Positions 1 through 64,000 of a stretch of 64,000 nucleotides of DNA are shown piece by piece (the stretch's first letter is position 1; each line of letters begins with the position of its first letter). Where the stretch lies: assembly GCA_030682475.1 (NCBI GenBank), contig JAUXOA010000091.1, positions 1-64,000 on the forward strand, given 5' to 3'. Made by a program: the position numbers and the translations under genes. The DNA comes from Rhodoferax sp. Lineage in GTDB: Bacteria; Pseudomonadota; Gammaproteobacteria; Burkholderiales; Burkholderiaceae_C. Below the pieces are notes generated by a model that did no database searches, was not told where the DNA came from, and saw nothing but the letters and a program-made list of their open reading frames with translations.

Positions 1-36
1 CGCGCTGAATCGCCAGTTAACTGGCGATTCAGCGCG
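1..36. repeat. Perfect 36-bp palindrome
   Basis: Bases 1-18 are the exact reverse complement of bases 19-36, with GTTAAC at the centre. As RNA it could form a roughly 16-bp stem with a TTAA tetraloop. It lies downstream (minus strand) of the DUF4279 gene and could end its transcript, although no T-tract is visible and the palindrome may extend beyond the window. A foldback assembly artefact at a contig edge is an alternative. Bases 37-121 hold no gene. Confidence 0.6.
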
Positions 37-121
37 AACACCCAGCAATCAGGAAACCATCAAGTAAGCTTGCAAACTTCGGGCTTCTGGAAAATTGATT
101 GGTACGGGGATTGGGGGCAGG

Positions 122-592
122 TCAAGAAAGCTGGTAATCCACATTTATAAAAGCACCAATTTCCGCCAGGAAGCGGATCGTCCTTGCACCGAAACCCACA
201 TCGGGCACCGATTCATTTTTATCAATAGATAAAACCAGGACCACGCCGATTCTGGACGATAAGTTGTGGCTTTTAATTACTTGCAGGATTTTTTCCTTGG
301 CCGGTTCTATTTTTTTAATGATGATATCCGTCATTTTATAAACGTCAATATTGTCCGTCATCGTTTCCGTTGATAACTCCCATGAACTGATTATGGGTTT
401 ATCTAGGGCACTGCGCGCGCCGGATGCATCGACTGAGGTAGGTTCGATGCCAATCAGACGCGTGATGTCATCAGGATTGAAATGATAACCACTGAGTGTG
501 AAGTGGGCTCGTGCTTTATTCGCTGCCAAGTTATTACCCTGATCAATTGATTGTAAATAGGACGAGAGATTATAGCGCATATGGGTGTCCAT
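122..592 (-). CDS. DUF4279 domain protein
   Basis: A protein of 156 residues. The core from about residue 30 (FTLSGYHFNPDDITRLIGIE) to the C-terminal end (RFLAEIGAFINVDYQ) resembles the DUF4279 family of small accessory proteins with no known function. I chose the ATG at 592 because AGGAGG sits 8 nt upstream of it. The frame is open further upstream, but that part is the frameshifted 3' end of the aprA remnant. So the gene's ribosome binding site is made of leftover aprA sequence and the gene seems to have replaced the lost aprA C-terminus. Its base composition is more AT-rich than the sulfur genes next to it, which suggests transfer. Family assignment is from memory. Confidence 0.7.
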   Translation of the reverse strand: MDTHMRYNLSSYLQSIDQGNNLAANKARAHFTLSGYHFNPDDITRLIGIEPTSVDASGARSALDKPIISSWELSTETMTDNIDVYKMTDIIIKKIEPAKEKILQVIKSHNLSSRIGVVLVLSIDKNESVPDVGFGARTIRFLAEIGAFINVDYQLS

Positions 593-598
593 CTTATG

Positions 599-986
599 GT
601 CCTCCTTGAGCATCTCCAGCTTCTCTTCTGCCACGGCGAAGCATCTTCTCGTTGGTGTTGTAGTAGGTGGAGGTGCCGGCAACATACTCGTCCATGATTT
701 TCTGCAGACGCATCTGCAGCATCTTGGGCGTGATGTAGTGCGGGTTGATGTCGATCACAGTGGTGTAGTCCTTATGCTCAAGGAAGGTGCGCACCGGCTG
801 GTAGATCTCTTCGGCCAGTTGTTCGACCAGCTTGATTCTCAGTTCCGTGCCGGTTTCAGCTTTCACGGCCTCGGCCCAGCGCATCATTTCGTAGGCGGCG
901 CCGCAGCACGCCATGCCGCCGCCAATCATGAGGATGTCGAGCTCTTCCTCGATGATTCTTGGATTTTAAAAAGTACCTTGTGACAT
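599..986 (-). pseudogene. aprA: Broken aprA (adenylylsulfate reductase alpha subunit) remnant
   Basis: AprA normally has over 600 residues and carries FAD for AMP-dependent sulfite oxidation to APS. Here only two pieces remain. ATG at 986 begins MSQGTF, then codon 7 is TAA where a lysine codon would be expected. The frame continues with the N-terminal FAD-binding start (IIEEELDILMIGGGMACCGAA). It then jumps within a few codons, at KLVEQLAEE, to a C-terminal part (EEIYQPVRTFLEHKDYTT through STYYNTNEKML). Most of the FAD and catalytic domains are missing. Near 642-645 one extra C (CGCCGTG instead of CGCGTG) shifts the frame. The expected continuation VAEEKLEMLKED is then read in another frame and stops where the DUF4279 gene begins. 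The three lesions together exclude a working enzyme. aprB and sat upstream are still open. Confidence 0.9.
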
Positions 987-1029
987 TTGCTTTTACCTAA
1001 TTCATCGGGTTATTGATGATCGGAACGGA

Positions 1030-1494
1030 TTATTTGCGGCGGATCAGTTCGTCCGGCCGACCGGCGCGGTAACCATCCATCATTTCCTTGGTGAACACGC
1101 CAGGGGTCGAGAGTTCAGCCATCTTGGGCATCGGTTTGCTGCCGTACGGATCAATGGAACTTTCGGCCGTGGTGCGGATCGGGAACTTGAAGCGCTTCAA
1201 CGTGCCGTTGCGGAACTTGATGGTCCACATGATCGAATCGGAGCCGCGCAGCGGCTGCACTGAACCTCCGAGAGGCACGATGTCGGCGTAGTGACGCACT
1301 TCGATCACATTTTGCGGACAGATCTTGACGCAGGAATAACATTCCCAGCACTGTTCAGTCTCATGGTTCCAGGCTTTCATCGCATGGCCGGTTTGCGAGC
1401 CGTCCTTGTCCAGCGCCATCAGATCGTGCGGGCAGATGTACATGCAGGCAGTCTTGTCCTGACCTTTGCATCCATCACATTTATCGGTTCTCAC
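1030..1494 (-). CDS. aprB: Adenylylsulfate reductase beta subunit (AprB)
   Basis: A ferredoxin-like subunit of 154 residues. It has two 4Fe-4S clusters (KCDGCKGQDKTACMYICP near residue 5; CWECYSCVKICP near 49) and the usual C-terminal tail that wraps the alpha subunit. It would pass electrons from AprA during APS formation in the cytoplasm, but the aprA downstream is a wreck. The start is odd. GTG at 1494 is the first standard start codon in frame. The family usually begins M-P-T-(F/Y)-V-(K/R)-T-D-K-C, and here the codon at the expected ATG is CTG (1504-1506, followed by CCA ACC TAC GTG). An ATG at 1513 is in another frame. The start may have been lost by mutation, so expression is doubtful. 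It lies 42 nt after sat. Confidence 0.85.
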   Translation of the reverse strand: MRTDKCDGCKGQDKTACMYICPHDLMALDKDGSQTGHAMKAWNHETEQCWECYSCVKICPQNVIEVRHYADIVPLGGSVQPLRGSDSIMWTIKFRNGTLKRFKFPIRTTAESSIDPYGSKPMPKMAELSTPGVFTKEMMDGYRAGRPDELIRRK

Positions 1495-1536
1495 GTAGGT
1501 TGGCAGTTCTCATCTCTTCTCTAGGGTTTACGGGAT

Positions 1537-2712
1537 TCATTGGGCATCAAGACCGGCGTAGTACTCGCGCAGTATTGCCAAAACTTCTGGACGACTGAAT
1601 TCGGGCGCAACTGGCGCGCCTTCAGACAGTGATTTACGCAACTGAGTGCCCGAAACCTGAAGTCGATCGGCGTCAGTGTGCGGGCAGGTGCGTGCCGATG
1701 CCATGCCGCCGCATTTGTAGCACCAAAATGAGATGTCGATCTTGAGCGGCTGTGTCTGTAGCGCACCGTCCGGAATGGTGTCAAAGATGTGGTGCGCATC
1801 GAACGGTCCGTAGTAACTGCCGACGCCGGCGTGGTCGCGCCCGACAATCTGGTGCGAGCAGCCGTAGTTCTGCCGGAACAGCGCATGCAGCAGTGCTTCG
1901 CGAGGTCCGGCATAGCGCATGTCGAGTGGGTATCCGGCCTGAATGACGGTTTTCTTGACAAAGTAATTTTCCGTCAGGGTGGCTATCGCTTTGGCCCGTA
2001 CTTCGGCTGGAATATCCCCCGGTTTGAGATTCCCAAGCAAGGAGTGAATCAGAATTCCATCGCAGGTTTCAATGGCAATTTTTGCAAGATACTCGTGTGA
2101 TCGGTGCATTGGATTGCGCGTCTGAAAGGCAGCAACCTTGCTCCATCCCAAGGCCTCAAACTGCGCTCGCGTCTGCTTGGGTGACATAAACAGGGCACCA
2201 TACTTCTCCGGGAAGTCCCCCTGAGACAGCACTTTGACCGGGCCGGCCAGATTGATCTCGCCCTGTTCCATGACCAACTTGACGCCAGGATGCTTCGGAT
2301 CATTGGTCTTGAATATGGTGGCACATTCGTGCGCCTTATCGATCTGATACTTTTCTGTCACAAGCATGGTCGCCAGGACGCTGCCGTTGTCCGGGTCGGT
2401 GAGGGCAATCTCGTCACCAATCTGGATCGCATCGGCCGCCGTCTGGGCAGCCGAGAGGGTGATCGGAATCGGCCAGAAGAGACCGTTCGCCATTTTCATG
2501 TCATCGCACACACCTTGCCAGTCGGCGTGTGTCATAAAACCGTGCAACGGTGTAAAGCCGCCAATGCCCAGCATGATGAGATCGCCTTTTTCGCGCGAAC
2601 TCACGCGCAGTGCAGGCAGCGTAGCCGCGCGCTTTCGTTCGAGCGCGAGCGCATCGCCTTCTAGCAGTAGCGGCAACAAATCACCGCCACCATGGGGATC
2701 AACTAAAGACAT
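1537..2712 (-). CDS. sat: Dissimilatory ATP sulfurylase
   Basis: Sulfate adenylyltransferase of 391 residues. In sulfur oxidisers it runs in reverse, making ATP and sulfate from APS and pyrophosphate. The ATP-binding motif [12 protein letters not shown] lies near residue 197 and the second signature GRDHAGVG near 291. A CxxC...CPHT element ([15 protein letters not shown]) near the C-terminus fits the zinc-binding homo-oligomeric type. The length is normal for the family and no APS kinase domain follows. It is followed by aprB and the broken aprA. With AprA lost, its APS supply in this direction is unclear, so it may be a relic or serve assimilation. No member of the shared TACCCAT promoter family is visible upstream. 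Confidence 0.95.
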
Positions 2713-2855
2713 GTTCCTTGTTCTTTCTTTGTTTGGAACCCTCGCCTATACCGAATGGACGCAAGGATTCCTTATTCAATTTTGAAATAAGCTAATAGCG
2801 ATGTTACATGAAGAAAATCACATCCAGGCGACAAACTGTTTGATTCATCGCAAGT

Positions 2856-3836
2856 TCAGGCGATTGCCTGGTAGTAGAGGTTTTGCGGATGGTTCGCCTG
2901 GGCAAAGAAGAACCAGCGCTCAGCGAGCAGCCCCAGGTATTGCACGGCGAAGGCGAGCGGTAGCGCGCCGGGGGAAGCGGCCCACAGCCCGATCGTCAGA
3001 AGCAGCACCGGAAGTGCAAATACGGTAACCAGAAACACCCATTTAACCGAGCGCAAGGTGGCGCGCGACTGGCCGTGAAAGAACTCACGTGTGTTGAACG
3101 ATCCGCCCTGAAACCCCATCGATTTCTGGATGATGCGCGGGTGCTTGACGCCGATCGCAGTTTGCAGCGTCGATTTGGGTTTGAGGCGGTCATTGCGCAG
3201 CAGCGAGGCACCACGACTGAAGAACCCAAGCAGCGTGATGATGAGAGCCCAGGTAGCGTAAAAGCGTGTCAGCTCCGGTGCGTGGGTGGTCGCAAAGGCG
3301 GCAGCCAGCATGAAGCCGGAAGCGCCGCCCAGCAGGGTGTAATTGACCACGGTAAGCGGGCTGTGCCATTCACGCAGGAACGGCAGACAGGCGTAGATCA
3401 TCGCGGTGCACAGGAACAGCGCAAACGCGAGCACAGTGCCGATGACGCCGAGAACGACGGTCGCGTCGATCACAAGGCCATACGGCAGCGTGGTCACGGT
3501 CGGTTTCCAGCCGGTGAAGTGGGCCACACCGTAGAGCAATACCACGCCCATGAACGCTGGCAGCACGATGACTTCACGCGACAGCCACGAGGTGCGCCAC
3601 ATGGCGGCGGAGCGCCAGGCCCGTTCGGGACGCCCGAGGTGGAAGAACGAACTGAGCAGTCCCAGCGCGCTCAAGACCAGCACCAGCAGCGCACCGACGG
3701 CGTAGAACGACTGGCTGTTCTGCGCCGGCAGAAGGTTGAACAGTGCATAGGACTGCGCCGTGAACAACGCAAGAAACAGGCCCTGCGCAGCGCCAATCAA
3801 GGTGGTGAGGAAGATAACTGAGAAGGCGGGTTTCAT
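2856..3836 (-). CDS. soeC: SoeC, membrane anchor of cytoplasmic sulfite dehydrogenase
   Basis: A 326-residue, largely hydrophobic DmsC/NrfD-type protein with about eight membrane spans. It begins MKPAFSVIFLTTLIGAAQGL. In the SoeABC complex it anchors the catalytic subunits on the cytoplasmic face of the membrane and passes electrons to quinone. It lies 12 nt after soeB and ends the soeABC unit, and 143 nt separate it from sat. Family assignment to SoeC rather than another DMSO-reductase-type anchor rests on the partners and on the sulfur-oxidation setting. Confidence 0.85.
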   Translation of the reverse strand: MKPAFSVIFLTTLIGAAQGLFLALFTAQSYALFNLLPAQNSQSFYAVGALLVLVLSALGLLSSFFHLGRPERAWRSAAMWRTSWLSREVIVLPAFMGVVLLYGVAHFTGWKPTVTTLPYGLVIDATVVLGVIGTVLAFALFLCTAMIYACLPFLREWHSPLTVVNYTLLGGASGFMLAAAFATTHAPELTRFYATWALIITLLGFFSRGASLLRNDRLKPKSTLQTAIGVKHPRIIQKSMGFQGGSFNTREFFHGQSRATLRSVKWVFLVTVFALPVLLLTIGLWAASPGALPLAFAVQYLGLLAERWFFFAQANHPQNLYYQAIA

Positions 3837-3848
3837 GAGGGGATCTAC

Positions 3849-4580
3849 TTACCAGGTCGTCACATCGTCGAGCGACGGTTCCGACTTGTCCGGTTTGGGC
3901 AGGAGGCCGTCAATCTTCAACGGATTGTCGGTACGGATGAGTTCGTCTTTGTGGATGCGCATCGCCGTTTTGCGCCGTGGCAGATAGTGGTTCGCAGGAC
4001 GGGTGCCCCATTCCGGCATCAGCGCGTAGCCGGCGTTGTCGCGGATCGCCACTGAGACCTCCGAGTCGGGATCGTGGATGTCGCCGAACAGGCGCGCATT
4101 GGTCGGGCAGGCGAGCACACACGCCGGTTTGCGATCGCGTTCGGGCAGGGCAATGTCGGTGATCCGATCCACGCACAGCGTACATTTTGTCATTACCTTT
4201 TTCTTCTCATCGAGCTCACGCACACCGTAGGGGCAGGCCCAGGCGCAATATTTGCAGCCGATGCACTTGTCGGCATCGACCAGCACGATGCCGTCTTCAA
4301 GCCGCTTGTAACTCGCGCCCGTCGGGCATACCGGCACGCACGGCGGATCCTCGCAATGCAGGCACGACTTCGGAAAATGCACGGTCTGCGTATTCGGGTA
4401 TTCACCGACCTCGAAGGTCTGTACCCGATTGAAAAACGTGCCGGTCGGATCCGCATCGTAGGGATTGAAGTCGGCGAGTGGTCCGGCCATCCCGGAGGTG
4501 TTCCACTGCTTGCAGCTCGTCACGCAGGCGTGGCAGCCCACGCATACGTTCAGATCGATGACCAACGCGAGCTGGGTCAT
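3849..4580 (-). CDS. soeB: SoeB, iron-sulfur subunit of sulfite dehydrogenase
   Basis: A 243-residue, four-cluster ferredoxin subunit of the DMSO reductase family. Visible motifs are CVGCHACVTSCK (residue 11 on), CLHCEDPPCVPVCP, CIGCKYCAWACP and CTLCVDR...CVLACP. It carries electrons from SoeA to SoeC. I chose ATG 4580 (MTQLALVIDLNVC) because it forms an ATGA overlap with the soeA stop; the open frame extends 31 codons upstream into soeA and that part is not family-like. There is no twin-arginine signal, in line with a cytoplasmic complex. Confidence 0.9.
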   Translation of the reverse strand: MTQLALVIDLNVCVGCHACVTSCKQWNTSGMAGPLADFNPYDADPTGTFFNRVQTFEVGEYPNTQTVHFPKSCLHCEDPPCVPVCPTGASYKRLEDGIVLVDADKCIGCKYCAWACPYGVRELDEKKKVMTKCTLCVDRITDIALPERDRKPACVLACPTNARLFGDIHDPDSEVSVAIRDNAGYALMPEWGTRPANHYLPRRKTAMRIHKDELIRTDNPLKIDGLLPKPDKSEPSLDDVTTW

Positions 4581-7486
4581 ACCCGCCCTCCGCCGCCCGC
4601 AAAATAGGCCAGCCAGCGCGGGCGCGCTGTCGCCGTGCCGGGCGCACTCGGCACCGGCGCAAATTGCGGCCATGTGACCTGCTCCTCTGCAGCATCGGCT
4701 TTGTAGATCCGCACGCGCACGTCGTACCAGGCCGCCTGGCCCGTGACCGGATCGGAATTGGACATGACTCCTTCGCCGGGCTTGCCGGGAAGTTCCTCGC
4801 TGATCAGGTGATTGAGCAGGAAGCCGCGTTGCGACTCGTTGGCGCCGGGCGCGAGATGCCAGGCGCCGGCGGCCTTGCCGATGGCGTTCCAGGTCCAGAT
4901 GGTGCCGGGCTCAACCGCCTCGGAATAACTGGCAAGACAGCGCACCTTGCCCCATTGCGATTCCACCCACATCCAGCCGCCGTCTTCGATCCCCGCGGCG
5001 CGCGCAACGAGGGGATTGATGAACATAGGGTTGTGCGTGTGGATCTGCCGCAGCCAGGCGTTTTGTGAGTCCCACGAGTGGTACATCGCCATCGGTCGCT
5101 GCGTCACCGCGTTAAGCGGATATTTCGCCAGATCGGCTTGCTGCGCTTCCAGCGGCTCGTAGTAAAACGGCAATGGATCGAAATAGGTTTCGATGCGCTT
5201 TTTGAGGTGCGCCGGCGGTTTGCGCGACATGCCCTTGCCCTGCGCGGCGAGGCGAAATTTTTGCAATACCTCCGAATACAGGTGGATCAGGATCGGTTCC
5301 GCGTAGCGCTGGATGCGATTGCGCTGCGACCATTCGAGATAGCCCTGGTTCCAGTTGCGCATGTACTGGTAGGAGGCAGGAAGTTTGTAGTGGTAGACGC
5401 AGTTGTTTTTGGCGTACATCTCCCACTGCCGAGGATTGGGCTCGCCGCGCATGAATTTCTCGCCGCCTTTGCCGCGCCAGCCCGCCAGAAAGCCGATACC
5501 CGATCCGGGTTCGGTTTCATAGTTGGTGATGAAATCGGGATAGTCACGGTATTTGCGTTCACCATTCGGGCGCACGAAGGCTGGAAATTTCAGGCGACTG
5601 GCAAGCTCAATCAGCACCTCCTGAAACGGTTTGCACTCGCCACTCGGCGGCAGCACCGGAATGCGCACCGCGTCAACCGGGCCATCGAATTCCGAAATGG
5701 GTCGGTCCAGCATCGACATCACATCGTGGCGCTCGAGGTAGGTGGTGTCGGGCAACACCAGATCGGCGAACGCCGTGGTCTCCGACTGAAAGGCGTCGCA
5801 GACCACCAGGAATGGAATCTTGTACTCGCCGTCTTCGCCCCTGTCGTTGAGCATGTTGCGCACTTCTGACGTGTTCATGGTCGAATTCCACGCCATGTTC
5901 GACATGAACAGCATCAGCGTATCGATCGGGTACGGGTCACCACGCCAAGCGTTGGTGATGACGTTGTGCATCATGCCGTGCACCGACAGTGGGTACTCCC
6001 ACGAAAACGCTTTATCGATGCGCACCGGTTTGCCGTCATCGTCAACGAACAGATCATCCGGCTCGGCCGGCCAGCCCATTGCCATGCCGTCCAACGGCGT
6101 GTTGGGCTTGATCGCGAGCGGCGTGTTGGGCGTCTTGGCGCACGGTGGAATCGGCCGTGGAAACGGTGCTTTGTGGCGAAATCCACCGGGACGGTCGATG
6201 GTGCCGAGCAAGGTCATTAGGATCGCCAGCGAGCGGGTGGTGTGAAAGCCGTTCGAATGCGCGGCCAGACCGCGCATCGCATGGAAGGCAACCGGATTGC
6301 CGGTGGTGGTGTCGTGCTCCTTGCCCCAGCAGTCGGTCCAGGCGATGGGCAACTCAATCTTCTGGTCACGCGCGGTGATACCCATCTCATGCGCGAGGCG
6401 ACGAATCGAATCGACCGGAATACCGGTGATCCCCGCCGCCCATTCGGGCGTGTAGTCGGCGACGCGCTCCTTGAGAAGCTGGAACGCGGGCTTGACCGCC
6501 GTACCATCTGACAGAGCGAACTCACCGAGCAAAAACGGGTCGCAGCCCTCAGTGTGGGTGATCACCGCGCGGTTACTCACCCGATCCCACCAGAGCTTGT
6601 TTTGCGGATCGAAACAACCCTCTTCTTTTGGCACTTCGGTGCGTACAAACATGCCGAATTCGTCGTTGGCATCGTCCATGTTGACCAACTGGCCGGAGTT
6701 TGTATAGCGCACCAGGAATTCCCGGTCATACAGGCCCAGCTTGATGAGTTCGTGGATCAGTGCCAGCAGCAGCGCGCCGTCGGTGCCGGGTTTGATCGGC
6801 AGCCATTCGTCGGCGATCGCCGAATAACCGCTGCGGATCGGGTTGATCGAAATGAAACGTCCACCGTTGCGTTTGAATTTCGAGATCGCTATTTTCATCG
6901 GGTTGGAATTGTGATCTTCGGCCGTGCCCAGCATCACGAACAGCTTGGCGCGATCCAGGTCGGGCCCGCCAAATTCCCAAAACGATCCGCCGATGGTGTA
7001 GATCATTCCGGCCGCGATATTGACCGAACAGAAGCCGCCGTGCGCTGCGTAATTCGGCGTGCCGAACTGACGCGCGAACAGACCCGTCAGTGCCTGCATT
7101 TGATCGCGCCCGGTGAATAGCGCGAATTTCTTGGGGTCGGTTGCGCGGATCTTGCCGAGGCGGTCTTCCAGCGTCTTGAAGGCTTCGTCCCAACTCACCT
7201 CGACGAACTTGCCCTCACCGCGATCAGAGCCTGGCATGCGCTTGAGCGGTTTGGTCAGGCGCGCAGGCGAATACTGCTTCATGATGCCCGACGCGCCCTT
7301 GGCGCAGATCACGCCCTGGTTCAGCGGATGATCCGGGTTGCCATCGATGTAGCGCACTTCGCCGTTGCGCAAGTGCACCCGGATACCGCAGCGGCAGGCG
7401 CACATATAGCACGTGGTGTTGCGCGTCTCGGTGCTGGCTTCGGGTAGCACGGGGCGGCAAGGATCGTGTAGCGGTGCGGCAGACAT
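4577..7486 (-). CDS. soeA: SoeA, molybdopterin catalytic subunit of sulfite dehydrogenase
   Basis: A 969-residue molybdopterin oxidoreductase that oxidises sulfite directly to sulfate. The N-terminus carries the 4Fe-4S site CYMCACRCG...GVICAKG (residues about 26-63), followed by the molybdopterin domains and the dinucleotide-binding domain at the C-terminus. No TAT leader is visible, which fits cytoplasmic SoeA; the length is close to known SoeA proteins (about 970). It leads a soeA-soeB-soeC unit. Upstream, on the same strand, lies a promoter of the shared TACCCAT family (7605-7648). With aprA broken, this complex should be the main route for sulfite made by the reverse Dsr pathway. A polysulfide or thiosulfate reductase role is less likely because of the neighbours. 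Confidence 0.9.
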   Translation of the reverse strand: MSAAPLHDPCRPVLPEASTETRNTTCYMCACRCGIRVHLRNGEVRYIDGNPDHPLNQGVICAKGASGIMKQYSPARLTKPLKRMPGSDRGEGKFVEVSWDEAFKTLEDRLGKIRATDPKKFALFTGRDQMQALTGLFARQFGTPNYAAHGGFCSVNIAAGMIYTIGGSFWEFGGPDLDRAKLFVMLGTAEDHNSNPMKIAISKFKRNGGRFISINPIRSGYSAIADEWLPIKPGTDGALLLALIHELIKLGLYDREFLVRYTNSGQLVNMDDANDEFGMFVRTEVPKEEGCFDPQNKLWWDRVSNRAVITHTEGCDPFLLGEFALSDGTAVKPAFQLLKERVADYTPEWAAGITGIPVDSIRRLAHEMGITARDQKIELPIAWTDCWGKEHDTTTGNPVAFHAMRGLAAHSNGFHTTRSLAILMTLLGTIDRPGGFRHKAPFPRPIPPCAKTPNTPLAIKPNTPLDGMAMGWPAEPDDLFVDDDGKPVRIDKAFSWEYPLSVHGMMHNVITNAWRGDPYPIDTLMLFMSNMAWNSTMNTSEVRNMLNDRGEDGEYKIPFLVVCDAFQSETTAFADLVLPDTTYLERHDVMSMLDRPISEFDGPVDAVRIPVLPPSGECKPFQEVLIELASRLKFPAFVRPNGERKYRDYPDFITNYETEPGSGIGFLAGWRGKGGEKFMRGEPNPRQWEMYAKNNCVYHYKLPASYQYMRNWNQGYLEWSQRNRIQRYAEPILIHLYSEVLQKFRLAAQGKGMSRKPPAHLKKRIETYFDPLPFYYEPLEAQQADLAKYPLNAVTQRPMAMYHSWDSQNAWLRQIHTHNPMFINPLVARAAGIEDGGWMWVESQWGKVRCLASYSEAVEPGTIWTWNAIGKAAGAWHLAPGANESQRGFLLNHLISEELPGKPGEGVMSNSDPVTGQAAWYDVRVRIYKADAAEEQVTWPQFAPVPSAPGTATARPRWLAYFAGGGGRV

Positions 7487-7604
7487 GCAGGGGGTGTTTT
7501 TCTGGCTGGCGGGTTAACCAAATGGGTAATGCAAACGGTCCATAATCAGAGTGCAAGGGCAGGGTTTGCAGAGTGACCCTATTAAAGACAATGGCGCCCG
7601 GCCC

Positions 7605-7648
7605 CGTCTATAACCGACACGGGTAATCCGGTGTAGCCTGAATGGGTA
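7605..7648 (-). promoter_or_regulatory. Sulfur-regulon promoter of soeABC
   Basis: Read on the minus strand: TACCCAT (7648-7642), 16 nt, TACCCGT (7625-7619), then CGGTTATAGACG with a TATAGA -10-like element (about 7611-7606). The same elements at the same spacing occur upstream of 23886 and of tusA. The boxes start 23 bp apart, about two helical turns, and the second falls where a -35 element would be. No TTGACA-like -35 is visible, which suggests an activator-dependent promoter. TACCCAT fits the NarL heptamer TACYYMT. A further TACCCAT lies at 7528-7522 in the leader. Confidence 0.75.
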
Positions 7649-7683
7649 GCGTGACCGCTTCAGGTCTTCACGATGAATCAGCT

Positions 7684-7704
7684 CCGGGTAATGTATTACC
7701 ATGG
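7684..7704. promoter_or_regulatory. Inverted GGTAAT-GT-ATTACC operator-like element
   Basis: GGTAAT and ATTACC form a perfect inverted repeat with a 2-nt centre (core 7688-7701), just upstream of the preferred start of the histidine kinase gene at 7723. It resembles the half-sites of the neighbouring TACCC boxes and could serve autoregulation. This is inference from symmetry and position. Confidence 0.4.
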
Positions 7705-7722
7705 CATGTTTGCGACCTTCCC

Positions 7723-8940
7723 ATGATTCCGGCCCCTAAGCTGTTCACCCTGGCCACTCCCGCAATCCCCGCGGAGGGGGGTTCTATCGTCTCCGGATTG
7801 ACGACGGAACTTGCTGCAGCTAGTGATCTGGAGCCGCTACTGGAGCGCTTTCTGGTTTCCATCGTTGCACTGGCCGGGGCCCAGGCCGGGGCCGTCCGAG
7901 TCCTGACCGACGACGGACAATACATGCGGCTGGTGGCGCAGCAAGGCTTGCCGCCTGACCTGCTGAGCACCGAACGGCTGGTGGAGCGCGACTGCGGCAT
8001 GTGCGGTATCGCTTCGGGTACCGATGTGCTGGGCTGGGTGGACGACGTAAGGTCCTGCGCCCGGCACAGCGGGCAAGTCTATTTTGGCCTGCAATGCAAG
8101 AGTGTGCTGGCCATATCTCTGCCCCACGGCAAGCAGGTACTGGGGATCTACAACCTGTTTTTTGAAGCCAATGCCCACATCAACCCGCAAACCGAGACCA
8201 TATTGCGCTTGATTGGCCAGTTGTTGGGACTGGCACTGCACAATGCCCGGATTGAGCGCGAGCGCCTGCGCGTGACGGTGCTCAAAGAGCGCCAGGAAAT
8301 GCTCCATGAAGTGCATGACGCCATTGCGCAGACCCTGGCTTACGTCAAGATGCGCCTGCCCTTGCTGAACGATGCCATGCTGGCTCACGATGACCAGCGC
8401 TCGCTCAAATACTTTTCGGATGTCAAACAGGCAGTGGGGGATGCCCATAACAATTTGCGCGAGGTCATGACTTACTTTCGCACCCGCATGGACCCGCTGG
8501 GCCTGCTGCATGCGCTCCAGGGCATTGCCGACGGTTTTTTTGACCGCACCGGTATCACACTGGAAATCCGGAATTCGGTGCAAAATCTGAATCTGTCCGA
8601 CCAACAGGAGGTTCAGGTGTTTCACATTGTGCAGGAAGCGCTGGCCAACATTGCCAAGCACTCGATGGCCCGACACGCCGTGCTGACGATTGACAAGACA
8701 CCCCAGCGACTGGAGTTTCTGATCGAGGACGATGGGCTGGGTCTGGCCGCACCGTCGGTATCGACCATTGTGACCATGGCGAAAGGGTTTGCACCCCCGG
8801 CCCATTTCGGGCTGGAAATCATGCAGGGCAGGGCGCAGCGCCTGGGTGGCAGCATTGAGGTGGGCATGAATGAAGGTGGCGGCACGCGGGTACACTTGGT
8901 GCTTCCAACAAGTTCCCTCTCCCTGGGGTTTCACACATGA
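7723..8940 (+). CDS. NarX-type soluble sensor histidine kinase (GAF-HisKA_3-HATPase)
   Basis: A 405-residue kinase. A GAF-like domain (about residues 15-180) holds a cysteine group (DCGMCG, RSCARHSG, LQCKS) reminiscent of the cysteine cluster in the central module of NarX/NarQ. A HisKA_3 phosphoacceptor follows (HEVHDAIAQTL). Then comes an HATPase domain with N-box (VQEALANIAKHS) and G-boxes (EDDGLGL; HFGLEIMQGRA). No membrane span or periplasmic sensor is seen, so the signal is probably cytosolic, perhaps redox or a sulfur species. The frame is open from ATG 7642, but that ATG lies within a TACCCAT box, so I prefer 7723; neither start has a clear ribosome binding site. It overlaps the next gene by 4 nt (ATGA). 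Confidence 0.85.
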   Translation: MIPAPKLFTLATPAIPAEGGSIVSGLTTELAAASDLEPLLERFLVSIVALAGAQAGAVRVLTDDGQYMRLVAQQGLPPDLLSTERLVERDCGMCGIASGTDVLGWVDDVRSCARHSGQVYFGLQCKSVLAISLPHGKQVLGIYNLFFEANAHINPQTETILRLIGQLLGLALHNARIERERLRVTVLKERQEMLHEVHDAIAQTLAYVKMRLPLLNDAMLAHDDQRSLKYFSDVKQAVGDAHNNLREVMTYFRTRMDPLGLLHALQGIADGFFDRTGITLEIRNSVQNLNLSDQQEVQVFHIVQEALANIAKHSMARHAVLTIDKTPQRLEFLIEDDGLGLAAPSVSTIVTMAKGFAPPAHFGLEIMQGRAQRLGGSIEVGMNEGGGTRVHLVLPTSSLSLGFHT

Positions 8941-9635
8941 CAGCCAAGACACGGGTGATGCTGGTGGACGACCACGCGTTGTGCCGCAGTGGCCTGACCG
9001 AGCTGCTGGAACACCGCAGCGACATGAGGGTGGTGGGGGCCACGGGCGACCCGGCGCAGGTGGTGCCGATGCTGATCGAGCATCAGCCTGACCTGATGGT
9101 GCTGGACTTGCGCCTGGCGACGACCGATGGTCTGAGTTTGCTGCGCCTGATTCGCGCGCAAGGATACGAAATTCCGGTCGTCATACTGACCATGAGCGAC
9201 AGCGAAGATGACATGTCCGCCGCGTTACGTGCCGGCGTGCGGGGCTACCTGCTCAAAGACATGGAACCCGAGGAGGTGATTGACGCCATCGGTCGGGCGG
9301 CACGCGGTGAAATGGTGGTCGCCTCAGCCATGACGCTGAAACTCGCGCAAATACTGCAATCCGGCCCCAAGGGATCGGTCATGGGTGATCTGGTAGCCTC
9401 GCTCACCGAACGCGAGCGTGAGGTGCTCGACCACGTGGCACGCGGCCAGAGCAACAAGGTCATTGCCAAGGCGCTCGACATCAGCCACAACACGGTCAAG
9501 CTGCACGTGCGCCATATCATGGACAAGCTCAACCTTCGCTCGCGGGTTGAAGCGGCGGTATTTGCGTTTGAGTACCGCAGCTCGCCAGACGGGGTCAAGG
9601 CGGCGGGCGAGGCGGCACAGAAAATTAAAGGCTGA
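8937..9635 (+). CDS. NarL-type response regulator
   Basis: A 232-residue regulator. The N-terminal receiver shows DD (VDDHALCR), the phosphoacceptor aspartate in LMVLDLRLA and the lysine in YLLKDMEPEE. The C-terminal LuxR/NarL HTH (about residues 155-215: LTEREREVLDHVARGQSNK, ALDISHNTVKLHVRHIM, LRSRVEAAVFAFE) is close to that of E. coli NarL. The start overlaps the kinase stop, so the two are one operon. Its likely sites are the TACCCAT boxes upstream of soeA, the accessory cluster and tusA. No nitrate-respiration genes are in the window, so a role in sulfur oxidation is inferred. Confidence 0.9.
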   Translation: MTAKTRVMLVDDHALCRSGLTELLEHRSDMRVVGATGDPAQVVPMLIEHQPDLMVLDLRLATTDGLSLLRLIRAQGYEIPVVILTMSDSEDDMSAALRAGVRGYLLKDMEPEEVIDAIGRAARGEMVVASAMTLKLAQILQSGPKGSVMGDLVASLTEREREVLDHVARGQSNKVIAKALDISHNTVKLHVRHIMDKLNLRSRVEAAVFAFEYRSSPDGVKAAGEAAQKIKG

Positions 9636-9736
9636 ATTCTGGTCGATGGAAACAAAACCTGCGCACAAGCCGCTGGTGGCTTCAAACTCGACAATGGTCA
9701 CCGCCACTTAGACATGCTTCTTGTGGGTTCGGCTAT

Positions 9737-10528
9737 TTACGCTGTTGTTGCGTTCGGCCGTGGCTTGAACCACGCCAGCGCCTCATGCAGTTTGACAACC
9801 TCGCCGATGATCGTCAGGCAGGGTGATTTCAGGCCCGCGTTGGCGACGCGTTCAGGCATGTCGGCCAGCGTTCCGGTGACGACTTTCTGGGTCGTGATGG
9901 TGCCGTCCTGCACCACGGCGATGGGCAGGGTGGGGGCCGCACCGTGCTGCATCATCTGGCGGCAAATCTCGCTCAGTCCGCCCAGGCCCATATAAATCAC
10001 GACCGTCTGGCGTGGCCGCACCAGGCTGGGCCAGTCCAGGTCGGCGCTGCCGTCCTGGAGATGGCCAGTGATGAAAATGCAGCTTTGCGCGTAGTCGCGG
10101 TGCGTCAGCGGGATGCCGGCGTAGCTCGATACGCCGGACGCCGCCGTCACACCGGGGACAACTTCAAACGCAATGTCATGTGCCGCCAGCGCTTGCAGTT
10201 CCTCGCCGCCGCGCCCGAAAATGAACGGGTCACCGCCCTTGAGACGCACCACCTGCTTGCCTTCAATGGCGAGTTTGACGAGCAGAGCGTTGATCTCCTC
10301 TTGCCGCATGGTGTGCTCGTTGCGGCGCTTGCCAGCATAGATACGCTCCGCGGTGGGCGAAACAAAGTCAAGTACCGCGCTCGACACCAGGTGGTCATAG
10401 ACGATCACTTCGGTCTGCTGCAGCAGGCGCACGGCGCGCAGCGTCAACAGCTCGGGGTCGCCGGGGCCGGCGCCCACCAGATAGACGCGCCCGGTGCCGG
10501 GCAGGGGGTGTGTGCTGCCGGTTTTCAA
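9737..10528 (-). CDS. cobA: Uroporphyrinogen-III C-methyltransferase (siroheme synthesis)
   Basis: A SUMT of 263 residues. It transfers two methyl groups from S-adenosylmethionine to uroporphyrinogen III to give precorrin-2, the precursor of siroheme. Motifs are VGAGPGDPELLTLRAVR near residue 18 and VVRLKGGDPFIFGRGGEE near 92. It lacks the N-terminal dehydrogenase/ferrochelatase part of full CysG. It overlaps dsrR by 4 nt and is the last gene of the dsr operon. That placement makes sense because DsrAB needs siroheme. It converges on the response regulator gene; a weak AAGCC/GGCTT hairpin (about 9668-9683) lies between them. Confidence 0.9.
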   Translation of the reverse strand: MKTGSTHPLPGTGRVYLVGAGPGDPELLTLRAVRLLQQTEVIVYDHLVSSAVLDFVSPTAERIYAGKRRNEHTMRQEEINALLVKLAIEGKQVVRLKGGDPFIFGRGGEELQALAAHDIAFEVVPGVTAASGVSSYAGIPLTHRDYAQSCIFITGHLQDGSADLDWPSLVRPRQTVVIYMGLGGLSEICRQMMQHGAAPTLPIAVVQDGTITTQKVVTGTLADMPERVANAGLKSPCLTIIGEVVKLHEALAWFKPRPNATTA

Positions 10529-10902
10529 TGCGTGCGTTTTGAGCTACCGCAGCCACCACTGCTACAGCCCCCGCTGCCGCAACCGCCGCCGGATATGGGC
10601 TCGGGCGCGCCCTGGGACTGTCGGCCGTCGATGAAAATAAAGTTGAACTCACCGGGCTCGAGTTCCACGTAGTCGAGCACGGTGTCAGCCAGCAATTCCT
10701 GGGACTCGTCGGCGATCACGACCGCCACCCCGTCCAGGTCGAGCTTCATGTCTTCGTCTTTCGGGTCGTCAAAGCCCATGCCGTATTGCATCGAGCCGTC
10801 GGCATCGACCTTGGCCGCGATACGCAGAGCCATCTCCAGGGCGCCGCTGGAGTTCGCCGTCTGCTGGATTTGTCGTGCTGCGGCGCTGGTTAATGTAAAC
10901 AT
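10525..10902 (-). CDS. dsrR: DsrR, IscA-like (A-type) protein
   Basis: A 125-residue A-type carrier fold protein starting MFTLTSAAARQIQQTA. DsrR of Allochromatium vinosum is an IscA-like protein that, as I remember, lacks cluster-binding cysteines and acts in dsr expression or assembly. Here the body has no cysteine in the usual first position, but the C-terminus has a Gly/Cys-rich tail (GGGCGSGGCSSGGCGS) with three cysteines. It sits after dsrN and directly before cobA. Its ribosome binding site (AAGGAG) is preceded by a nested copy of the 48-nt hairpin repeat. Confidence 0.8.
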   Translation of the reverse strand: MFTLTSAAARQIQQTANSSGALEMALRIAAKVDADGSMQYGMGFDDPKDEDMKLDLDGVAVVIADESQELLADTVLDYVELEPGEFNFIFIDGRQSQGAPEPISGGGCGSGGCSSGGCGSSKRTH

Positions 10903-10922
10903 ATCTTACTCCTTGTTAATCA

Positions 10923-11026
10923 GTTGAGGACAGAGCTTGTTCGCCTTGAGATGTTGAGGACAGAGCTTGCTCGCTGCGCGTAGCTGCGGTCTGTCCCGCA
11001 AAGTATCAAGATTCGGTCTGTCCCAC
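10923..11026. repeat. 48-nt hairpin repeat, nested double copy
   Basis: A full copy of the repeat (10953-11000) with GGACAGA/TCTGTCC arms lies inside a split second copy, whose left half is at 10923-10946 and whose right end (CGGTCTGTCCCACA) is at 11014-11026. It occupies the leader between dsrN and dsrR. The arrangement suggests insertion of one copy into another, so the element can move or be copied. Confidence 0.75.
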
Positions 11027-11042
11027 AAAATATTCTAATATT

Positions 11043-12833
11043 CTAATGTTCGCCCTTGGTCTTCAAAAGTCCGGCCAAACGGTTGCCTTGCTTCTGTGGT
11101 CCGCCGATCGGAAAAATCTCGTGCAGATAGTGATTGTTACCACGCGCGGGCCCCCATGTTTTGGCGAAGTGCCAAATCATCGCACGAACTTGCGCCTGCA
11201 CCCGATGTTCCTCAAAATACCCCCGCAAAAAGGCGATGACCTGCCAATGCGCTTCGGTTAACTCGAGATTTTCCGCCCTGGCCTGTGCCCGTGCAAAGTC
11301 TTCAGACCAATCGCCCAGGTTTTTCAGATAGCCTTCGGAGTCGGTGGCGACTGGTTGATCATTGACCTGCACGGTACGCATGTTTGCGGCGGCCTGCGGC
11401 CTGGAGGCGATTTTCTGCGCGCGCACAAAGGCCACAAACTGCTCGGCCCAGCCGGTGCCTGCGCCGCTGCGCAGATGGGCGTAGGAGGCGAGTACGTTGC
11501 GATAGACAATGCCGTCGCGCTCGCCGTCCACGCCATGCCCGCGCAGCACACGATAGGCAAACTTCAGCTCGGGTGCCAGGTTTTCCAGGCTGGAATAATG
11601 AAACTCGTGCCCGCGCAGCGTTGGCGGCGTAGCGTCCGCAGTGACGGGCCAGGGCGCATCGGCGGTGGTTTGCAGCTCTACATAACCGCGTCCGACAGGG
11701 CGCTCATGCATCACCACATCCACCGGCAGCGCACCGACCATGTCGTAAACACCGTCTTTCCAGCGCAGCGTGCGTGCCAGGTACATCAGGCCGCCGCATT
11801 CGGCATAGACCGGCAGACCGGCTTCAATCGCGCTGCGGATGCCTTCGCGCAAGCTGGCATTGGCCTGCAACGCAGGCATGAACATTTCCGGGAAGCCACC
11901 GCCGATGAACAGGCCATCCACCGTCGGCAGACCGGCGTCTTGCAAGGTGTTGAAGGGGACGATCTCGGCCCCCGCTGCCTCGAGCGCCAGCAGGTCGTCG
12001 GGGTAGTAAAAGCCAAACGCCTTGTCGCGCGCCAGACCGATGCGAACGCGCGGCTGCGGCGCCAAACTCCGTTCGGGCTGAGCCTGTCGAAGCCCTTCGA
12101 CAGGCTCAGGGTGAACGGTTGGGGTTGTTCCAGGCTGAGTAAGAAGGGGCGCGGCACTGGCGGCGATCCGCAACACCCGTGGCAAATCAACCTGTGCTGC
12201 GATCAGCTCACCCATGGCGCGCACACGTTGCGCGGCGTCATCGAGCTCATGGTTGGGCATCAGCCCAAGATGGCGCTCCACCAGCGCCAGACGCGGGTCG
12301 TGACTGATGGCGCCCAGCACCGGCACATCGGTGTAATGTTCGATCACGGCGCGCAGCTTGGATTCGTGCCGGGCTCCGCCCAACTGGTTCAGGATGACAC
12401 CGGCAATGCGGATGCGCGGATCAAAGGCCTGGTAGCCCAGAATCAGCGGCGCGATGCCGCGCGTCATGCCGCGCGCGTCCAGCACCAGCAGCACCGGCAA
12501 GTCCAGCAAATGCGCCAGTGCGGCGTTGCTGTTGCTGCCGTCCAGCGCCAAGCCGTCGTACAAGCCTTTGTTGCCTTCCACGATGCTGATGTCAGCGAGC
12601 GCGGCGTGACGCAGGAAGCAGGCGGTGATTCTCTCCGACGTCATCAGGAAGGGGTCGAGGTTGAAGCAGGCGCCCCCGCTGGCCTGACCCAGCCACATCG
12701 GGTCAATGTAGTCCGGCCCTTTTTTGAAGGGCTGCACGATCAGGCCTTGCGCTGACAGTGCGGCGCACAGGCCTACCGTGATGGTGGTCTTGCCGGAAGA
12801 CTTATGCGCAGCCGAAACCAGAAAGCGGGACAT
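11043..12833 (-). CDS. dsrN: DsrN (CobB-type amidase) fused to a DsrC-like domain
   Basis: A 596-residue fusion. Residues 1 to about 470 are a cobyrinic acid a,c-diamide synthase-type glutamine amidotransferase: an N-terminal P-loop (HKSSGKTTITVG) and a C-terminal glutaminase part with nucleophile motif AECGGLMYL. DsrN is thought to amidate siroheme for DsrAB. From Met485 the protein carries a DsrC/TusE fold (DSEGYLKNLGDWSEDFA, LTEAHWQVIAFLRGYF, HYLHEIFPIGGPQKQ). It lacks both C-terminal cysteines (GNRLAGLLKTKGEH in place of ACKIAGLPKPTGC). Usual DsrN ends after the CobB part. Residues about 239-255 are encoded by an in-frame copy of the GTTCGGGCTGAGCC palindrome. No ribosome binding site precedes Met485, so the domain is probably not made separately. 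Confidence 0.9.
   Translation of the reverse strand: MSRFLVSAAHKSSGKTTITVGLCAALSAQGLIVQPFKKGPDYIDPMWLGQASGGACFNLDPFLMTSERITACFLRHAALADISIVEGNKGLYDGLALDGSNSNAALAHLLDLPVLLVLDARGMTRGIAPLILGYQAFDPRIRIAGVILNQLGGARHESKLRAVIEHYTDVPVLGAISHDPRLALVERHLGLMPNHELDDAAQRVRAMGELIAAQVDLPRVLRIAASAAPLLTQPGTTPTVHPEPVEGLRQAQPERSLAPQPRVRIGLARDKAFGFYYPDDLLALEAAGAEIVPFNTLQDAGLPTVDGLFIGGGFPEMFMPALQANASLREGIRSAIEAGLPVYAECGGLMYLARTLRWKDGVYDMVGALPVDVVMHERPVGRGYVELQTTADAPWPVTADATPPTLRGHEFHYSSLENLAPELKFAYRVLRGHGVDGERDGIVYRNVLASYAHLRSGAGTGWAEQFVAFVRAQKIASRPQAAANMRTVQVNDQPVATDSEGYLKNLGDWSEDFARAQARAENLELTEAHWQVIAFLRGYFEEHRVQAQVRAMIWHFAKTWGPARGNNHYLHEIFPIGGPQKQGNRLAGLLKTKGEH
12071..12118. repeat. Dispersed palindrome within dsrN
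   Basis: A GTTCGGGCTGAGCCTGTCGA/TCGACAGGCTCAG inverted repeat inserted in frame in dsrN. Read on the coding strand it gives peptide [16 protein letters not shown]. Related copies interrupt ligA twice. Confidence 0.85.
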
Positions 12834-12845
12834 GGTGAAACAGTT

Positions 12846-14069
12846 TCAGGCGTTGGCGGCCGCCTGCGTGGCACTGCTCTCTTGGACAGCCTGGTCGTCC
12901 AGGCGCTCTGGCAAAAAGCCCAGAAACTTCAGCGCCAGCAGGACGATCAGGCCCGCGATGGCGACGCCGCCAAAACCCAGCAGCCATTCAGGCAGGCTGG
13001 GCGTGTAGCTGTTGACCACGCCGTCATAAAAACTGCTGCTGACCTGCCGGCCCGGGAACAGCACCAGCGGGAAGGCTTGCCCGCCAATGATGGTGACATA
13101 CATCTGCGCAAAGCCACCGCCCACCACCAGCGTGGCGCTGGCCGCGATGCGGCGGCGCATCTGGCCGATGCGTGGGTGCAGCAGCAAGACCAGCGGCAGC
13201 ACGCCCCCCAGCAGCACCTGACCGAGCCAGAACATAGCGGTGTAGATGCCGCCCTCGAGCAAAATGAAGCGTTCGAAATCATGGTGCTTGGTGAAATACA
13301 GATTGGTCAGGTGATAAACCAGCACAAAATAAAGCACCACCGCAATGAAGATCGCTTGCAGCCGTGCAAACCGTGCCATCAGCGCGTCGCCCAGGGGACG
13401 GCCACTGCCGTGGCAGGCCAGCATCAGCACCAGCAGGAATACGGCCAGGCCATAACTGAGCGACAGCGCGATGAACAAGGGCGCCAGCAGAGCCGAGTCA
13501 TAGGCTTGCCGGGCTACCAGAAAACCAAAAATCGAGCCGGTGCCGGTGGTCAACGCGATGCGCCAGACAAAGGCAAAAAGACCGGCCAGCGGGGTATAGC
13601 GGTTCATGCGCCGCTCCATCATGGTCCAGAGGTAGGCGATGACAAAGCCCATGAAGCCGGAGTAAAGAAAAATGTTCAACGCAAAGATCGACTTGAAGTT
13701 GTAATGCGTCATGGCGATGATCAGCCGGTCGGGCCGCCCCAGATCGAGCATCAACACCGTCAAACCTCCCAGCAGCAGCGCCAGGGCCAGTAGAGCGGAC
13801 AGCGGGCCCAGCGGCTTGAGCTCGGTTTTGCCGAAGACCGAGGCCATGGAGGCGACATTCAGCGCGCCCGATGCCGCCACCACCAGGAATACGGCAAATA
13901 CATGGGGCAAACCCCAGACGATCTGGTTGCTCATGCCGGTGACGATGTGGCCCTGGTGTTCCATGACCCAGACTGCCCCCAGGCCGAGCAGCGTGATCAG
14001 CGCCAGGGCGGCCAGCAGAGCGTAGTAGCCGGGGCTGCTGCCATCGAGTTCACGCAGAGTGATCTTCAT
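12846..14069 (-). CDS. dsrP: DsrP, NrfD-type membrane subunit
   Basis: A 407-residue polytopic protein with about ten membrane spans, NrfD/PsrC family. As part of DsrMKJOP it exchanges electrons with the quinone pool on the periplasmic side with DsrO and DsrJ. It follows dsrO at 3 nt and is followed by dsrN. Length and hydrophobic pattern are normal. Confidence 0.9.
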   Translation of the reverse strand: MKITLRELDGSSPGYYALLAALALITLLGLGAVWVMEHQGHIVTGMSNQIVWGLPHVFAVFLVVAASGALNVASMASVFGKTELKPLGPLSALLALALLLGGLTVLMLDLGRPDRLIIAMTHYNFKSIFALNIFLYSGFMGFVIAYLWTMMERRMNRYTPLAGLFAFVWRIALTTGTGSIFGFLVARQAYDSALLAPLFIALSLSYGLAVFLLVLMLACHGSGRPLGDALMARFARLQAIFIAVVLYFVLVYHLTNLYFTKHHDFERFILLEGGIYTAMFWLGQVLLGGVLPLVLLLHPRIGQMRRRIAASATLVVGGGFAQMYVTIIGGQAFPLVLFPGRQVSSSFYDGVVNSYTPSLPEWLLGFGGVAIAGLIVLLALKFLGFLPERLDDQAVQESSATQAAANA

Positions 14070-14072
14070 GTT

Positions 14073-14852
14073 TTAGATTCCGATGTAGCGCACGCCAGTG
14101 TTCAAATTGAGGTCTTCACGAATCTGGCGCGAGGGGTAGCTGGCGACCCGCTTCGAGATGTCGCTTTCCGGATTATTCAGGTCACCGAAGACCATGGCTC
14201 CGTGCCCGGCCGAGGAGCAGGCGTTGACACAGGCGGGTTGTTCGCCACGGTCCACCTTGTGCACGCACAGCGTGCAGCCTTCCACCGTGCCCATGCCACG
14301 GGGGACATCTGGTTTCTGATCGGTCAGGGGTTCATGGACGAACGAGCGCGCCTGGTAGGGGCAGGCCATCACGCAATAGCGGCAACCAATGCAGGTGTGC
14401 TTGTCCACCAGAACGATGCCGTCGGCGCGCTTGAATGATGCGCCGGTGGGGCACACATCGACGCAAGGCGGATCGGCACAGTGTTGGCACATCATCGGCA
14501 GGGACTGGATTTTGCCAGTCCGAAGTTCCTTGATTTCAAGCTTGCGAATCCACTGCGGATCAGTGGTGCGCGTGCCCCCCGAAAGACCATTTTCGGTGTT
14601 GCAGGCGGTGACGCAGTCGGTGCAGCCACTGGCGCACTTGCCGCTGTCAATCAACATGCCCCATCGGACCAGGTTACTGGCACCCGGGCTGGGTGCGCTG
14701 GCTGGGGATGCGGCCTGTGCGATCTCGATCAGCCGGACACCGGGCGCGATCATGACGCCAACCAGACCGGCTGCGGCCACGCCCAGAAAACCACGTCGGC
14801 TGGTCTTCGTGTCAGTCGTTTCGGTTGCTGGGGTGGTGCTGTTCTGCTTCAT
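14073..14852 (-). CDS. dsrO: DsrO, periplasmic iron-sulfur subunit
   Basis: A 259-residue protein. The N-terminus has a twin-arginine signal (SRRGFLGVAAAGLVGVMIA). Ferredoxin motifs follow: CASGCTDCVTAC, CQHCADPPCVDVCP, CIGCRYCVMACP and CTLCVHK. It is the periplasmic electron carrier of the DsrMKJOP membrane complex, between DsrJ and DsrP. Its start overlaps the dsrJ stop by 4 nt. Confidence 0.92.
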   Translation of the reverse strand: MKQNSTTPATETTDTKTSRRGFLGVAAAGLVGVMIAPGVRLIEIAQAASPASAPSPGASNLVRWGMLIDSGKCASGCTDCVTACNTENGLSGGTRTTDPQWIRKLEIKELRTGKIQSLPMMCQHCADPPCVDVCPTGASFKRADGIVLVDKHTCIGCRYCVMACPYQARSFVHEPLTDQKPDVPRGMGTVEGCTLCVHKVDRGEQPACVNACSSAGHGAMVFGDLNNPESDISKRVASYPSRQIREDLNLNTGVRYIGI

Positions 14853-15277
14853 GGCTTGAATAGTTTAGATGTTGGGGCCGGTTTACTGGCATGGCACCCA
14901 AAACAGTCAATTTTTACCGCTGCGTAAGTATGACAACTTATACAAAAGTTGGTGCTCGCCACGGCAACACTGCCACTGGTTTGACTGGCATGGCACTCAA
15001 TGCAGGCTTTCAGACTGTACTTCCCGGTGCGAATCCCGCCACGAAGGGTGTCGTCGCGCTGGTGATTGAGGAGCTCCGCGTGGTTACGTCGCATGAAAGC
15101 CGGGTCTTCCACACATTGTTTGCCACGGGCGGTCTCGATCACAGGCTGCGGCACACGGCTCGAGGTGGTATGAGGCGCCAATGCCTGCGCCCACACTGCC
15201 GGGCTTGCCGTCAGCAGCAGGACCAACCCGCACAGACTGCTGGCAATGGCGAATCGAAGTGTGCGCAGACCAGGCAT
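14849..15277 (-). CDS. dsrJ: DsrJ, triheme c-type cytochrome
   Basis: A 142-residue protein with an N-terminal signal or anchor (LRTLRFAIASSLCGLVLLLTA). Three heme c sites are clear: CIECH, CISCH and CFGCH. It faces the periplasm in the DsrMKJOP complex. I chose ATG 15277 (MPGLRTL), 4 nt after the dsrL stop, since it places the signal peptide at the N-terminus; the longer frame reads into dsrL. Confidence 0.9.
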   Translation of the reverse strand: MPGLRTLRFAIASSLCGLVLLLTASPAVWAQALAPHTTSSRVPQPVIETARGKQCVEDPAFMRRNHAELLNHQRDDTLRGGIRTGKYSLKACIECHASQTSGSVAVASTNFCISCHTYAAVKIDCFGCHASKPAPTSKLFKP

Positions 15278-15281
15278 GACG

Positions 15282-17240
15282 CTAGTCCCCCAGTCCCATC
15301 TGGATGTAGCCGGTAGGACAGACATCGGCGCAGATGTGGCAGCCAATGCACTTGCTGTAGTCGGTGTCAACGTAGCGTCCCATCGTGGATTTGGCCTTGG
15401 ACACCTTGAACACTGCCACCTGCGGACAATAGACCACGCAGTTGTCGCACTCGAAGCACTGGCCGCAGCTCATGCAGCGCTTGGCCTCGGCGACCGCCTG
15501 CGCTTCCAGCAAGGGCTGCAGGCGCTCTTCGAAGTTGTTCAAGGCCTGCTCCGCCGTGAGCGAAATCATGCCACGCCGATTCCGCGGAACATACGGAAAA
15601 TGACCCAGAAACAATTCCTTGTGCGAAATCACATAGCGGTCCGAGCGGTTGTCAAAATTATGAATCGCCGCCGTGCTCTTGTCGGTGCCGCGGATGGGCT
15701 CATGCACTTCGCTGAAGGCGTAGCCTTTTTCCAGCATCTTGCGTGTCAGATCGAAGGTATGGACGTCGATCTTGGGACGTTTCTCCAGCGGCTCGCTGTG
15801 TAAAAAGCGGTCAATGCCGTCGGCTGCAATGGCGCCGTGCCCAATCGCGGTGGTCAGCAAATGGGGACGCACCACATCGCCGCCGACGAAGAAGCCGGGC
15901 TGCCCCTGCACCTGGTAGTTTTTGTCGTTGTTGATGGCACCTTTGCCGTTGTTGAACTCCTCCAGTCCGGTGAAGTCCACCGCCTGACCGATGGCCGAGA
16001 CGATCAGGTCGGCGGGAATGTCTTCTTCGGTGCCTTCAATGTTCTTGATTTCCAGCCGTCCGCCGACGATTTTGGCTTCGCAGCGCATCACGCGCAGTGC
16101 GATGGCACGACCGTCCGGCCCGAGTATCACCGCCACCGGGGCCATGCCGCCCCGAATGGCAATGCCTTCGGACAGGGCGTGCTCCACCTCATGTTTGGTG
16201 GCCTGCATCTTGTCCACGGCAAAAATCGTGGTCAGCGTGACTTCCGCGCCCTGGCGCGCCGAAGCCTCCGCGACATCGTGTGCCACATGGCCGGCAATGG
16301 CATATTCGGGTCGATCAGATTCGTGAATTTTGTCGATGTGGCCGAGGCGGCGCGCCACGGTAGCGACGTCAATCGAGGTGTCGCCACCACCGACCACCAC
16401 CACGCGCTTGCCGACATGGCGCAGGCGCCCGTCGTTGAAAGCCTTCAGGAACGAAGTGGCGGTGACGCAGTTGGGTGCGTCGGCACCTGCGACCGGCAGG
16501 GCCCGACCGGCTTGTGCGCCCAAGCCCAGGAACACTGCGTCGAATTCGGCACGAATCTGCGCCATTGTGATGTCGGTGCCGATGCGGCAGTTCATGCGGG
16601 TTTTCACGCCCAAATCCAGAATGCGTTGGATTTCTGCGTCCAGCACATCGCGCGGCGTGCGAAAGCCCGGAATGCCGTAGCGCATCATGCCGCCGAGTTC
16701 CACCCGTTCATCGAACAGCGTAACTTCGTGGCCCTTCAGCGCCAACTGGTAGGCCGCTGACAAACCAGCGGGACCGCCCCCGATCACCGCTACTTTTTTT
16801 CCAGTCAGGGTGTTCGGCTTGACGTAGGCGAGACCTTTTGCAATTGCATAGTCACCCAAAAAATGCTCCGCCGAGTTGATGCCGACAAAGTCTTCCACCT
16901 GATTGCGGTTGCAGCCCGATTCGCAGGGGGCCGGACAAACGCGCCCCATGACGGAGGGGAAGGGGTTGGCCTCGGTCAGTCGGCGAAACGCGTATTCCTG
17001 CCACACCATGCCAGCCGGTGGCTTCTCGATGCCGCGCATGATGTTGAGGTAGCCTCGAATGTCCTCGCCCGCCGGGCAACTGCCCTGGCACGGTGGCGCG
17101 CTTTGAATATAGGTTGGGCACTTGTGCGAGTGGTCCGCATCAAAAATCTCCTTTTGCCAGGAGAGCACCTGGTTGTCGCCATCTTTGTAACGGCGAAAAT
17201 TCAACGGCTTGGCCGTGCTGGCTTCGGTGGTGGCGGTCAT
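15282..17240 (-). CDS. dsrL: DsrL, NAD(P)H:acceptor oxidoreductase (iron-sulfur flavoprotein)
   Basis: A 652-residue flavoprotein related to the small subunit of glutamate synthase. It has an N-terminal cysteine cluster region (CPAPCESGCNRNQ), FAD binding (VAVIGGGPAGLSAAYQLA), NAD(P) binding (VVVVGGGDTSIDVATVARR) and a C-terminal two-cluster ferredoxin part (CMSCGQCFECDNCVVYCPQ; CIGCHICADVCP). It is the physiological electron partner of reverse DsrAB and reduces NAD(P)+ during sulfur oxidation. A dsrL next to dsrABCEFH marks the oxidative pathway. ATG 17240 (MTATTEAS) follows AGGAG; the 32 extra codons upstream are not family-like. Confidence 0.93.
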   Translation of the reverse strand: MTATTEASTAKPLNFRRYKDGDNQVLSWQKEIFDADHSHKCPTYIQSAPPCQGSCPAGEDIRGYLNIMRGIEKPPAGMVWQEYAFRRLTEANPFPSVMGRVCPAPCESGCNRNQVEDFVGINSAEHFLGDYAIAKGLAYVKPNTLTGKKVAVIGGGPAGLSAAYQLALKGHEVTLFDERVELGGMMRYGIPGFRTPRDVLDAEIQRILDLGVKTRMNCRIGTDITMAQIRAEFDAVFLGLGAQAGRALPVAGADAPNCVTATSFLKAFNDGRLRHVGKRVVVVGGGDTSIDVATVARRLGHIDKIHESDRPEYAIAGHVAHDVAEASARQGAEVTLTTIFAVDKMQATKHEVEHALSEGIAIRGGMAPVAVILGPDGRAIALRVMRCEAKIVGGRLEIKNIEGTEEDIPADLIVSAIGQAVDFTGLEEFNNGKGAINNDKNYQVQGQPGFFVGGDVVRPHLLTTAIGHGAIAADGIDRFLHSEPLEKRPKIDVHTFDLTRKMLEKGYAFSEVHEPIRGTDKSTAAIHNFDNRSDRYVISHKELFLGHFPYVPRNRRGMISLTAEQALNNFEERLQPLLEAQAVAEAKRCMSCGQCFECDNCVVYCPQVAVFKVSKAKSTMGRYVDTDYSKCIGCHICADVCPTGYIQMGLGD

Positions 17241-17283
17241 ATCGGAGTCTCCTGATGTTTTGTATTTGCAGCCAGAGGGCGGG

Positions 17284-18777
17284 TTATTTGTCGCCCAGGC
17301 GGATCGCTTTGCTGACCAACTGGTGGACGCCGCCAATCATGCTCATGTTGAAGCCGTAGTAGGGCAGCACCTTGGTGAACTGGGCTTTGCAGATGGCGCA
17401 GATCGTGGCCATGAAGTTCACGCCGTGGTCGTCCACCACGTTCTTCAAGGCTTCCATGCGGGGCAATGCGCCCTTGACGCGCAACTCCATCAGATCGTCC
17501 GTCAACAAGCCACCACCGCCGCCGCAGCAGAAGGTGCTTTCATGGATGGTTTGCCGGGACATGTCATGAAAATGGTTGGCCACGGACGTGATGATGCGCC
17601 GGGGAATGATGAACTGTCCACCGACCAGGTTGCCCATGCGCGAGCCACGCGCCACGTTGCAGGAGTCATGGAAGGTGATGATGCGCGCGTCGTTGGCGTC
17701 CTTGTCAAACTGGAGCGCGCCGCGTTGAATCAGGTCGTCGGTGAGCTCGCAGATGTGCTGCGGCACCGGGTAGCGTTGATCGAGATAGTCAAACGGGCCG
17801 ATCAAGGTGTTCCAGTAACTGTAGGCGACACGCCAGGCATGGCCGCACTCGCCGACGACGATGCGCCTGACGCCCAACTCCAGCGCGGCTTCGCGCACGC
17901 GCAACGAGATGTTGCGCATCTGCTCGTAGTTGCCGATGAACAGGCCGAAATTGCCGGCCTCGGAGGCGTGCGAACTCAGCGTCCAACTGATGCCGGCGGC
18001 GTGGAACACCTTGGCATAACCAATCAGGCTTTCGACGTGGGGTTCGGAAAAGAAGTCGGCCGAAGGCGTGATCAGCAACACCTCGGCGCCCTTGACGTTG
18101 AGCGGGAACTTGATGTCCAGCCCGGTCTCAATCTTGGTATCTTCTTCCAGGCCTTCGAGCGTGTTTTCCAGCGCTGGACCGGGGATACCCAGGTTGTTGC
18201 CGATGCGGTGCACCTTGCCGATGATCTCGTTCGAATACTTTTGCCCCATACCGATCGAGGCCATGATCTCGCGCGCGGCCATGGTGACCTCGGCGGTGTC
18301 GATGCCATAAGGGCAAAATACCGAGCATCTGCGGCATTCCGAGCACTGGTTGAAATAACTGTACCACTCGTCTAGTACCGTGCGCGTGAGGTCTACCGCG
18401 CCCACCAGCTTGGGAAAATATTTGCCGGCAAACGTGAAGTAGCGCCGGTAGACCATGCGCATCAGGTCCTGGCGCGCCACCGGCATGTTCTTCGGGTCTG
18501 CGGTGCCCAGAAAATAATGGCATTTATCAGAGCAGGCACCGCAATGTACGCAGGCGTCCATATAGACCTGGAGCGAACGGTACTTGCCCAGCAAATCACC
18601 CATCTTGGCAATCGCTTTGTCGTGCCAGTCCTCTACCAGCGCTTCCGGAAATCCAAGCGCATTCTGAATCGGCGCCGCCGCGATAAAAGGTTTGAGGTGC
18701 GACGTGGCTCCCACCTGCACCAGCGGAATGACCGGGTAGCTCTTGAGCTTGGGGGTATCGAAAGCGGCGGTGGCCAT
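17284..18777 (-). CDS. dsrK: DsrK, HdrD-like catalytic subunit
   Basis: A 497-residue cytoplasmic iron-sulfur subunit. Two ferredoxin motifs (CVHCGACSDKC near residue 75; CSECRRCSVFCP near 144) are followed by CCG-domain segments (ECGHAWR; FHDSCNVARGS; STFCCGGGGGLL) that bind the special 4Fe-4S centre of heterodisulfide-reductase-type enzymes. It acts on the DsrC trisulfide or disulfide and hands electrons to DsrM. It lies between dsrM and dsrL. Confidence 0.95.
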   Translation of the reverse strand: MATAAFDTPKLKSYPVIPLVQVGATSHLKPFIAAAPIQNALGFPEALVEDWHDKAIAKMGDLLGKYRSLQVYMDACVHCGACSDKCHYFLGTADPKNMPVARQDLMRMVYRRYFTFAGKYFPKLVGAVDLTRTVLDEWYSYFNQCSECRRCSVFCPYGIDTAEVTMAAREIMASIGMGQKYSNEIIGKVHRIGNNLGIPGPALENTLEGLEEDTKIETGLDIKFPLNVKGAEVLLITPSADFFSEPHVESLIGYAKVFHAAGISWTLSSHASEAGNFGLFIGNYEQMRNISLRVREAALELGVRRIVVGECGHAWRVAYSYWNTLIGPFDYLDQRYPVPQHICELTDDLIQRGALQFDKDANDARIITFHDSCNVARGSRMGNLVGGQFIIPRRIITSVANHFHDMSRQTIHESTFCCGGGGGLLTDDLMELRVKGALPRMEALKNVVDDHGVNFMATICAICKAQFTKVLPYYGFNMSMIGGVHQLVSKAIRLGDK

Positions 18778-18791
18778 GATGAGTTGGGGGA

Positions 18792-19526
18792 CTAGGGACG
18801 CTTGTCCAGCGCCTCGGTCCAGGCCGCGACATGGCGCACCTCGCGGGCGTTGTCGACCTGGTTGAGGGTGGGGCTGAAGAACAGGGCGGGTGCATGCAGC
18901 AGCTTGCTGATGGGAAAGATGAGCATGAGCAGTGCCACCAGCGCCAGATGCACCAGCAGCACCGGGTCGCTCGGCAAGGGCTGCCAGTCAAAGCGCATCA
19001 GGCCGAGCATGAAAACTTTCACGGCCACGATGTCAGTGGGCAGCACAAAGCGCATCGCCAGCCCGCTCAGGCCAATCGCCAGTAGCAGCGCCAGCATCAG
19101 ATGATCGGACGGAGTGGAGATATAGCGCACGCGGTCTACCAGCCAGCGCCGGGCCCACAAGCCACCCAAGGCGGCGGCAAAAGCAAAACCGGCGTAAGTG
19201 CCAAAGGGCTGGATCAACACGACAGGCAGCCATACCGGCTCCTGAAAATAGCGCAGGTGACGCAATACCACCAGCAGCAGCGCCGCATGGAAAGTCCAGC
19301 CGAAAATCCAGGTCCATTTACTGGACTTGAACAGGCTCTCGAAAAAAACCACTTCGCGCGCCATGCGCCAGCCCACGCCGGTGCTGGTCATGGGTGAGGG
19401 TCCGATGGGAATCTTCAGCGGTGCCGGGGTTTTGGCGTAGTTGCGGATCTTCAGGCCCACTCCGACGACGAGCACCAAGGTGGCAACGTAGAACAGGAGT
19501 GCATAGAAAATCGTCAGCAGCGACAT
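18792..19526 (-). CDS. dsrM: DsrM, NarI-like membrane cytochrome b
   Basis: A 244-residue protein with about five or six hydrophobic segments and several histidines suited to heme b ligation (FHAALLLVVLRHL; HLALVALLMLIFPISKLLHAP). It anchors DsrK and connects it with quinone. ATG 19526 (MSLLTIFYALLFY) was preferred; a start 5 codons upstream (19541) is also possible. It follows dsrC and precedes dsrK. Confidence 0.9.
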   Translation of the reverse strand: MSLLTIFYALLFYVATLVLVVGVGLKIRNYAKTPAPLKIPIGPSPMTSTGVGWRMAREVVFFESLFKSSKWTWIFGWTFHAALLLVVLRHLRYFQEPVWLPVVLIQPFGTYAGFAFAAALGGLWARRWLVDRVRYISTPSDHLMLALLLAIGLSGLAMRFVLPTDIVAVKVFMLGLMRFDWQPLPSDPVLLVHLALVALLMLIFPISKLLHAPALFFSPTLNQVDNAREVRHVAAWTEALDKRP

Positions 19527-19593
19527 GGGCAGTACCGGCAAGTTATTTGCAAGTTATAGGCGTGCCGGAGAAGGCGTGTCGCGACGGCTGCGC

Positions 19594-19926
19594 TCAGATG
19601 CAGCCGGTGGGTTTGGGCAGACCGGCGATCTTGCAAGCCTGCTTGGCCGGGCCGTAGGGGAACAAGTCATACAGGTATTTGCTGTTGCCCTTTTCCTCGC
19701 CGAACTGCTTGCCGATGGCTTTGGTCAGCACCCGAACGGCCGGTGCAATCTGGTACTCGTGATAGTACTCGCGCAGAAAGTTGATGACTTCCCAGTGGTT
19801 GTCCGTCAGCGCAACCTTTTCTTCTTCCGCCAGATGACCGGCGGCTTCGGTGGTCCATTCGGCCAGGTTCAGCAGGTAACCCTCTTCGTCAGTTTCGTAG
19901 GTGGTGCCGTTAATCTCAAAGCTCAT
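19594..19926 (-). CDS. dsrC: DsrC, sulfur carrier protein
   Basis: A 110-residue protein from ATG 19926 (MSFEINGTTYETDEEGYL). The C-terminal arm keeps both functional cysteines: PAKQAC-KIAGLPKPT-GCI, ten residues apart, the last one penultimate. It accepts sulfur from DsrEFH and delivers it as persulfide to DsrAB; oxidised forms are processed by DsrMK. It is the only one of the three DsrC-fold sequences in the window with these cysteines. Confidence 0.96.
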   Translation of the reverse strand: MSFEINGTTYETDEEGYLLNLAEWTTEAAGHLAEEEKVALTDNHWEVINFLREYYHEYQIAPAVRVLTKAIGKQFGEEKGNSKYLYDLFPYGPAKQACKIAGLPKPTGCI

Positions 19927-19967
19927 GTATTTCTCCAGAAAAAAAATTATCAAAAATTATCTTCGTC

Positions 19968-20267
19968 TCACAACCAGGAATGCGAGGTGTTGTATTCCAC
20001 GGTCAAGTCCACAAAACCGCCGTAATCGACCAGCGTCACGCCGTCGATCAGCTTGCCGGTCACGCCGCGGGCATCCATGTCGGGTTGCAGGGCATAGACC
20101 CTGAGCGTGGCGCAGGCCTGGCGCACGCGGGATTCAACGGCGCTGCCCACGGTGGCAGCGTAAATGCCGTCTTCAATCAGCAGCAGCGCGCTGCCGGGTT
20201 GGGCCAGCGCCAGGCAACTGTCCAGCATGCTGGTTTGGAAGGGGGATTTATTGATGATGTGCAACAT
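19968..20267 (-). CDS. dsrH: DsrH (TusB-like) sulfurtransferase subunit
   Basis: A 99-residue protein of the DsrH/TusB family (MLHIINKSPFQTSMLDSCLAL, LLLIEDGIYAAT). It forms the DsrE2F2H2 hexamer that passes sulfur from TusA to DsrC. It follows dsrF by 18 nt. Confidence 0.92.
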   Translation of the reverse strand: MLHIINKSPFQTSMLDSCLALAQPGSALLLIEDGIYAATVGSAVESRVRQACATLRVYALQPDMDARGVTGKLIDGVTLVDYGGFVDLTVEYNTSHSWL

Positions 20268-20285
20268 GGATGGTTTTTTTCGTCT

Positions 20286-20684
20286 TCAAAAGCTCAGGAT
20301 CACGTCCTGTTGCGCCATGAGCTGCCCCATTTGCTGGGCATCAAGCACCTCAACCGGAACCAGCAGGTCTTTTTCAGACAAACCGCGTTGCGCCAGCGAG
20401 GCCTGGTCGACATAGAGTTTTTCCACGTCATAGCCGTCCAGCGCGCGGTAGCTGGGCGAGAAGTTCTTGATGCCGATGCCCTTGGTTTGCTGGCCCTTGA
20501 CCAACTCATAGACGCCGTCGTCGATGAACACCAGGCTCACGTCCTGATCGAAAGTGGCGGTGATTAAAACCACCTCCAGGCTTTCCAGCGCATAGATGGT
20601 GCCGTAAGGCGCCTTGCGGTTCACAAACATGAACTTCTTGATTTTGGGTCCGCTGGCCGCGGGGTTTGCTTGTTCGCTCATCAC
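20286..20684 (-). CDS. dsrF: DsrF (TusC-like) sulfurtransferase subunit
   Basis: A 132-residue DsrF family protein (NRKAPYGTIYALESLEVVL). It is the structural partner of DsrE and DsrH in the sulfur-relay hexamer. Starts at 20684 or 20681 (adjacent ATGs) are both possible. Confidence 0.92.
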   Translation of the reverse strand: MMSEQANPAASGPKIKKFMFVNRKAPYGTIYALESLEVVLITATFDQDVSLVFIDDGVYELVKGQQTKGIGIKNFSPSYRALDGYDVEKLYVDQASLAQRGLSEKDLLVPVEVLDAQQMGQLMAQQDVILSF

Positions 20685-20699
20685 GGGTTCCTTATTCGA

Positions 20700-21059
20700 T
20701 CAATCGCCAAACGTGACCATACGATCAGCCTTGATGCCGCTGTCCACCAGTTGGCCCAGACCCGAGATACGAAACCCCGGCGCCAAAATTTCTTCCTGGA
20801 TGCCACGGCGCAAGGCCGCCGCCACACACACCACCAGATCCACCTTGTGCTCGGCGGCCAGGGCCGACCAGCGGTTGACGATGTGGCGGTCGTCCTGCGG
20901 CGGCTCGGTCAGCCGGGTCGCGTTATTGACGCCGTCGTGATAGAAGAACACGCGCTGGATCGCATGACCTTTGGCCAGTGCCGCGACCGCGAACTGGTAG
21001 GCACTGTCCGACGCCTGGTGCGTGTAGGGGCCTTCGTTGACAACTAAACCGAATTTCAT
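20700..21059 (-). CDS. dsrE: DsrE (TusD-like) sulfurtransferase subunit
   Basis: A 119-residue protein starting MKFGLVVNEGPYTHQASDSA. The active-site cysteine is in VDLVVCVAAALRRG. It receives sulfane sulfur, likely from TusA, and transfers it to DsrC. ATG 21059 was chosen because the family begins there; an in-frame TTG lies 9 codons upstream. Confidence 0.93.
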   Translation of the reverse strand: MKFGLVVNEGPYTHQASDSAYQFAVAALAKGHAIQRVFFYHDGVNNATRLTEPPQDDRHIVNRWSALAAEHKVDLVVCVAAALRRGIQEEILAPGFRISGLGQLVDSGIKADRMVTFGD

Positions 21060-21088
21060 GAGGGAGTCAATTCCGGGTTCGATCAAAA

Positions 21089-22159
21089 TTAAAAACGGAT
21101 ATGGGTCGATGCGTTCAGGCTGGAGCGTGCGCCGCGCCAGTCGTCAATCAGGTACTTGGTAAAGGGCAGATCACATTTCTCGAAGAATTGCGGCCAGCCG
21201 ATACGCTCGATCCAGTCCGCCACCCGTTCCCAGGAACGTGCATCTTCCTTGTAGGTGTAGAGGATTTTCTTGACCATGGCCGAAACTTCGGGCCAGCGTG
21301 GCGGGTTGTTGGGCAGACCCGAGGCCACCATCTTCATGAAGGTCGGTTTGCCGCGCGCATTGGAGTTCTTGCCGCCGACCCAGATCGCCAGCTTGGTGTG
21401 CTCGGGGTCGTTGATCTGCATGGGAGGGCAGGGTGGGTAGCAGGCACCGCAGCACATGCATTTGGCCTCGTCAATTTCCAGTGACGGCTTGCCGTTGACC
21501 ATGGCGGGCCGGATGGCAGCCACCGGGCAACGCGCCACCACGGTCGGGCGCTCGCACATATTGGCCACCAGATCATGGTTGATCTTGGGTGGCTTGGTGT
21601 GCTGGACGACGATGGCAATGTCGGCCTGACCACCGCAGTTGATCTCGCAGCAGGAGGTGGACAGGTGCACGCGGTTGGGCATTTCTTCCTTGATGAACTC
21701 GGCGTGCAGGTCGTCCATCAGGGCCTTGACCGCGCCCGAGGCATCGGTGCCGGGAATGTCGCAGTGCAGCCAACCTTGGGTATGGGCGATGGCCGACACC
21801 GAATTGCCGGTGCCGCCGACCGGGAAACCATTGTTGGTGAGCGCTTCAACCAGCGGCGCCACACGTGTGGGGTCGGACACCATGTACTCGATGTTGCTGC
21901 GGATGGTAAAGCGCACATGCCCGTCGGCATAGGTGTCGGCAATGTCGCACAGCTTGCGGATGGTGAACAGGTCCATCTGCCGCTGCGTGCCGGCGCGCAC
22001 GGTCCAGATTTCGTCGCCGGTGTACGAGACATGGTGCAGCACGCCCGGACGAGGCCGGTCGTGGTACTTCCAGTTGCCGTAATTCTTGAGCATCAGCGGA
22101 TGCAGGTACTGCTTGTTATCGGGAACGCCGCTCTCAATGGGGGTGCGCATGGTTGCCAT
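21089..22159 (-). CDS. dsrB: Reverse-type dissimilatory sulfite reductase beta subunit
   Basis: A 356-residue siroheme enzyme subunit. The cluster and siroheme ligand motif is STSCCEINCGG with ARCPVAAI, and a ferredoxin insert KCMCCGACYPPCPPM follows. With DsrA it oxidises DsrC-bound sulfur to sulfite in the cytoplasm. ATG 22159 (MATMRTPIESG) has AAGGAGA upstream; the longer frame runs into the repeat. Unusually, a 159-nt gap with two repeats and a hairpin separates it from dsrA. Confidence 0.96.
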   Translation of the reverse strand: MATMRTPIESGVPDNKQYLHPLMLKNYGNWKYHDRPRPGVLHHVSYTGDEIWTVRAGTQRQMDLFTIRKLCDIADTYADGHVRFTIRSNIEYMVSDPTRVAPLVEALTNNGFPVGGTGNSVSAIAHTQGWLHCDIPGTDASGAVKALMDDLHAEFIKEEMPNRVHLSTSCCEINCGGQADIAIVVQHTKPPKINHDLVANMCERPTVVARCPVAAIRPAMVNGKPSLEIDEAKCMCCGACYPPCPPMQINDPEHTKLAIWVGGKNSNARGKPTFMKMVASGLPNNPPRWPEVSAMVKKILYTYKEDARSWERVADWIERIGWPQFFEKCDLPFTKYLIDDWRGARSSLNASTHIRF

Positions 22160-22176
22160 GATGGTCTCCTTAATTT

Positions 22177-22224
22177 GTTGGGGACAGAGCTTGCTCGCTA
22201 CGCGTAGCTGCGGACTGTCCCGCA
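22177..22224. repeat. 48-nt hairpin repeat upstream of dsrB
   Basis: A GTTGGGGACAGAGCTTGCTC...CGGACTGTCCCGCA element with GGACAG/CTGTCC arms. It lies a few bases 5' of the dsrB ribosome binding site on the transcribed (minus) strand. Confidence 0.8.
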
Positions 22225-22237
22225 AGTGTTCGGTTTA

Positions 22238-22285
22238 GTTGAGGACAGAGCTTGTTCGCTTCGCGTAACTACGGTCTGTCCCGCA
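22238..22285. repeat. 48-nt hairpin repeat between dsrA and dsrB
   Basis: A GTTGAGGACAGAGCTTGTTC...CGGTCTGTCCCGCA element with 7-bp perfect arms (GGACAGA/TCTGTCC). It is a tandem, same-orientation copy 13 nt from the copy at 22177-22224. Confidence 0.8.
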
Positions 22286-22288
22286 TGC

Positions 22289-22312
22289 GCTTGGCGCCGG
22301 GGGGCGCCAAGC
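22289..22312 (-). other. Strong intra-operon hairpin after dsrA
   Basis: GCTTGGCGCC and its exact complement form a 10-bp stem with a 4-nt loop, beginning 6 nt past the dsrA stop on the minus strand. No U-tract follows, so it is more likely an mRNA-stabilising or processing hairpin than a terminator. Confidence 0.65.
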
Positions 22313-22318
22313 GGGGTT

Positions 22319-23599
22319 TCATGCAGCCGCTTTGCGGGCGTTGATTTTGGCCACTTCATCGTCCCAGCCGTCGGCGCGGACATAGGGGTTGGTGCGCGGC
22401 GTGGTAACCATGTTGGCATCAATCTCCAGCTCGATGCCTTCCAGGAAGTTGACCAGCCCGATGCGTTCGATCATCTCACCGGTGCGCTCGTGTTCCAGCG
22501 CATTTTCGGCAAAGAAGTCGATCGTCTTCTGACCCAGATCCACCAGCGCCTGGTAATCCTCATCGGTCTTCATGGGCATGAAGGGCACGACTACCGTGCC
22601 CATCAGATCGCCGATCTTGAGTGTGCGCTTGCCGCCCATCAGTACTGTTACGCCCTTGTCAGTGCCGGTGGCCAGGGCCCCGGTCATGACGTTGATGCAG
22701 TGCATGCAGCGCACGCAGTTGCCATTGTCGATTTCCAGCGACTGGGTGTCGTTGATGGCGACGCTGGAAATCTTCGGGCCCTTGGCGACATCTTTGGTCT
22801 CCTTGAGCATGATGGTCTTGGTCGGGCAGCGGCTGACCACATCGTTCACCAGTTCGGTCATGCCGTGTTTGGTGAACCACTTGCGCGCCATGGATTCATC
22901 GGTGCGAATGTTGTCGCGCCAGGTGCCGATGACCGCCATGTCGGCACGCTGGATGGAATTCATGCAGTCATTCGGGCAGCCCGAAAACTTGAACTTGAAC
23001 TTGTAAGGCAGCGCCGGGCGGTGCATGTCGTCCAGAAAGGTGTTGAGCACCTGGCGGTGTGCCCGCCCCTCGTCATAGCAGGACTGCTCGCAGCGCGCCG
23101 CACCGACGCAGGACATGCTGGTGCGCACCGCCGGGCCGGCGCCACCCAGGTCAAAGCCCAGTTCGTTCAGCTCATCGAAGGCGCCCTGCACGTTGGCCGT
23201 GCTGGCACCCTGGAACATGATGTCGCCGGACTGGCCGTGAAAGGCAATCAGGCCGGAGCCGTGGCGCTCCCAGATGTCGCACATATCGCGCAGCACCTTG
23301 CTGTTGTAGTGCATGCCTGCCGGTGGCTGCACGCGCAGGGTGTGAAATTCCTTGGAGGCAGGGAACATCTCGGCCACTTCGGAAAACCGGGGGATGACAC
23401 CACCGCCATAGCCAAATACCCCGACCGTGCCGCCCTTCCAGTAACCCTTGCGGGTTTTGTAGGAGTGCTCCAGTTGACCCATCAGGTCGGTCATGTAGTC
23501 GCTTTCCTTGGCCAGCCGTTTCAGACCGGTCACAAAGCTCGGCCACGGACCAGCCTCTAGCTGGTCGAGCATGGGGGTGTCGTACGGTTTCTTGCTCAT
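22319..23599 (-). CDS. dsrA: Reverse-type dissimilatory sulfite reductase alpha subunit
   Basis: A 426-residue subunit. Siroheme/4Fe-4S ligands are in SCVGAARCEQSCYDEG and KFSGCPNDC; a ferredoxin insert motif CVRCMHCINVMTGA lies near residue 290. It works in the oxidative direction, as shown by the presence of dsrEFH and dsrL. It is the first gene of the dsr operon, with GGAGA before the start. A 48-nt repeat lies in its leader. A TATGAT -10 candidate (23705-23700, minus strand) has no good -35 element, so its promoter is not settled. Confidence 0.97.
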   Translation of the reverse strand: MSKKPYDTPMLDQLEAGPWPSFVTGLKRLAKESDYMTDLMGQLEHSYKTRKGYWKGGTVGVFGYGGGVIPRFSEVAEMFPASKEFHTLRVQPPAGMHYNSKVLRDMCDIWERHGSGLIAFHGQSGDIMFQGASTANVQGAFDELNELGFDLGGAGPAVRTSMSCVGAARCEQSCYDEGRAHRQVLNTFLDDMHRPALPYKFKFKFSGCPNDCMNSIQRADMAVIGTWRDNIRTDESMARKWFTKHGMTELVNDVVSRCPTKTIMLKETKDVAKGPKISSVAINDTQSLEIDNGNCVRCMHCINVMTGALATGTDKGVTVLMGGKRTLKIGDLMGTVVVPFMPMKTDEDYQALVDLGQKTIDFFAENALEHERTGEMIERIGLVNFLEGIELEIDANMVTTPRTNPYVRADGWDDEVAKINARKAAA

Positions 23600-23618
23600 G
23601 GTGAGTCTCCATTAATTA

Positions 23619-23666
23619 GTTGAGGACAGAGCTTGTTCATTTCGTGTAACTGCGGTCTGTCCCGCA
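23619..23666. repeat. 48-nt hairpin repeat upstream of dsrA
   Basis: A GTTGAGGACAGAGCTTGTTC...CGGTCTGTCCCGCA element, 19 nt before the dsrA start, ending close to its ribosome binding site. It is the same family as the elements in front of dsrB and dsrR. Confidence 0.8.
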
Positions 23667-23811
23667 AGGTTTCAGGATGCGAACGGGGTGCATTGATCGA
23701 TCATAGCCTGGCTGACGTCCGCCTCTTCGGGCCGGTTCACAGTCAACTCTGGGCTGGATGTTACGTGTCACCGTGCGGCGGGCGCTATCACCCTCGTTCA
23801 GTATGATGTGC

Positions 23812-23856
23812 TACCCATTAGGGCTATATGTCCCCACCCGTGCCGGTTATAGACGG
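23812..23856 (+). promoter_or_regulatory. Sulfur-regulon promoter of the accessory cluster
   Basis: TACCCAT (23812-23818), 16 nt, CACCCGT (23835-23841), CCGGTTATAGACGG (-10-like TATAGA at 23848-23853). The elements and spacing are the same as upstream of soeA. Around the -10 a perfect GTGCCG-N8-CGGCAC inverted repeat is present. The -10 lies about 33 nt before the start at 23886. The region back to dsrA (23667-23811) may hold the dsrA promoter, which could share the TACCCAT box. Confidence 0.75.
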
Positions 23857-23885
23857 CACGGCCCGTCATTGCGCCAAATAGCACC

Positions 23886-24125
23886 ATGACGACCATTACT
23901 CCGCTTGAAAAGCTGACCGTCCCCCTGGGTGGGCAGGTCATCGAATTGCAGCAGTTGGACTATGACGCGGGCGGCATGAGCTTGCTGCGCACGCGCATCC
24001 GCGAGAAAAGCCGTTTTACGGTGTTTGAGATTGACCCCCGGACGGCACGGCTTTGGGGTGAGGCCCTGCTGCGCTGGGCGCAGACGCAACCGCAGCCGGA
24101 CCCCTTGGCGCAGGATCCGGCATGA
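23886..24125 (+). CDS. Small conserved protein of unknown function
   Basis: A 79-residue protein, MTTITPLEKLTVPLGGQVIE..., with a central charged segment (LLRTRIREKSRFTVFEIDP) and a C-terminal helix (TARLWGEALLRWAQ). No membrane span or cysteine. It may match a small domain of unknown function (I think DUF6967, from memory). It is the first gene behind the shared promoter and overlaps the Cas6-like gene by 4 nt (ATGA), so the two are translationally coupled. Confidence 0.8.
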   Translation: MTTITPLEKLTVPLGGQVIELQQLDYDAGGMSLLRTRIREKSRFTVFEIDPRTARLWGEALLRWAQTQPQPDPLAQDPA

Positions 24126-24742
24126 CGGCCCGGCAAACACCGGTGGATGAGGTGGCGGACGCGGTATTTCCCCTTGATGGGCAGGTATTGCCACGCGACC
24201 ATGCACAGGCGCTGCAGCAGGCCCTGTCGGCTCAGTTGCCCTGGCTGGACACAGATTCTGTGGCAGGGATACACCCCATCAAGATGGTGCACGGCAGCGA
24301 AGATCAGGCCCTGCTGTCCCGGCGCGCGCGCTTGCTGCTGCGGGTCGGGGCACGGCGCGTGGACGAGCTGATGGCGCTGGCCGGTTTTGACCTTGATGTG
24401 GCTGGTTATTGCTTGCGCCTGGGCGTGCCGCACCGGCGCGAACTACAGCCCCACGCCACCTTGTATGCGTACAAGGTGGCAGCCGACAGTGCCGACGAAA
24501 TAAGGTTCATGGCGGCGGTGGGCCGTGAACTGGCGCAACTGGCCATCGGCGGCAAGCCGGTGTGCGGCAAGCGCCAGCGCATGCTGGTATCGGGCCGTGT
24601 GCTCGACACCTTCAGCTTGATGCTGCACGAACTGCCACCGGAACAATCACTGCGTCTGCAGCAACACGGCCTGGGGCCGCACCGACTGCTGGGTTGCGGG
24701 ATATTTGTGCCCCACAAGTCGGCTGCTGCGGTCGGGAGCTAG
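24122..24742 (+). CDS. Cas6/Cmx6-like RAMP protein without CRISPR
   Basis: A 206-residue protein. The N-terminal part (VDEVADAVFPLDGQVLPRDH, then IHPIKMV) and the C-terminal part (RLQQHGLGPHRLLGCGIFVP) match, as I recall them, the Cas6/Cmx6 family of type I-MYXAN systems. The last part resembles the glycine-rich loop of RAMP (ferredoxin-like fold) proteins. No CRISPR repeats or other cas genes are in the window, and the gene sits inside a sulfur cluster. It therefore probably has another role, perhaps RNA binding or protein binding. Histidines at GVPHRRE, LQPHATL and QQHGLGPH could be catalytic if it is a nuclease; this is inference. Confidence 0.65.
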   Translation: MTARQTPVDEVADAVFPLDGQVLPRDHAQALQQALSAQLPWLDTDSVAGIHPIKMVHGSEDQALLSRRARLLLRVGARRVDELMALAGFDLDVAGYCLRLGVPHRRELQPHATLYAYKVAADSADEIRFMAAVGRELAQLAIGGKPVCGKRQRMLVSGRVLDTFSLMLHELPPEQSLRLQQHGLGPHRLLGCGIFVPHKSAAAVGS

Positions 24743-24769
24743 ATTTTTTAACCCTGGAAAACGAGAAAA

Positions 24770-25102
24770 ATGATGATGTACAACGTCAATGGCGTGGAAC
24801 TTGAGGCCGACGATCTCGGCTACCTGCTGGAGCCGGTTTTTGATGACGAGGCGGTGCGTGTCATCGCAACGGCAGAAAACATCGAGTTGACCGATGCGCA
24901 CTGGGAGGTCGTGAACTACCTGCGCGACCAGTACCGCGAACACGGCCACACCCCGAACTTTCGAGCCATGCTCAAGGGCCTGTCGGAAATCAACCCCGGT
25001 GTGGACAGTAAGTACCTGTACGACCTGTTCCCGGTGGGTCCGGCCAAGCAGGGGCCCAAAGTAGCCGCCTTGCCGCAGCCTCTCGGTAAAGGCGGTTATT
25101 GA
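24770..25102 (+). CDS. DsrC/TusE-like paralogue lacking both active cysteines
   Basis: A 110-residue protein with the DsrC fold (EADDLGYLLEPVFDDEA, LTDAHWEVVNYLRDQYREHG, SKYLYDLFPVGPAKQ). The C-terminal arm reads GPKVAALPQPLGKGGY, so both the upstream and the penultimate cysteine of DsrC are replaced. Such cysteine-free relatives (called RspA in the literature, as I recall) cannot carry sulfur and have been suggested to be regulatory. The preferred start could be the second or third Met of MMMYNVNG. It follows the Cas6-like gene by 27 nt. Confidence 0.85.
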   Translation: MMMYNVNGVELEADDLGYLLEPVFDDEAVRVIATAENIELTDAHWEVVNYLRDQYREHGHTPNFRAMLKGLSEINPGVDSKYLYDLFPVGPAKQGPKVAALPQPLGKGGY

Positions 25103-25107
25103 CCCCT

Positions 25108-25734
25108 ATGGCCAAAATCAGAATCAAGAGCCAGTGGTTCCGCTCGGGAAGCGCCAAGACGCCGCAGCAAACCGCCAGCGCGATGGCCTTCATCGCCTGG
25201 CGCGTGGCGCAAAACATGCTCAAGCAGATGCGTTCGGCCCGCTTCGACATCGAGATCGGAGCGCAATACTTTGCCTTTACGCGTGAAGTGCTGGTGTTCT
25301 TGACCCAGGTGCTGGACCGCATGGCCTTCGAGCGCATGGGGGCTGAGGGACGCGCCGAGTTCATCACGGCGCTGGTGCGGCGTGTGGCCGAGGTGTTGCA
25401 GGAAAACGAGGACGGCCTGCTGGGTGCACCGCCGGCGGGCCAGCCCAGCCATTACGACGAGTTCATTGACCTGTTTAATGAGTTGGTTGACCACTACGCC
25501 GATTTTGGCTACGGCCCGGACGGCCCGGACTTTGCTTTTGTGCGTTATCTCGGGCACCGCATCGAGGTTCTCATGCCGGAAAAAGACCAGCGCTGGGTGG
25601 TCGACCAGATCATGGCCACCGAAGTGCCGCAGGCCGTCGAAATATTGCAGGGTGCCCTGCAGGACGTGCTGTCGACCGAGGCACGCGCACCACGCAGTGC
25701 CCATCCGGCGCCATCCGGCGGACTGAATAGCTAG
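25108..25734 (+). CDS. Alpha-helical protein of unknown function
   Basis: A 208-residue protein not recognised from sequence, starting MAKIRIKSQWFRSGSAKTPQ at ATG 25108, 5 nt after the DsrC-like gene; the frame stays open to TTG 25099. The composition is helix-rich with no cysteine and no membrane span. Conserved-looking blocks are AFIAWRVAQNMLKQMR, YDEFIDLFNELVDHYADFGYGPDGPDF and FVRYLGHRIEVLMPEKDQ. It lies in the middle of the sulfur accessory cluster. Confidence 0.8.
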   Translation: MAKIRIKSQWFRSGSAKTPQQTASAMAFIAWRVAQNMLKQMRSARFDIEIGAQYFAFTREVLVFLTQVLDRMAFERMGAEGRAEFITALVRRVAEVLQENEDGLLGAPPAGQPSHYDEFIDLFNELVDHYADFGYGPDGPDFAFVRYLGHRIEVLMPEKDQRWVVDQIMATEVPQAVEILQGALQDVLSTEARAPRSAHPAPSGGLNS

Positions 25735-25736
25735 CC

Positions 25737-26636
25737 ATGCTGAGCACTCCGTTCGATTTGGACCACCAAGCCGCCTACCAGTGCTGGCGTGACGCCAAGC
25801 GCGCCAGTTGCCCGGCCCGGGCGCAGGACCTGGTGGTGGAGGTGGCCGACCCCCGTGCCTTGAGCGACGGCGAATTGCAAGCGCTGTTGCAACGCTGTGC
25901 CACGGCCAATATGGCGATCTACCGCAGTCCGCTGCAGGCTGAGGACAAGAGTATTCCTCGCCTGTTGGCGCAGCAGTTGGGCCTGCACCAGTTGGACGGC
26001 AACTGGCTGGCCGACGAGGACGGCATTTCGCAGATTGCGGTGGCATCCCCGCAGGGCAACCGCGCCGCTTTCATTCCCTATACCAACCGGCCCATCAAGT
26101 GGCATACCGATGGCTACTACCACCCGCAGTCGCGCCACATCCGGGCCATGCTGCTGCATTGCGTGCGGGCCGCCAGCGCAGGCGGCGAGACCGCCCTGAT
26201 GGACCATGAGATGGCCTACATCGCTGTGCGTGAAGCCAACCCCGAGTGGGTGCGTGCGCTGATGGCCCCCGACGCCATGACCATTCCCGAACGGCTCGAT
26301 GAAGACGGGGTGGCGCGCGCCGAGCAGGCCGGCCCCGTGTTTTCGGTCGATCTGCAGAGCGGCGCGCTGCACATGCGCTACACGGCGCGCACGCGCAGTG
26401 TGCAATGGAAGGACGACGTAGCAACGCGCGCGGCAGCCGCGTTTCTGGAGCAGTTGCTGGGCAGTGACGGAGCGCATCTGTTTCGCTTGGCGCTGGAGCC
26501 CGGCATGGGGCTGGTGTGCAACAACGTGCTGCATGATCGCTCGGGTTTTGTCGACGATCCCCGGCAACCCCGGCTGCTGTACCGTGCCCGCTATCTGGAC
26601 CGAATTCGTGTTCCGGCGCAGCCTGCAAAAGCATAG
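25737..26636 (+). CDS. TauD/TfdA-like Fe(II)/2-oxoglutarate dioxygenase
   Basis: A 299-residue protein of the TauD/TfdA/gamma-butyrobetaine hydroxylase superfamily. The metal ligands are visible as HTD in IKWHTDGYYHP (near residue 121) and a distal histidine in CNNVLHDRSGF; the 2-oxoglutarate arginine is probably in LLYRARYLDR. The substrate is unknown. It could release sulfur from an organosulfur compound or modify a pathway component. It starts 2 nt after the previous gene, so it belongs to the operon. Confidence 0.8.
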   Translation: MLSTPFDLDHQAAYQCWRDAKRASCPARAQDLVVEVADPRALSDGELQALLQRCATANMAIYRSPLQAEDKSIPRLLAQQLGLHQLDGNWLADEDGISQIAVASPQGNRAAFIPYTNRPIKWHTDGYYHPQSRHIRAMLLHCVRAASAGGETALMDHEMAYIAVREANPEWVRALMAPDAMTIPERLDEDGVARAEQAGPVFSVDLQSGALHMRYTARTRSVQWKDDVATRAAAAFLEQLLGSDGAHLFRLALEPGMGLVCNNVLHDRSGFVDDPRQPRLLYRARYLDRIRVPAQPAKA

Positions 26637-26648
26637 CAAGAAAGAAAT

Positions 26649-28127
26649 ATGTCACATCAAGTCAGCGTTTGGCGTGCCGCCCTGTTGGTGGGTGTGGCGC
26701 GCGGCGTGTTGCAGCAACAGGTGCGCAAGGGCGCGCTGGCCCTGAGTGACACAGGACTGGTGTCCACCGATGCCTTGTTGCAGCTCTACCCCGGCGCCAA
26801 GCTGGAAGAGTCTGGTTTGCTGGAGCGCGTGGCGCAAATCCGGGACGAAGCCTTCGGCAGAAGAGTGCGCGAGCGCCTGCTGCCCAGTCAGGAAGTGCTG
26901 GCGCAACGTCTGTTTGCGCAAAGCCAGGATTTGGCCGACGTGCGCAAACACTTGCAGCGCTACCACAGCCTGGTGATCGCACTGCAAAAGCGTATTCGGG
27001 AACTGGCCGCGCAGCGTCTCGGCGATGCCGCCTGGCGGGAGCTGGAACAACAGGTCAGCCAGGGGCTGGCGCAGGCGCTGGCGACCGAGTCGGTCGATTT
27101 ATTGGAGGTGATGGACGATATGCTCAAAGTCATGACGGCACAGGTCACGGTGCGCCCGAGCGGTCACCAGTTCCTGGTAGAGGGGCACGCCAGCCTGCTG
27201 CAGTCCGGTCTGTACGCCGGACTCAAACTTAACTACGGCTGTGGCAATGGCAGTTGCGGCATGTGCAAGGTGCGTGTGATTTCCGGCGAGGTCGTCAAAA
27301 CCCAGCACTTTGACTACCCTCTGTCGGAAGCGGAAAAAACCCAGGGTTACACCCTGATGTGCTGCCACACCGCCGCCAGCAGTGAACTCACGCTGGAAAT
27401 GCTGGAGGCCAGTGGCCCGCAGGACATCCCCGAACAACAAATCGTGACCCAGGTGCGTGCGGTTTCCGAGCTGGCGCCCGATACGCGGCTGCTGCACTTG
27501 CAAACTCCGCGCAGCCATCGACTGCGTTTTCTGGCTGGGCAGTCGGTGTTGCTGGGCTGGGCGGTGTCGGGCCAGGACGATGTGCACGCCGTTTACCCGC
27601 TGGCCAGTTGCCCCTGTGATGATCGCAATCTGCTCTTCTTCATTGCACGCGATGAGTCCGATGCGCTGGCACGGCAACTGTTTGCGGGCAAGATCGAACC
27701 CGGTGCTGCCGTCACGGTGCTGGGGCCGACCGGCGAGTTCGTGCTGGCCGACGGCAACCGCCCCTTGGTGTTTGCCGCCTGCGACGCTGGATTCGCACCC
27801 ATCAAGAGCTTGATCGAAACCGCACTGGCATTGGACGGTGCACCTTCGCTTTCCTTGTTCTGGCTGGCCACGCGCAGCGACGGGCATTTTTTAAGCAACC
27901 AGTGCCGCGCCTGGTCCGAGGCGCTGGACCAATTTGAATACGAGCTGGTGTCGCATGCGGATGTCACAGTCGGCGCGCAGCAGATCGCCCAGGCCATGCG
28001 GGCCGACCTGTTTGACATTGACTGTGACTTTTACCTGGCCGGGCCGCCGAATTTTGTCAGCACACTGCACGATGAATTGCGCGCGGCGGGAGTGGCGGCG
28101 GCGCAGATCGTCACCCTGGTGTTGTGA
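26649..28127 (+). CDS. 2Fe-2S ferredoxin/FAD reductase with novel N-terminal domain
   Basis: A 492-residue protein. Residues 1 to about 155 form a helical region I do not recognise (KHLQRYHSLVIALQKRIREL). Residues about 165-260 are a plant-type ferredoxin (NYGCGNGSCGMCKVRV and a fourth cysteine in LMCCHTAAS). From about 270 there is a ferredoxin-NAD(P)+ reductase part with a flavin-binding region and NAD-binding elements (VFAACDAGFAPIKSLIE; FYLAGPPNFVSTLHDELRAAGV). Such fusions pass electrons from NAD(P)H to an oxygenase. Here the adjacent dioxygenase normally needs none, so the partner is open. It overlaps the next gene by 4 nt. Confidence 0.82.
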   Translation: MSHQVSVWRAALLVGVARGVLQQQVRKGALALSDTGLVSTDALLQLYPGAKLEESGLLERVAQIRDEAFGRRVRERLLPSQEVLAQRLFAQSQDLADVRKHLQRYHSLVIALQKRIRELAAQRLGDAAWRELEQQVSQGLAQALATESVDLLEVMDDMLKVMTAQVTVRPSGHQFLVEGHASLLQSGLYAGLKLNYGCGNGSCGMCKVRVISGEVVKTQHFDYPLSEAEKTQGYTLMCCHTAASSELTLEMLEASGPQDIPEQQIVTQVRAVSELAPDTRLLHLQTPRSHRLRFLAGQSVLLGWAVSGQDDVHAVYPLASCPCDDRNLLFFIARDESDALARQLFAGKIEPGAAVTVLGPTGEFVLADGNRPLVFAACDAGFAPIKSLIETALALDGAPSLSLFWLATRSDGHFLSNQCRAWSEALDQFEYELVSHADVTVGAQQIAQAMRADLFDIDCDFYLAGPPNFVSTLHDELRAAGVAAAQIVTLVL

Positions 28128-28543
28128 AACTGACGGTGTTTGAGTTTGACATGCCCCCCTCCACGAATCCTCCATCGGCAGCGCACGGGGCCACCTACGC
28201 CGATGCGATATCCCCAGCGGCAGATGCTGCCCTGCCGGAATGTGGGGGCGGCGAATCCTTTGCGCTGATGGTGATGGGTCACAGCATGGTGCCCGAGTTC
28301 AATGAGGGCGAGATCATCATCATCGAGCCCGCCGGGCTGGCCAAGGACGGCGTCTATGTGCTGGCCTGGCATCAGGAAGAATGGACCTTCCGGCAACTGC
28401 TGCGGGCTGGCACGGGCTGGCTGCTGCACCCGCTGAACCCGGCGTTTGCGGATGCAGCGCTGGTCGATCTCGACGCCGTGCGTGGCGTCATTATCCAGAA
28501 GGCATTGCCGGGGCGTCGGCGGGCTTCCAAACACTACATCTAA
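28124..28543 (+). CDS. S24 (LexA/UmuD-like) domain protein without DNA-binding domain
   Basis: A 139-residue protein. The S24 fold is marked by LMVMGHSMVPEFNEGEIIIIEPA, with the serine in HSM. The lysine that completes the Ser-Lys dyad in LexA (VKRL) is arginine here (WTFRQLL), so self-cleavage seems unlikely. No helix-turn-helix precedes the domain. A C-terminal basic tail (RRRASKHYI) follows. It could act as a sensor or scaffold. Its ATG overlaps the reductase stop. Confidence 0.8.
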   Translation: MKLTVFEFDMPPSTNPPSAAHGATYADAISPAADAALPECGGGESFALMVMGHSMVPEFNEGEIIIIEPAGLAKDGVYVLAWHQEEWTFRQLLRAGTGWLLHPLNPAFADAALVDLDAVRGVIIQKALPGRRRASKHYI

Positions 28544-28572
28544 AACCCTGTTCTCAACCTTCTGAAGACACC

Positions 28573-28791
28573 ATGCCCTACTACATCTACCGGATAAAAC
28601 CCTTGGCGCAACTGGAAAAGTTGTCCGAGTTCGAAACCTTCAAGGGGGCCTCAGAACAGGCCAAAGAACTGCGTGCCCAACAGAGCGCTGATGCGCCGGG
28701 AATCATCAAGCTGATGTTTGCGGACACCGAGCTCCAGGCCGAAGACTTGTTGCGTCAGGTTCGCACGCCAGGGCCGAAGGGTGATGACTGA
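28573..28791 (+). CDS. Small conserved protein of unknown function
   Basis: A 72-residue protein, MPYYIYRIKPLAQLEKLSEF, rich in charged residues, no cysteine, C-terminal GPKGDD. It lies 29 nt after the S24-like gene with GAAGAC as a weak ribosome binding site. The opening (beta strand, then helix) looks like a small ferredoxin-like or ACT-like fold, but this is a guess. Not recognised. Confidence 0.7.
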   Translation: MPYYIYRIKPLAQLEKLSEFETFKGASEQAKELRAQQSADAPGIIKLMFADTELQAEDLLRQVRTPGPKGDD

Positions 28792-28802
28792 GGCCCACCC
28801 GC

Positions 28803-29246
28803 ATGGATGAGTCTGCGTACCACGCATCACGCCGGACCATCAATCCATCACCCTGTGTGTTTGAGAGAGCCATTCTGGCGGATTGTGCCCAGTGCGAACT
28901 GTCCAGACGGCACGCTCTGGCCGAGCGCGAAGTGGTGGCCTGTTCCCTCGAAGTGGCGCGCATCAATTGCATGACGCTGGAGAGCCTTTTTCATGAACGG
29001 GCCAGGTTCGCGCTGCGTCTGCCCGGTCCGGGTGTTCCCATGGTTCACGCCAAAATGATGCAGTTGCAATGTGGTGGCCTGCGCGGTTTGCAGACCGCTG
29101 TTGCAGCACCTACAGCAGACGTCCATGCCATGGTGCAAAAGGCGCAGGCAAACGATGCGAGCCTATTGGAGTTGCCTTGGGTCGAGATCGTCGCCAGCAT
29201 CGTGGCGTGGCAGCCGAGGCGGCGCGCTTCAAGGCCCAAAACGTAA
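28803..29246 (+). CDS. Cysteine-rich protein of unknown function
   Basis: A 147-residue protein with six cysteines in the first 90 residues: CVFERAILADCAQCELSRRH, VVACSLEVARINC and MQLQCGG. The spacing DCxxC plus further single cysteines could bind a metal or an iron-sulfur cluster, but no known motif is evident. It starts 11 nt after the previous gene and ends the accessory cluster. It converges on yeeE, with 46 nt and no clear terminator between. Confidence 0.7.
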   Translation: MDESAYHASRRTINPSPCVFERAILADCAQCELSRRHALAEREVVACSLEVARINCMTLESLFHERARFALRLPGPGVPMVHAKMMQLQCGGLRGLQTAVAAPTADVHAMVQKAQANDASLLELPWVEIVASIVAWQPRRRASRPKT

Positions 29247-29292
29247 CTTCCAGCTTGCGCCGCTGCGGGTCGCAACTACCGGTGGCACTTTT

Positions 29293-30402
29293 TCAGCGCT
29301 GCTGCCACTTCATCGTGACCACGGCGCCGCCGATGATGCCTGCCAGCGCAAGAAAGGAGCCCAGCGCCAGGGTGGACACGCCGGTCAAGCCTTGGCCAAC
29401 CGTGCAACCGATGGCGGTGACACCCCCAAAGCCCATCAGGATGGCGCCCAGCAACTGGCCGCGCAGGTCGTCGAAGGAGGAAAACCCCTCATTCTTCCAG
29501 CGAAAATTGCCTGACGCCAATGCATACGCCCAGGAACCCAGTGCCACACCGACGGCAGTGGCAATACCGAACGTGACCTTGAGCGACTTGTCGGTCCATA
29601 GCAGCAGCAATTCCAGGCTGAAGGCAGTCGGCGCGACAAAACTGAGCGATTCAAGGGTGCGCGTATTGGTGGCGAAATACACCGTCTCCAGCGTTTCCGG
29701 ATTTTCGCCATAGCCGATGTTTCCGGTAAGGTACCAGCCCGCCACGACCAGCAGCCCCAAGACGACAGCGCCGGCAATGTGCGATACGTTGCTGCGAAAG
29801 CGCTTGTCCTTGAACACGAACCCCAATAGTCCGAGCGCGACCACGCTGGCGGTCGCAAGCAAGGCCGTCTTGGCCGACAACCCGGTGAGTTTGCCCACCA
29901 GCGTGGGCAAGGCCTGATTTTGCAAGCCCAGGGTGGCCAGATCGATGCTCACCGGGTCCAGGTAGACGGAGCGCCACTGGCCAAACAAACCCTTGAGCGT
30001 CATGTACGCGGAAATGCCAACAAAGATCAGTACCACCAGGGAGCGCAAGTTGCCACCACCCACACGCACCAGGTTCTTGTTGACACAGCCACCAGCCAGC
30101 GTCATGCCGATGCCGAACAGCGTCCCGCCCAGCAGCAAAGACAACCACGGCAAGCTCGGTCGCTGGTAAATCGTCTTGCTCAGATCAACCCAATCCAGGT
30201 AGCTCAGCAGGCTGGTTCCGATCAGCGCCACCGTCATGGCAAGCAACCACATGCGCATGCGGCCCCAGTGTTCCATGTTCACGACGTCAGAAATCGCACC
30301 CATGGTGCAGAAGTTGGTCTTGTTGGCCACTGCGCCAAAAATGATTCCCAACAAAAGGCCGCCCCATACCACCATCGTCGCCGGACTGATTGCTTCACTC
30401 AT
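29293..30402 (-). CDS. yeeE: YeeE/YedE family sulfur-compound transporter
   Basis: A 369-residue membrane protein with about ten spans and two YeeE/YedE repeats. The conserved cysteines lie in TNFCTMGAISDV (residue about 31), LAGGCVNKNLVRVGGGNLRS and AIGCTVGQGLTGVS. Family members such as TsuA import thiosulfate by a cysteine relay. It is the last gene of the tusA-dsrE2 unit, so it probably brings in a sulfur species for TusA. Confidence 0.88.
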   Translation of the reverse strand: MSEAISPATMVVWGGLLLGIIFGAVANKTNFCTMGAISDVVNMEHWGRMRMWLLAMTVALIGTSLLSYLDWVDLSKTIYQRPSLPWLSLLLGGTLFGIGMTLAGGCVNKNLVRVGGGNLRSLVVLIFVGISAYMTLKGLFGQWRSVYLDPVSIDLATLGLQNQALPTLVGKLTGLSAKTALLATASVVALGLLGFVFKDKRFRSNVSHIAGAVVLGLLVVAGWYLTGNIGYGENPETLETVYFATNTRTLESLSFVAPTAFSLELLLLWTDKSLKVTFGIATAVGVALGSWAYALASGNFRWKNEGFSSFDDLRGQLLGAILMGFGGVTAIGCTVGQGLTGVSTLALGSFLALAGIIGGAVVTMKWQQR

Positions 30403-30429
30403 ATTAAATTACGCCAGACAAGATAATTC

Positions 30430-31311
30430 TTAGTTGCTTCGCTCGGCGCCGCCGGCGACCCGGGTGAGCGTGGCACGTATGGCCTCAGGGGCATTGATGA
30501 TGCCCATGAACTGACCCATGCCTAAAGCGGGCCAGGCCAGCGCAATGCGGTAGCGGGCATACAGTGCATAGACCTTGTTGCCCACGATGAACACCTCGTA
30601 GGGCAAACCCGCCACGTGGTCGGCGCCAATCTTGTTAACCCACCAGCCTTCGCCTTCGCCGGGATCGTTCATGGCCACGCCGAACACGGCCATCTCACTC
30701 CCCGGGATCAGCACTTCATAGACGCGGCTGGTGCTGCCTACTCCCTTGGACAGGTTGCCCTGTACGGTCTTGAGTGCCTCTTCGAAGCTGGCGTGGGTGC
30801 TGAGCTCGCTGTTGGCTGAATCGAATCGTTCCATGCCAAACATGTAGCGGTAATTACTTAAATCGGCCTCCGCTACGTCGCCGCCAAAACCACTGCCCTC
30901 GCCCAGGGCTTTTGCCAGGCGCATTTGCACCGACTTGACGGCCGTTTGCGCGGTCTTGAACTGAGTCCGCAGATAGGCGCGGTACCAGTAGTCCGGGTTC
31001 ATGTACGACACCGTACCATCACTTTTCACCCCCACGCGAATGCCGGATGCGATGACAGCAGAACCTCCGATGCTGCGAATGGCCTCCAACATCGCCCGGT
31101 CGGTGACCACCAGGCTGGCGTGCTGGGGCAGTCCCTTGGACGTGTGTCGCCCAATCACCGTGAATCCTTCAGCTTGCAGTTTTTTCTCGACCTGTGCCAA
31201 TTGCGTCGGCAGGTCGGCGGCTGGCAGCTTGCTCCCCTGCACATAGGGTGCGAGTGCCAGGCTAGCCTGCGCAGAGCACAGCAGGACGCACCAAAGGATC
31301 AGTTTTTTCAT
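30430..31311 (-). CDS. Exported protein of unknown function
   Basis: A 293-residue protein with a signal peptide (MKKLILWCVLLCSAQASLALA). The body has the look of a DUF302-like or related alpha/beta protein: FTVIGRHTSKGLPQHASLVVTD, then NPDYWYRAYLRTQFK and WWVNKIGADHVAGLPYEVFIVGNKVYALYARYRIALAWP. No heme or metal motif. It probably works in the periplasm beside YeeE, for instance in sulfur-compound or metal handling. Function is not known. Confidence 0.75.
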   Translation of the reverse strand: MKKLILWCVLLCSAQASLALAPYVQGSKLPAADLPTQLAQVEKKLQAEGFTVIGRHTSKGLPQHASLVVTDRAMLEAIRSIGGSAVIASGIRVGVKSDGTVSYMNPDYWYRAYLRTQFKTAQTAVKSVQMRLAKALGEGSGFGGDVAEADLSNYRYMFGMERFDSANSELSTHASFEEALKTVQGNLSKGVGSTSRVYEVLIPGSEMAVFGVAMNDPGEGEGWWVNKIGADHVAGLPYEVFIVGNKVYALYARYRIALAWPALGMGQFMGIINAPEAIRATLTRVAGGAERSN

Positions 31312-31335
31312 GGCAGTTCTCTATCTCATATATTA

Positions 31336-31375
31336 GTGGGGGACAGAGCTGGCACCGGCCGTGCCAGCGCGGGAT
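31336..31375. repeat. Degenerate relative of the 48-nt repeat
   Basis: GTGGGGGACAGAGCT matches the left arm of the repeat family; the rest has diverged, with a GGCAC/GTGCC hairpin in place of the usual core. As with the dsr copies it lies in a leader, here before the exported protein's start at 31311. Confidence 0.45.
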
Positions 31376-31379
31376 GCTC

Positions 31380-31850
31380 TTAAATGAACAGACAGACGTC
31401 GGATTCGCCGGCAAACTTCATGAACATGGCAGCCCCGCCGTACTCAATGCCCGTGATGAACTCGCTGGTCTTGAACTCGAACAGATCGACGGTCATCTGG
31501 CAGGCGATGAACTTGACGTCGGATTCGATGCAGATGTCGCGCAACTCCTGCAACGAGGCCACGCCCTTGGACTTCATTTTGTTCTTCATCATCATCGTTG
31601 CCATCGATTCCATGCCTGGCAGCATCTGCACCATCACTGGCATCGGCACTGGCATCGGCATGGCGGGATTGGCCAGCGGACTGATCTTGATGCTATTGAG
31701 GTTCTTGCGCAGCAACTGCAGACCATAAAAGGTGAAGAAAATCTGCACTTCCCAGCCCAGCGCTGCCGCAGTAGAGGCCAGAATGAATGGCGGATAGGCC
31801 ATGTCCAGCGTGCCCTTGGTGGCGATGAGCGCCATTTTTTTAGTTGCCAT
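31380..31850 (-). CDS. dsrE2: DsrE2-type sulfurtransferase
   Basis: A 156-residue DsrE/DsrF superfamily protein (MALIATKGTLDMAYPPFILAS). It has the methionine- and proline-rich insert usual for DsrE2 (PAMPMPVPMPVMVQMLPGME) and a cysteine in KFIACQMTVDLF. DsrE2 proteins exchange sulfur with TusA. It lies 39 nt after tusA and before the exported protein. Confidence 0.88.
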   Translation of the reverse strand: MATKKMALIATKGTLDMAYPPFILASTAAALGWEVQIFFTFYGLQLLRKNLNSIKISPLANPAMPMPVPMPVMVQMLPGMESMATMMMKNKMKSKGVASLQELRDICIESDVKFIACQMTVDLFEFKTSEFITGIEYGGAAMFMKFAGESDVCLFI

Positions 31851-31889
31851 GCGTGTGCTCCGGGGGTGGGTGTTGGTCGACGACGAGAC

Positions 31890-32117
31890 TCAGGCTTTTC
31901 TGAGATAGAACACGAACTTGCTGTTCTCGGTGCTTTGTTCCAGCAGCGCGTTGCCGGTCTGTTCGGCGAAGGCGACCATGTCGCACACCGAGCCCGGATC
32001 GGTGGCGATCACGCGCAGCACATGCCCCGAGCTCATGTCGGCCAGCGCTTTCTTGGTTTTTACGATGGGCAGCGGGCAGGCCAGGCCCGATGCGTCAAAT
32101 TCCTTGTTGAATTCCAT
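31890..32117 (-). CDS. tusA: TusA sulfur carrier protein
   Basis: A 75-residue TusA. The sulfur-carrying cysteine is in the CPxP motif ASGLACPLPIVKTKKAL. It delivers sulfane sulfur to DsrEFH in dsr-bearing sulfur oxidisers. ATG 32117 (MEFNKEFDASG) has GGAGA upstream; the longer frame to 32177 is not family-like. It is the first gene of a tusA-dsrE2-unknown-yeeE unit driven by the third copy of the shared promoter. Confidence 0.94.
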   Translation of the reverse strand: MEFNKEFDASGLACPLPIVKTKKALADMSSGHVLRVIATDPGSVCDMVAFAEQTGNALLEQSTENSKFVFYLRKA

Positions 32118-32229
32118 GTCTTGTCTCCGTTGGTTGACTGTTTGCAGTTGCTTATTATGGGGGAAAAGACCAACCATTCCTGCGCAACAGGCACTATGCC
32201 CACTGCGCGTGCTGATTCTTGAGTAGGTG

Positions 32230-33297
32230 TCACGGTGCGTCTATTACCGCAAAGGGTAATATTGGGTAACCCATATGGGTAATGGGGTTTTGGCTCTTGG
32301 CGGCAAAAGCGCGGGCAAAATCCTGGCTGATGGCCAGCACCTGGGGCAGCGCTGCGGGGTCATCGCAGGCCACCACGCGGCGTTCGGGCATGGAGCGCAA
32401 CCAGGTGAGCTGGCGCTTGGCGAGCTGGCGTGTGGCGAAGATGCCTTTGTCGCGCAGCTCACTCATCGGCCACAAGCCATCAAGCGCTTCCCACGCCTGG
32501 CGGTAGCCGACACAGCGCATGGAAGGCAAGTCAGCGTGCAGGTCGCCACGCGCGCGCAGGGCTTTGACTTCATCCAGAAAACCAGCCGATAGCATGGCGT
32601 CAAAACGCTGGGCAATGCGCTGGTGCAGCCAGGCTCGGTCCAGCGGCTCGAGCGAAATCAACAGCCTGTCGTCGGCTGAAGATTCGGGGTCATTCTGGTC
32701 TCTATTTTTTGTCGTGTGAAAGGATGATAGGGCTTGTCCTGACACCCGAAAAACCTCTAGCGCCCGCGCAATGCGCTGCGTGTCCGCCGGATTCAGGCGT
32801 GCGGCGGCCACCGGGTCAACCAGGGCCAGCGCTGCGTGCATGGCGGGCCAACCGGCGTGGCGGGCCTCTTCTTCCAGTTCAGCGCGAATGGCCGGGTCAG
32901 CCTTGGGCATGGCATCCAGCCCTTGCAGCAGCGCCTTGAAGTACAGCAGGGTGCCCCCCACCAGCAGCGCCAGCTTGCCGCGGGCCGTGATATCGGCAAT
33001 CAGCGTGCGGGCGTCAGCCACAAACCCGGCGGCGCTGTAGGCCTGTAGCGGATCCCGGATGTTGATCAGGTGGTGCGGCACGGCTGCCAACTCGGCAGCC
33101 GTGGGTTTGGCGGTGCCAATGTCCATGCCCCGATAGACCAGCGCCGAGTCGACGCTGATGATCTCAACGGCGTGTTGGCGTGCGATGGCCAGGGCGGCGG
33201 CAGTCTTGCCCGAGGCGGTCGGGCCGGCCAGCGCCAGGTAGCGCAGCGGGCCGCGCGCCGAGGCCGGGGGAATGTCAGTGTTGGCCGGTTTTTCCAT
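32230..33297 (-). CDS. miaA: tRNA dimethylallyltransferase
   Basis: A 355-residue MiaA. It puts an isopentenyl group on A37 of tRNAs reading UNN codons. The P-loop is [37 protein letters not shown] and [16 protein letters not shown] are typical blocks. The usual length is about 310-320; the C-terminus here is extended ([23 protein letters not shown]), and its last part is encoded by the tusA promoter region. The start overlaps the end of the exporter gene by 23 nt. Confidence 0.93.
32238..32281 (-). promoter_or_regulatory. Sulfur-regulon promoter of tusA, inside the miaA 3' end
   Basis: Minus strand: TACCCAT (32281-32275), 16 nt, TACCCTT (32258-32252), GCGGTAATAGACG. The spacing is identical to the copies before soeA and before 23886. 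An extra TACCCA lies between the boxes, and the first box is half of the palindrome ACCCATATGGGT. The element overlaps the last codons of miaA, about 120 nt before the tusA start. Confidence 0.75.
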
Positions 33298-34513
33298 GCT
33301 TTTGTACCAGAGTCCACGCCGTCAGCGCGATCAGCACGCTCCAGAACCAGACCCCCAGGGCCAGCGGAAAGACCGTGCCGTCCATGTGGGTGCCCAGCCA
33401 GCTGCCCATGGCGAAGGCGGCCACCATCATCAAAAATCCGTTCAGCGCCGATGCCGCACCAGCCGTCTGCGGGAATGGCCCCACGGCCCCGCTTTGGCCG
33501 CAGGGCTGGTGCACACCGTGGCCCAGCATGAACAGGTAGAAGGGCAGCATGATGGCCCAGCCGGTGTGCAGCCCGCTCAGCGCCAGCACGCCCATGAGGG
33601 TGCCACCGCTCAGCGTGAGCGCGCCCGCAATGGCGACCGCGCCACGCACACCAAAACGCGACAGCAATCGGCGGCACAGGAAGGTGCCCAGGATGTAGGC
33701 GAATGACATCGAAAACATCAGCAGCCCGTATTGCGTTTTACTCAAACCCAGGACCTGAATAAAAACAAAGGAGGATGAGGCGAGGAACGTAAACAGGCCG
33801 CCATACGACGCGCTCGTCAGGGCCGAGAACGCGACAAAGGTGGGGTTGCGCAGAATGGTGAGCCAGGTGCGCAGCAGTGTGGCGGGCTGTAGCGCCGTCA
33901 TGTTTTTTTGCGGCACGGTCTCTTCATATCGCAGCGCAATCAGGGCCAGGCACACGGCGCCAAAAACTGCCAGCGTCAGCAGGGCCTCACGCCAACTGAA
34001 CAGGTCGGACAGCAGACCCCCTAGTGGCGCACTCAGGCAGGCAATCACGCCCAGGCCGCCCAAACCCTTGGACATGACGCGCGCGCCCTGCGCCGGTGTG
34101 TACAGGTCGCGCACGATGGCGCGGGCGCACATCACCCCGGCACCCATGGCGGCCCCCTGCACGGTGCGCCACACAATCAGCATGCCCATGCTGGGGGACA
34201 GCGTGCTGGCGATGGACGCCAGCACGTAGGCCGTCAAGCCGACCAGCAGGATGGGGCGGCGGCCAAAGCGGTCCGACAGCGGGCCCCAGACCAGTTGCGA
34301 CAGGCCAAAGGCCAGCAGCAGGGCCGTCAGCGTCAACTGCGCCTGCGCCATGGGCGCGCCAAAGCCCTCGGTCAGCGCGGGCAGCGCCGGCAGGTACAAA
34401 TCCGTGGTGATCGGTTGCAGGCCCAGCAGCAGCGACAAAATCAGAACGATCAGACCGGGTTGCATGGCGGTGACGGGGGGCGGGCAGACATCCGGCTGAG
34501 CGTAGCAGATCAA
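33275..34513 (-). CDS. Bcr/CflA-family MFS drug exporter
   Basis: A 412-residue protein with 12 predicted membrane spans. The DHA1-type motif [11 protein letters not shown] near the N-terminus and [14 protein letters not shown] between spans 2 and 3 identify the Bcr/CflA group of proton-coupled drug exporters. The start at 34513 or at ATG 34465 ([10 protein letters not shown]) are both possible. It is unrelated to the sulfur genes. Confidence 0.88.
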
Positions 34514-34620
34514 GCGCTGGCGCAGCCAGAAAGCCTGCCTCTGGTAAGCTTATGCTGTGCGTTTTGGCGATCCGCCCGGGTGGCCTGACCGATTCTCTCC
34601 CCCTTTGGAAAGTTTTTTGC

Positions 34621-35703
34621 ATGACACGTGTTTTCAATTTCAGCGCCGGCCCGGCCGTCCTTCCTGAACCGGTGCTGCGTCAAGCCGCCGCCGAAATGCT
34701 CGACTGGCACGGCTGCGGCATGTCGGTGATGGAGATGAGCCACCGCGGCAAGGAATTTATTGCCATCCACGCCCAGGCCGAGGCGGATTTGCGCGAGTTG
34801 CTGGCCATTCCCGCCAACTACAAAGTGCTGTTCCTGCAAGGCGGTGGTTTGGGGCAGAACGCCATCGTCCCGATGAACCTGTTGCGCGGCCATGCCGGCG
34901 CGGACTTCATCAACACCGGCGAGTGGATGAAAAAATCCATCAAGGAAGCAAAAAATTTCTGCAAGGTCAATGTCGCTGCCAGCGCCGAAGCCACCGGTTT
35001 TACCAGCGTGCCAAAGTTCGGAACCTGGAAGCTCGACCCGGGCGCTGCCTATGTTCACATCTGCTCGAACGAGACCATTGGCGGTGTTGAATACCACTGG
35101 ACGCCCGACACCGGTGCGGTACCGCTGGTGGCCGACATGTCTTCCAACATCCTGTCGCGCCCGATCGATGTCAGCCGCTACGGCCTGATTTATGCCGGGG
35201 CGCAGAAGAACATCGGCCCCGCCGGGCTGACCATCGTGATCGTGCGCGACGATTTGATCGGCCACGCAATACCCCACACGCCGTTCGTGTTTGACTACAG
35301 GCAGCAGGCCGACAATGACTCGATGTACAACACGCCGCCGACCTACGCGATCTACATCGCCGGCCTGGTGTTCCAACACCTCAAGGCGCTCGGCGGCCTC
35401 CAGGCCATCGAAGCGCACAACCGCCGCAAGGCAGCGCTGCTCTATGACTACCTGGACTCGACCGCGTTTTACAACAACCCGGTGGCACGTGAAGACCGCT
35501 CGCTGATGAATGTGCCGTTCAAGCTGAAAAACGAAGCGCTGGACGAGGCCTTTCTGAAGGGCGCGCAGGCACGCGGCATGCTGCAGCTCAAGGGACATCG
35601 CTCGGTTGGCGGCATGCGCGCATCGATCTACAACGCCATGCCGGTCGAGGGCGTGCAGGCCCTGGTGGCGTACATGAAAGACTTTGAGGTCAGCCATGGT
35701 TGA
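34621..35703 (+). CDS. serC: Phosphoserine aminotransferase
   Basis: A 360-residue PLP enzyme from ATG 34621 ([15 protein letters not shown]). It converts 3-phosphohydroxypyruvate to phosphoserine. The PLP lysine lies in [18 protein letters not shown]. Length is as usual. The downstream dehydrogenase gene overlaps its end, so the first two steps of serine synthesis are coupled. Confidence 0.96.
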
Positions 35704-36904
35704 GCCTATTGGCCTGCCCGGGCGACGCTTCGAGATTCTGGTGCTCAACCAGATTTCCGCCAATGGCCTCAAACGCTTGCCGGCTGAGCGCTACAGCGTC
35801 GGCAAGGACGTGACCCGTCCCGACGCCGTGCTGCTGCGTTCGGCCGACCTGCACGCGATGACCATTCCCGACAGCGTGCGGGCGATTGCCCGTGCCGGTG
35901 CCGGTACCAACAACATCCCGGTCCGGGCGATGAGCGCGCGCGGCGTACCGGTGTTCAATGCGCCCGGCGCCAACGCCAACGCGGTGAAGGAACTGGTGCT
36001 GACCGGCATGCTGCTGGCGGCACGCAACGTCGCCCCGGCGCTGCGTTTTGTTGCCGGCCTGGACGCCGCTATGGCGGACATGAACAAAGCGGTGGAAGAG
36101 GGTAAGAAAAATTTTGCCGGTTTTGAGCTGGCCGGCCACACGCTGGGCATTGTGGGCCTGGGCAAAGTCGGCTGCCTGGTGGCCGATGCGGCCATCAAGC
36201 TGGGCATGCAGGTGCTTGGGTTTGACCCCGACATCACGGTGGAAGCAGCGTGGAGCCTGCCGGCCCAGGTGAAGAAGGCGGCCAGCGTGGCCGAGGTGCT
36301 GAAGAATTCCAACTTTGTGACCTTGCACGTGCCGCTGGTCGATGCCACACGCGACCTGCTCAACGCCGACAAGCTCAAGCTGATGAAACCGGGCGCGGTG
36401 TTGCTGAATTTCTCGCGCGAGGGTGTGGTCAGCGAAAGTGCTGTGCTGGCCGCGCTCGACGCGAAACATCTGGGCTGGTATGTCTGCGACTTTCCGTCCG
36501 CAGCCATCAACCGCCACAAACAGGTGATTGCGTTGCCGCACCTGGGCGCGTCCACCCGCGAAGCCGAAGAAAACTGCGCCATCATGGTGGTCGACCAGTT
36601 GCGCGACTACCTGGAGCACGGCAACGTAGTCAACGCGGTCAACTTCCCCTCGGTTTCCATGGCGCGCGAATCGGCTTACCGGGTGGCGATTGCCAACGCC
36701 AATGTGCCCAACATGCTGGGGCAGATCTCCACCGCGATGGCGCAGGCCGGCCTGAACATTCACAACATGGTCAACAAGTCGCGCGGCGACATGGCCTACA
36801 CGCTGGTTGATGTCGAAAGCCCGGTCAGCGCCGCGGCGTTGGACCAGATTCGCTCGATTGCCGGTGTGCTGGGGCTGCGCTACCTGCCCGATCCGGACCG
36901 TTAA
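35696..36904 (+). CDS. serA: D-3-phosphoglycerate dehydrogenase
   Basis: A 402-residue NAD-dependent dehydrogenase. The substrate domain has [10 protein letters not shown]; the nucleotide fold has [15 protein letters not shown]. The catalytic histidine lies in [11 protein letters not shown], and a C-terminal ACT domain ([23 protein letters not shown]) may bind serine. ATG 35696 overlaps the serC stop by 8 nt. It makes the substrate for SerC. Confidence 0.93.
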
Positions 36905-37034
36905 GCCAGTTCAGCGGTTTCACGCATGAGGAGACACGGAGGCAAGTTATCATGACGGCTTCCCTCCGTGGGCTGGCTGGCAGCCCCCGATCCCGTCCAA
37001 TCAACAGCCTGGTACTCAAGCGGCAGCGATTCCT

Positions 37035-40000
37035 GTGCGTCTTAATTCAATCAAGTTATCGGGCTTCAAGTCCTTCGCCGAGCCGACGACCTTCATGCTG
37101 CCGGGGCAACTGGTGGGGGTGGTCGGGCCCAATGGCTGTGGCAAGTCCAACATCATGGACGCGGTGCGCTGGGTGCTGGGCGAGTCCAGGGCGTCGGAGT
37201 TGCGCGGCGAGTCGATGCAGGACGTCATTTTCAATGGCACTACCAGCCGCAAACCGGCCAGCCGCGCCAGCGTCGAGCTGGTGTTTGACAACGCCGACCA
37301 GCGCGCCGGTGGCCAGTGGAGCCAGTTTGGCGAGATTGCGGTCAAGCGCGTGCTCACGCGCGACGGCACCAGCAGTTACTACATCAACAATCAGCCGGTG
37401 CGCCGACGTGACGTGCAGGACGTGTTTCTGGGTACCGGTCTGGGGCCGCGTGCCTACGCCATCATCGGCCAGGGCACCATCAGCCGCATCATAGAGAGCA
37501 AGCCCGAAGAACTGCGCCTGTTTCTGGAAGAGGCGGCCGGGGTTTCCAAGTACAAGGAACGCCGGCGCGAGACCGAGAACCGCCTGAGTGACACCCGCGA
37601 AAATCTGACCCGGGTGGAAGACATCCTGCGTGAACTCAACGCCAACCTGGAAAAGCTGGAGGCTCAGGCCGAGGTGGCCCAGAAGTACAAGGCCCTGCAA
37701 GCCGATGTCACCCTCAAGCAGCACCAGCTCTGGTTTCTCAAGCGGACCGAGTCCGAGACCGAGCAGGCCAGGATCAAGGCTGACGCCCAAGGCGCGCTCA
37801 ACGCGCTGGAGAGCCGGGTGGCGGATTTGCGCCAGATAGAAGCCGAACTGGAGACCGTGCGCCAGGCCCACTATGCGGCCGGGGATCAGGTCAACCAGGC
37901 CCAGGGTTTGCTGTACGAGGCCAGCACCGAGGTCGGTCGGCTGGAGGCCGAGATTCGCTTTGTGGTGGAGGGGCGCCAGCGCATCGAACAGCGCCTGCTT
38001 GGCCTCAAAGAGCAAGCCGCCCAGTGGGCCAGCCGCGAGGATGACGCGCAGAGAGAAATAGCCAACCTGCTGGAACTGGCCATGCTTGGTGAAGAAAAAA
38101 CCGAACTGCTGGCAGCCCAGGTGGAAGACCAGGCCCAGCAGCTACCCGATCTGGAAGAAGCTTTGCGCCTGGCCCAAAAAGGTGCCAACGAGCAGCGGGC
38201 CAGTGTCGGCCAGGTGCAGCAGCAAATCCAGGTGCTGGCGGCAGAGCAACGCAGTATTGAGGAGCAATCGCGCCAGCTCAACAGCCGCCGCGAACGCCTG
38301 ACTACGGACCGCAACGCACTCGCCGTACCCGATGAGGCCCGGCTGCTGAACCTGCAGAGCCAGCTTGAACAGGCGCAGGAGAGCGCCAGCGTGGCAGAAG
38401 GCCGCCTGCATGAGTTGCAGGACACCGTGCCGCAACTCGACGAGACCCGGCGCCAACAGCAACAGGGGGTCAACACGGAGTCGGCCCGACAGGCCGATTT
38501 GTCGGCCCGCATGGAGGCGCTCAAGGCGCTGCAGGAAAAGGTCAAGACCGACGGCAAGCTGCAGCCCTGGCTGGCCAAACACGGACTGGACAAGCTGCAG
38601 GGTTTGTGGAGCCGCATTCACATCGAGCAGGGTTGGGAAAATGCCCTGGAAGGGGCGCTGCGCGAGCGTCTGGGTGCGCTGGAAGTGTCGCGCCTGGACC
38701 TGGTGCGCGCCTTTGGCAATGACGCACCGCCCGCCAAGCTGGCGTTTTACAGTCCGCCGCTGGCAGCCGTGCCCTCAATGCCCTCACCGCTTGCACGCCT
38801 GTCCGATTTGCTGCGGCTCAATGACGCCGGTCAGAAAGCCGTGTTGGCCGATTGGTTGCATGACTGTTTCACGGCCCCGAGTTTTGAGGACGCCCTGGCC
38901 CGCCGCAATGAGTTGCAGCCGGGCGAGCTGATTTTTGTGAAGAGCGGGCATGCCGTTGGCCGGTACAGCGTGAGCTTTTACGCGCCGGATTCGGAACAGG
39001 CTGGCTTGCTGGCGCGGGCCCAGGAAATTGAAAATCTGGAGAAGCAGCTTCGGGCACAAGCCTTGCTCAGCGATGCATCCCGCTCTGCGCTGGTGCGCTC
39101 TGAGGCGGCGTATGCGGATGCCGCACAGCGTCTGCTGCTGGTGCGTCGTGAAGCAAGCGAGAGCCAGAGCCGGGCCCATGCATTGCAGGTGGAAACCTTG
39201 CGACTGACGCAGGCAGCCGAACAAGCCCGTGTCCGCAGTGCGCAAATTACCGGTGACCTGGCCGAGGTCGATGCCCAATTGAACGATTTGCAGGAGCGCC
39301 GGGTGACTGCAGAAGGTCGTTTTGAAGAGTTGGACATGCAGTTGGCCGATACCCAGGAACGTCATGCCGAGCTCGATGAGCGCGTGATGGGGGCAGAGCG
39401 CAAATTGAACCAGTCCAGAGAGCAACAGCGCAGTCTGGAACGCCAGGTGCAAGAGGCAACTTTTGCCCTGCGCAGCCTCGATGCACGCAAGGCCGAATTG
39501 TCCCGTGCTATCGAAACCGCAGCGCAGCAGGAAAATTCCATAAGGTCTGAGGCGCAAGGAGCCCATGAAGAATTAACACGGTTGAACGACGCGGCGGCCC
39601 AGGGTGGTTTGCAAAATGCCTTGGCGCTCAAGCTTGAGCGGGAGAAGGCGCTGGGCTCCAAACGCAGCGAATACGACGATCTGACCGCCAAATTGCGCGC
39701 CAGCGACGAGCGCCGCCTGCAGTTAGAGCGCGAGCTCGACCCCTTGCGTCAGCGCATTACCGAATTTCAGCTCAAGGAACAGGCCGCGCGCTTGGGCTTT
39801 GAGCAATACACCCAGTTACTCACCGACGCGCACGCCGATCTGGAGGCCGTAGCCCTTTCCATCGCACAAGGTAACGTGCGTCTGGCGGGCATGCAGGGTG
39901 AGATTGACCGCCTGCATCGTGACCTTGTAGCCTTGGGGGCCGTCAACCTGGCAGCGCTCGATGAGTTGGCCACAGCCAGTGAGCGCAAGCAGTTTCTGGA

Positions 40001-40550
40001 CGCCCAATCGGCTGACCTGAATGAAGCCATGAACACCCTGATCGAGGCCATCAAGAAGATTGACGGCGAAACCCGGGCGCTGCTGGCGGGCACCTTCAAT
40101 GCGGTCAACGAGCATTTTGGCAAAATGTTTCCCGAGCTGTTTGGGGGCGGCAACGCCCGGCTCGTCATCACCGGAGAAGAAATCCTGGACTCGGGCGTGC
40201 AGGTGATCGCCCAGCCGCCGGGCAAGAAGAACCAGACCATTCATTTGCTCTCGGGTGGCGAAAAAGCGCTGACGGCGATTGCCCTGGTGTTTGCGATTTT
40301 CCAGCTCAACCCGGCGCCTTTTTGTCTGCTCGATGAGGTCGATGCGCCACTCGACGATGCCAACACCGAGCGCTATGCCAAGCTGGTGTCGAGCATGAGC
40401 AAGGAAACCCAGTTCCTGTTCATCAGCCACAACAAGATCGCCATGGAAATGGCCAGGCAGTTGATCGGCGTCACCATGCAGGAGCAGGGCGTCTCGCGCA
40501 TCGTGGCGGTGGACATGGATGCGGCGGTCTCGATGGCGGAAGTCGCCTGA
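37035..40550 (+). CDS. smc: Chromosome partition protein SMC
   Basis: A 1171-residue SMC ATPase starting with GTG (VRLNSIKLSGFKSF). Walker A is VGPNGCGKSNIMDAV; the signature LSGGEKALTAIAL and Walker B FCLLDEVDAPLDDAN are at the C-terminus. Two long coiled coils flank a hinge around residues 500-650. It organises and segregates the chromosome. Its stop overlaps the zipA start (TGATG). Confidence 0.97.
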   Translation: MRLNSIKLSGFKSFAEPTTFMLPGQLVGVVGPNGCGKSNIMDAVRWVLGESRASELRGESMQDVIFNGTTSRKPASRASVELVFDNADQRAGGQWSQFGEIAVKRVLTRDGTSSYYINNQPVRRRDVQDVFLGTGLGPRAYAIIGQGTISRIIESKPEELRLFLEEAAGVSKYKERRRETENRLSDTRENLTRVEDILRELNANLEKLEAQAEVAQKYKALQADVTLKQHQLWFLKRTESETEQARIKADAQGALNALESRVADLRQIEAELETVRQAHYAAGDQVNQAQGLLYEASTEVGRLEAEIRFVVEGRQRIEQRLLGLKEQAAQWASREDDAQREIANLLELAMLGEEKTELLAAQVEDQAQQLPDLEEALRLAQKGANEQRASVGQVQQQIQVLAAEQRSIEEQSRQLNSRRERLTTDRNALAVPDEARLLNLQSQLEQAQESASVAEGRLHELQDTVPQLDETRRQQQQGVNTESARQADLSARMEALKALQEKVKTDGKLQPWLAKHGLDKLQGLWSRIHIEQGWENALEGALRERLGALEVSRLDLVRAFGNDAPPAKLAFYSPPLAAVPSMPSPLARLSDLLRLNDAGQKAVLADWLHDCFTAPSFEDALARRNELQPGELIFVKSGHAVGRYSVSFYAPDSEQAGLLARAQEIENLEKQLRAQALLSDASRSALVRSEAAYADAAQRLLLVRREASESQSRAHALQVETLRLTQAAEQARVRSAQITGDLAEVDAQLNDLQERRVTAEGRFEELDMQLADTQERHAELDERVMGAERKLNQSREQQRSLERQVQEATFALRSLDARKAELSRAIETAAQQENSIRSEAQGAHEELTRLNDAAAQGGLQNALALKLEREKALGSKRSEYDDLTAKLRASDERRLQLERELDPLRQRITEFQLKEQAARLGFEQYTQLLTDAHADLEAVALSIAQGNVRLAGMQGEIDRLHRDLVALGAVNLAALDELATASERKQFLDAQSADLNEAMNTLIEAIKKIDGETRALLAGTFNAVNEHFGKMFPELFGGGNARLVITGEEILDSGVQVIAQPPGKKNQTIHLLSGGEKALTAIALVFAIFQLNPAPFCLLDEVDAPLDDANTERYAKLVSSMSKETQFLFISHNKIAMEMARQLIGVTMQEQGVSRIVAVDMDAAVSMAEVA

Positions 40551-41602
40551 TGTCCATGAGCAATCTGCAGATCGGTCTGGCCCTAGCGGGTGGCTTGGTG
40601 CTGGCAGCCATGCTGGCGCACGGGGCCTGGACGTCGCGCAAAAATCAGCCCCGGCAAGCCACGCCCGATGATCCCATCGACCCAACCCGGACCGAACTCC
40701 AGGGCAGTGGGGCGATTGAGCCGGGGTTTGATGCGGCAGCCTTTGATGTCGGGAACTTTCCCCTGCCGATGCTCGACAAAAGGCTTTCGATGGATGCCTT
40801 GATTGACGTCATGGCGCCGATTACGCTGGATGGCCCGGTCTCGGGTGATGCAGCGCTGGCCGCGATGCCCGCGACGCGACGCGCCGGCAGCAAGCTGTTT
40901 TCCATCGAGGGCTTCAATGAGTCAAACCAGCGTTGGGAAATGCCGCAGGCGGGGCAGCGCTATGCCACCTTTCAGGCCGGGGTGCAGCTTGCCAACCGTT
41001 CGGGTGCACTCAACGAGATTGAGTACTCTGAATTTGTCATGAAGACCCAGGCCTTCTGCGAAAGTGTCAATGGCACACCGGATTTCCCGGAGATGCTCGA
41101 AGAAGTTGCCAGGGCCCGTGAGCTGGACCAGTTTGCCAGCGACCACGATGGCCAACTTGGATTTGTGCTGCGCGCCCGCAATGCGGCCTGGAGCCCTGGT
41201 TATGTGCAGCAGAATGCCGCGCGCCTGGGGTTTGTGGCAGGGTCCATTCCCGGACGCATGGTCATGTCGGCCAGTGTTGCCGGCCTGCCGCCGGTGCTGG
41301 AGCTGAGTTTCGATGCGCAGGCGGCATTGGCCGACGATCCGGCGCAGTCGGCCATTCGGGAGCTCGCGATCAGTCTGGACGTGGCCCAGGTCGATCGCAG
41401 CGAGCGCGCTTTTGTCCGCCTGCGCGAGGCCGCCCTGTGGCTGGCAAGCAGCATGGATGGCGTGGTGACCGACGACAACGGCCGGCCGCTGCCGTCCGAG
41501 GCCATGGACGTGATTGGCGCAGAACTGGAACACTTGTACGACACGCTCGATCAGCACGATCTGTCAGCAGGCTCAGCCCTGGCGCGGCGCCTTTTTTCCT
41601 GA
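40550..41602 (+). CDS. zipA: Cell division protein ZipA
   Basis: A 350-residue protein with an N-terminal membrane anchor (LQIGLALAGGLVLAAMLA), a variable linker and a C-terminal FtsZ-binding domain (about residues 190-340). It links the FtsZ ring to the membrane. The smc-zipA-ligA order supports the assignment. Confidence 0.88.
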   Translation: MSMSNLQIGLALAGGLVLAAMLAHGAWTSRKNQPRQATPDDPIDPTRTELQGSGAIEPGFDAAAFDVGNFPLPMLDKRLSMDALIDVMAPITLDGPVSGDAALAAMPATRRAGSKLFSIEGFNESNQRWEMPQAGQRYATFQAGVQLANRSGALNEIEYSEFVMKTQAFCESVNGTPDFPEMLEEVARARELDQFASDHDGQLGFVLRARNAAWSPGYVQQNAARLGFVAGSIPGRMVMSASVAGLPPVLELSFDAQAALADDPAQSAIRELAISLDVAQVDRSERAFVRLREAALWLASSMDGVVTDDNGRPLPSEAMDVIGAELEHLYDTLDQHDLSAGSALARRLFS

Positions 41603-43864
<2,262 letters not shown>

Positions 43865-43878
43865 CTCATAATCTGCCC

Positions 43879-44088
43879 ATGTCTACCGCCGAAATCCTTG
43901 AATCCGCCCGCAAACTCCGCCCAGACGAGCGGCTCAAGCTCATTGACGCCCTGCTGGAGACGCTTGACGAACCCGATCCCGTGATCGAGGCGGCGTGGGC
44001 CGCAGAGGCGCAAGATCGGCTTGCTGCCTATGAGCGCGGCGAATTGCCGCTAGCCGATATCGGACCATTGCTTGCAAAGTACCGCTGA
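43879..44088 (+). CDS. Addiction module component (antitoxin)
   Basis: A 69-residue protein (MSTAEILESARKLRPDERLKL...EAAWAAEAQDRLAAYERGEL). It matches the small "addiction module component" family (TIGR02574-like, from memory) that accompanies ParE/RelE toxins. ATG 43879 is preferred over GTG 43861, which overlaps the ligA end. The toxin gene starts 2 nt later. Confidence 0.82.
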   Translation: MSTAEILESARKLRPDERLKLIDALLETLDEPDPVIEAAWAAEAQDRLAAYERGELPLADIGPLLAKYR

Positions 44089-44090
44089 GC

Positions 44091-44390
44091 ATGCGATTTG
44101 AATACGCGGCGGCGGCGGTTGATGAGGTGGACGAGGCGCTGGCCTATTACCAGGCGATTGACCCCGCTCTGAGTTCACGACTCGTTCGTGAGATTGAAGA
44201 TGCGGTGCATTTGATACAGCGCTTTCCCTTGGGATGGCGCCCGATTGACGATGACCTGCGGCAGCGAAGACTCAAGTCATTCCCCTATTCGTTCGTGTAC
44301 ACCGTTCGAGGCGATGTGATCGGCATGATTGCTTTTGCCAACTCACATCGACGTCCCGGCTATTGGCGCGACAGACTCGAATTACCATGA
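44091..44390 (+). CDS. RelE/ParE-family toxin
   Basis: A 99-residue protein, [20 protein letters not shown], with the typical core [40 protein letters not shown] and C-terminal RRPGYWRDR. It acts on ribosome-bound mRNA or gyrase, depending on subtype. It forms a type II module with the gene before it. Its end overlaps the def start by 4 nt, an unusually tight link to an essential gene. Confidence 0.87.
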
Positions 44391-44947
44391 CTGTTCGTGA
44401 CATCCTCAAAATGGGCGATCCGCGTTTGCTGCGCGTCGCGCAACCCGTCACCCAGTTCGACGCGGATGAGCTGCATCTGCTGATCACCGACATGCTCGAC
44501 TCCATGCGGGCCGCCAATGGGGCCGGGCTGGCAGCCCCGCAAATCGGGGTCGATATTCAGGTGGTGATTTTTGGTTCGAACGAGCGCAATTCGCGCTATC
44601 CGGATGCGCCGATCGTGCCCAAAACGGTGTTGCTGAACCCCGTGATCACGCCACTGGGGCAGTCAGAGCATGACGCGACGGTGCTTGAAGTGGAGGACTG
44701 GGAAGGCTGCCTCTCAGTGCCGGGCTTGCGCGCCATGGTGCCGCGTTTCTCGCGCATCCGCTACACCGGCTTTGACCAGTATGGCGACCCGATCGACCGC
44801 ACGGTGGAGGGTTTTCATGCCCGCGTGGTGCAGCATGAATGTGATCACCTGATGGGCGTGCTGTACCCGATGCGGGTGCGCGATTTCAGCCGCTTTGGTT
44901 TTACCGAGGTTCTCTTTCCGGGGCTGGACACGCCGCAGGATGACTGA
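44387..44947 (+). CDS. def: Peptide deformylase
   Basis: A 186-residue metalloprotease that removes the formyl group from new proteins. Motifs [20 protein letters not shown] and [10 protein letters not shown] supply the metal ligands (Cys, two His) and the catalytic Glu. ATG 44387 (MTVRDIL) was chosen because the eight codons before it belong to the toxin frame region. Confidence 0.95.
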
Positions 44948-45311
44948 GGCGGCGGGTGATCAATGTCTGGCTCCTTGTGTTGGTGTCGTGGGCATCACTC
45001 AAGGCCGGTGTATCGGCTTTGCAGCGAAGGAGCGGTCGGTTAGATGTGTGGTCCGCTGGGCTGCAGTCAGGCAACATGTAACGTCAGGCAAGCGAACTCG
45101 ACGTTGAGCAAATTTCGCCAGGATAGGCGACAGGGTTTAAGGGGATGCAAATGACTTCAGTTTTTTTGGTAAATGGCTGCGAACCAAGTCGGTATGCGCC
45201 TTGTCGCCGAATCGGGTCATCCGTACCCGGATGCGAATTTCAGGTTTATCCCGTCGGATAAACTGGCATCGTAGAATATCCGACGATCTACATTACGTTA
45301 GAGGTAACAAT
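44948..45311. other. Intergenic region before the cassette cluster
   Basis: About 360 nt with no convincing gene. GTTAGAT (about 45040), GTTGAGC (about 45104) and GTTAGAG (45299) resemble integron core sites. TTTATCC/GGATAAA is a 7-bp hairpin near 45243-45263. It may hold the left boundary of the cassette cluster, but no integrase or clear attI is seen. Confidence 0.4.
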
Positions 45312-45776
45312 ATGATCCCTGAATTGCTCGGTGCAGCACAAAGCGTTCAATCTCTATTCTCTCTTCTTAAGGCGGCGAACGGCCTCGCCAATTACAACGA
45401 GATTGTTGCCGCAGTATCTGAGGTAAACACCAAGCTGCTGCAAGCCAACGCCGTCGCTCTCGCAGCCCAAGAAAAACAATCTTCTCTGTCTGCGAAAGTA
45501 CACGAACTCGAAAAGGAGTGTGCACGCCTTAAAGATTGGGGCGCAGAAAAAGAGAAGTACGAACGTCGCCAAGTTGCCCCCGGTGTGTTTGCTCAACTTG
45601 AAAAGAATTTTGTGGGTGAAATGGAGTCCGCACATAAGTTGTGCTGCAACTGCTTCGACAAAGCCATCCCATCCACATTGCAGCAAAACCAAGTAGTTGA
45701 TCCTAAGATCGGGCGCATGCCCAAACTGGTTTGCCCCAACGGGTGTCCGCCAATTGTTTTTCGCCATTACCTCTAA
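45312..45776 (+). CDS. Cassette protein with coiled coil and zinc ribbon
   Basis: A 154-residue protein starting MIPELLGAAQSVQSLFSLLK. A coiled-coil part (about residues 45-85) precedes cysteine pairs CCNC and CPNGC, which look like a zinc ribbon. Such phage- or cassette-type proteins have no established function. The stop codon lies within the attC site that follows, as expected of an integron cassette. GC is lower than in the flanking genes. Confidence 0.75.
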   Translation: MIPELLGAAQSVQSLFSLLKAANGLANYNEIVAAVSEVNTKLLQANAVALAAQEKQSSLSAKVHELEKECARLKDWGAEKEKYERRQVAPGVFAQLEKNFVGEMESAHKLCCNCFDKAIPSTLQQNQVVDPKIGRMPKLVCPNGCPPIVFRHYL

Positions 45777-45834
45777 CCCTGCATTCGAGCGGGACGCGCC
45801 AAAAGCGGCGCGCCCCTCAATTTGAACGTTGGGC
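45771..45834 (+). other. attC site 1 (integron cassette recombination site)
   Basis: Left core CTCTAAC, right core GTTGGGC (consensus GTTRRRY), and an imperfect stem around GGGACGCGCC-AAAA-GCGGCGCGCCCC. The total of 64 nt fits the attC range. The sequence strongly resembles attC sites of environmental and Xanthomonas-type integrons as I recall them. Confidence 0.8.
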
Positions 45835-45862
45835 CGCAAACCATTTCCTCGGAGAAAACTGA

Positions 45863-46483
45863 ATGTCTTTAACAAATGCTTATGTGCAGGTCTATGGGCA
45901 ACTCCCTGAATTGTTCGGACGCATCTCCGAAGGGTCGGCCCCCGACAAATTTACCACTCAGCATCTCAAAGACTGGGGCTACACGTCATCAAACTACAGA
46001 GCAGTCATTCCCCTTCTAAAAGCCCTAGGATTTTTGTCAGCCGATGGTTCGCCAGCAAGCAGATACCATGAATACCGAAGTACGGTTCAGTCCAAGCGTG
46101 TAATGGCTGAGGCCATACGGGATGCATATGGCGACCTATTCACCATTAAGGCGAAACCCACCACTGCGGACCGACAACTCATTGAGGGGAAGTTCAAAAG
46201 CACACACAACGCATCTCCGACCACAGCAAAACTAATGGCGAGTACGTTTTACGCGCTTCTTGATCTCGCCGATTTATCTACAAATCCAGAGCAAAAAGTT
46301 GAGATTAAGGCTTCTTCGAAAGAGACATCCGAGCCTGCTCTCCAAGAGGAGGCGCCACCGCCATCAAAAATACACAGCCGACCGTCACTTCACTACAACA
46401 TACAGATTCATCTGCCCGCGACAAAAGATATTGAAGTCTTCAACGCCATATTTAAATCGCTGAAGGAGCATCTCCTTGACTGA
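45863..46483 (+). CDS. DUF5343 domain protein
   Basis: A 206-residue protein with an N-terminal winged-helix-like DUF5343 region (residues about 5-150: FTTQHLKDWGYTSSNYRAVI, LLKALGFLSADGSP) and a variable C-terminal part. DUF5343 is often found next to HEPN or other defence-like proteins. The stop overlaps the start of the HEPN gene by 8 nt, so the two are coupled and share one cassette. Confidence 0.8.
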   Translation: MSLTNAYVQVYGQLPELFGRISEGSAPDKFTTQHLKDWGYTSSNYRAVIPLLKALGFLSADGSPASRYHEYRSTVQSKRVMAEAIRDAYGDLFTIKAKPTTADRQLIEGKFKSTHNASPTTAKLMASTFYALLDLADLSTNPEQKVEIKASSKETSEPALQEEAPPPSKIHSRPSLHYNIQIHLPATKDIEVFNAIFKSLKEHLLD

Positions 46484-47063
46484 TTTACGGAAAGATCTCC
46501 GAGACTATATGTTTCGCGGTCTGATGTTCGAATCTGAGGCTGGGCAGTTTCAGGCTGCTGGAATTCAAGTCGGGGCAGATCAAGGTCAAGCGGAAGAGCG
46601 ACTGCTTTCAGAAGCATTGTCGGCATTTGGTGTCACGCGAAGAAACAGTGCTCTTGAGATGGCAAGGCTTTACGCAGTTCTTCACTGCTTCGAGAACGAA
46701 GTACGTTCTCTCATTCGTGAAACTCTCGAGGAGAAGGAAGGCACCGACTGGATCGAAAAACTTCCCAACAAAATTAAGCAGCATGCAGAGTCTCGGCAAA
46801 AAACTGCATTCTCAGATTCTTGGTTGGAGGGCGAAAAATCGGACACCCTTGGATTCGTTGATTTTGGGCAGTTATCGTCAATCATTCTTGAAAAATGGCA
46901 ACACTTTGAAGCGCTGATACCTTCTCAGCACTGGTTGAAGCAGCGAATGGACGAATTAGAGAAAACAAGAAATTTCATCGCTCATAACCGAACGCTTTTA
47001 CCCAGCGAGTTCCAAAGAATCTACATGTACATCGCTGATTGGAATAGGGTCATCGGGCTATAA
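46476..47063 (+). CDS. HEPN (Swt1-like) domain protein
   Basis: A 195-residue protein. The C-terminal part (LSSIILEKWQHFEALIPSQH...LEKTRNFIAHNR) matches Swt1-type HEPN domains, with the Rx4H-like motif RNFIAHNR typical of HEPN ribonucleases. Paired with DUF5343 in one cassette it is a candidate toxin-antitoxin or phage-defence module. This is inference. Confidence 0.75.
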   Translation: MTDLRKDLRDYMFRGLMFESEAGQFQAAGIQVGADQGQAEERLLSEALSAFGVTRRNSALEMARLYAVLHCFENEVRSLIRETLEEKEGTDWIEKLPNKIKQHAESRQKTAFSDSWLEGEKSDTLGFVDFGQLSSIILEKWQHFEALIPSQHWLKQRMDELEKTRNFIAHNRTLLPSEFQRIYMYIADWNRVIGL

Positions 47064-47070
47064 GCATGCC

Positions 47071-47127
47071 GCCCAACGGAAGTAAGGTTAGATCGTGCGC
47101 AGCCACGATCTGAACTGTTTGTTGGAC
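47071..47127 (+). other. attC site 2
   Basis: Left core GCCCAAC, right core GTTGGAC. A stem GTT-A-GATCGTG / CACGATC-T-G-AAC has an unpaired G like the extrahelical bases of attC. Its 57 nt fits the shortest classic sites. It starts 8 nt after the HEPN stop. Confidence 0.82.
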
Positions 47128-47476
47128 GAGCCCGGTCCGTGAGGCGGGGTCAGCCTACAGAAAATATATATTTTGGGAAAATGCCGAATGCAACTTTTTG
47201 AATGGAAAACTGTGCTCCGCCAGGGACTTGGCCGAAACCGTTGCGGTAGTCGGCACCCTCTATTGGCGTTGACGTACCGATTATGCCCTCATTCGAGCCA
47301 CGGTTCTCGATCGATATGGAGACATCGCTCCCCGGCCAAGTCACAACGGTTAATCAGGACTCGCCCGCACGCCAAATCGGGTGCAGCGAAAATCGTGCTG
47401 AACGATTCACTATTTTCGCCGCATTTCCTCCGCGTAGCGGCTTCGTCCATGAGACTTTACGCGTATCATTTTTCCC
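47128..47476. other. Non-coding stretch
   Basis: About 350 nt without a convincing gene. A frame from 47173 exists on the plus strand, but its composition is unlike a protein. It is probably cassette debris. No promoter is obvious. Confidence 0.4.
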
Positions 47477-47716
47477 ATGAGTCCAACTATCTTTCGTGAA
47501 GGCGGCTTCCGTTTCTATTTGTTCTCGCGCGAGGAAACGAGAATGCATGTGCATGTTCAAACCCAAAATGGCGAGGCCAAGTTCTGGCTTGAGCCTGCTA
47601 TTGAACTGGCTCAGTTCATAGGTCTTTCCCGGCGCGAGATTAATGAAGCACTCCGCCTTGTTCAGGAGCATCAAAATGACATCCGCAGCGCTTGGCATAC
47701 CCATTTCCCCCGTTGA
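47477..47716 (+). CDS. DUF4160 domain protein
   Basis: A 79-residue protein, MSPTIFREGGFRFYLFSREETRMHVHVQ, of the DUF4160 family, which is usually encoded next to DUF2442. Such pairs have been treated as possible toxin-antitoxin systems. It overlaps the DUF2442 gene. Confidence 0.85.
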   Translation: MSPTIFREGGFRFYLFSREETRMHVHVQTQNGEAKFWLEPAIELAQFIGLSRREINEALRLVQEHQNDIRSAWHTHFPR

Positions 47717-47975
47717 GGTTACCAACATCTCTCAGCACGGCTTCTGGCTGTTGCTTGGGGATGAGGAACTTTTTCTTCCGTTTACTGAGTTTCCATGGTT
47801 TAGGGACGTTGCGGTCGGAAAGATTTTGCATGTCGAGCTTCCCTCTTTAAATCACCTCTACTGGCCCGAATTGGATGTCGACTTGACTGTTGAATCTATT
47901 CGGCATCCAGAGCAGTTTCCGCTGGTTAGCAAGGTCAGCGCCCAACCCATCCATCAACCCGGACGCAAGCGATAA
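47676..47975 (+). CDS. DUF2442 domain protein
   Basis: A 99-residue protein from ATG 47676 (AGGAG 8-9 nt upstream); the frame is open from 47643. The core PVEVTNISQHGFWLLLGDEELFLPFTEFPWFRD is typical of DUF2442. Partner of the overlapping DUF4160 gene. Its last codons overlap a degenerate attC. Confidence 0.85.
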   Translation: MTSAALGIPISPVEVTNISQHGFWLLLGDEELFLPFTEFPWFRDVAVGKILHVELPSLNHLYWPELDVDLTVESIRHPEQFPLVSKVSAQPIHQPGRKR

Positions 47976-48008
47976 AGCCGCTTGCGCCGGTCATGTCAGA
48001 CGTGTGTG
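47940..48008 (+). other. Degenerate attC site 3
   Basis: Left core GCCCAAC and a stem CGCAAGCG/CGCTTGCG flanked by CCGG on both sides, then TCATGTCAGACGT, as in attC right arms. The right core is GTGTGTG instead of GTTRRRY, so the site is probably dead. Confidence 0.5.
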
Positions 48009-48103
48009 CCGTGCATGGCACGAATCCGGCCGTGAGGCTTCTTCCTATCCCGATTAGGCGTCCAAATCCCTCGCGATATACTGACACTTTTCAAGGAGGC
48101 TCT

Positions 48104-48301
48104 ATGCGCTATCGCATCGCCGTTCACCACTCAGACGAAGGCTATTCCGTTTCAGTTCCCGGATTGCCGGGCTGCTGGTCTCAGGGTGCCACGGACGCGG
48201 AGGCAGTCGAGAACATCAAGGATGCGATTCGCGAGTATCTCGCCGTGGTCGAGGAGCAGCTTCGCGGCGAAGAAATTCGCGAGATTGAAGTCGCGGCCTG
48301 A
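48104..48301 (+). CDS. hicB: HicB-family antitoxin
   Basis: A 65-residue protein, MRYRIAVHHSDEGYSVSVPGLPGCWSQG, with the partial RNase H-like HicB fold. AAGGAGG lies 6 nt before ATG 48104. It neutralises HicA, encoded 2 nt later. Confidence 0.9.
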   Translation: MRYRIAVHHSDEGYSVSVPGLPGCWSQGATDAEAVENIKDAIREYLAVVEEQLRGEEIREIEVAA

Positions 48302-48303
48302 CC

Positions 48304-48516
48304 TTGGCAAAAATACCTGGCGTCAACCACCTCGACGCAGTGCGCGCTCTGCAAAAGGCTGGCTTTGCGATTGCTCGCCAAGGCAAGCACATCGTCATGT
48401 CAAACGGCACCCGCATCCTGACGATCCCACGGCATAACCCGGTCAACGCTTTTACGCTCGGCGGCATCGTGCGTGACGCCGGGCTTACGGTTGAGCAGTT
48501 TCGCGATCTCCTGTAG
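48304..48516 (+). CDS. hicA: HicA-family mRNA interferase toxin
   Basis: A 70-residue double-stranded-RNA-binding-fold toxin (VNHLDAVRALQKAGFAIARQGKHIVMSN...ILTIPRHNPV). The catalytic histidine is in RQGKHIVM. The start is TTG. It converges on glnD; a CTGACC/GGTCAG palindrome lies at 48535-48546. Confidence 0.9.
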   Translation: MAKIPGVNHLDAVRALQKAGFAIARQGKHIVMSNGTRILTIPRHNPVNAFTLGGIVRDAGLTVEQFRDLL

Positions 48517-48552
48517 TTGCGAGTCTGAAGCTGCCTGACCGGTCAGACCCAT

Positions 48553-51147
48553 TCAAGCCAGCACTTCCAGCAACTCGGTCTCGATCGCAATCTGTGCCCG
48601 GTTCTGCTGTAGTTCCGGCCCGTCGATCAGGAAGGTGTCGTCCACACGCTCCCCTAAAGTGTTGATCTTGGCCAGTTGCAGATTGATGTGGTGGCGCGCC
48701 AGCACGCGGGCCACGCTGTACAGCAGCCCGATACGGTCACTGGCCGAGATGTTGAGCAGCCAGCGCTGCGCTTTCTCATCCGGCTGCAGGGTGACCCGGG
48801 GCGCGATCGGGAAACTCTTGACCCGGCGTGACACGCGTCCGCGGCTCGGTGGCGGCAGTGGCCCGGTCTGGGCAATCGCGCGGCCCAACTCGCTCTCCAC
48901 CATGCTGGTGAGTTCGCGGTAATGTTCGGGCAAGGCCGAGGCAACCACCTGAAACGTGTCGAGCGCATAGCCGTTGTTGGCGGTGTGCACGCGCGCGTCC
49001 AGAATGCTGAAGCCGCCCTGGTCAAAATAGCCGCAGATGCGGGCAAACAGATCCGCCTGGTCCGGCGTGTAGACCAGCACCTGCAGCCCCTCGCCCAGGG
49101 GCGACGGGCGGGCCCGCACGATCGATTTGCCGGCACCCACAAAACGCGAGAGTTGCCGGGTGTGCCAGGCAATGTCGGCGGCGTCGTGGCGCATGAAATA
49201 GCCCACCTCCAGCGTATCCCACAAGGTTTTGTGGGCCTCAAATGGCAGGGCATGCAGGGCGAGCAGAACCAGTGCCTCGCGCTTGCGGGCTTCCACCTCG
49301 ACGTGTGGATCGGGTGCGTGGCCACCCAGTGCCCGCAGGGTCAGGCGGTAAAGGTCCTCCAGCAGTTTGCCCTTCCAGGCGTTCCAGACCTTGGGCGAGG
49401 TGCCACGAATGTCGGCTACTGTGAGCAAATACAGGGCGGTGAGATTGCGCTCGTTGCCGACGCGTTTGGCAAACGCGGCAATGATGTCGGGGTCACTCAA
49501 GTCTGATTTTTGCGCGATGCGGCTCATCGTCAGGTGCTCCTGAACGATGAACTCGATCAGGCTTGCGTCTTCACGCTCGATCGCGTGCTGCTTGCAAAAG
49601 CGCCGCACGTCGGTGGCGCCCAGTTTCGAGTGATCGCCACCGCGGCCTTTGGCGATGTCGTGAAAAAGCGCCGCGATGTACAAAATCCAGGGTTTGTCCC
49701 AGCCCGAGGCCAGTTGCGAGCAAAACGGGTACTCGTGGGCGTGCTCGACGATAAAGAAGCGCCGCACATTGCGCAGCACCATCAAAATGTGCTGGTCCAC
49801 CGTGTAGACGTGAAACAGGTCGTGCTGCATCTGCCCCACGATGCGGCGAAACACCCACAGGTAGCGCCCCAGCACCGAGGTCTGGTTCATCAGCCGCATG
49901 GCGTGCGTGATGCCGTCGCGCTGCATCATGATCTGTCTGAAGGTGGCGCGGTTCACCGGGTCGTTGCGGAACTTGGCATCCATCAGGCCACGGGCGTTGA
50001 ACAGGGCGCGCAGGGTGCGTGCCGACAAACCCTTGACGCCGACCGTGGTTTGGTAGATCAGGAAGGTTTCCAGAATGGCATGCGGCTCGCGCTGGTACAG
50101 GTCGTCGCTGGCAACCTCCACCATGCCCGCCTTGTCATGGAAGCGCGCATTGATCGGTCGTGGCGTGTGCGTCGACGGGTTGAGCCGCTCCTCGATGTTG
50201 AGCAGCAATATCTGGTTGAGCTGGGTGACGGCCTTGGCCGCCCAGTAATAGCGGCGCATCAGGGCTTCGCTGGGGCGCACAAACGCACGTTTGTCGGTAG
50301 TGGCCGAGGGCGCCTCAAAGCCAAAGGAGTGCGCCACGGCGCCTTGCAGGTCAAACACCAGCCGGTCTTCGCGGCGCTGTGCGATCCAATGCAAACGGGC
50401 GCGAATCAGCCGCAACAGCGCTTCGTTGTGTTTGATTTGCTTCACCTCAAAGGCAGTGGCCAGACCGCCTTTGGCCAGCGCATCCCAAGTGCCGCCATAC
50501 CCGGCCGCTTTGGCCACCCACAAAATCACCTGCAAATCGCGCAGCCCGCCCGGTGACTCCTTGCAATTGGGTTCCAGCGAATAAGGGGTGTCCTCAAACT
50601 TGCTGTGGCGCTGGCGCAGCTCCAGTGTTTTGGCGACAAAAAAGGCGTTCGGATCGAGTGCGAAAAAAAACTGTTTTTGAAATCCCGCAAACAGCGCGGC
50701 GTTGCCTGTGATCAGCCGCGCTTCGAGCAGCGAGGTCTGCACGGTGACGTCACGGGCAGACTCATTGAGGCACTCGGCCACCGTGCGAACACTGGAGCTA
50801 ATCTCCAGCCCGGCATCCCAGCAACTGCCAATGAAGCCCTCAATCCGGGCCTTGAGCTGCGCATCGGTGTCGGGTGACTGGTCGTCTGGCAACAGCACCA
50901 GCACATCGACATCGGAGTAGGGAAACAACTCGCCACGCCCGAAGCCGCCGACTGCCGCCAGGGCAAAGGGGCTGGTAAAACCCGCCTGTTGCCACAGCGT
51001 CCGAAGCGTGGCGTCAGCCAGCGCAGAGAGCTTGCCCAGCGTGGCACGAACCCCCCGGGTTGAAGACGTGCCACTGGACGCCAGCGACTCCAGCAATGCC
51101 GATTTTTGTGCCCGGTAATGACTGCGCAGCGCTTCCAAATCGGTCAT
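48553..51147 (-). CDS. glnD: PII uridylyltransferase/uridylyl-removing enzyme
   Basis: An 864-residue nitrogen sensor that adds or removes UMP on PII according to glutamine. Nucleotidyltransferase motif [19 protein letters not shown] lies near residue 66; an HD domain ([17 protein letters not shown]) and two C-terminal ACT domains follow. Length is normal. Confidence 0.96.
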
Positions 51148-51187
51148 GGCTTGCTATGCAATGAACAGCGTCAGCGTCAGCACAAAC

Positions 51188-52033
51188 TCAGACGGTTGCA
51201 GGGGCGGGGGAGGGTGCCGATGCCGATGCAGTCACCGGCACGAATGACGGGATCGCCGGGCTGCCCTTTGACAAGGTCAAGACCTCGTAACCGGTCTGCG
51301 TCACCAACACGGTGTGTTCCCATTGCGCTGACAGCGAGCGGTCTTTGGTGACGATGGTCCAACCATCGCCCAGTTCCTTGATTTCCTTGCGCCCGACGTT
51401 GAGCATGGGCTCAACCGTGATCGTCATGCCGGCTTTGAGCTGATCCAGCGTACCGGGCCGGCCGTAGTGCAACACTTGGGGTTCTTCGTGGAAGCTGCGA
51501 CCAATGCCGTGGCCACAAAACTCCCGCACCACGCTCAGGCCGTGGCCTTCTGCAAACGTCTGGATGGCGTGGCCAATGTCGCCCAGGTAAGCGCCGGCCT
51601 TGATTTTGACAATGCCATGCCACATCGCCTGGTAGGCCAGCGCGCACAACCGACGCGCGGCGACGGACGCATCGCCCACCATGAACATGCGGCTGGAGTC
51701 GCCATGCCAGCCATCCTTGATGACGGTGACGTCGATGTTGACGATATCGCCCTTCTTCAGCGGCTTGTCATTCGGAATACCGTGGCAGACCTGATGGTTG
51801 ATCGAAGTGCAGATCGCCTTCGGGTAGGGATTGTGGCCCGAGGGTGCGTAGTTCAGCGGGGCCGAGATGGCTTGTTGCACCTGGGTCGTGTAGTCATCGG
51901 CCAGTTGGTCCAGCTCGTTGGTGGTGACGCCGGGCTTGACGAAGGGGGTCAGGTAGTCCAGCAGCTCGGCGGCCAGCCGGCCCGCCACGCGCATGCCGGC
52001 AATGCCTTCGGCGTCTTTGTAGGTAATTGTCAT
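51188..52033 (-). CDS. map: Type I methionine aminopeptidase
   Basis: A 281-residue metalloprotease that removes the N-terminal methionine. Metal ligands are seen in NIDVTVIKDGWHGDSSRMF (two Asp), GHGIGRSFHEE (His), TVEPML (Glu) and QWEHTVL (Glu). The C-terminus has a short Ala/Ser/Pro tail of no known use. Confidence 0.95.
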   Translation of the reverse strand: MTITYKDAEGIAGMRVAGRLAAELLDYLTPFVKPGVTTNELDQLADDYTTQVQQAISAPLNYAPSGHNPYPKAICTSINHQVCHGIPNDKPLKKGDIVNIDVTVIKDGWHGDSSRMFMVGDASVAARRLCALAYQAMWHGIVKIKAGAYLGDIGHAIQTFAEGHGLSVVREFCGHGIGRSFHEEPQVLHYGRPGTLDQLKAGMTITVEPMLNVGRKEIKELGDGWTIVTKDRSLSAQWEHTVLVTQTGYEVLTLSKGSPAIPSFVPVTASASAPSPAPATV

Positions 52034-52079
52034 GGGTCAATTATCCCATTGCGCATGATTCAGAGGAGGCCGGTAAAAA

Positions 52080-52730
52080 TCATTGCGTCCCAAAAATACG
52101 ATCCCCTGCATCACCCAGCCCCGGCAGGATGTAGCCATGTTCGTTGAGCTGGCGGTCAATCGCGGCCGTGTAGATCGGCACATCCGGGTGCGCTTTGCGC
52201 ATTGTGGCAATGCCTTCGGGGCAGGTCAGCAGGCAGACAAACTTGATCGATTTGGGATTGAGCGCCTTGATGCGCTGCACCGCGGCCACGGCCGAATTGC
52301 CGGTGGCCAGCATCGGGTCCACCACCACCACATCGCGTTCCTGCATGTCCTTGGGCATCTTGAAGTAGTACTCCACCGCCTGCAGCGTTTGGGGGTCGCG
52401 GTACAGGCCAATGTGGCCGACGCGGGCGCCCGGCACCACGCTCAGCATGCCGTCCAGAATGCCGGTGCCGGCGCGCAGGATGGAGACAAACACCAGCTTT
52501 TTGCCGTCAATCATTTTGGCTGTCATGGTTTCCAGCGGCGTTTCGATTTGCACCTCCTGCATCGGCATGTCGCGCGTCACTTCGTAGGCCATCAGCATGC
52601 TGACTTCATTGAGCAGACGGCGAAAGCTGTTGGTACTGGCTTCTTTTTTGCGCATCAGCGTCAGTTTGTGCTGAACCAGCGGGTGGCTCACCAGATGGAC
52701 TTGCGGGGTGTGCTTGTCGGAGCTGCTCAT
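52080..52730 (-). CDS. upp: Uracil phosphoribosyltransferase
   Basis: A 216-residue pyrimidine salvage enzyme making UMP from uracil and PRPP. The PRPP loop [14 protein letters not shown] and C-terminal [17 protein letters not shown] are diagnostic. Confidence 0.96.
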
Positions 52731-52813
52731 GACTGGTCTTTCTCAAAAAATCAGGCCCCCATGGTAAGGGCGTATCGACCCAAGTTGCAGGATTGAGCCT
52801 ATTTTCCGCCACA

Positions 52814-52841
52814 AAAAAACCGGGCATCTGCCCGGTTTTTT
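52814..52841 (-). terminator. Rho-independent terminator of the pilus operon
   Basis: A-tract, CCGGGCA-TC-TGCCCGG and T-tract form a bidirectional intrinsic terminator, 16 nt after the last pilin stop. Confidence 0.9.
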
Positions 52842-52856
52842 CAAGTCCAGCGCCGA

Positions 52857-53510
52857 CTACAGAGGTGTGCAGACCATGAAGCCGGTGGTGGCCTCAGCGT
52901 AGTTCTCAACCGCTGCCGGTGCCGCCACCGTGGTGGTGCTGGTCGCGACGGTTGCGCGAAAGTTGCCGGTCGAATTGACACCATCGTCCAGCAGCCGGTC
53001 CAGCGTGCCGGCCTGTTTGCCGGTCAAACCATTGAGACAAACGACATTTCTGAGGCCCAAGCCCATCACGTTGTTGGTGATGGCGGTGAAACCGTCACCC
53101 GCATTCTGCGGCAGAGTCAGCAGCGCCGGACTGCCCTCTATGAAGCCGGCATACCGAAGCGCTTGAATAGCCTGCATGCCTTCCGTAGTGGCCGCAGGCG
53201 GAAATATGACCGCTGTGCCGCCAGCCCCAATCAGGGCATTGTTGTCACCGGCTGTAAACGTCACGGTACCCCAGCCGCGCGTGGTGTGCGTGGTGGTGGT
53301 GAGGTCATCCCCTGGCAGACCGCGGTAACGGCTCTTGTAGCTGGTCACTGCGGCGGTCATGTTGTTGATGTCTTTGACCATGTTCGTGACCCTCGCGTTT
53401 TCTATCATCTCCTGCCCCTTCAGAATGCCGGTCAGAAGCAGACCGATGATGACCAGCACGATGGCGATCTCGACCAAAGTGAAACCGGCTTGTTTGTTCA
53501 ATGTTTTCAT
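52857..53510 (-). CDS. Type IV prepilin-like protein
   Basis: A 217-residue prepilin: MKTLNKQAG^FTLVEIAIVLVI, with a short leader, cleavage before Phe and Glu5. The long hydrophobic helix is followed by an Ala/Thr-rich head with a Cys pair (VVCLNG; MVCTPL near the end). It is the last gene of the operon and, being closest to the terminator, could be a major or a minor pilin. Confidence 0.85.
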   Translation of the reverse strand: MKTLNKQAGFTLVEIAIVLVIIGLLLTGILKGQEMIENARVTNMVKDINNMTAAVTSYKSRYRGLPGDDLTTTTHTTRGWGTVTFTAGDNNALIGAGGTAVIFPPAATTEGMQAIQALRYAGFIEGSPALLTLPQNAGDGFTAITNNVMGLGLRNVVCLNGLTGKQAGTLDRLLDDGVNSTGNFRATVATSTTTVAAPAAVENYAEATTGFMVCTPL

Positions 53511-53567
53511 AATATAAATCTCCAGATTAATGATGTTGCGGCAGAGACAAGCTGCTGCTGCCGGCCA

Positions 53568-54248
53568 TTACAAATCGCGGCAGATTGTGTAGAACCCCCC
53601 AGTATTCGCATAGGTAGTAGTACCTGTTGTTGGAGCCGTCTGGGCGTACCGGTCGGTCCCCGACGTGGCGCGCAGGTTGCCACCATGGGCGAGACCATCG
53701 TCCAGTTGCTTGTCAATCGAGAGTGCCGATTGTTCTGGCACACTGCTCAGGCAAACCACCAACTGATTGCTAGCTGAAGATCGCCCCTGGATTTGTGTGG
53801 TGTTGGCAATAGCCGTTCGTCCGCCCCACGCGTTCACCGGCAGCACCGCTGCGCCCGTTGCGGTTAAATCGCCGGAGAGAAAACCGGCCATGCGCAGGTG
53901 CTGGAAAAACGCTGCAGTCTCTGTGCCGCTAGTAGCAGTAGAAGTAACAGCGAAGGTGTCAGTAAGGACGCCCTCAATAACGCCATCGGCGTCGCCGGCC
54001 TTCGTTCCTGCCCATGCAGCCCCACGCGTGTCAGCAGTTTTGTCATCGCCCGCCAAAGCCTGGTAGCGCTCGACGTAAGCACTGTGGGCGACGGCAATGC
54101 TAGTGAGCTGGGCGACAGCGCTCTTGATACGGCCGGCTTCGATCAGCTCCTGCCCCTTCATAGCGCCGCCCAGAATCAGGCCACCGATGACCAGAACGGT
54201 GGTGACTTCCACCAGAGTGAAACCACCTTGTTTGTTGAATGTTTTCAT
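53568..54248 (-). CDS. Type IV prepilin-like protein
   Basis: A 226-residue prepilin from ATG 54248: MKTFNKQGG^FTLVEVTTVLVI. The architecture and leader are close to the downstream pilin, which suggests tandem duplication. The C-terminal region has a Cys pair (VVCLSS; TICRDL). The open frame upstream (to 54347) is not part of the protein. Confidence 0.85.
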   Translation of the reverse strand: MKTFNKQGGFTLVEVTTVLVIGGLILGGAMKGQELIEAGRIKSAVAQLTSIAVAHSAYVERYQALAGDDKTADTRGAAWAGTKAGDADGVIEGVLTDTFAVTSTATSGTETAAFFQHLRMAGFLSGDLTATGAAVLPVNAWGGRTAIANTTQIQGRSSASNQLVVCLSSVPEQSALSIDKQLDDGLAHGGNLRATSGTDRYAQTAPTTGTTTYANTGGFYTICRDL

Positions 54249-54324
54249 GAGTCGAGTCTCCAAAATGAGCCAATGCAAATCGCATCGGTAACTCACTATA
54301 GTCGCCCGTTTCAGGTTCAGGGAG

Positions 54325-55461
54325 TCAGGATTTTTTACACGCCACACACAGGGTCATGCGGATGCCGTCGCCCAGGCGTTGCGCGTCAAGGTCGGCACCG
54401 GCTTTTTTTGCTTGTTGGCGCGCCTGGTAGAGACCCAGCCCCTGGTTGAGAGCGCCGGAACTGGCCCAGGGCTCGAACAGCTTTTCCAGCGGGATTTCAA
54501 GCGGCAGATGCGGCGTATCAAAATGCACCCAGACGGCGGACCCCTGTTCGACCAGGGTGACCTGGCAGCGCGCCGTGAGCAGGCGTTGGCGCGAAAGGAC
54601 GGACACGTTGCCCAGCACGTTGTCCAGCACCGTGGCCAGTGCCGCGGCGTCCCACTGCAGCGTGGCAGCGCCCGCCAGATCGATTTCAACCTGGTGCATT
54701 TGCCCGGCCTGCAGGATCTGCGCCGCCAGATCGATCTCGGTCCATGGCGCCAGCGCCGATCGGCGCCCGACCGGGTTTAACAAGGCCTGTGTCATGCGCT
54801 GTGCCCGCTTGGCTGCGAACGCCGCGTTGCTGCGCAAGCGGCGGGCGCGGAGCATCAGCAGCTCGTCGTTTTCCGCCGTCGCAAAGTCGTCTGCCACCAA
54901 CTCGACCCACTGCGCCAGGTTGCGCATATCGTGTTGCAAAAAAACGCTGACCTGGGCGCGCTGGTTCACCGCTGCCAGCAGCGCGAGCTGGCGGGCCGCC
55001 AAAGCGCCTTGCAGCATGGCGAACAGAACTTGGGCCGCCTGCATGGCAAAAAGCAGGCGCTCCCCGTGCAGGCCCTTGAGCCCGATGCGAAGATCGAGCG
55101 AAATATCGTCGTATTGAAAGCACTGGCTCAGCACTTGTTGCTTCAGGCGCTGTCCTTGGCGCCGGGTGGGTGGCGCGTCCGAGGGCACGGTGGTCGGGAT
55201 TTTGGGTCCTAAACTGGCGGCTATCGGCGCGCCATACCAACTGCCCCGCCAGTCCAGACTGTGCAGGCCGACCTGGAACAGCGTCTGCTGGTGGCGTTGC
55301 AGCGTGCCGATCGGGTCTTCCTGCAACTGCGCCTGCAGGGCCAGCAAGCGATCGATCTGCTGGCGGTGCAAGCGGCTCAAGCGGCGCAGCCAGAACAGGC
55401 TGAAAGCGATACTGAAGCCGGCCGCCAGCATGAGCGCTGCGAGATCGTAGAGGTTGGTCAA
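54325..55461 (-). CDS. Sensor histidine kinase of the pilus operon
   Basis: A 378-residue protein with one N-terminal membrane span (LAALMLAAGFSIAFSLFWL). A phosphoacceptor region FLQHDMRNLAQWVEL carries the candidate histidine, followed by an HATPase part (VLDNVLGN; GLGLYQARQQAKKAG). No periplasmic sensor domain. The start overlaps the regulator stop (ATGA-type). Confidence 0.75.
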   Translation of the reverse strand: MTNLYDLAALMLAAGFSIAFSLFWLRRLSRLHRQQIDRLLALQAQLQEDPIGTLQRHQQTLFQVGLHSLDWRGSWYGAPIAASLGPKIPTTVPSDAPPTRRQGQRLKQQVLSQCFQYDDISLDLRIGLKGLHGERLLFAMQAAQVLFAMLQGALAARQLALLAAVNQRAQVSVFLQHDMRNLAQWVELVADDFATAENDELLMLRARRLRSNAAFAAKRAQRMTQALLNPVGRRSALAPWTEIDLAAQILQAGQMHQVEIDLAGAATLQWDAAALATVLDNVLGNVSVLSRQRLLTARCQVTLVEQGSAVWVHFDTPHLPLEIPLEKLFEPWASSGALNQGLGLYQARQQAKKAGADLDAQRLGDGIRMTLCVACKKS

Positions 55462-56075
55462 GGCGCGGCCCTTTCGATACCGAATTTTTTCATGAAATAG
55501 TACAGGTGCTCGCGGCTCAAGCCGAGCTTGCGGGCCGCTTGCGTGACATTGAAGGCCTGCTCGGCCAGCACCGTGCGCACCAGCCTTTCTTGCGCCCCGG
55601 CGCCAAACTCCTGCACCCCTTCGGCCATCGGCGCCGTCAGGGTCAGGCGCGCCTGACCCTCGGCACTGAGCTGGCGTTCGGCCTGGATGAAGAGTACGGC
55701 GCGGTCGAGCGCCTCGCCCAGACGCTTGCGGGTGACCGGTTTGTTCAAAAAGTCGAAGGCACCCAGCCCAATGGCGGTCAGCGCGATGGCAGCTTCGTCC
55801 TGGCCCGTCAGCACCACGACCTTGAGCGCCGGACGCTCCAACAGGAGCAGGCGCAGCAGCTCGAGGCCGACGCTGGGATCGTTCGGACGGGGTGGCAAAC
55901 CGAGGTCGAGCAGGGCCAGCTCAATCGGGGTTGGCGTCTGCCGGGAAAGAGGCAGCGCTTCGAGTGCCGAGCCGGCTGAGAGCACCTGGTAACCCATGTC
56001 TTCGAGCGCGCCGCACCACCAATCGCGCAAGGAAGCGTCGTCTTCGACCAGCAGGATGGTTAGCCCGGTTGGCAT
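55458..56075 (-). CDS. Response regulator with Fis-type HTH
   Basis: A 205-residue protein. The receiver (VEDDASLRDWW, LLDLGLP, VLTGQDEAA, LNKPVTR) is followed by a C-terminal Fis-like helix-turn-helix (FNVTQAARKLGLSREHLYYFMKKF). There is no sigma-54 AAA+ domain, so it is of the RegA/ActR shape. It is presumably phosphorylated by the adjoining kinase. Confidence 0.87.
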   Translation of the reverse strand: MPTGLTILLVEDDASLRDWWCGALEDMGYQVLSAGSALEALPLSRQTPTPIELALLDLGLPPRPNDPSVGLELLRLLLLERPALKVVVLTGQDEAAIALTAIGLGAFDFLNKPVTRKRLGEALDRAVLFIQAERQLSAEGQARLTLTAPMAEGVQEFGAGAQERLVRTVLAEQAFNVTQAARKLGLSREHLYYFMKKFGIERAAP

Positions 56076-56078
56076 GGT

Positions 56079-56921
56079 TTAAGGCAGGACCCCGGCCTTG
56101 AGCATATTGCTGACGATGGTCTCGGTCGTCTGCCACTGGAAAAGATCGTCGAACGCGCCGTTCGTGCCGCCGACCTCGGTGCGTGGATGAGACACATAAA
56201 CGACGTCCCCGTTGAGGTTGGCGGCCTCGTCCACTCCCGAGCTGAGCGTGCCGTTGCGCCCCATCGACCAAACCACGAACGAGGCCGAAACCAAGGTATT
56301 TGCGGCCACCGCGCCGCAGTTGGTGGCCGAGATGCCGGACGAGGAAGCGCAGACTCTAAGCTCGCCGGCCGGCGGCGGTGTGACCTGCGCGGTGCCCTGG
56401 TAAAAATTATTTTTAATCCCGTTGGCCATAGTCAAGAAATAGCAAGGATTGGCCGCTGGGCAATTGATGGGGTTATTTGCGTTGATTGGTTCGCTGTTAC
56501 TGGTAGTGAGATGCGAAACCCCGTAACGCAGGCCGAAAGCCCATGCATCCTGCATCTCCCCGCCCACGCTCTGTTCGCCCAGGCCCAGGGTGCGGGCCGG
56601 CAGATAGCCATCGTTGGGGTTGGCGCACCTGCCACGCTGTTCGGTCGCCACCAGCACCGTCATTACCTCGAGTCCGTTGCTGGCCAGGGTTGCAGGACAG
56701 GGAATCCGGCGATTGACCATGGCGAAGGCGAGGACCGCATCCGACGCCTGCTTGATGCGCTGTTGCGTCTCGTTGACATTTCTGTTGTCGAGCTGCGGGC
56801 CGAGCGCATTAATGATGACGCCCAGAATCAAGCCCATGATGACCAGCACCAGGGCGATCTCCACCAGGCTGAAGCCACGCTGGCCGGCTTTTGCCGCGCG
56901 TTCGATTCTTGTTTTGAGCAT
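56079..56921 (-). CDS. Prepilin-like protein
   Basis: A 280-residue protein. A longer, basic leader (MLKTRIERAAKAGQRG^FSLVEIALVLVI) is followed by a hydrophobic helix and a large head with several cysteines (CPATLAS; CPAANPCYFL). The size suggests a minor pilin. Confidence 0.82.
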   Translation of the reverse strand: MLKTRIERAAKAGQRGFSLVEIALVLVIMGLILGVIINALGPQLDNRNVNETQQRIKQASDAVLAFAMVNRRIPCPATLASNGLEVMTVLVATEQRGRCANPNDGYLPARTLGLGEQSVGGEMQDAWAFGLRYGVSHLTTSNSEPINANNPINCPAANPCYFLTMANGIKNNFYQGTAQVTPPPAGELRVCASSSGISATNCGAVAANTLVSASFVVWSMGRNGTLSSGVDEAANLNGDVVYVSHPRTEVGGTNGAFDDLFQWQTTETIVSNMLKAGVLP

Positions 56922-56926
56922 TTTCC

Positions 56927-57541
56927 TTACTCCTTAGGGGTGGTGGCGCTGGCGCCTGCTTGGGGCGGGATGATACGGATAGCGCCAGGGGGCAACAGGT
57001 CGAGCGACTGGCCGGAAGGCAGGTCGATGACCTGGCCCGGCCTGGCCTTGAGCAGCAATTCTTTTGCGCCGGGCTCGAGCATACCCGTTTGCCCGGCCAG
57101 CGCACGCAAGGGCTCCTCGACGCCCCGACCATAGAGCGGCTGGTCATTGACCCAGACCGTGCTGCGCTGACCCGAGCGGATGACGACGCCGCTGATGACC
57201 AGCGTGTCGGGCAGGCCCGGGGCGGCCTCGCGCAAGCGATCGCTTGGCAGCGCAAGAAGCGCCGCCGGCGCCGCTTTGTCTGTGCTGTCCACCGCGCTGC
57301 GTGTTGCTTCCAGGTTTTTACGCTGCCCCGGCGACAGGAGCAGCGTGCCCAGCGCAGGGGCTGCTGCGGCTGGCAACTCGGTGGCACGCAGCGGCCCGGC
57401 AGCTTGCGCCAGCGCCGCGCCAGTGCCCAGCGCGGCCAGGCCGAAGGCGGCGCGCCCAAGCACCCAGAGGGCGACCCAGGCGGCCCTTGTGCTGAAACAC
57501 GCGGTGTGCGCAAAAGGGGTCAACGCAGGCTTGTTATTCAT
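56927..57541 (-). CDS. PilP/MshK-like pilus assembly protein
   Basis: A 204-residue protein from ATG 57541 (MNNKPALTPF), with an N-terminal hydrophobic anchor and a C-terminal beta domain (LVISGVVIRSGQRSTVWVNDQPL). In pilus and secretion machines this subunit links the inner-membrane platform with the secretin. It overlaps the PilO-like gene by 4 nt. The assignment rests on position and fold pattern. Confidence 0.65.
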   Translation of the reverse strand: MNNKPALTPFAHTACFSTRAAWVALWVLGRAAFGLAALGTGAALAQAAGPLRATELPAAAAPALGTLLLSPGQRKNLEATRSAVDSTDKAAPAALLALPSDRLREAAPGLPDTLVISGVVIRSGQRSTVWVNDQPLYGRGVEEPLRALAGQTGMLEPGAKELLLKARPGQVIDLPSGQSLDLLPPGAIRIIPPQAGASATTPKE

Positions 57542-58170
57542 GGTGTTTTGGGGGTGGCGGCGTCGGCCAGCACATACAACCACGACAAATTGCACAGCAC
57601 ATTGACGGCCGGAACCGAGGTCTTTGCAGGGGTGAAGATTTGTCGTTCATAGACGCAGGAGTCGGCCGTAAAGTAACCCGCACCGCTGTTTTGCAAGCGT
57701 CCAAGCAGCGCCAGCCACTCCTCCTCATGAACCCCGCTGACAGTCAGCTTCATCGGTACCCGCACCAACTGCGCGACCCCGCCCCCAGTCTTGTCATCGC
57801 TCAGCTTTTTCAGTTTTTCCTGGGGTCCTAGCTCCCACTCGAGCGCGCTGGGGTGCAACGCCTTGGCGGCGTTTTCAAGTGTTTCCAGCATCAGCAGCCG
57901 ATCAGGCACCTGGGTAAAGCGGGCTTGCTTGAGCTGGTCGAACCTGGGCAGGTTGGCTTCCAGTCGGGCCCGGTCGGCCTGCGTCTTCTGCAGGGCTTCT
58001 TTGGCAGCCAGCAGCCGCGCTTGCGCCTGGCCTTGCTCGAGCGCGCTGGTTTTGGCAAACCAGCTTGCGCCGCCCGCCAATGCGGCGGCGGCGACCCCCA
58101 TGGCCGCTGCGGCAATCAGCGGCCGAGACGACAGGCGCCAGGGGTTGCGCAGTTTTGCCTGCGGGTTCAT
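57538..58170 (-). CDS. PilO/MshJ-like pilus assembly protein
   Basis: A 210-residue protein with one N-terminal span (LIAAAAMGVAAAALAGGASWF), a coiled coil and a small alpha/beta domain. PilO-type proteins form the inner-membrane alignment complex. It overlaps both neighbours by 4 nt. Confidence 0.68.
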   Translation of the reverse strand: MNPQAKLRNPWRLSSRPLIAAAAMGVAAAALAGGASWFAKTSALEQGQAQARLLAAKEALQKTQADRARLEANLPRFDQLKQARFTQVPDRLLMLETLENAAKALHPSALEWELGPQEKLKKLSDDKTGGGVAQLVRVPMKLTVSGVHEEEWLALLGRLQNSGAGYFTADSCVYERQIFTPAKTSVPAVNVLCNLSWLYVLADAATPKTP

Positions 58171-59762
58171 GGCGCGGCCTTCAGCAGACAGAATTCCAGG
58201 GCGCGGTCCCCCGCTACCCCGGCTACTCCCAACTTGCCCACTTGCGCCTGTGCCGGGTCGAGGTTCACTGCGGACTTGATGAGGGAGGCCGACCAGCCGC
58301 CGGCATTCAAGCCGGCCAGCAAGCGGTTCTGGAGCTGCAGCGCCTGCCGCTGGCTAAGGCCCTGGGGCAGCGCGGCCGTCAGATTCAGCAAGGCGGCAGA
58401 CGGCTTCGCTGTTGCGGTGGCGGTGGCGGTGGCGGGCGCTGGGGCGATGATTTCGACAGCCTGCTCCCGCGCCTTGGGACATTGCAAAGGCAGCACCTGC
58501 AGCGCCGGCGCCGGGCCCGCCGTGTCGGCCTGTAAACGGGGCAGATTCCAGACGATTTTTTGCAGCTCGACCCCGGGTGCAGCCTGCAGCGCGCTTGCAA
58601 TATGCTGCATGGCGGCGAACTGATCCGCTTGCATGGCGATGAATTGTTGCCAGGCCTGCACCGTCGCCACCGTGAGCCCGGCCTGACGCAGGTCGCCCTT
58701 GGCAAGCAGGGCTTCCTGGCGTGCTTGCTGGTTAATGGCGCTGGCGCTGGCCAGTTGCTCGTGCGCCAGGCTGCGCTTGGCCAGGGACTCGGACAGCAAT
58801 TGGGCCGACCACAGGCCAGACAAAGCGAGCGCGGTAAAACCTGCGATTTTTGAGCTTCTTGCGATCTGTTCGGCACGCCAAGAGCTGCGAAATTTTTGCG
58901 GAAAGAACTGTAGCTGTGCGGCGACAGACTTTAGCTGCGGCAACAGGCGGGCATAGGCGTCGGTGACGGCTTCGATCAATTGCAGGTCCAGCGTCGGATC
59001 GTTGCTGAGGTCTGCCTGGGCCTGCTGGTCGTCAAACGGGAGCCAGAGCTGGGTCGCCACCGGCAGGTCGGCGCTGCTGAGCCACTCCTGGGAAATGAGG
59101 TACTGGACCGTCCTTCGCGCCTCGGCCAACACCGAGGGGGCCGACAAGCTGCCCTGGTTGACGTTCAAGACCAGGCGCGAAAACAGTGGCGTCTTGCCGC
59201 GAACCAATACCTGGCGCAGACCGGCAGCGGTCGCTACCAGGGCCAGTGTAGGCCGGAGGTGGGCCGGTTCGGCCACCTCCAGTGTGAATTCGGTCCGCGC
59301 TCGCCGCGCTGCTTTCTGATCGATCGCAAGGGCAATCAAGGCTGACATCGGCCACAGGCCCTTGACACGGGCATGGCACGCAGCCAGGGCAGCCAGCCAT
59401 TCGCCAATGCGCTCGCTGGCCCCGATCCCGATCAGGCTGGCCCGCGTCGGCGGGCGCCATGAGCCGGAAGAGGAAAGTACGGCGGCGCGGTAGGGCATAT
59501 CGCGAAACTGCTGTGTCAGCCGCCGCTGCAGCAACCGCCGTCGGGTAGCCGGGAGCCAGATCGGCGGCAAATTGCTGCGGACATACGATTCGTCCATGAG
59601 GTCGGTGACCAGTGAACAGTTGGTGCCGACGGGCATGTGCTGCATGAGCCACGCTGTCGGGTCGTCCTGCGCCCCGGCGGTTGCCACATGCTCGGCAGCA
59701 GCGCGGCCGAGCCGATACAGGTGTTCCGATCTCTGCGCGATGACGAGGGCAAAATCAGCCAT
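58167..59762 (-). CDS. PilM/PilN-like (MshI-like) assembly protein
   Basis: A 531-residue protein from ATG 59762 (MADFALVIAQRSEHL). A cytoplasmic N-terminal part of about 330 residues is followed by a single span (SKIAGFTALALSGLWSAQLL), a coiled coil (LAKRSLAHEQLASASAINQQ) and a periplasmic PilN-like end. It looks like a PilM-PilN fusion in the position of MshI. Weak similarity to known families makes this tentative. Confidence 0.6.
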   Translation of the reverse strand: MADFALVIAQRSEHLYRLGRAAAEHVATAGAQDDPTAWLMQHMPVGTNCSLVTDLMDESYVRSNLPPIWLPATRRRLLQRRLTQQFRDMPYRAAVLSSSGSWRPPTRASLIGIGASERIGEWLAALAACHARVKGLWPMSALIALAIDQKAARRARTEFTLEVAEPAHLRPTLALVATAAGLRQVLVRGKTPLFSRLVLNVNQGSLSAPSVLAEARRTVQYLISQEWLSSADLPVATQLWLPFDDQQAQADLSNDPTLDLQLIEAVTDAYARLLPQLKSVAAQLQFFPQKFRSSWRAEQIARSSKIAGFTALALSGLWSAQLLSESLAKRSLAHEQLASASAINQQARQEALLAKGDLRQAGLTVATVQAWQQFIAMQADQFAAMQHIASALQAAPGVELQKIVWNLPRLQADTAGPAPALQVLPLQCPKAREQAVEIIAPAPATATATATAKPSAALLNLTAALPQGLSQRQALQLQNRLLAGLNAGGWSASLIKSAVNLDPAQAQVGKLGVAGVAGDRALEFCLLKAAP

Positions 59763-59764
59763 AG

Positions 59765-60967
59765 CTAGAATTTGACTTTTGAAATCACGTCGTAGATGGG
59801 CAGCATGACGGCGGACAGGATCCAGATAATCATGCCCCCTAACACCAGGGTCAGGGCCGGCTGGATCAGGGCCTGTAGTTTGTCGATGGCGTCCTTGATT
59901 TCGCGCGTGTAGAAATAGTTGATGTTCTGGAAGGCCTGGTCCAGACCGCCGCTGGTTTCGCCGATCCGCAGCATCCGCAGGACCAGCGGTGGGAACAAGG
60001 TGCTGCTTGCGAAAGCCTCGGATATTTTTTGCCCGTGGGAGATGTTTTGAGCGGCGCCATTGATGGCCTGGCGATAAGCGGTGTTGGGTGACAAGTTTTC
60101 GCACAAGGTCAGGGCGTCGAGCACCGAGATGCCGCTACGGTACATCATGCGGAACGAGGTGGCGAATCGCAGCAGTATGATTTTTTTCAGGATCGGCCCA
60201 ATGATGGGGGCGCGCAGTTTTGCGCTGTCGAGCCAAAGCTTGGCGTCCGGTGACAGGCGAACGACTGCAATCAAAGCAGCCCAGACCAGCGCGACTGCCA
60301 AAGGCAGGACGTACCAGAAGTTAACCAAAAATCCGGAAAAGGCCACCAGCACGCGGGTCTGGAGGGGAACCGTCCCGCCGATATTCTGGATGAAACCGAG
60401 CAATTGCGGAACCAGGTAGATCATCAGGAAACCAATGGCGCCAAGCACCACGGTTCCAGAAAATACGGGATAGATGAGCAGCTTCTTGGTCTGGACGGCG
60501 ATTTCATCTGCCCATTTCAGGCTTTCGACCAGTTCCGAGAGTACCTCCGGCAGCTTGCCGGTGGCCTCCCCGGTGCGGATCAGGCTGATGTTGATCTTGT
60601 CGATGCCCGCAGGCGACTGCTCCAGCGCGTCCGACAGGCTCGTGCCGCCCTCGATACGGTCGACCAAATCCGAAATAAATCGCCTGATACTGGGCGTGTC
60701 TGCGGAATCGCGCAAGTCGATCAGCAAGTCGAACAGCGGAATCCCGGCCTGGCTCAGCGACTGCATGTGGATGAAAATATTGATGAGTTCCTTATTTTCG
60801 AGCCGTTTGGGCGCAAAAAACGAGAACGCGCGTACCGGATTGGCTTGCAGCAGCTCGAGCTGCATACGGCCCAAGCGTGCCTCGAGGTCGGACTCGCTGG
60901 TGGCCGATTGCCGGCCCGAGAGGGTCCGGCCTTCGGCCGTGATGGCACGGTAGTTGAATTCGATCAT
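59765..60967 (-). CDS. GspF/PilC/MshG-like inner-membrane platform protein
   Basis: A 400-residue protein with two GspF repeats. It has the typical GTSLSDALEQSP and ETSGGLDQAFQNINYFY blocks and three membrane spans. It couples the ATPase to pilin extraction. Confidence 0.92.
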   Translation of the reverse strand: MIEFNYRAITAEGRTLSGRQSATSESDLEARLGRMQLELLQANPVRAFSFFAPKRLENKELINIFIHMQSLSQAGIPLFDLLIDLRDSADTPSIRRFISDLVDRIEGGTSLSDALEQSPAGIDKINISLIRTGEATGKLPEVLSELVESLKWADEIAVQTKKLLIYPVFSGTVVLGAIGFLMIYLVPQLLGFIQNIGGTVPLQTRVLVAFSGFLVNFWYVLPLAVALVWAALIAVVRLSPDAKLWLDSAKLRAPIIGPILKKIILLRFATSFRMMYRSGISVLDALTLCENLSPNTAYRQAINGAAQNISHGQKISEAFASSTLFPPLVLRMLRIGETSGGLDQAFQNINYFYTREIKDAIDKLQALIQPALTLVLGGMIIWILSAVMLPIYDVISKVKF

Positions 60968-62682
60968 CAGCCGTCCAGTTGGGTCAAGTCAACCACCCGG
61001 CCCACCTCTTCGAGCGAAGTCGTGCCCGCAAGGACGCGGGAGAGGCCGTCTTCAGCCAGGGTCGTGAAGCCTTTGCCGCGTGCGTGGGCCAGTAGCTCGG
61101 GGCTGCGGGCGTTGCGCGAAAGCAGATCGTCCAGCTCTCTATCGAAGCGCAGCAATTCCATGATGCTGGTACGCCCCTTGTAGCCCTGTCCCTTGCAATC
61201 GGGGCAACCGACCGACCGGTATAAGGTCAGCGGTAAATCGGGCGCAGCGCCGAGCAGCGCTTTCTCACGGTCGCCGCCGTCATAAGACGCCTTGCATTTC
61301 GGACACAGCAGACGCACCAGGCGCTGCGCCACAATGCCGATCAGGTTGCCGGTCATGACGCTGACGGATATCCCCAGGTCGAGCAAACGCACGACGGTAA
61401 GAACGGCAGAGTTGGCGTGCACGGTTGAGAACACCTGATGGCCGGTCATGGCGGCGCGAAAAGCCATTTCGGCCGTTTCCTGGTCGCGAATCTCGCCGAC
61501 GAAGATGATGTCTGGATCTTGCCGCATCATGGACCGGATGCCGTTGGCGAAATCCATCTTGGGGTTGTCTGCGGCGGACGCCTGACGGATTCGGGCCATC
61601 GGGTATTCGACCGGATCCTCAAGCGTCATGATGTTGACGCTTTCGGTGTTCAACTCATTCAGAATGGAATAGAGGGTGGTCGTTTTCCCGCTTCCGGTCG
61701 GGCCGCTGACAAGAATGATTCCATTCGGGCGCGCCAGCATCAAGCGCAGTGTGCTCATCCGGTTTTCGGAAAAACCCATCTGGTCCATTGGCATGATCGA
61801 CTTGTGCCGTTCCAGTACCCGCAGCACAAAGTTCTCGCCATGGAGGGTCGGCTGCACTGCCGCGCGGAAGTCGATATCGCGGCCCCGGATGAGCATCGAA
61901 ATGCGTCCATCCTGGGGCGCGCGGGTTTCGGCAATATCCATACCGGACAAGACTTTGAGCCGGACTGAAAGCGCCGGCCAGTATTGCTTGTGCAGCAGGC
62001 GAATCTGGCGCATGACGCCATCGATGCGGTAGCGAATCCGCAAAAAGCCCTCTTCGGGTTCGAAGTGAATGTCGGACGCGCCTTCATGGACGGCGTCGGC
62101 CAGCAGCGCATCGATGAGCCGGACAATCGGATGCGCGAACGCCTCGCCCCCGCGCATAGCCAGCGTGGCGTCATCGATCTTGCCGGTACGCAATCCCTTG
62201 AGGATGTCGTCTATCGACAGCGCATAGCCGTAGGAACGGTGGATCGCCGCCTGGATGTCGGCCTTGGAGGCGAGCCGCCACGCCAGGGATATGTCCGCAG
62301 GAACCGCCGAACGGCACTGGTCCATCGCCACAACGTCGTTGCTGTCGGTGATGGCCAGCGTCAACTGGCGGGCAGCGGCGTTGAAGCCGACCGGGAAAAC
62401 GTGGTAGCTTTGCGCCAGCGTTTTTGGAATCAGCCGGATCGCCTCATCGTGGGGAACCATGTCGCCCAAGCGGACCGCTTCAGTGGCGCTGGCCGCCGCC
62501 ATGATAGCGGTCAGGTCATCAACCGACAGTATTCCCAGGTTGACCAGGATGTTGCCGACCGAGCCGCCCCGCTTTTCATGCTCGGTCCATGCAATCTCGG
62601 CCTGGTCGTGCGAGATCAGGCCACTGCGTTCGAGTCCAAGGTAAAACGCCTTCGGGTTGTAGTCGTCGAGTTGGGTGCTCAT
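60967..62682 (-). CDS. GspE/PilB/MshE-like assembly ATPase
   Basis: A 571-residue ATPase. An N-terminal MshEN domain precedes Walker A SGPTGSGKTTTL (near residue 320), the Asp box DPDIIFVGEIRDQETAE, His box and zinc tetracysteine (CPKC...CPDCKG). It drives pilus polymerisation. It overlaps gspF-like by 1 nt. Confidence 0.93.
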   Translation of the reverse strand: MSTQLDDYNPKAFYLGLERSGLISHDQAEIAWTEHEKRGGSVGNILVNLGILSVDDLTAIMAAASATEAVRLGDMVPHDEAIRLIPKTLAQSYHVFPVGFNAAARQLTLAITDSNDVVAMDQCRSAVPADISLAWRLASKADIQAAIHRSYGYALSIDDILKGLRTGKIDDATLAMRGGEAFAHPIVRLIDALLADAVHEGASDIHFEPEEGFLRIRYRIDGVMRQIRLLHKQYWPALSVRLKVLSGMDIAETRAPQDGRISMLIRGRDIDFRAAVQPTLHGENFVLRVLERHKSIMPMDQMGFSENRMSTLRLMLARPNGIILVSGPTGSGKTTTLYSILNELNTESVNIMTLEDPVEYPMARIRQASAADNPKMDFANGIRSMMRQDPDIIFVGEIRDQETAEMAFRAAMTGHQVFSTVHANSAVLTVVRLLDLGISVSVMTGNLIGIVAQRLVRLLCPKCKASYDGGDREKALLGAAPDLPLTLYRSVGCPDCKGQGYKGRTSIMELLRFDRELDDLLSRNARSPELLAHARGKGFTTLAEDGLSRVLAGTTSLEEVGRVVDLTQLDG

Positions 62683-64000
62683 CGGAGGGTCCTCTGCGGT
62701 GAACCCGCCTTCAGAGCAGCAAGCCTGCTGCGGGCGCTGGATTCGTCAAAGGCTGCGGCCTTGCCCTGGGCCAGCCTGAGCGCGGTTTCGTAATACTGGA
62801 CTGCCAGGCTGGACTTTCGCAGGTGATCCAGCGTTACCGCCAGGTTGTACGCGAATTGGGGGTCTTCGGGTGCGAGCGCATGGGCTTTAAAAAATAGCGG
62901 CTGCGCTTCTGACCAGCGTTGTTCACCGGAAAGCACCAACCCCAAAGCGTGGTTCAAGTCGGCTTCCTGCGGTGAGCGAGCCAACAGTTCCCGCAACCTC
63001 GATTCCTGCCGGGGTTCCCCAGCAGGGCTACTCAGGCTGCTGGCACCGGCCAGGGCTGTGGCATTTTGCGGCTCGAGACGCAATACCTGCTTGTAGGCGT
63101 CCATGGCAGACTCGCGCTGGTTGCTGGCGTGCGCGATAACGGCCAGACCCAGCCATGCATCGCGCTGGGCCGGGTCGGCCTTGAGCACTTCCCGATACAG
63201 TTGCGTAGCCTCGCCGGGCTTGCCGGCCTGGTATGCGGCGTAAGCTGATTCCATGAGCGAGGCCGGTTTCGCGGCGCTGGCAACCACCGACAGGCTCTGC
63301 GAGCTGGCGGCCACGGCGGCAGCGGCCGCCGCGTTTTGGTTCGCGTTGTCGGCCGGGACTGGCCTGCGTGTGAGCGCAGGAGACGAGGTATCTGCAGCAA
63401 CGCGTGCGCGCGGCGCGGCCACTTTGGCAGCAACCGGGTGTGGGGCTTCTTGGGCAGCAACCGGCGTCACTGCGGGAACTGCCGGCGGCGGCGCGGTCAA
63501 AATGGGGGTCTGCGGAGCCGCCGCCGGCGCGCTGCTGCCGACAGCGGGAACGTCGGGCAGCGAAACGGACGGACTGGCTGGCAGTAGCGCGAGGGTTCCC
63601 GGGGCCTTGGCCGCAACCGGCGTGTTGGAAGAGCCGAGTAATGCATCACCAAAAAGCAGGAACGCTGCCACTGGAAGGGCCACGACCAAGGTCACCGTGA
63701 CGAGCAGCCACTGGCGCCGCTGTTGCGTACCAGAGGTTTTGCGCTGTGGGGTGCCTGCCATGACGCTCGCAGCCAATATCGCTTGGCGATGGGTAGCCGC
63801 AATCGGAGCAGGCATGGGGACAGGCTCGGGCGCAGGTTTTGCACTCGCGGCCTCGGGCGCTTGCGCAGGTGGTGGTGCTGGCGTCTGTTGTTCCAGCATC
63901 AACTCGGCACGCGGCGCTTCACGCTTTGCCGTCGCCAACGATTTTGCTGGACTCGCGGTCGGCGCAAAAGCGGTCACAGCGACTGTTTCCAACTTGCGTT
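62679..64000 (-). CDS. TPR protein (MshN-like), 5' end outside the window
   Basis: At least 437 residues. A membrane span (WLLVTVTLVVALPVAAFLLFG) is followed by a long Ala/Pro-rich linker and C-terminal tetratricopeptide repeats (about 210 residues). The frame is open to the window edge, and the first in-window start is a TTG, so the true start is probably beyond 64000. MshN-like proteins are found just before mshE in MSHA loci, as here. Confidence 0.75.
   Translation of the reverse strand, partial: RKLETVAVTAFAPTASPAKSLATAKREAPRAELMLEQQTPAPPPAQAPEAASAKPAPEPVPMPAPIAATHRQAILAASVMAGTPQRKTSGTQQRRQWLLVTVTLVVALPVAAFLLFGDALLGSSNTPVAAKAPGTLALLPASPSVSLPDVPAVGSSAPAAAPQTPILTAPPPAVPAVTPVAAQEAPHPVAAKVAAPRARVAADTSSPALTRRPVPADNANQNAAAAAAVAASSQSLSVVASAAKPASLMESAYAAYQAGKPGEATQLYREVLKADPAQRDAWLGLAVIAHASNQRESAMDAYKQVLRLEPQNATALAGASSLSSPAGEPRQESRLRELLARSPQEADLNHALGLVLSGEQRWSEAQPLFFKAHALAPEDPQFAYNLAVTLDHLRKSSLAVQYYETALRLAQGKAAAFDESSARSRLAALKAGSPQRTLR

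Follow-up and report, generated by a model that had tools for sequence, protein, structure and literature searches.

A conserved tandem-box promoter module at sulfur-oxidation genes of Rhodoferax and its candidate NarL-like activator

Sulfur oxidation by the reverse Dsr pathway is a widespread means of gaining energy. Among the matches listed from the open-licence PMC literature, no title or abstract opening names a DNA-binding regulator or operator for the rDsr genes. A Rhodoferax sp. contig stretch of 64,000 nucleotides (the window) has a sequence between dsrA and a divergent DUF6967 gene that recurs before soeA and tusA, which raises the question of whether one promoter type unites these genes, and which protein might bind it. 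The first-pass annotation of this DNA had described three sites with identical spacing, and a pattern search of the window finds all three exactly as described (Table 1), except that the module at dsrA ends at 23855, one base short of the end originally given (23856). The genome-wide search that the annotation had proposed turned out to rest on a usable pattern: with at most 3 mismatches, the full 44-bp pattern has four matches in the whole 3.29-Mb genome (3,288,128 bases in 112 contigs, 94% complete), and a reversed-pattern control has none. The three window sites have 0 mismatches; the fourth (C49:15292-15335), with 2, lies at a sox locus, flanked by soxY and a gene for a dienelactone hydrolase. 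Taken by itself, the two-box core has little specificity once up to 2 mismatches are allowed (6 window matches, the 3 exact ones included, versus 4.8 expected). The complete module is real, specific, far beyond chance and widely conserved.

Table 1. Coordinates of the promoter modules and of the genes around them in the window
Feature	Position	Strand	Remarks
Module at dsrA/DUF6967	23812-23855	+	box A 23812-23826; box B 23835-23849; -35 TAGACG 23850-23855
-10-like CCAAAT, dsrA/DUF6967 module	23874-23879	+	18-bp spacer
Box C, TACTGAACGAGGGTGA	23788-23803	-	third box, facing dsrA, ~23 bp from box A
-35-like TAGCGC toward dsrA	23787-23782	-	putative promoter element
-10-like TAACAT toward dsrA	23763-23758	-	putative promoter element, 18 bp on
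Module before soeA	7605-7648	-	box A 7648-7634; box B 7625-7611; -35 7610-7605
-10-like TTTAAT, soeA module	7581-7586	-	18-bp spacer; from sequence and class pattern
Module before tusA	32238-32281	-	box A 32281-32267; box B 32258-32244; -35 32243-32238
-10-like AAGAAT, tusA module	32215-32220	-	17-bp spacer; from sequence and class pattern
NarL-like response regulator, proposed activator	8937-9635	+	Pfam PF00072 1.8e-26, PF00196 4.2e-22
Histidine kinase, GAF-HisKA_3-HATPase_c	7642-8940	+	true start probably internal; conserved Cys cluster
soeA-like molybdopterin oxidoreductase	4577-7486	-	Pfam domains only
soeB-like	4673-3849	-	after soeA
soeC-like	3836-2856	-
ATP sulfurylase	2712-1537	-
aprB-like	1494-1030	-
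dsrA	22319-23599	-	first rDsr operon gene, divergent from module; TIGR02064, 524.7 bits, cutoff 392.85
DUF6967 gene	23886-24125	+	first downstream of module; function unassigned DUF
Cas6-like	24122-24742	+	PF09559 2.6e-56; TIGR02807 Cmx6 150.9 bits, above cutoff
DsrC-like	24770-25102	+	after Cas6-like gene
tusA	31890-32117	-
dsrE2	31850-31380	-	after tusA
ORF	31311-30430	-	no Pfam match
Sulf_transp (TsuA/YeeE-like) transporter	30402-29293	-	TsuA models match below cutoffs

Each module contains two copies of the same 15-bp dyad, box A (TACCCATNTGGGYTA) and box B (YACCCKTNNCGGTRA), 23 bp apart; across 79 distinct aligned sites, symmetry peaks at module positions 7.5 and 30.5, and the direct repeat peaks at 23. 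The spacing of the two boxes had been recognized at first pass, but each box as then drawn was only the left half of its dyad. The second had been set against the -35 region, and the hexamer TAGACG does directly follow box B; the dimeric activator then suggested is supported as probable, while its binding to one face of the DNA holds only approximately, 23 bp being about 2.2 turns at some 10.5 bp per turn. GGTWATAGACG, formerly taken as the -10 or start region, is actually the right half of box B joined to the -35 hexamer; its reading as a -10 is ruled out by a better-placed, almost invariant AAT beyond TAGACG. An additional symmetry peak at 38.5, spanning GGTRATAGACG, is as strong as the box B dyad when all 79 distinct sites are taken (scores 0.52 and 0.49), which counts against the two-operator reading.

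A -10-like NNNAAT hexamer lies 17-18 bp past TAGACG in 75 of the 76 nonredundant placed sites (with AAT starting at position 65 in 49 of them and at position 66 in the other 26), against a mean of 3.5 and a maximum of 9 in shuffles, which do not keep the relatedness of the sites. TAGACG matches the sigma-70 -35 consensus, TTGACA, at 4 of 6 positions, and the -10 hexamer matches TATAAT at 2.8-4.0 of 6 on average, according to class; so imperfect a core suits an activated promoter. An operator abutting the -35 with a -10 about 17 bp further on is, at the sequence level, the arrangement of a tandem-site activated sigma-70 promoter. The conserved positions fall mainly in the two dyads, the -35 and the -10; the flanks and the spacer between the boxes are for the most part variable. 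Transcription is predicted to start near position 75, about 30 bp downstream of TAGACG, which would put the boxes near -44 and -67. The predicted leaders are about 82-90 bases for soeA, tusA and the sox-side gene; at the 23812 module the predicted start falls about on the ATG of the DUF6967 gene, whose mRNA may be leaderless or nearly so in this genome.

Toward dsrA a further box (box C, Table 1) has the consensus TAc.CAACGaGGG.GAT.G in 25 aligned dsr-class loci, an alignment that excludes the window, whose own box C differs at one consensus base. In this class, too, a -10-like element lies past box C on the dsrA side. Boxes C, A and B follow one another in steps of about 23 bp, and the central box A is probably shared by two divergent promoters. 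A box-A-like element, TACCCATTTGGTTA, at 7509-7531 (minus strand) in the soeA leader was considered as a further part of the module and rejected, being inconsistently kept in relatives: of 24 relatives in the soe class only 6 have TACCCA within the first 170 bp downstream, at varying places. Relaxing the profile search to E values of up to 0.3 in 32 genomes that carry the module gave only weak extra sites, some in the same contexts; in the genome of the window these were two partial matches, C48:69958 (E 0.019) and 7509-7531 (E 0.2). Neither the Rfam scan nor the tRNA scan of the window gave a match. The tusA module overlaps the 3' end of the upstream ORF, which is presumably miaA-like.

Across 89 Rhodoferax genomes, the refined pattern with as many as 3 mismatches allowed has 84 sites, spread over 30 of the genomes, and the reversed-pattern control has none in any of the 89. 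The first-pass annotation had asked whether the pattern turns up at many unrelated sites or inside genes; all 84 sites fall into four sulfur-gene contexts, namely dsrA/DUF6967, soeA/kinase, tusA-dsrE2 and soxY. Placement by tblastn of 79 sites (78 of the 84 and one more detected by a weight matrix made from 62 of 79 distinct sequences) puts 25 sites at dsrA/DUF6967, 24 beside the kinase gene (soeA found downstream in 22), 23 upstream of tusA-dsrE2 and 7 beside soxY; the other six of the 84 were located individually. The common sulfur regulon proposed earlier is upheld with a wider membership, which also takes in the rDsr core, with dsrA divergent at 23812, and sox. The gene at 4577-7486 is presumably soeA, Pfam showing only its domains. 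ATP sulfurylase and aprB-like genes (1030-2712, minus strand) follow soeABC, and no aprA was identified among the window ORFs scanned; both routes by which sulfite is oxidized may thus be under the soe module.

Several features of the surrounding genes are recorded here in their own right. The second gene after the 23812 module encodes a Cas6-family protein inside the sulfur cluster, and its homologs (53-76% identity) occur near the dsr-class module in most of the relatives placed. A CobB/CobQ-type amidotransferase (11043-12833, minus strand), which we take to be DsrN-like, carries an extra C-terminal DsrC domain (residues 489-592). The dsrA genes of four genomes (G012, G034, G073 and G102; loci L114-L117) each contain one in-frame TGA inside the open frame, in four copies altogether.

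Beyond the genus, a first set of 60 genomes, the window's own included, had the module in 13, all of them Rhodoferax, and in none of its 24 genomes of other families. A sequence profile was trained on 26 sites, of which six came from loci not covered by the pattern search of the genus. It detects the module in 33 of 349 family genomes, which belong to 18 of 141 genera; six of the 33 supplied training sites (G000, G010, G162, G377, G438 and G452) and 27 did not. The 87 family sites at E <= 0.001 comprise 60 that were placed, 7 from Rhodoferax and 20 outside the placed set. Of those placed, 56 lie beside the same genes as in the genus (by row count, 18 at dsr, 14 at soe or kinase/regulator genes and 24 at tus or sox; many of the tus sites were assigned by how far away later genes of the operon lie). 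Of the other four, outside the usual contexts, three stand before sulfur-related genes (ATP sulfurylase, a SulP permease and a TauE/SafE permease) and one before a gene for a Rieske/CMD protein.

The candidate binder encoded beside the soeA module is a response regulator of the NarL/FixJ (LuxR-type) family, with a Response_reg receiver followed by a GerE helix-turn-helix. Its closest solved structure is NarL (1a04, 2.5e-44), and D57 is kept in at least 95% of 80 aligned sequences, but with 213.2 bits against a cutoff of 250 in the NarL equivalog model (NF007935) it is not classed as NarL proper. The aligned recognition-helix segment TVKLHVRH (TVKVHVKH in NarL) is presumably the DNA-reading part. 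The adjacent GAF histidine kinase has cysteines 88, 91, 109 and 122 (numbered from window base 7732) kept in 85, 95, 98 and 69% of 65 aligned sequences, respectively; according to the available text of PMC3519889, a Cys cluster distinguishes E. coli NarX from NarQ. Pfam scans of 36 chosen window ORFs, which include an S24-peptidase-like protein (28124-28543), found no ArsR domain and no other DNA-binding regulator domain.

Regulator and module occur together. In the 89 Rhodoferax genomes the module is present in 30, the regulator (at least 70% identity over the matched part) in 28 and dsrA in 28, with module and regulator together in 27, module only in 3, regulator only in 1 and neither in 58. 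The three genomes with the module only (G008, G021 and G087) speak against the regulator reading; one of them (G021, 91% complete) is also without dsrA, and the one site that it keeps, at tus, has an altered -35. The sole regulator-only genome (G009, 74% complete) does contain a weak match to the profile (E 0.0037), some 1 kb away from the regulator gene. Across the family, with at most the best 8 regulator, 5 dsrA and 2 soeA candidates scored per genome, the regulator (E <= 1e-70) is found in 32 of 349 genomes, all 32 of which have the module, and the module is in none of 39 genomes whose best candidates include soeA but neither regulator nor dsrA. Some of the loci used to train the profile had themselves been located by way of the regulator, which counts against the argument from co-occurrence, and the genes usually share one cluster, so that co-inheritance could produce the same pattern. 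In one single-contig genome (G129) the regulator, at 1.688 Mb, is about 0.8 Mb from one module (0.880 Mb) and about 1.1 Mb from the other (2.792 Mb), which argues for action in trans.

Among more distant regulators there is evidence against this reading. Where they are 64-71% identical (L181-L194), the module stands beside the kinase gene in 7 of 14 loci, with -35 and -10 in register (L181, L182, L183, L190, L192, L193 and L194), and is absent there in the other 7, one of which (L187, from G310) belongs to a genome with modules elsewhere. Regulator homologs of at most 52% identity have no profile match in 22 of 22 loci, and in the same search 10 of 11 betaproteobacterial loci have none, the loci in both cases reaching at most about 20 kb, a span that would miss modules farther off. 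Gammaproteobacterial kinase/regulator homologs of 46-50% identity (L199, L204, L215 and L216) lie near tusA, in three cases with dsrE2 also near, and have no profile match.

The boxes resemble the NarL operator in part. Against the heptamer quoted as TACYYMT in the available portion of PMC4886647, the left half of box A is an exact match in 55 of 79 distinct sites, and that of box B in 0 of 79; the right halves average 1.9 (box A) and 2.6 (box B) matches of 7. A NarL 7-2-7 reading of the operator was accordingly rejected, as it fits 0 of the 79 distinct sites.

The reading that these observations make likely is an activator-dependent sigma-70 promoter with tandem operators for the NarL-like protein, by which the rDsr, Soe, Tus and Sox genes would be activated together. 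The proposal that this protein is the binder, already made at first pass, is favored by co-occurrence; because dsrA co-occurs with the module equally well (32 of the 33 family module genomes), we infer the identity of the regulator rather than observe it, and its role is the most economical reading, not proof. The behavior of dsrA would also suit a true activator-type sulfur promoter bound by some other rDsr-linked regulator, the kinase/regulator pair being a passenger of the cluster, as would the departure of the boxes from 7-2-7 and a genome (G213) with module and dsrA but no regulator match at E <= 1e-70. That explanation is nevertheless unlikely, given that 24 of the 79 placed sites, the soe class, lie in the intergenic region of the kinase gene itself, that the left halves of box A match the NarL heptamer, that the unlinked regulator of G129 has been retained, and that the Pfam scans of the 36 chosen window ORFs offer no other candidate.

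Repression in place of activation would have a protein at the boxes near -44 and -67 block the -35 and leave in the presence of sulfur compounds, in the manner of the ArsR-type SoxR and sHdrR. Box B abuts the -35, and in Hyphomicrobium the regulators known to control thiosulfate oxidation act as repressors, as described in the accessible part of PMC12423496; yet the imperfect core promoter suits activation, and NarL activates ogt from both of these positions (available text of PMC7419079), so that repression seems rather improbable. Many of the sites stand in a few linked operons, as would be expected had a promoter cassette been copied to places in front of sulfur genes and then been kept there with no common regulator, but with conservation confined mainly to the dyads, -35 and -10, and with the pattern kept at unlinked places and in 18 genera, such copying can be given very little credence.

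Under the preferred reading, that of a sigma-70 promoter needing an activator and carrying two operators for one dimeric regulator, the kinase would phosphorylate the NarL-like protein, which, bound as two dimers, would recruit RNA polymerase. Reduced sulfur would then jointly switch on rDsr with its accessory genes, SoeABC with ATP sulfurylase, TusA-DsrE2-transporter and Sox, the signal perhaps being read by the conserved Cys cluster of the kinase. The fuller claim, that an undescribed NarL-type system with a Cys-cluster GAF kinase is the dedicated master activator of reverse-Dsr sulfur oxidation in Burkholderiales, acting through a compact, non-7-2-7 tandem operator with a shared box at dsrA, has about an even chance of being correct; if true, it would name a likely master switch for a sulfur-oxidation energy pathway. 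The analysis provides a candidate regulator, an exact 44-bp predicted operator, predicted start sites and a target list, and the module is a genome-readable marker for Burkholderiales that may coordinate Dsr, Soe, Tus and Sox.

The rDsr genes of Allochromatium vinosum differ in expression during growth on sulfide (Grimm et al. 2010, cited in PMC3397948), and the available part of PMC3397948 names no DNA-binding regulator or operator for them. NreBC of Bacillus licheniformis is likewise a two-component system acting on sulfur oxidation, its regulator binding DNA better when phosphorylated and its targets being genes for sulfide and sulfane sulfur; unlike the system proposed here, it belongs to a Bacillus, answers sulfide and governs sqr and pdo, and the accessible text of its source mentions no link to rDsr, Soe or Sox (PMC9918477). 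SoxR and sHdrR of Hyphomicrobium also place several sulfur-oxidation operons under coordinate control, but they are ArsR-type repressors with two conserved cysteines acting on sox and shdr, whereas a two-component activator is proposed here (PMC12423496). A close parallel in promoter design is E. coli ogt, which NarL activates in answer to nitrate through 7-2-7 sites at -44.5 and -77.5, and also from -67.5, according to the available text of PMC7419079. Both promoters have tandem inverted repeats for dimers of the NarL family (here as proposed), one of them abutting the -35, and the activating positions -44.5 and -67.5 correspond to those predicted for the module. In contrast to ogt (PMC7419079), the dyads of the module are more compact and stand 23 bp apart, and the genes that they precede oxidize sulfur.
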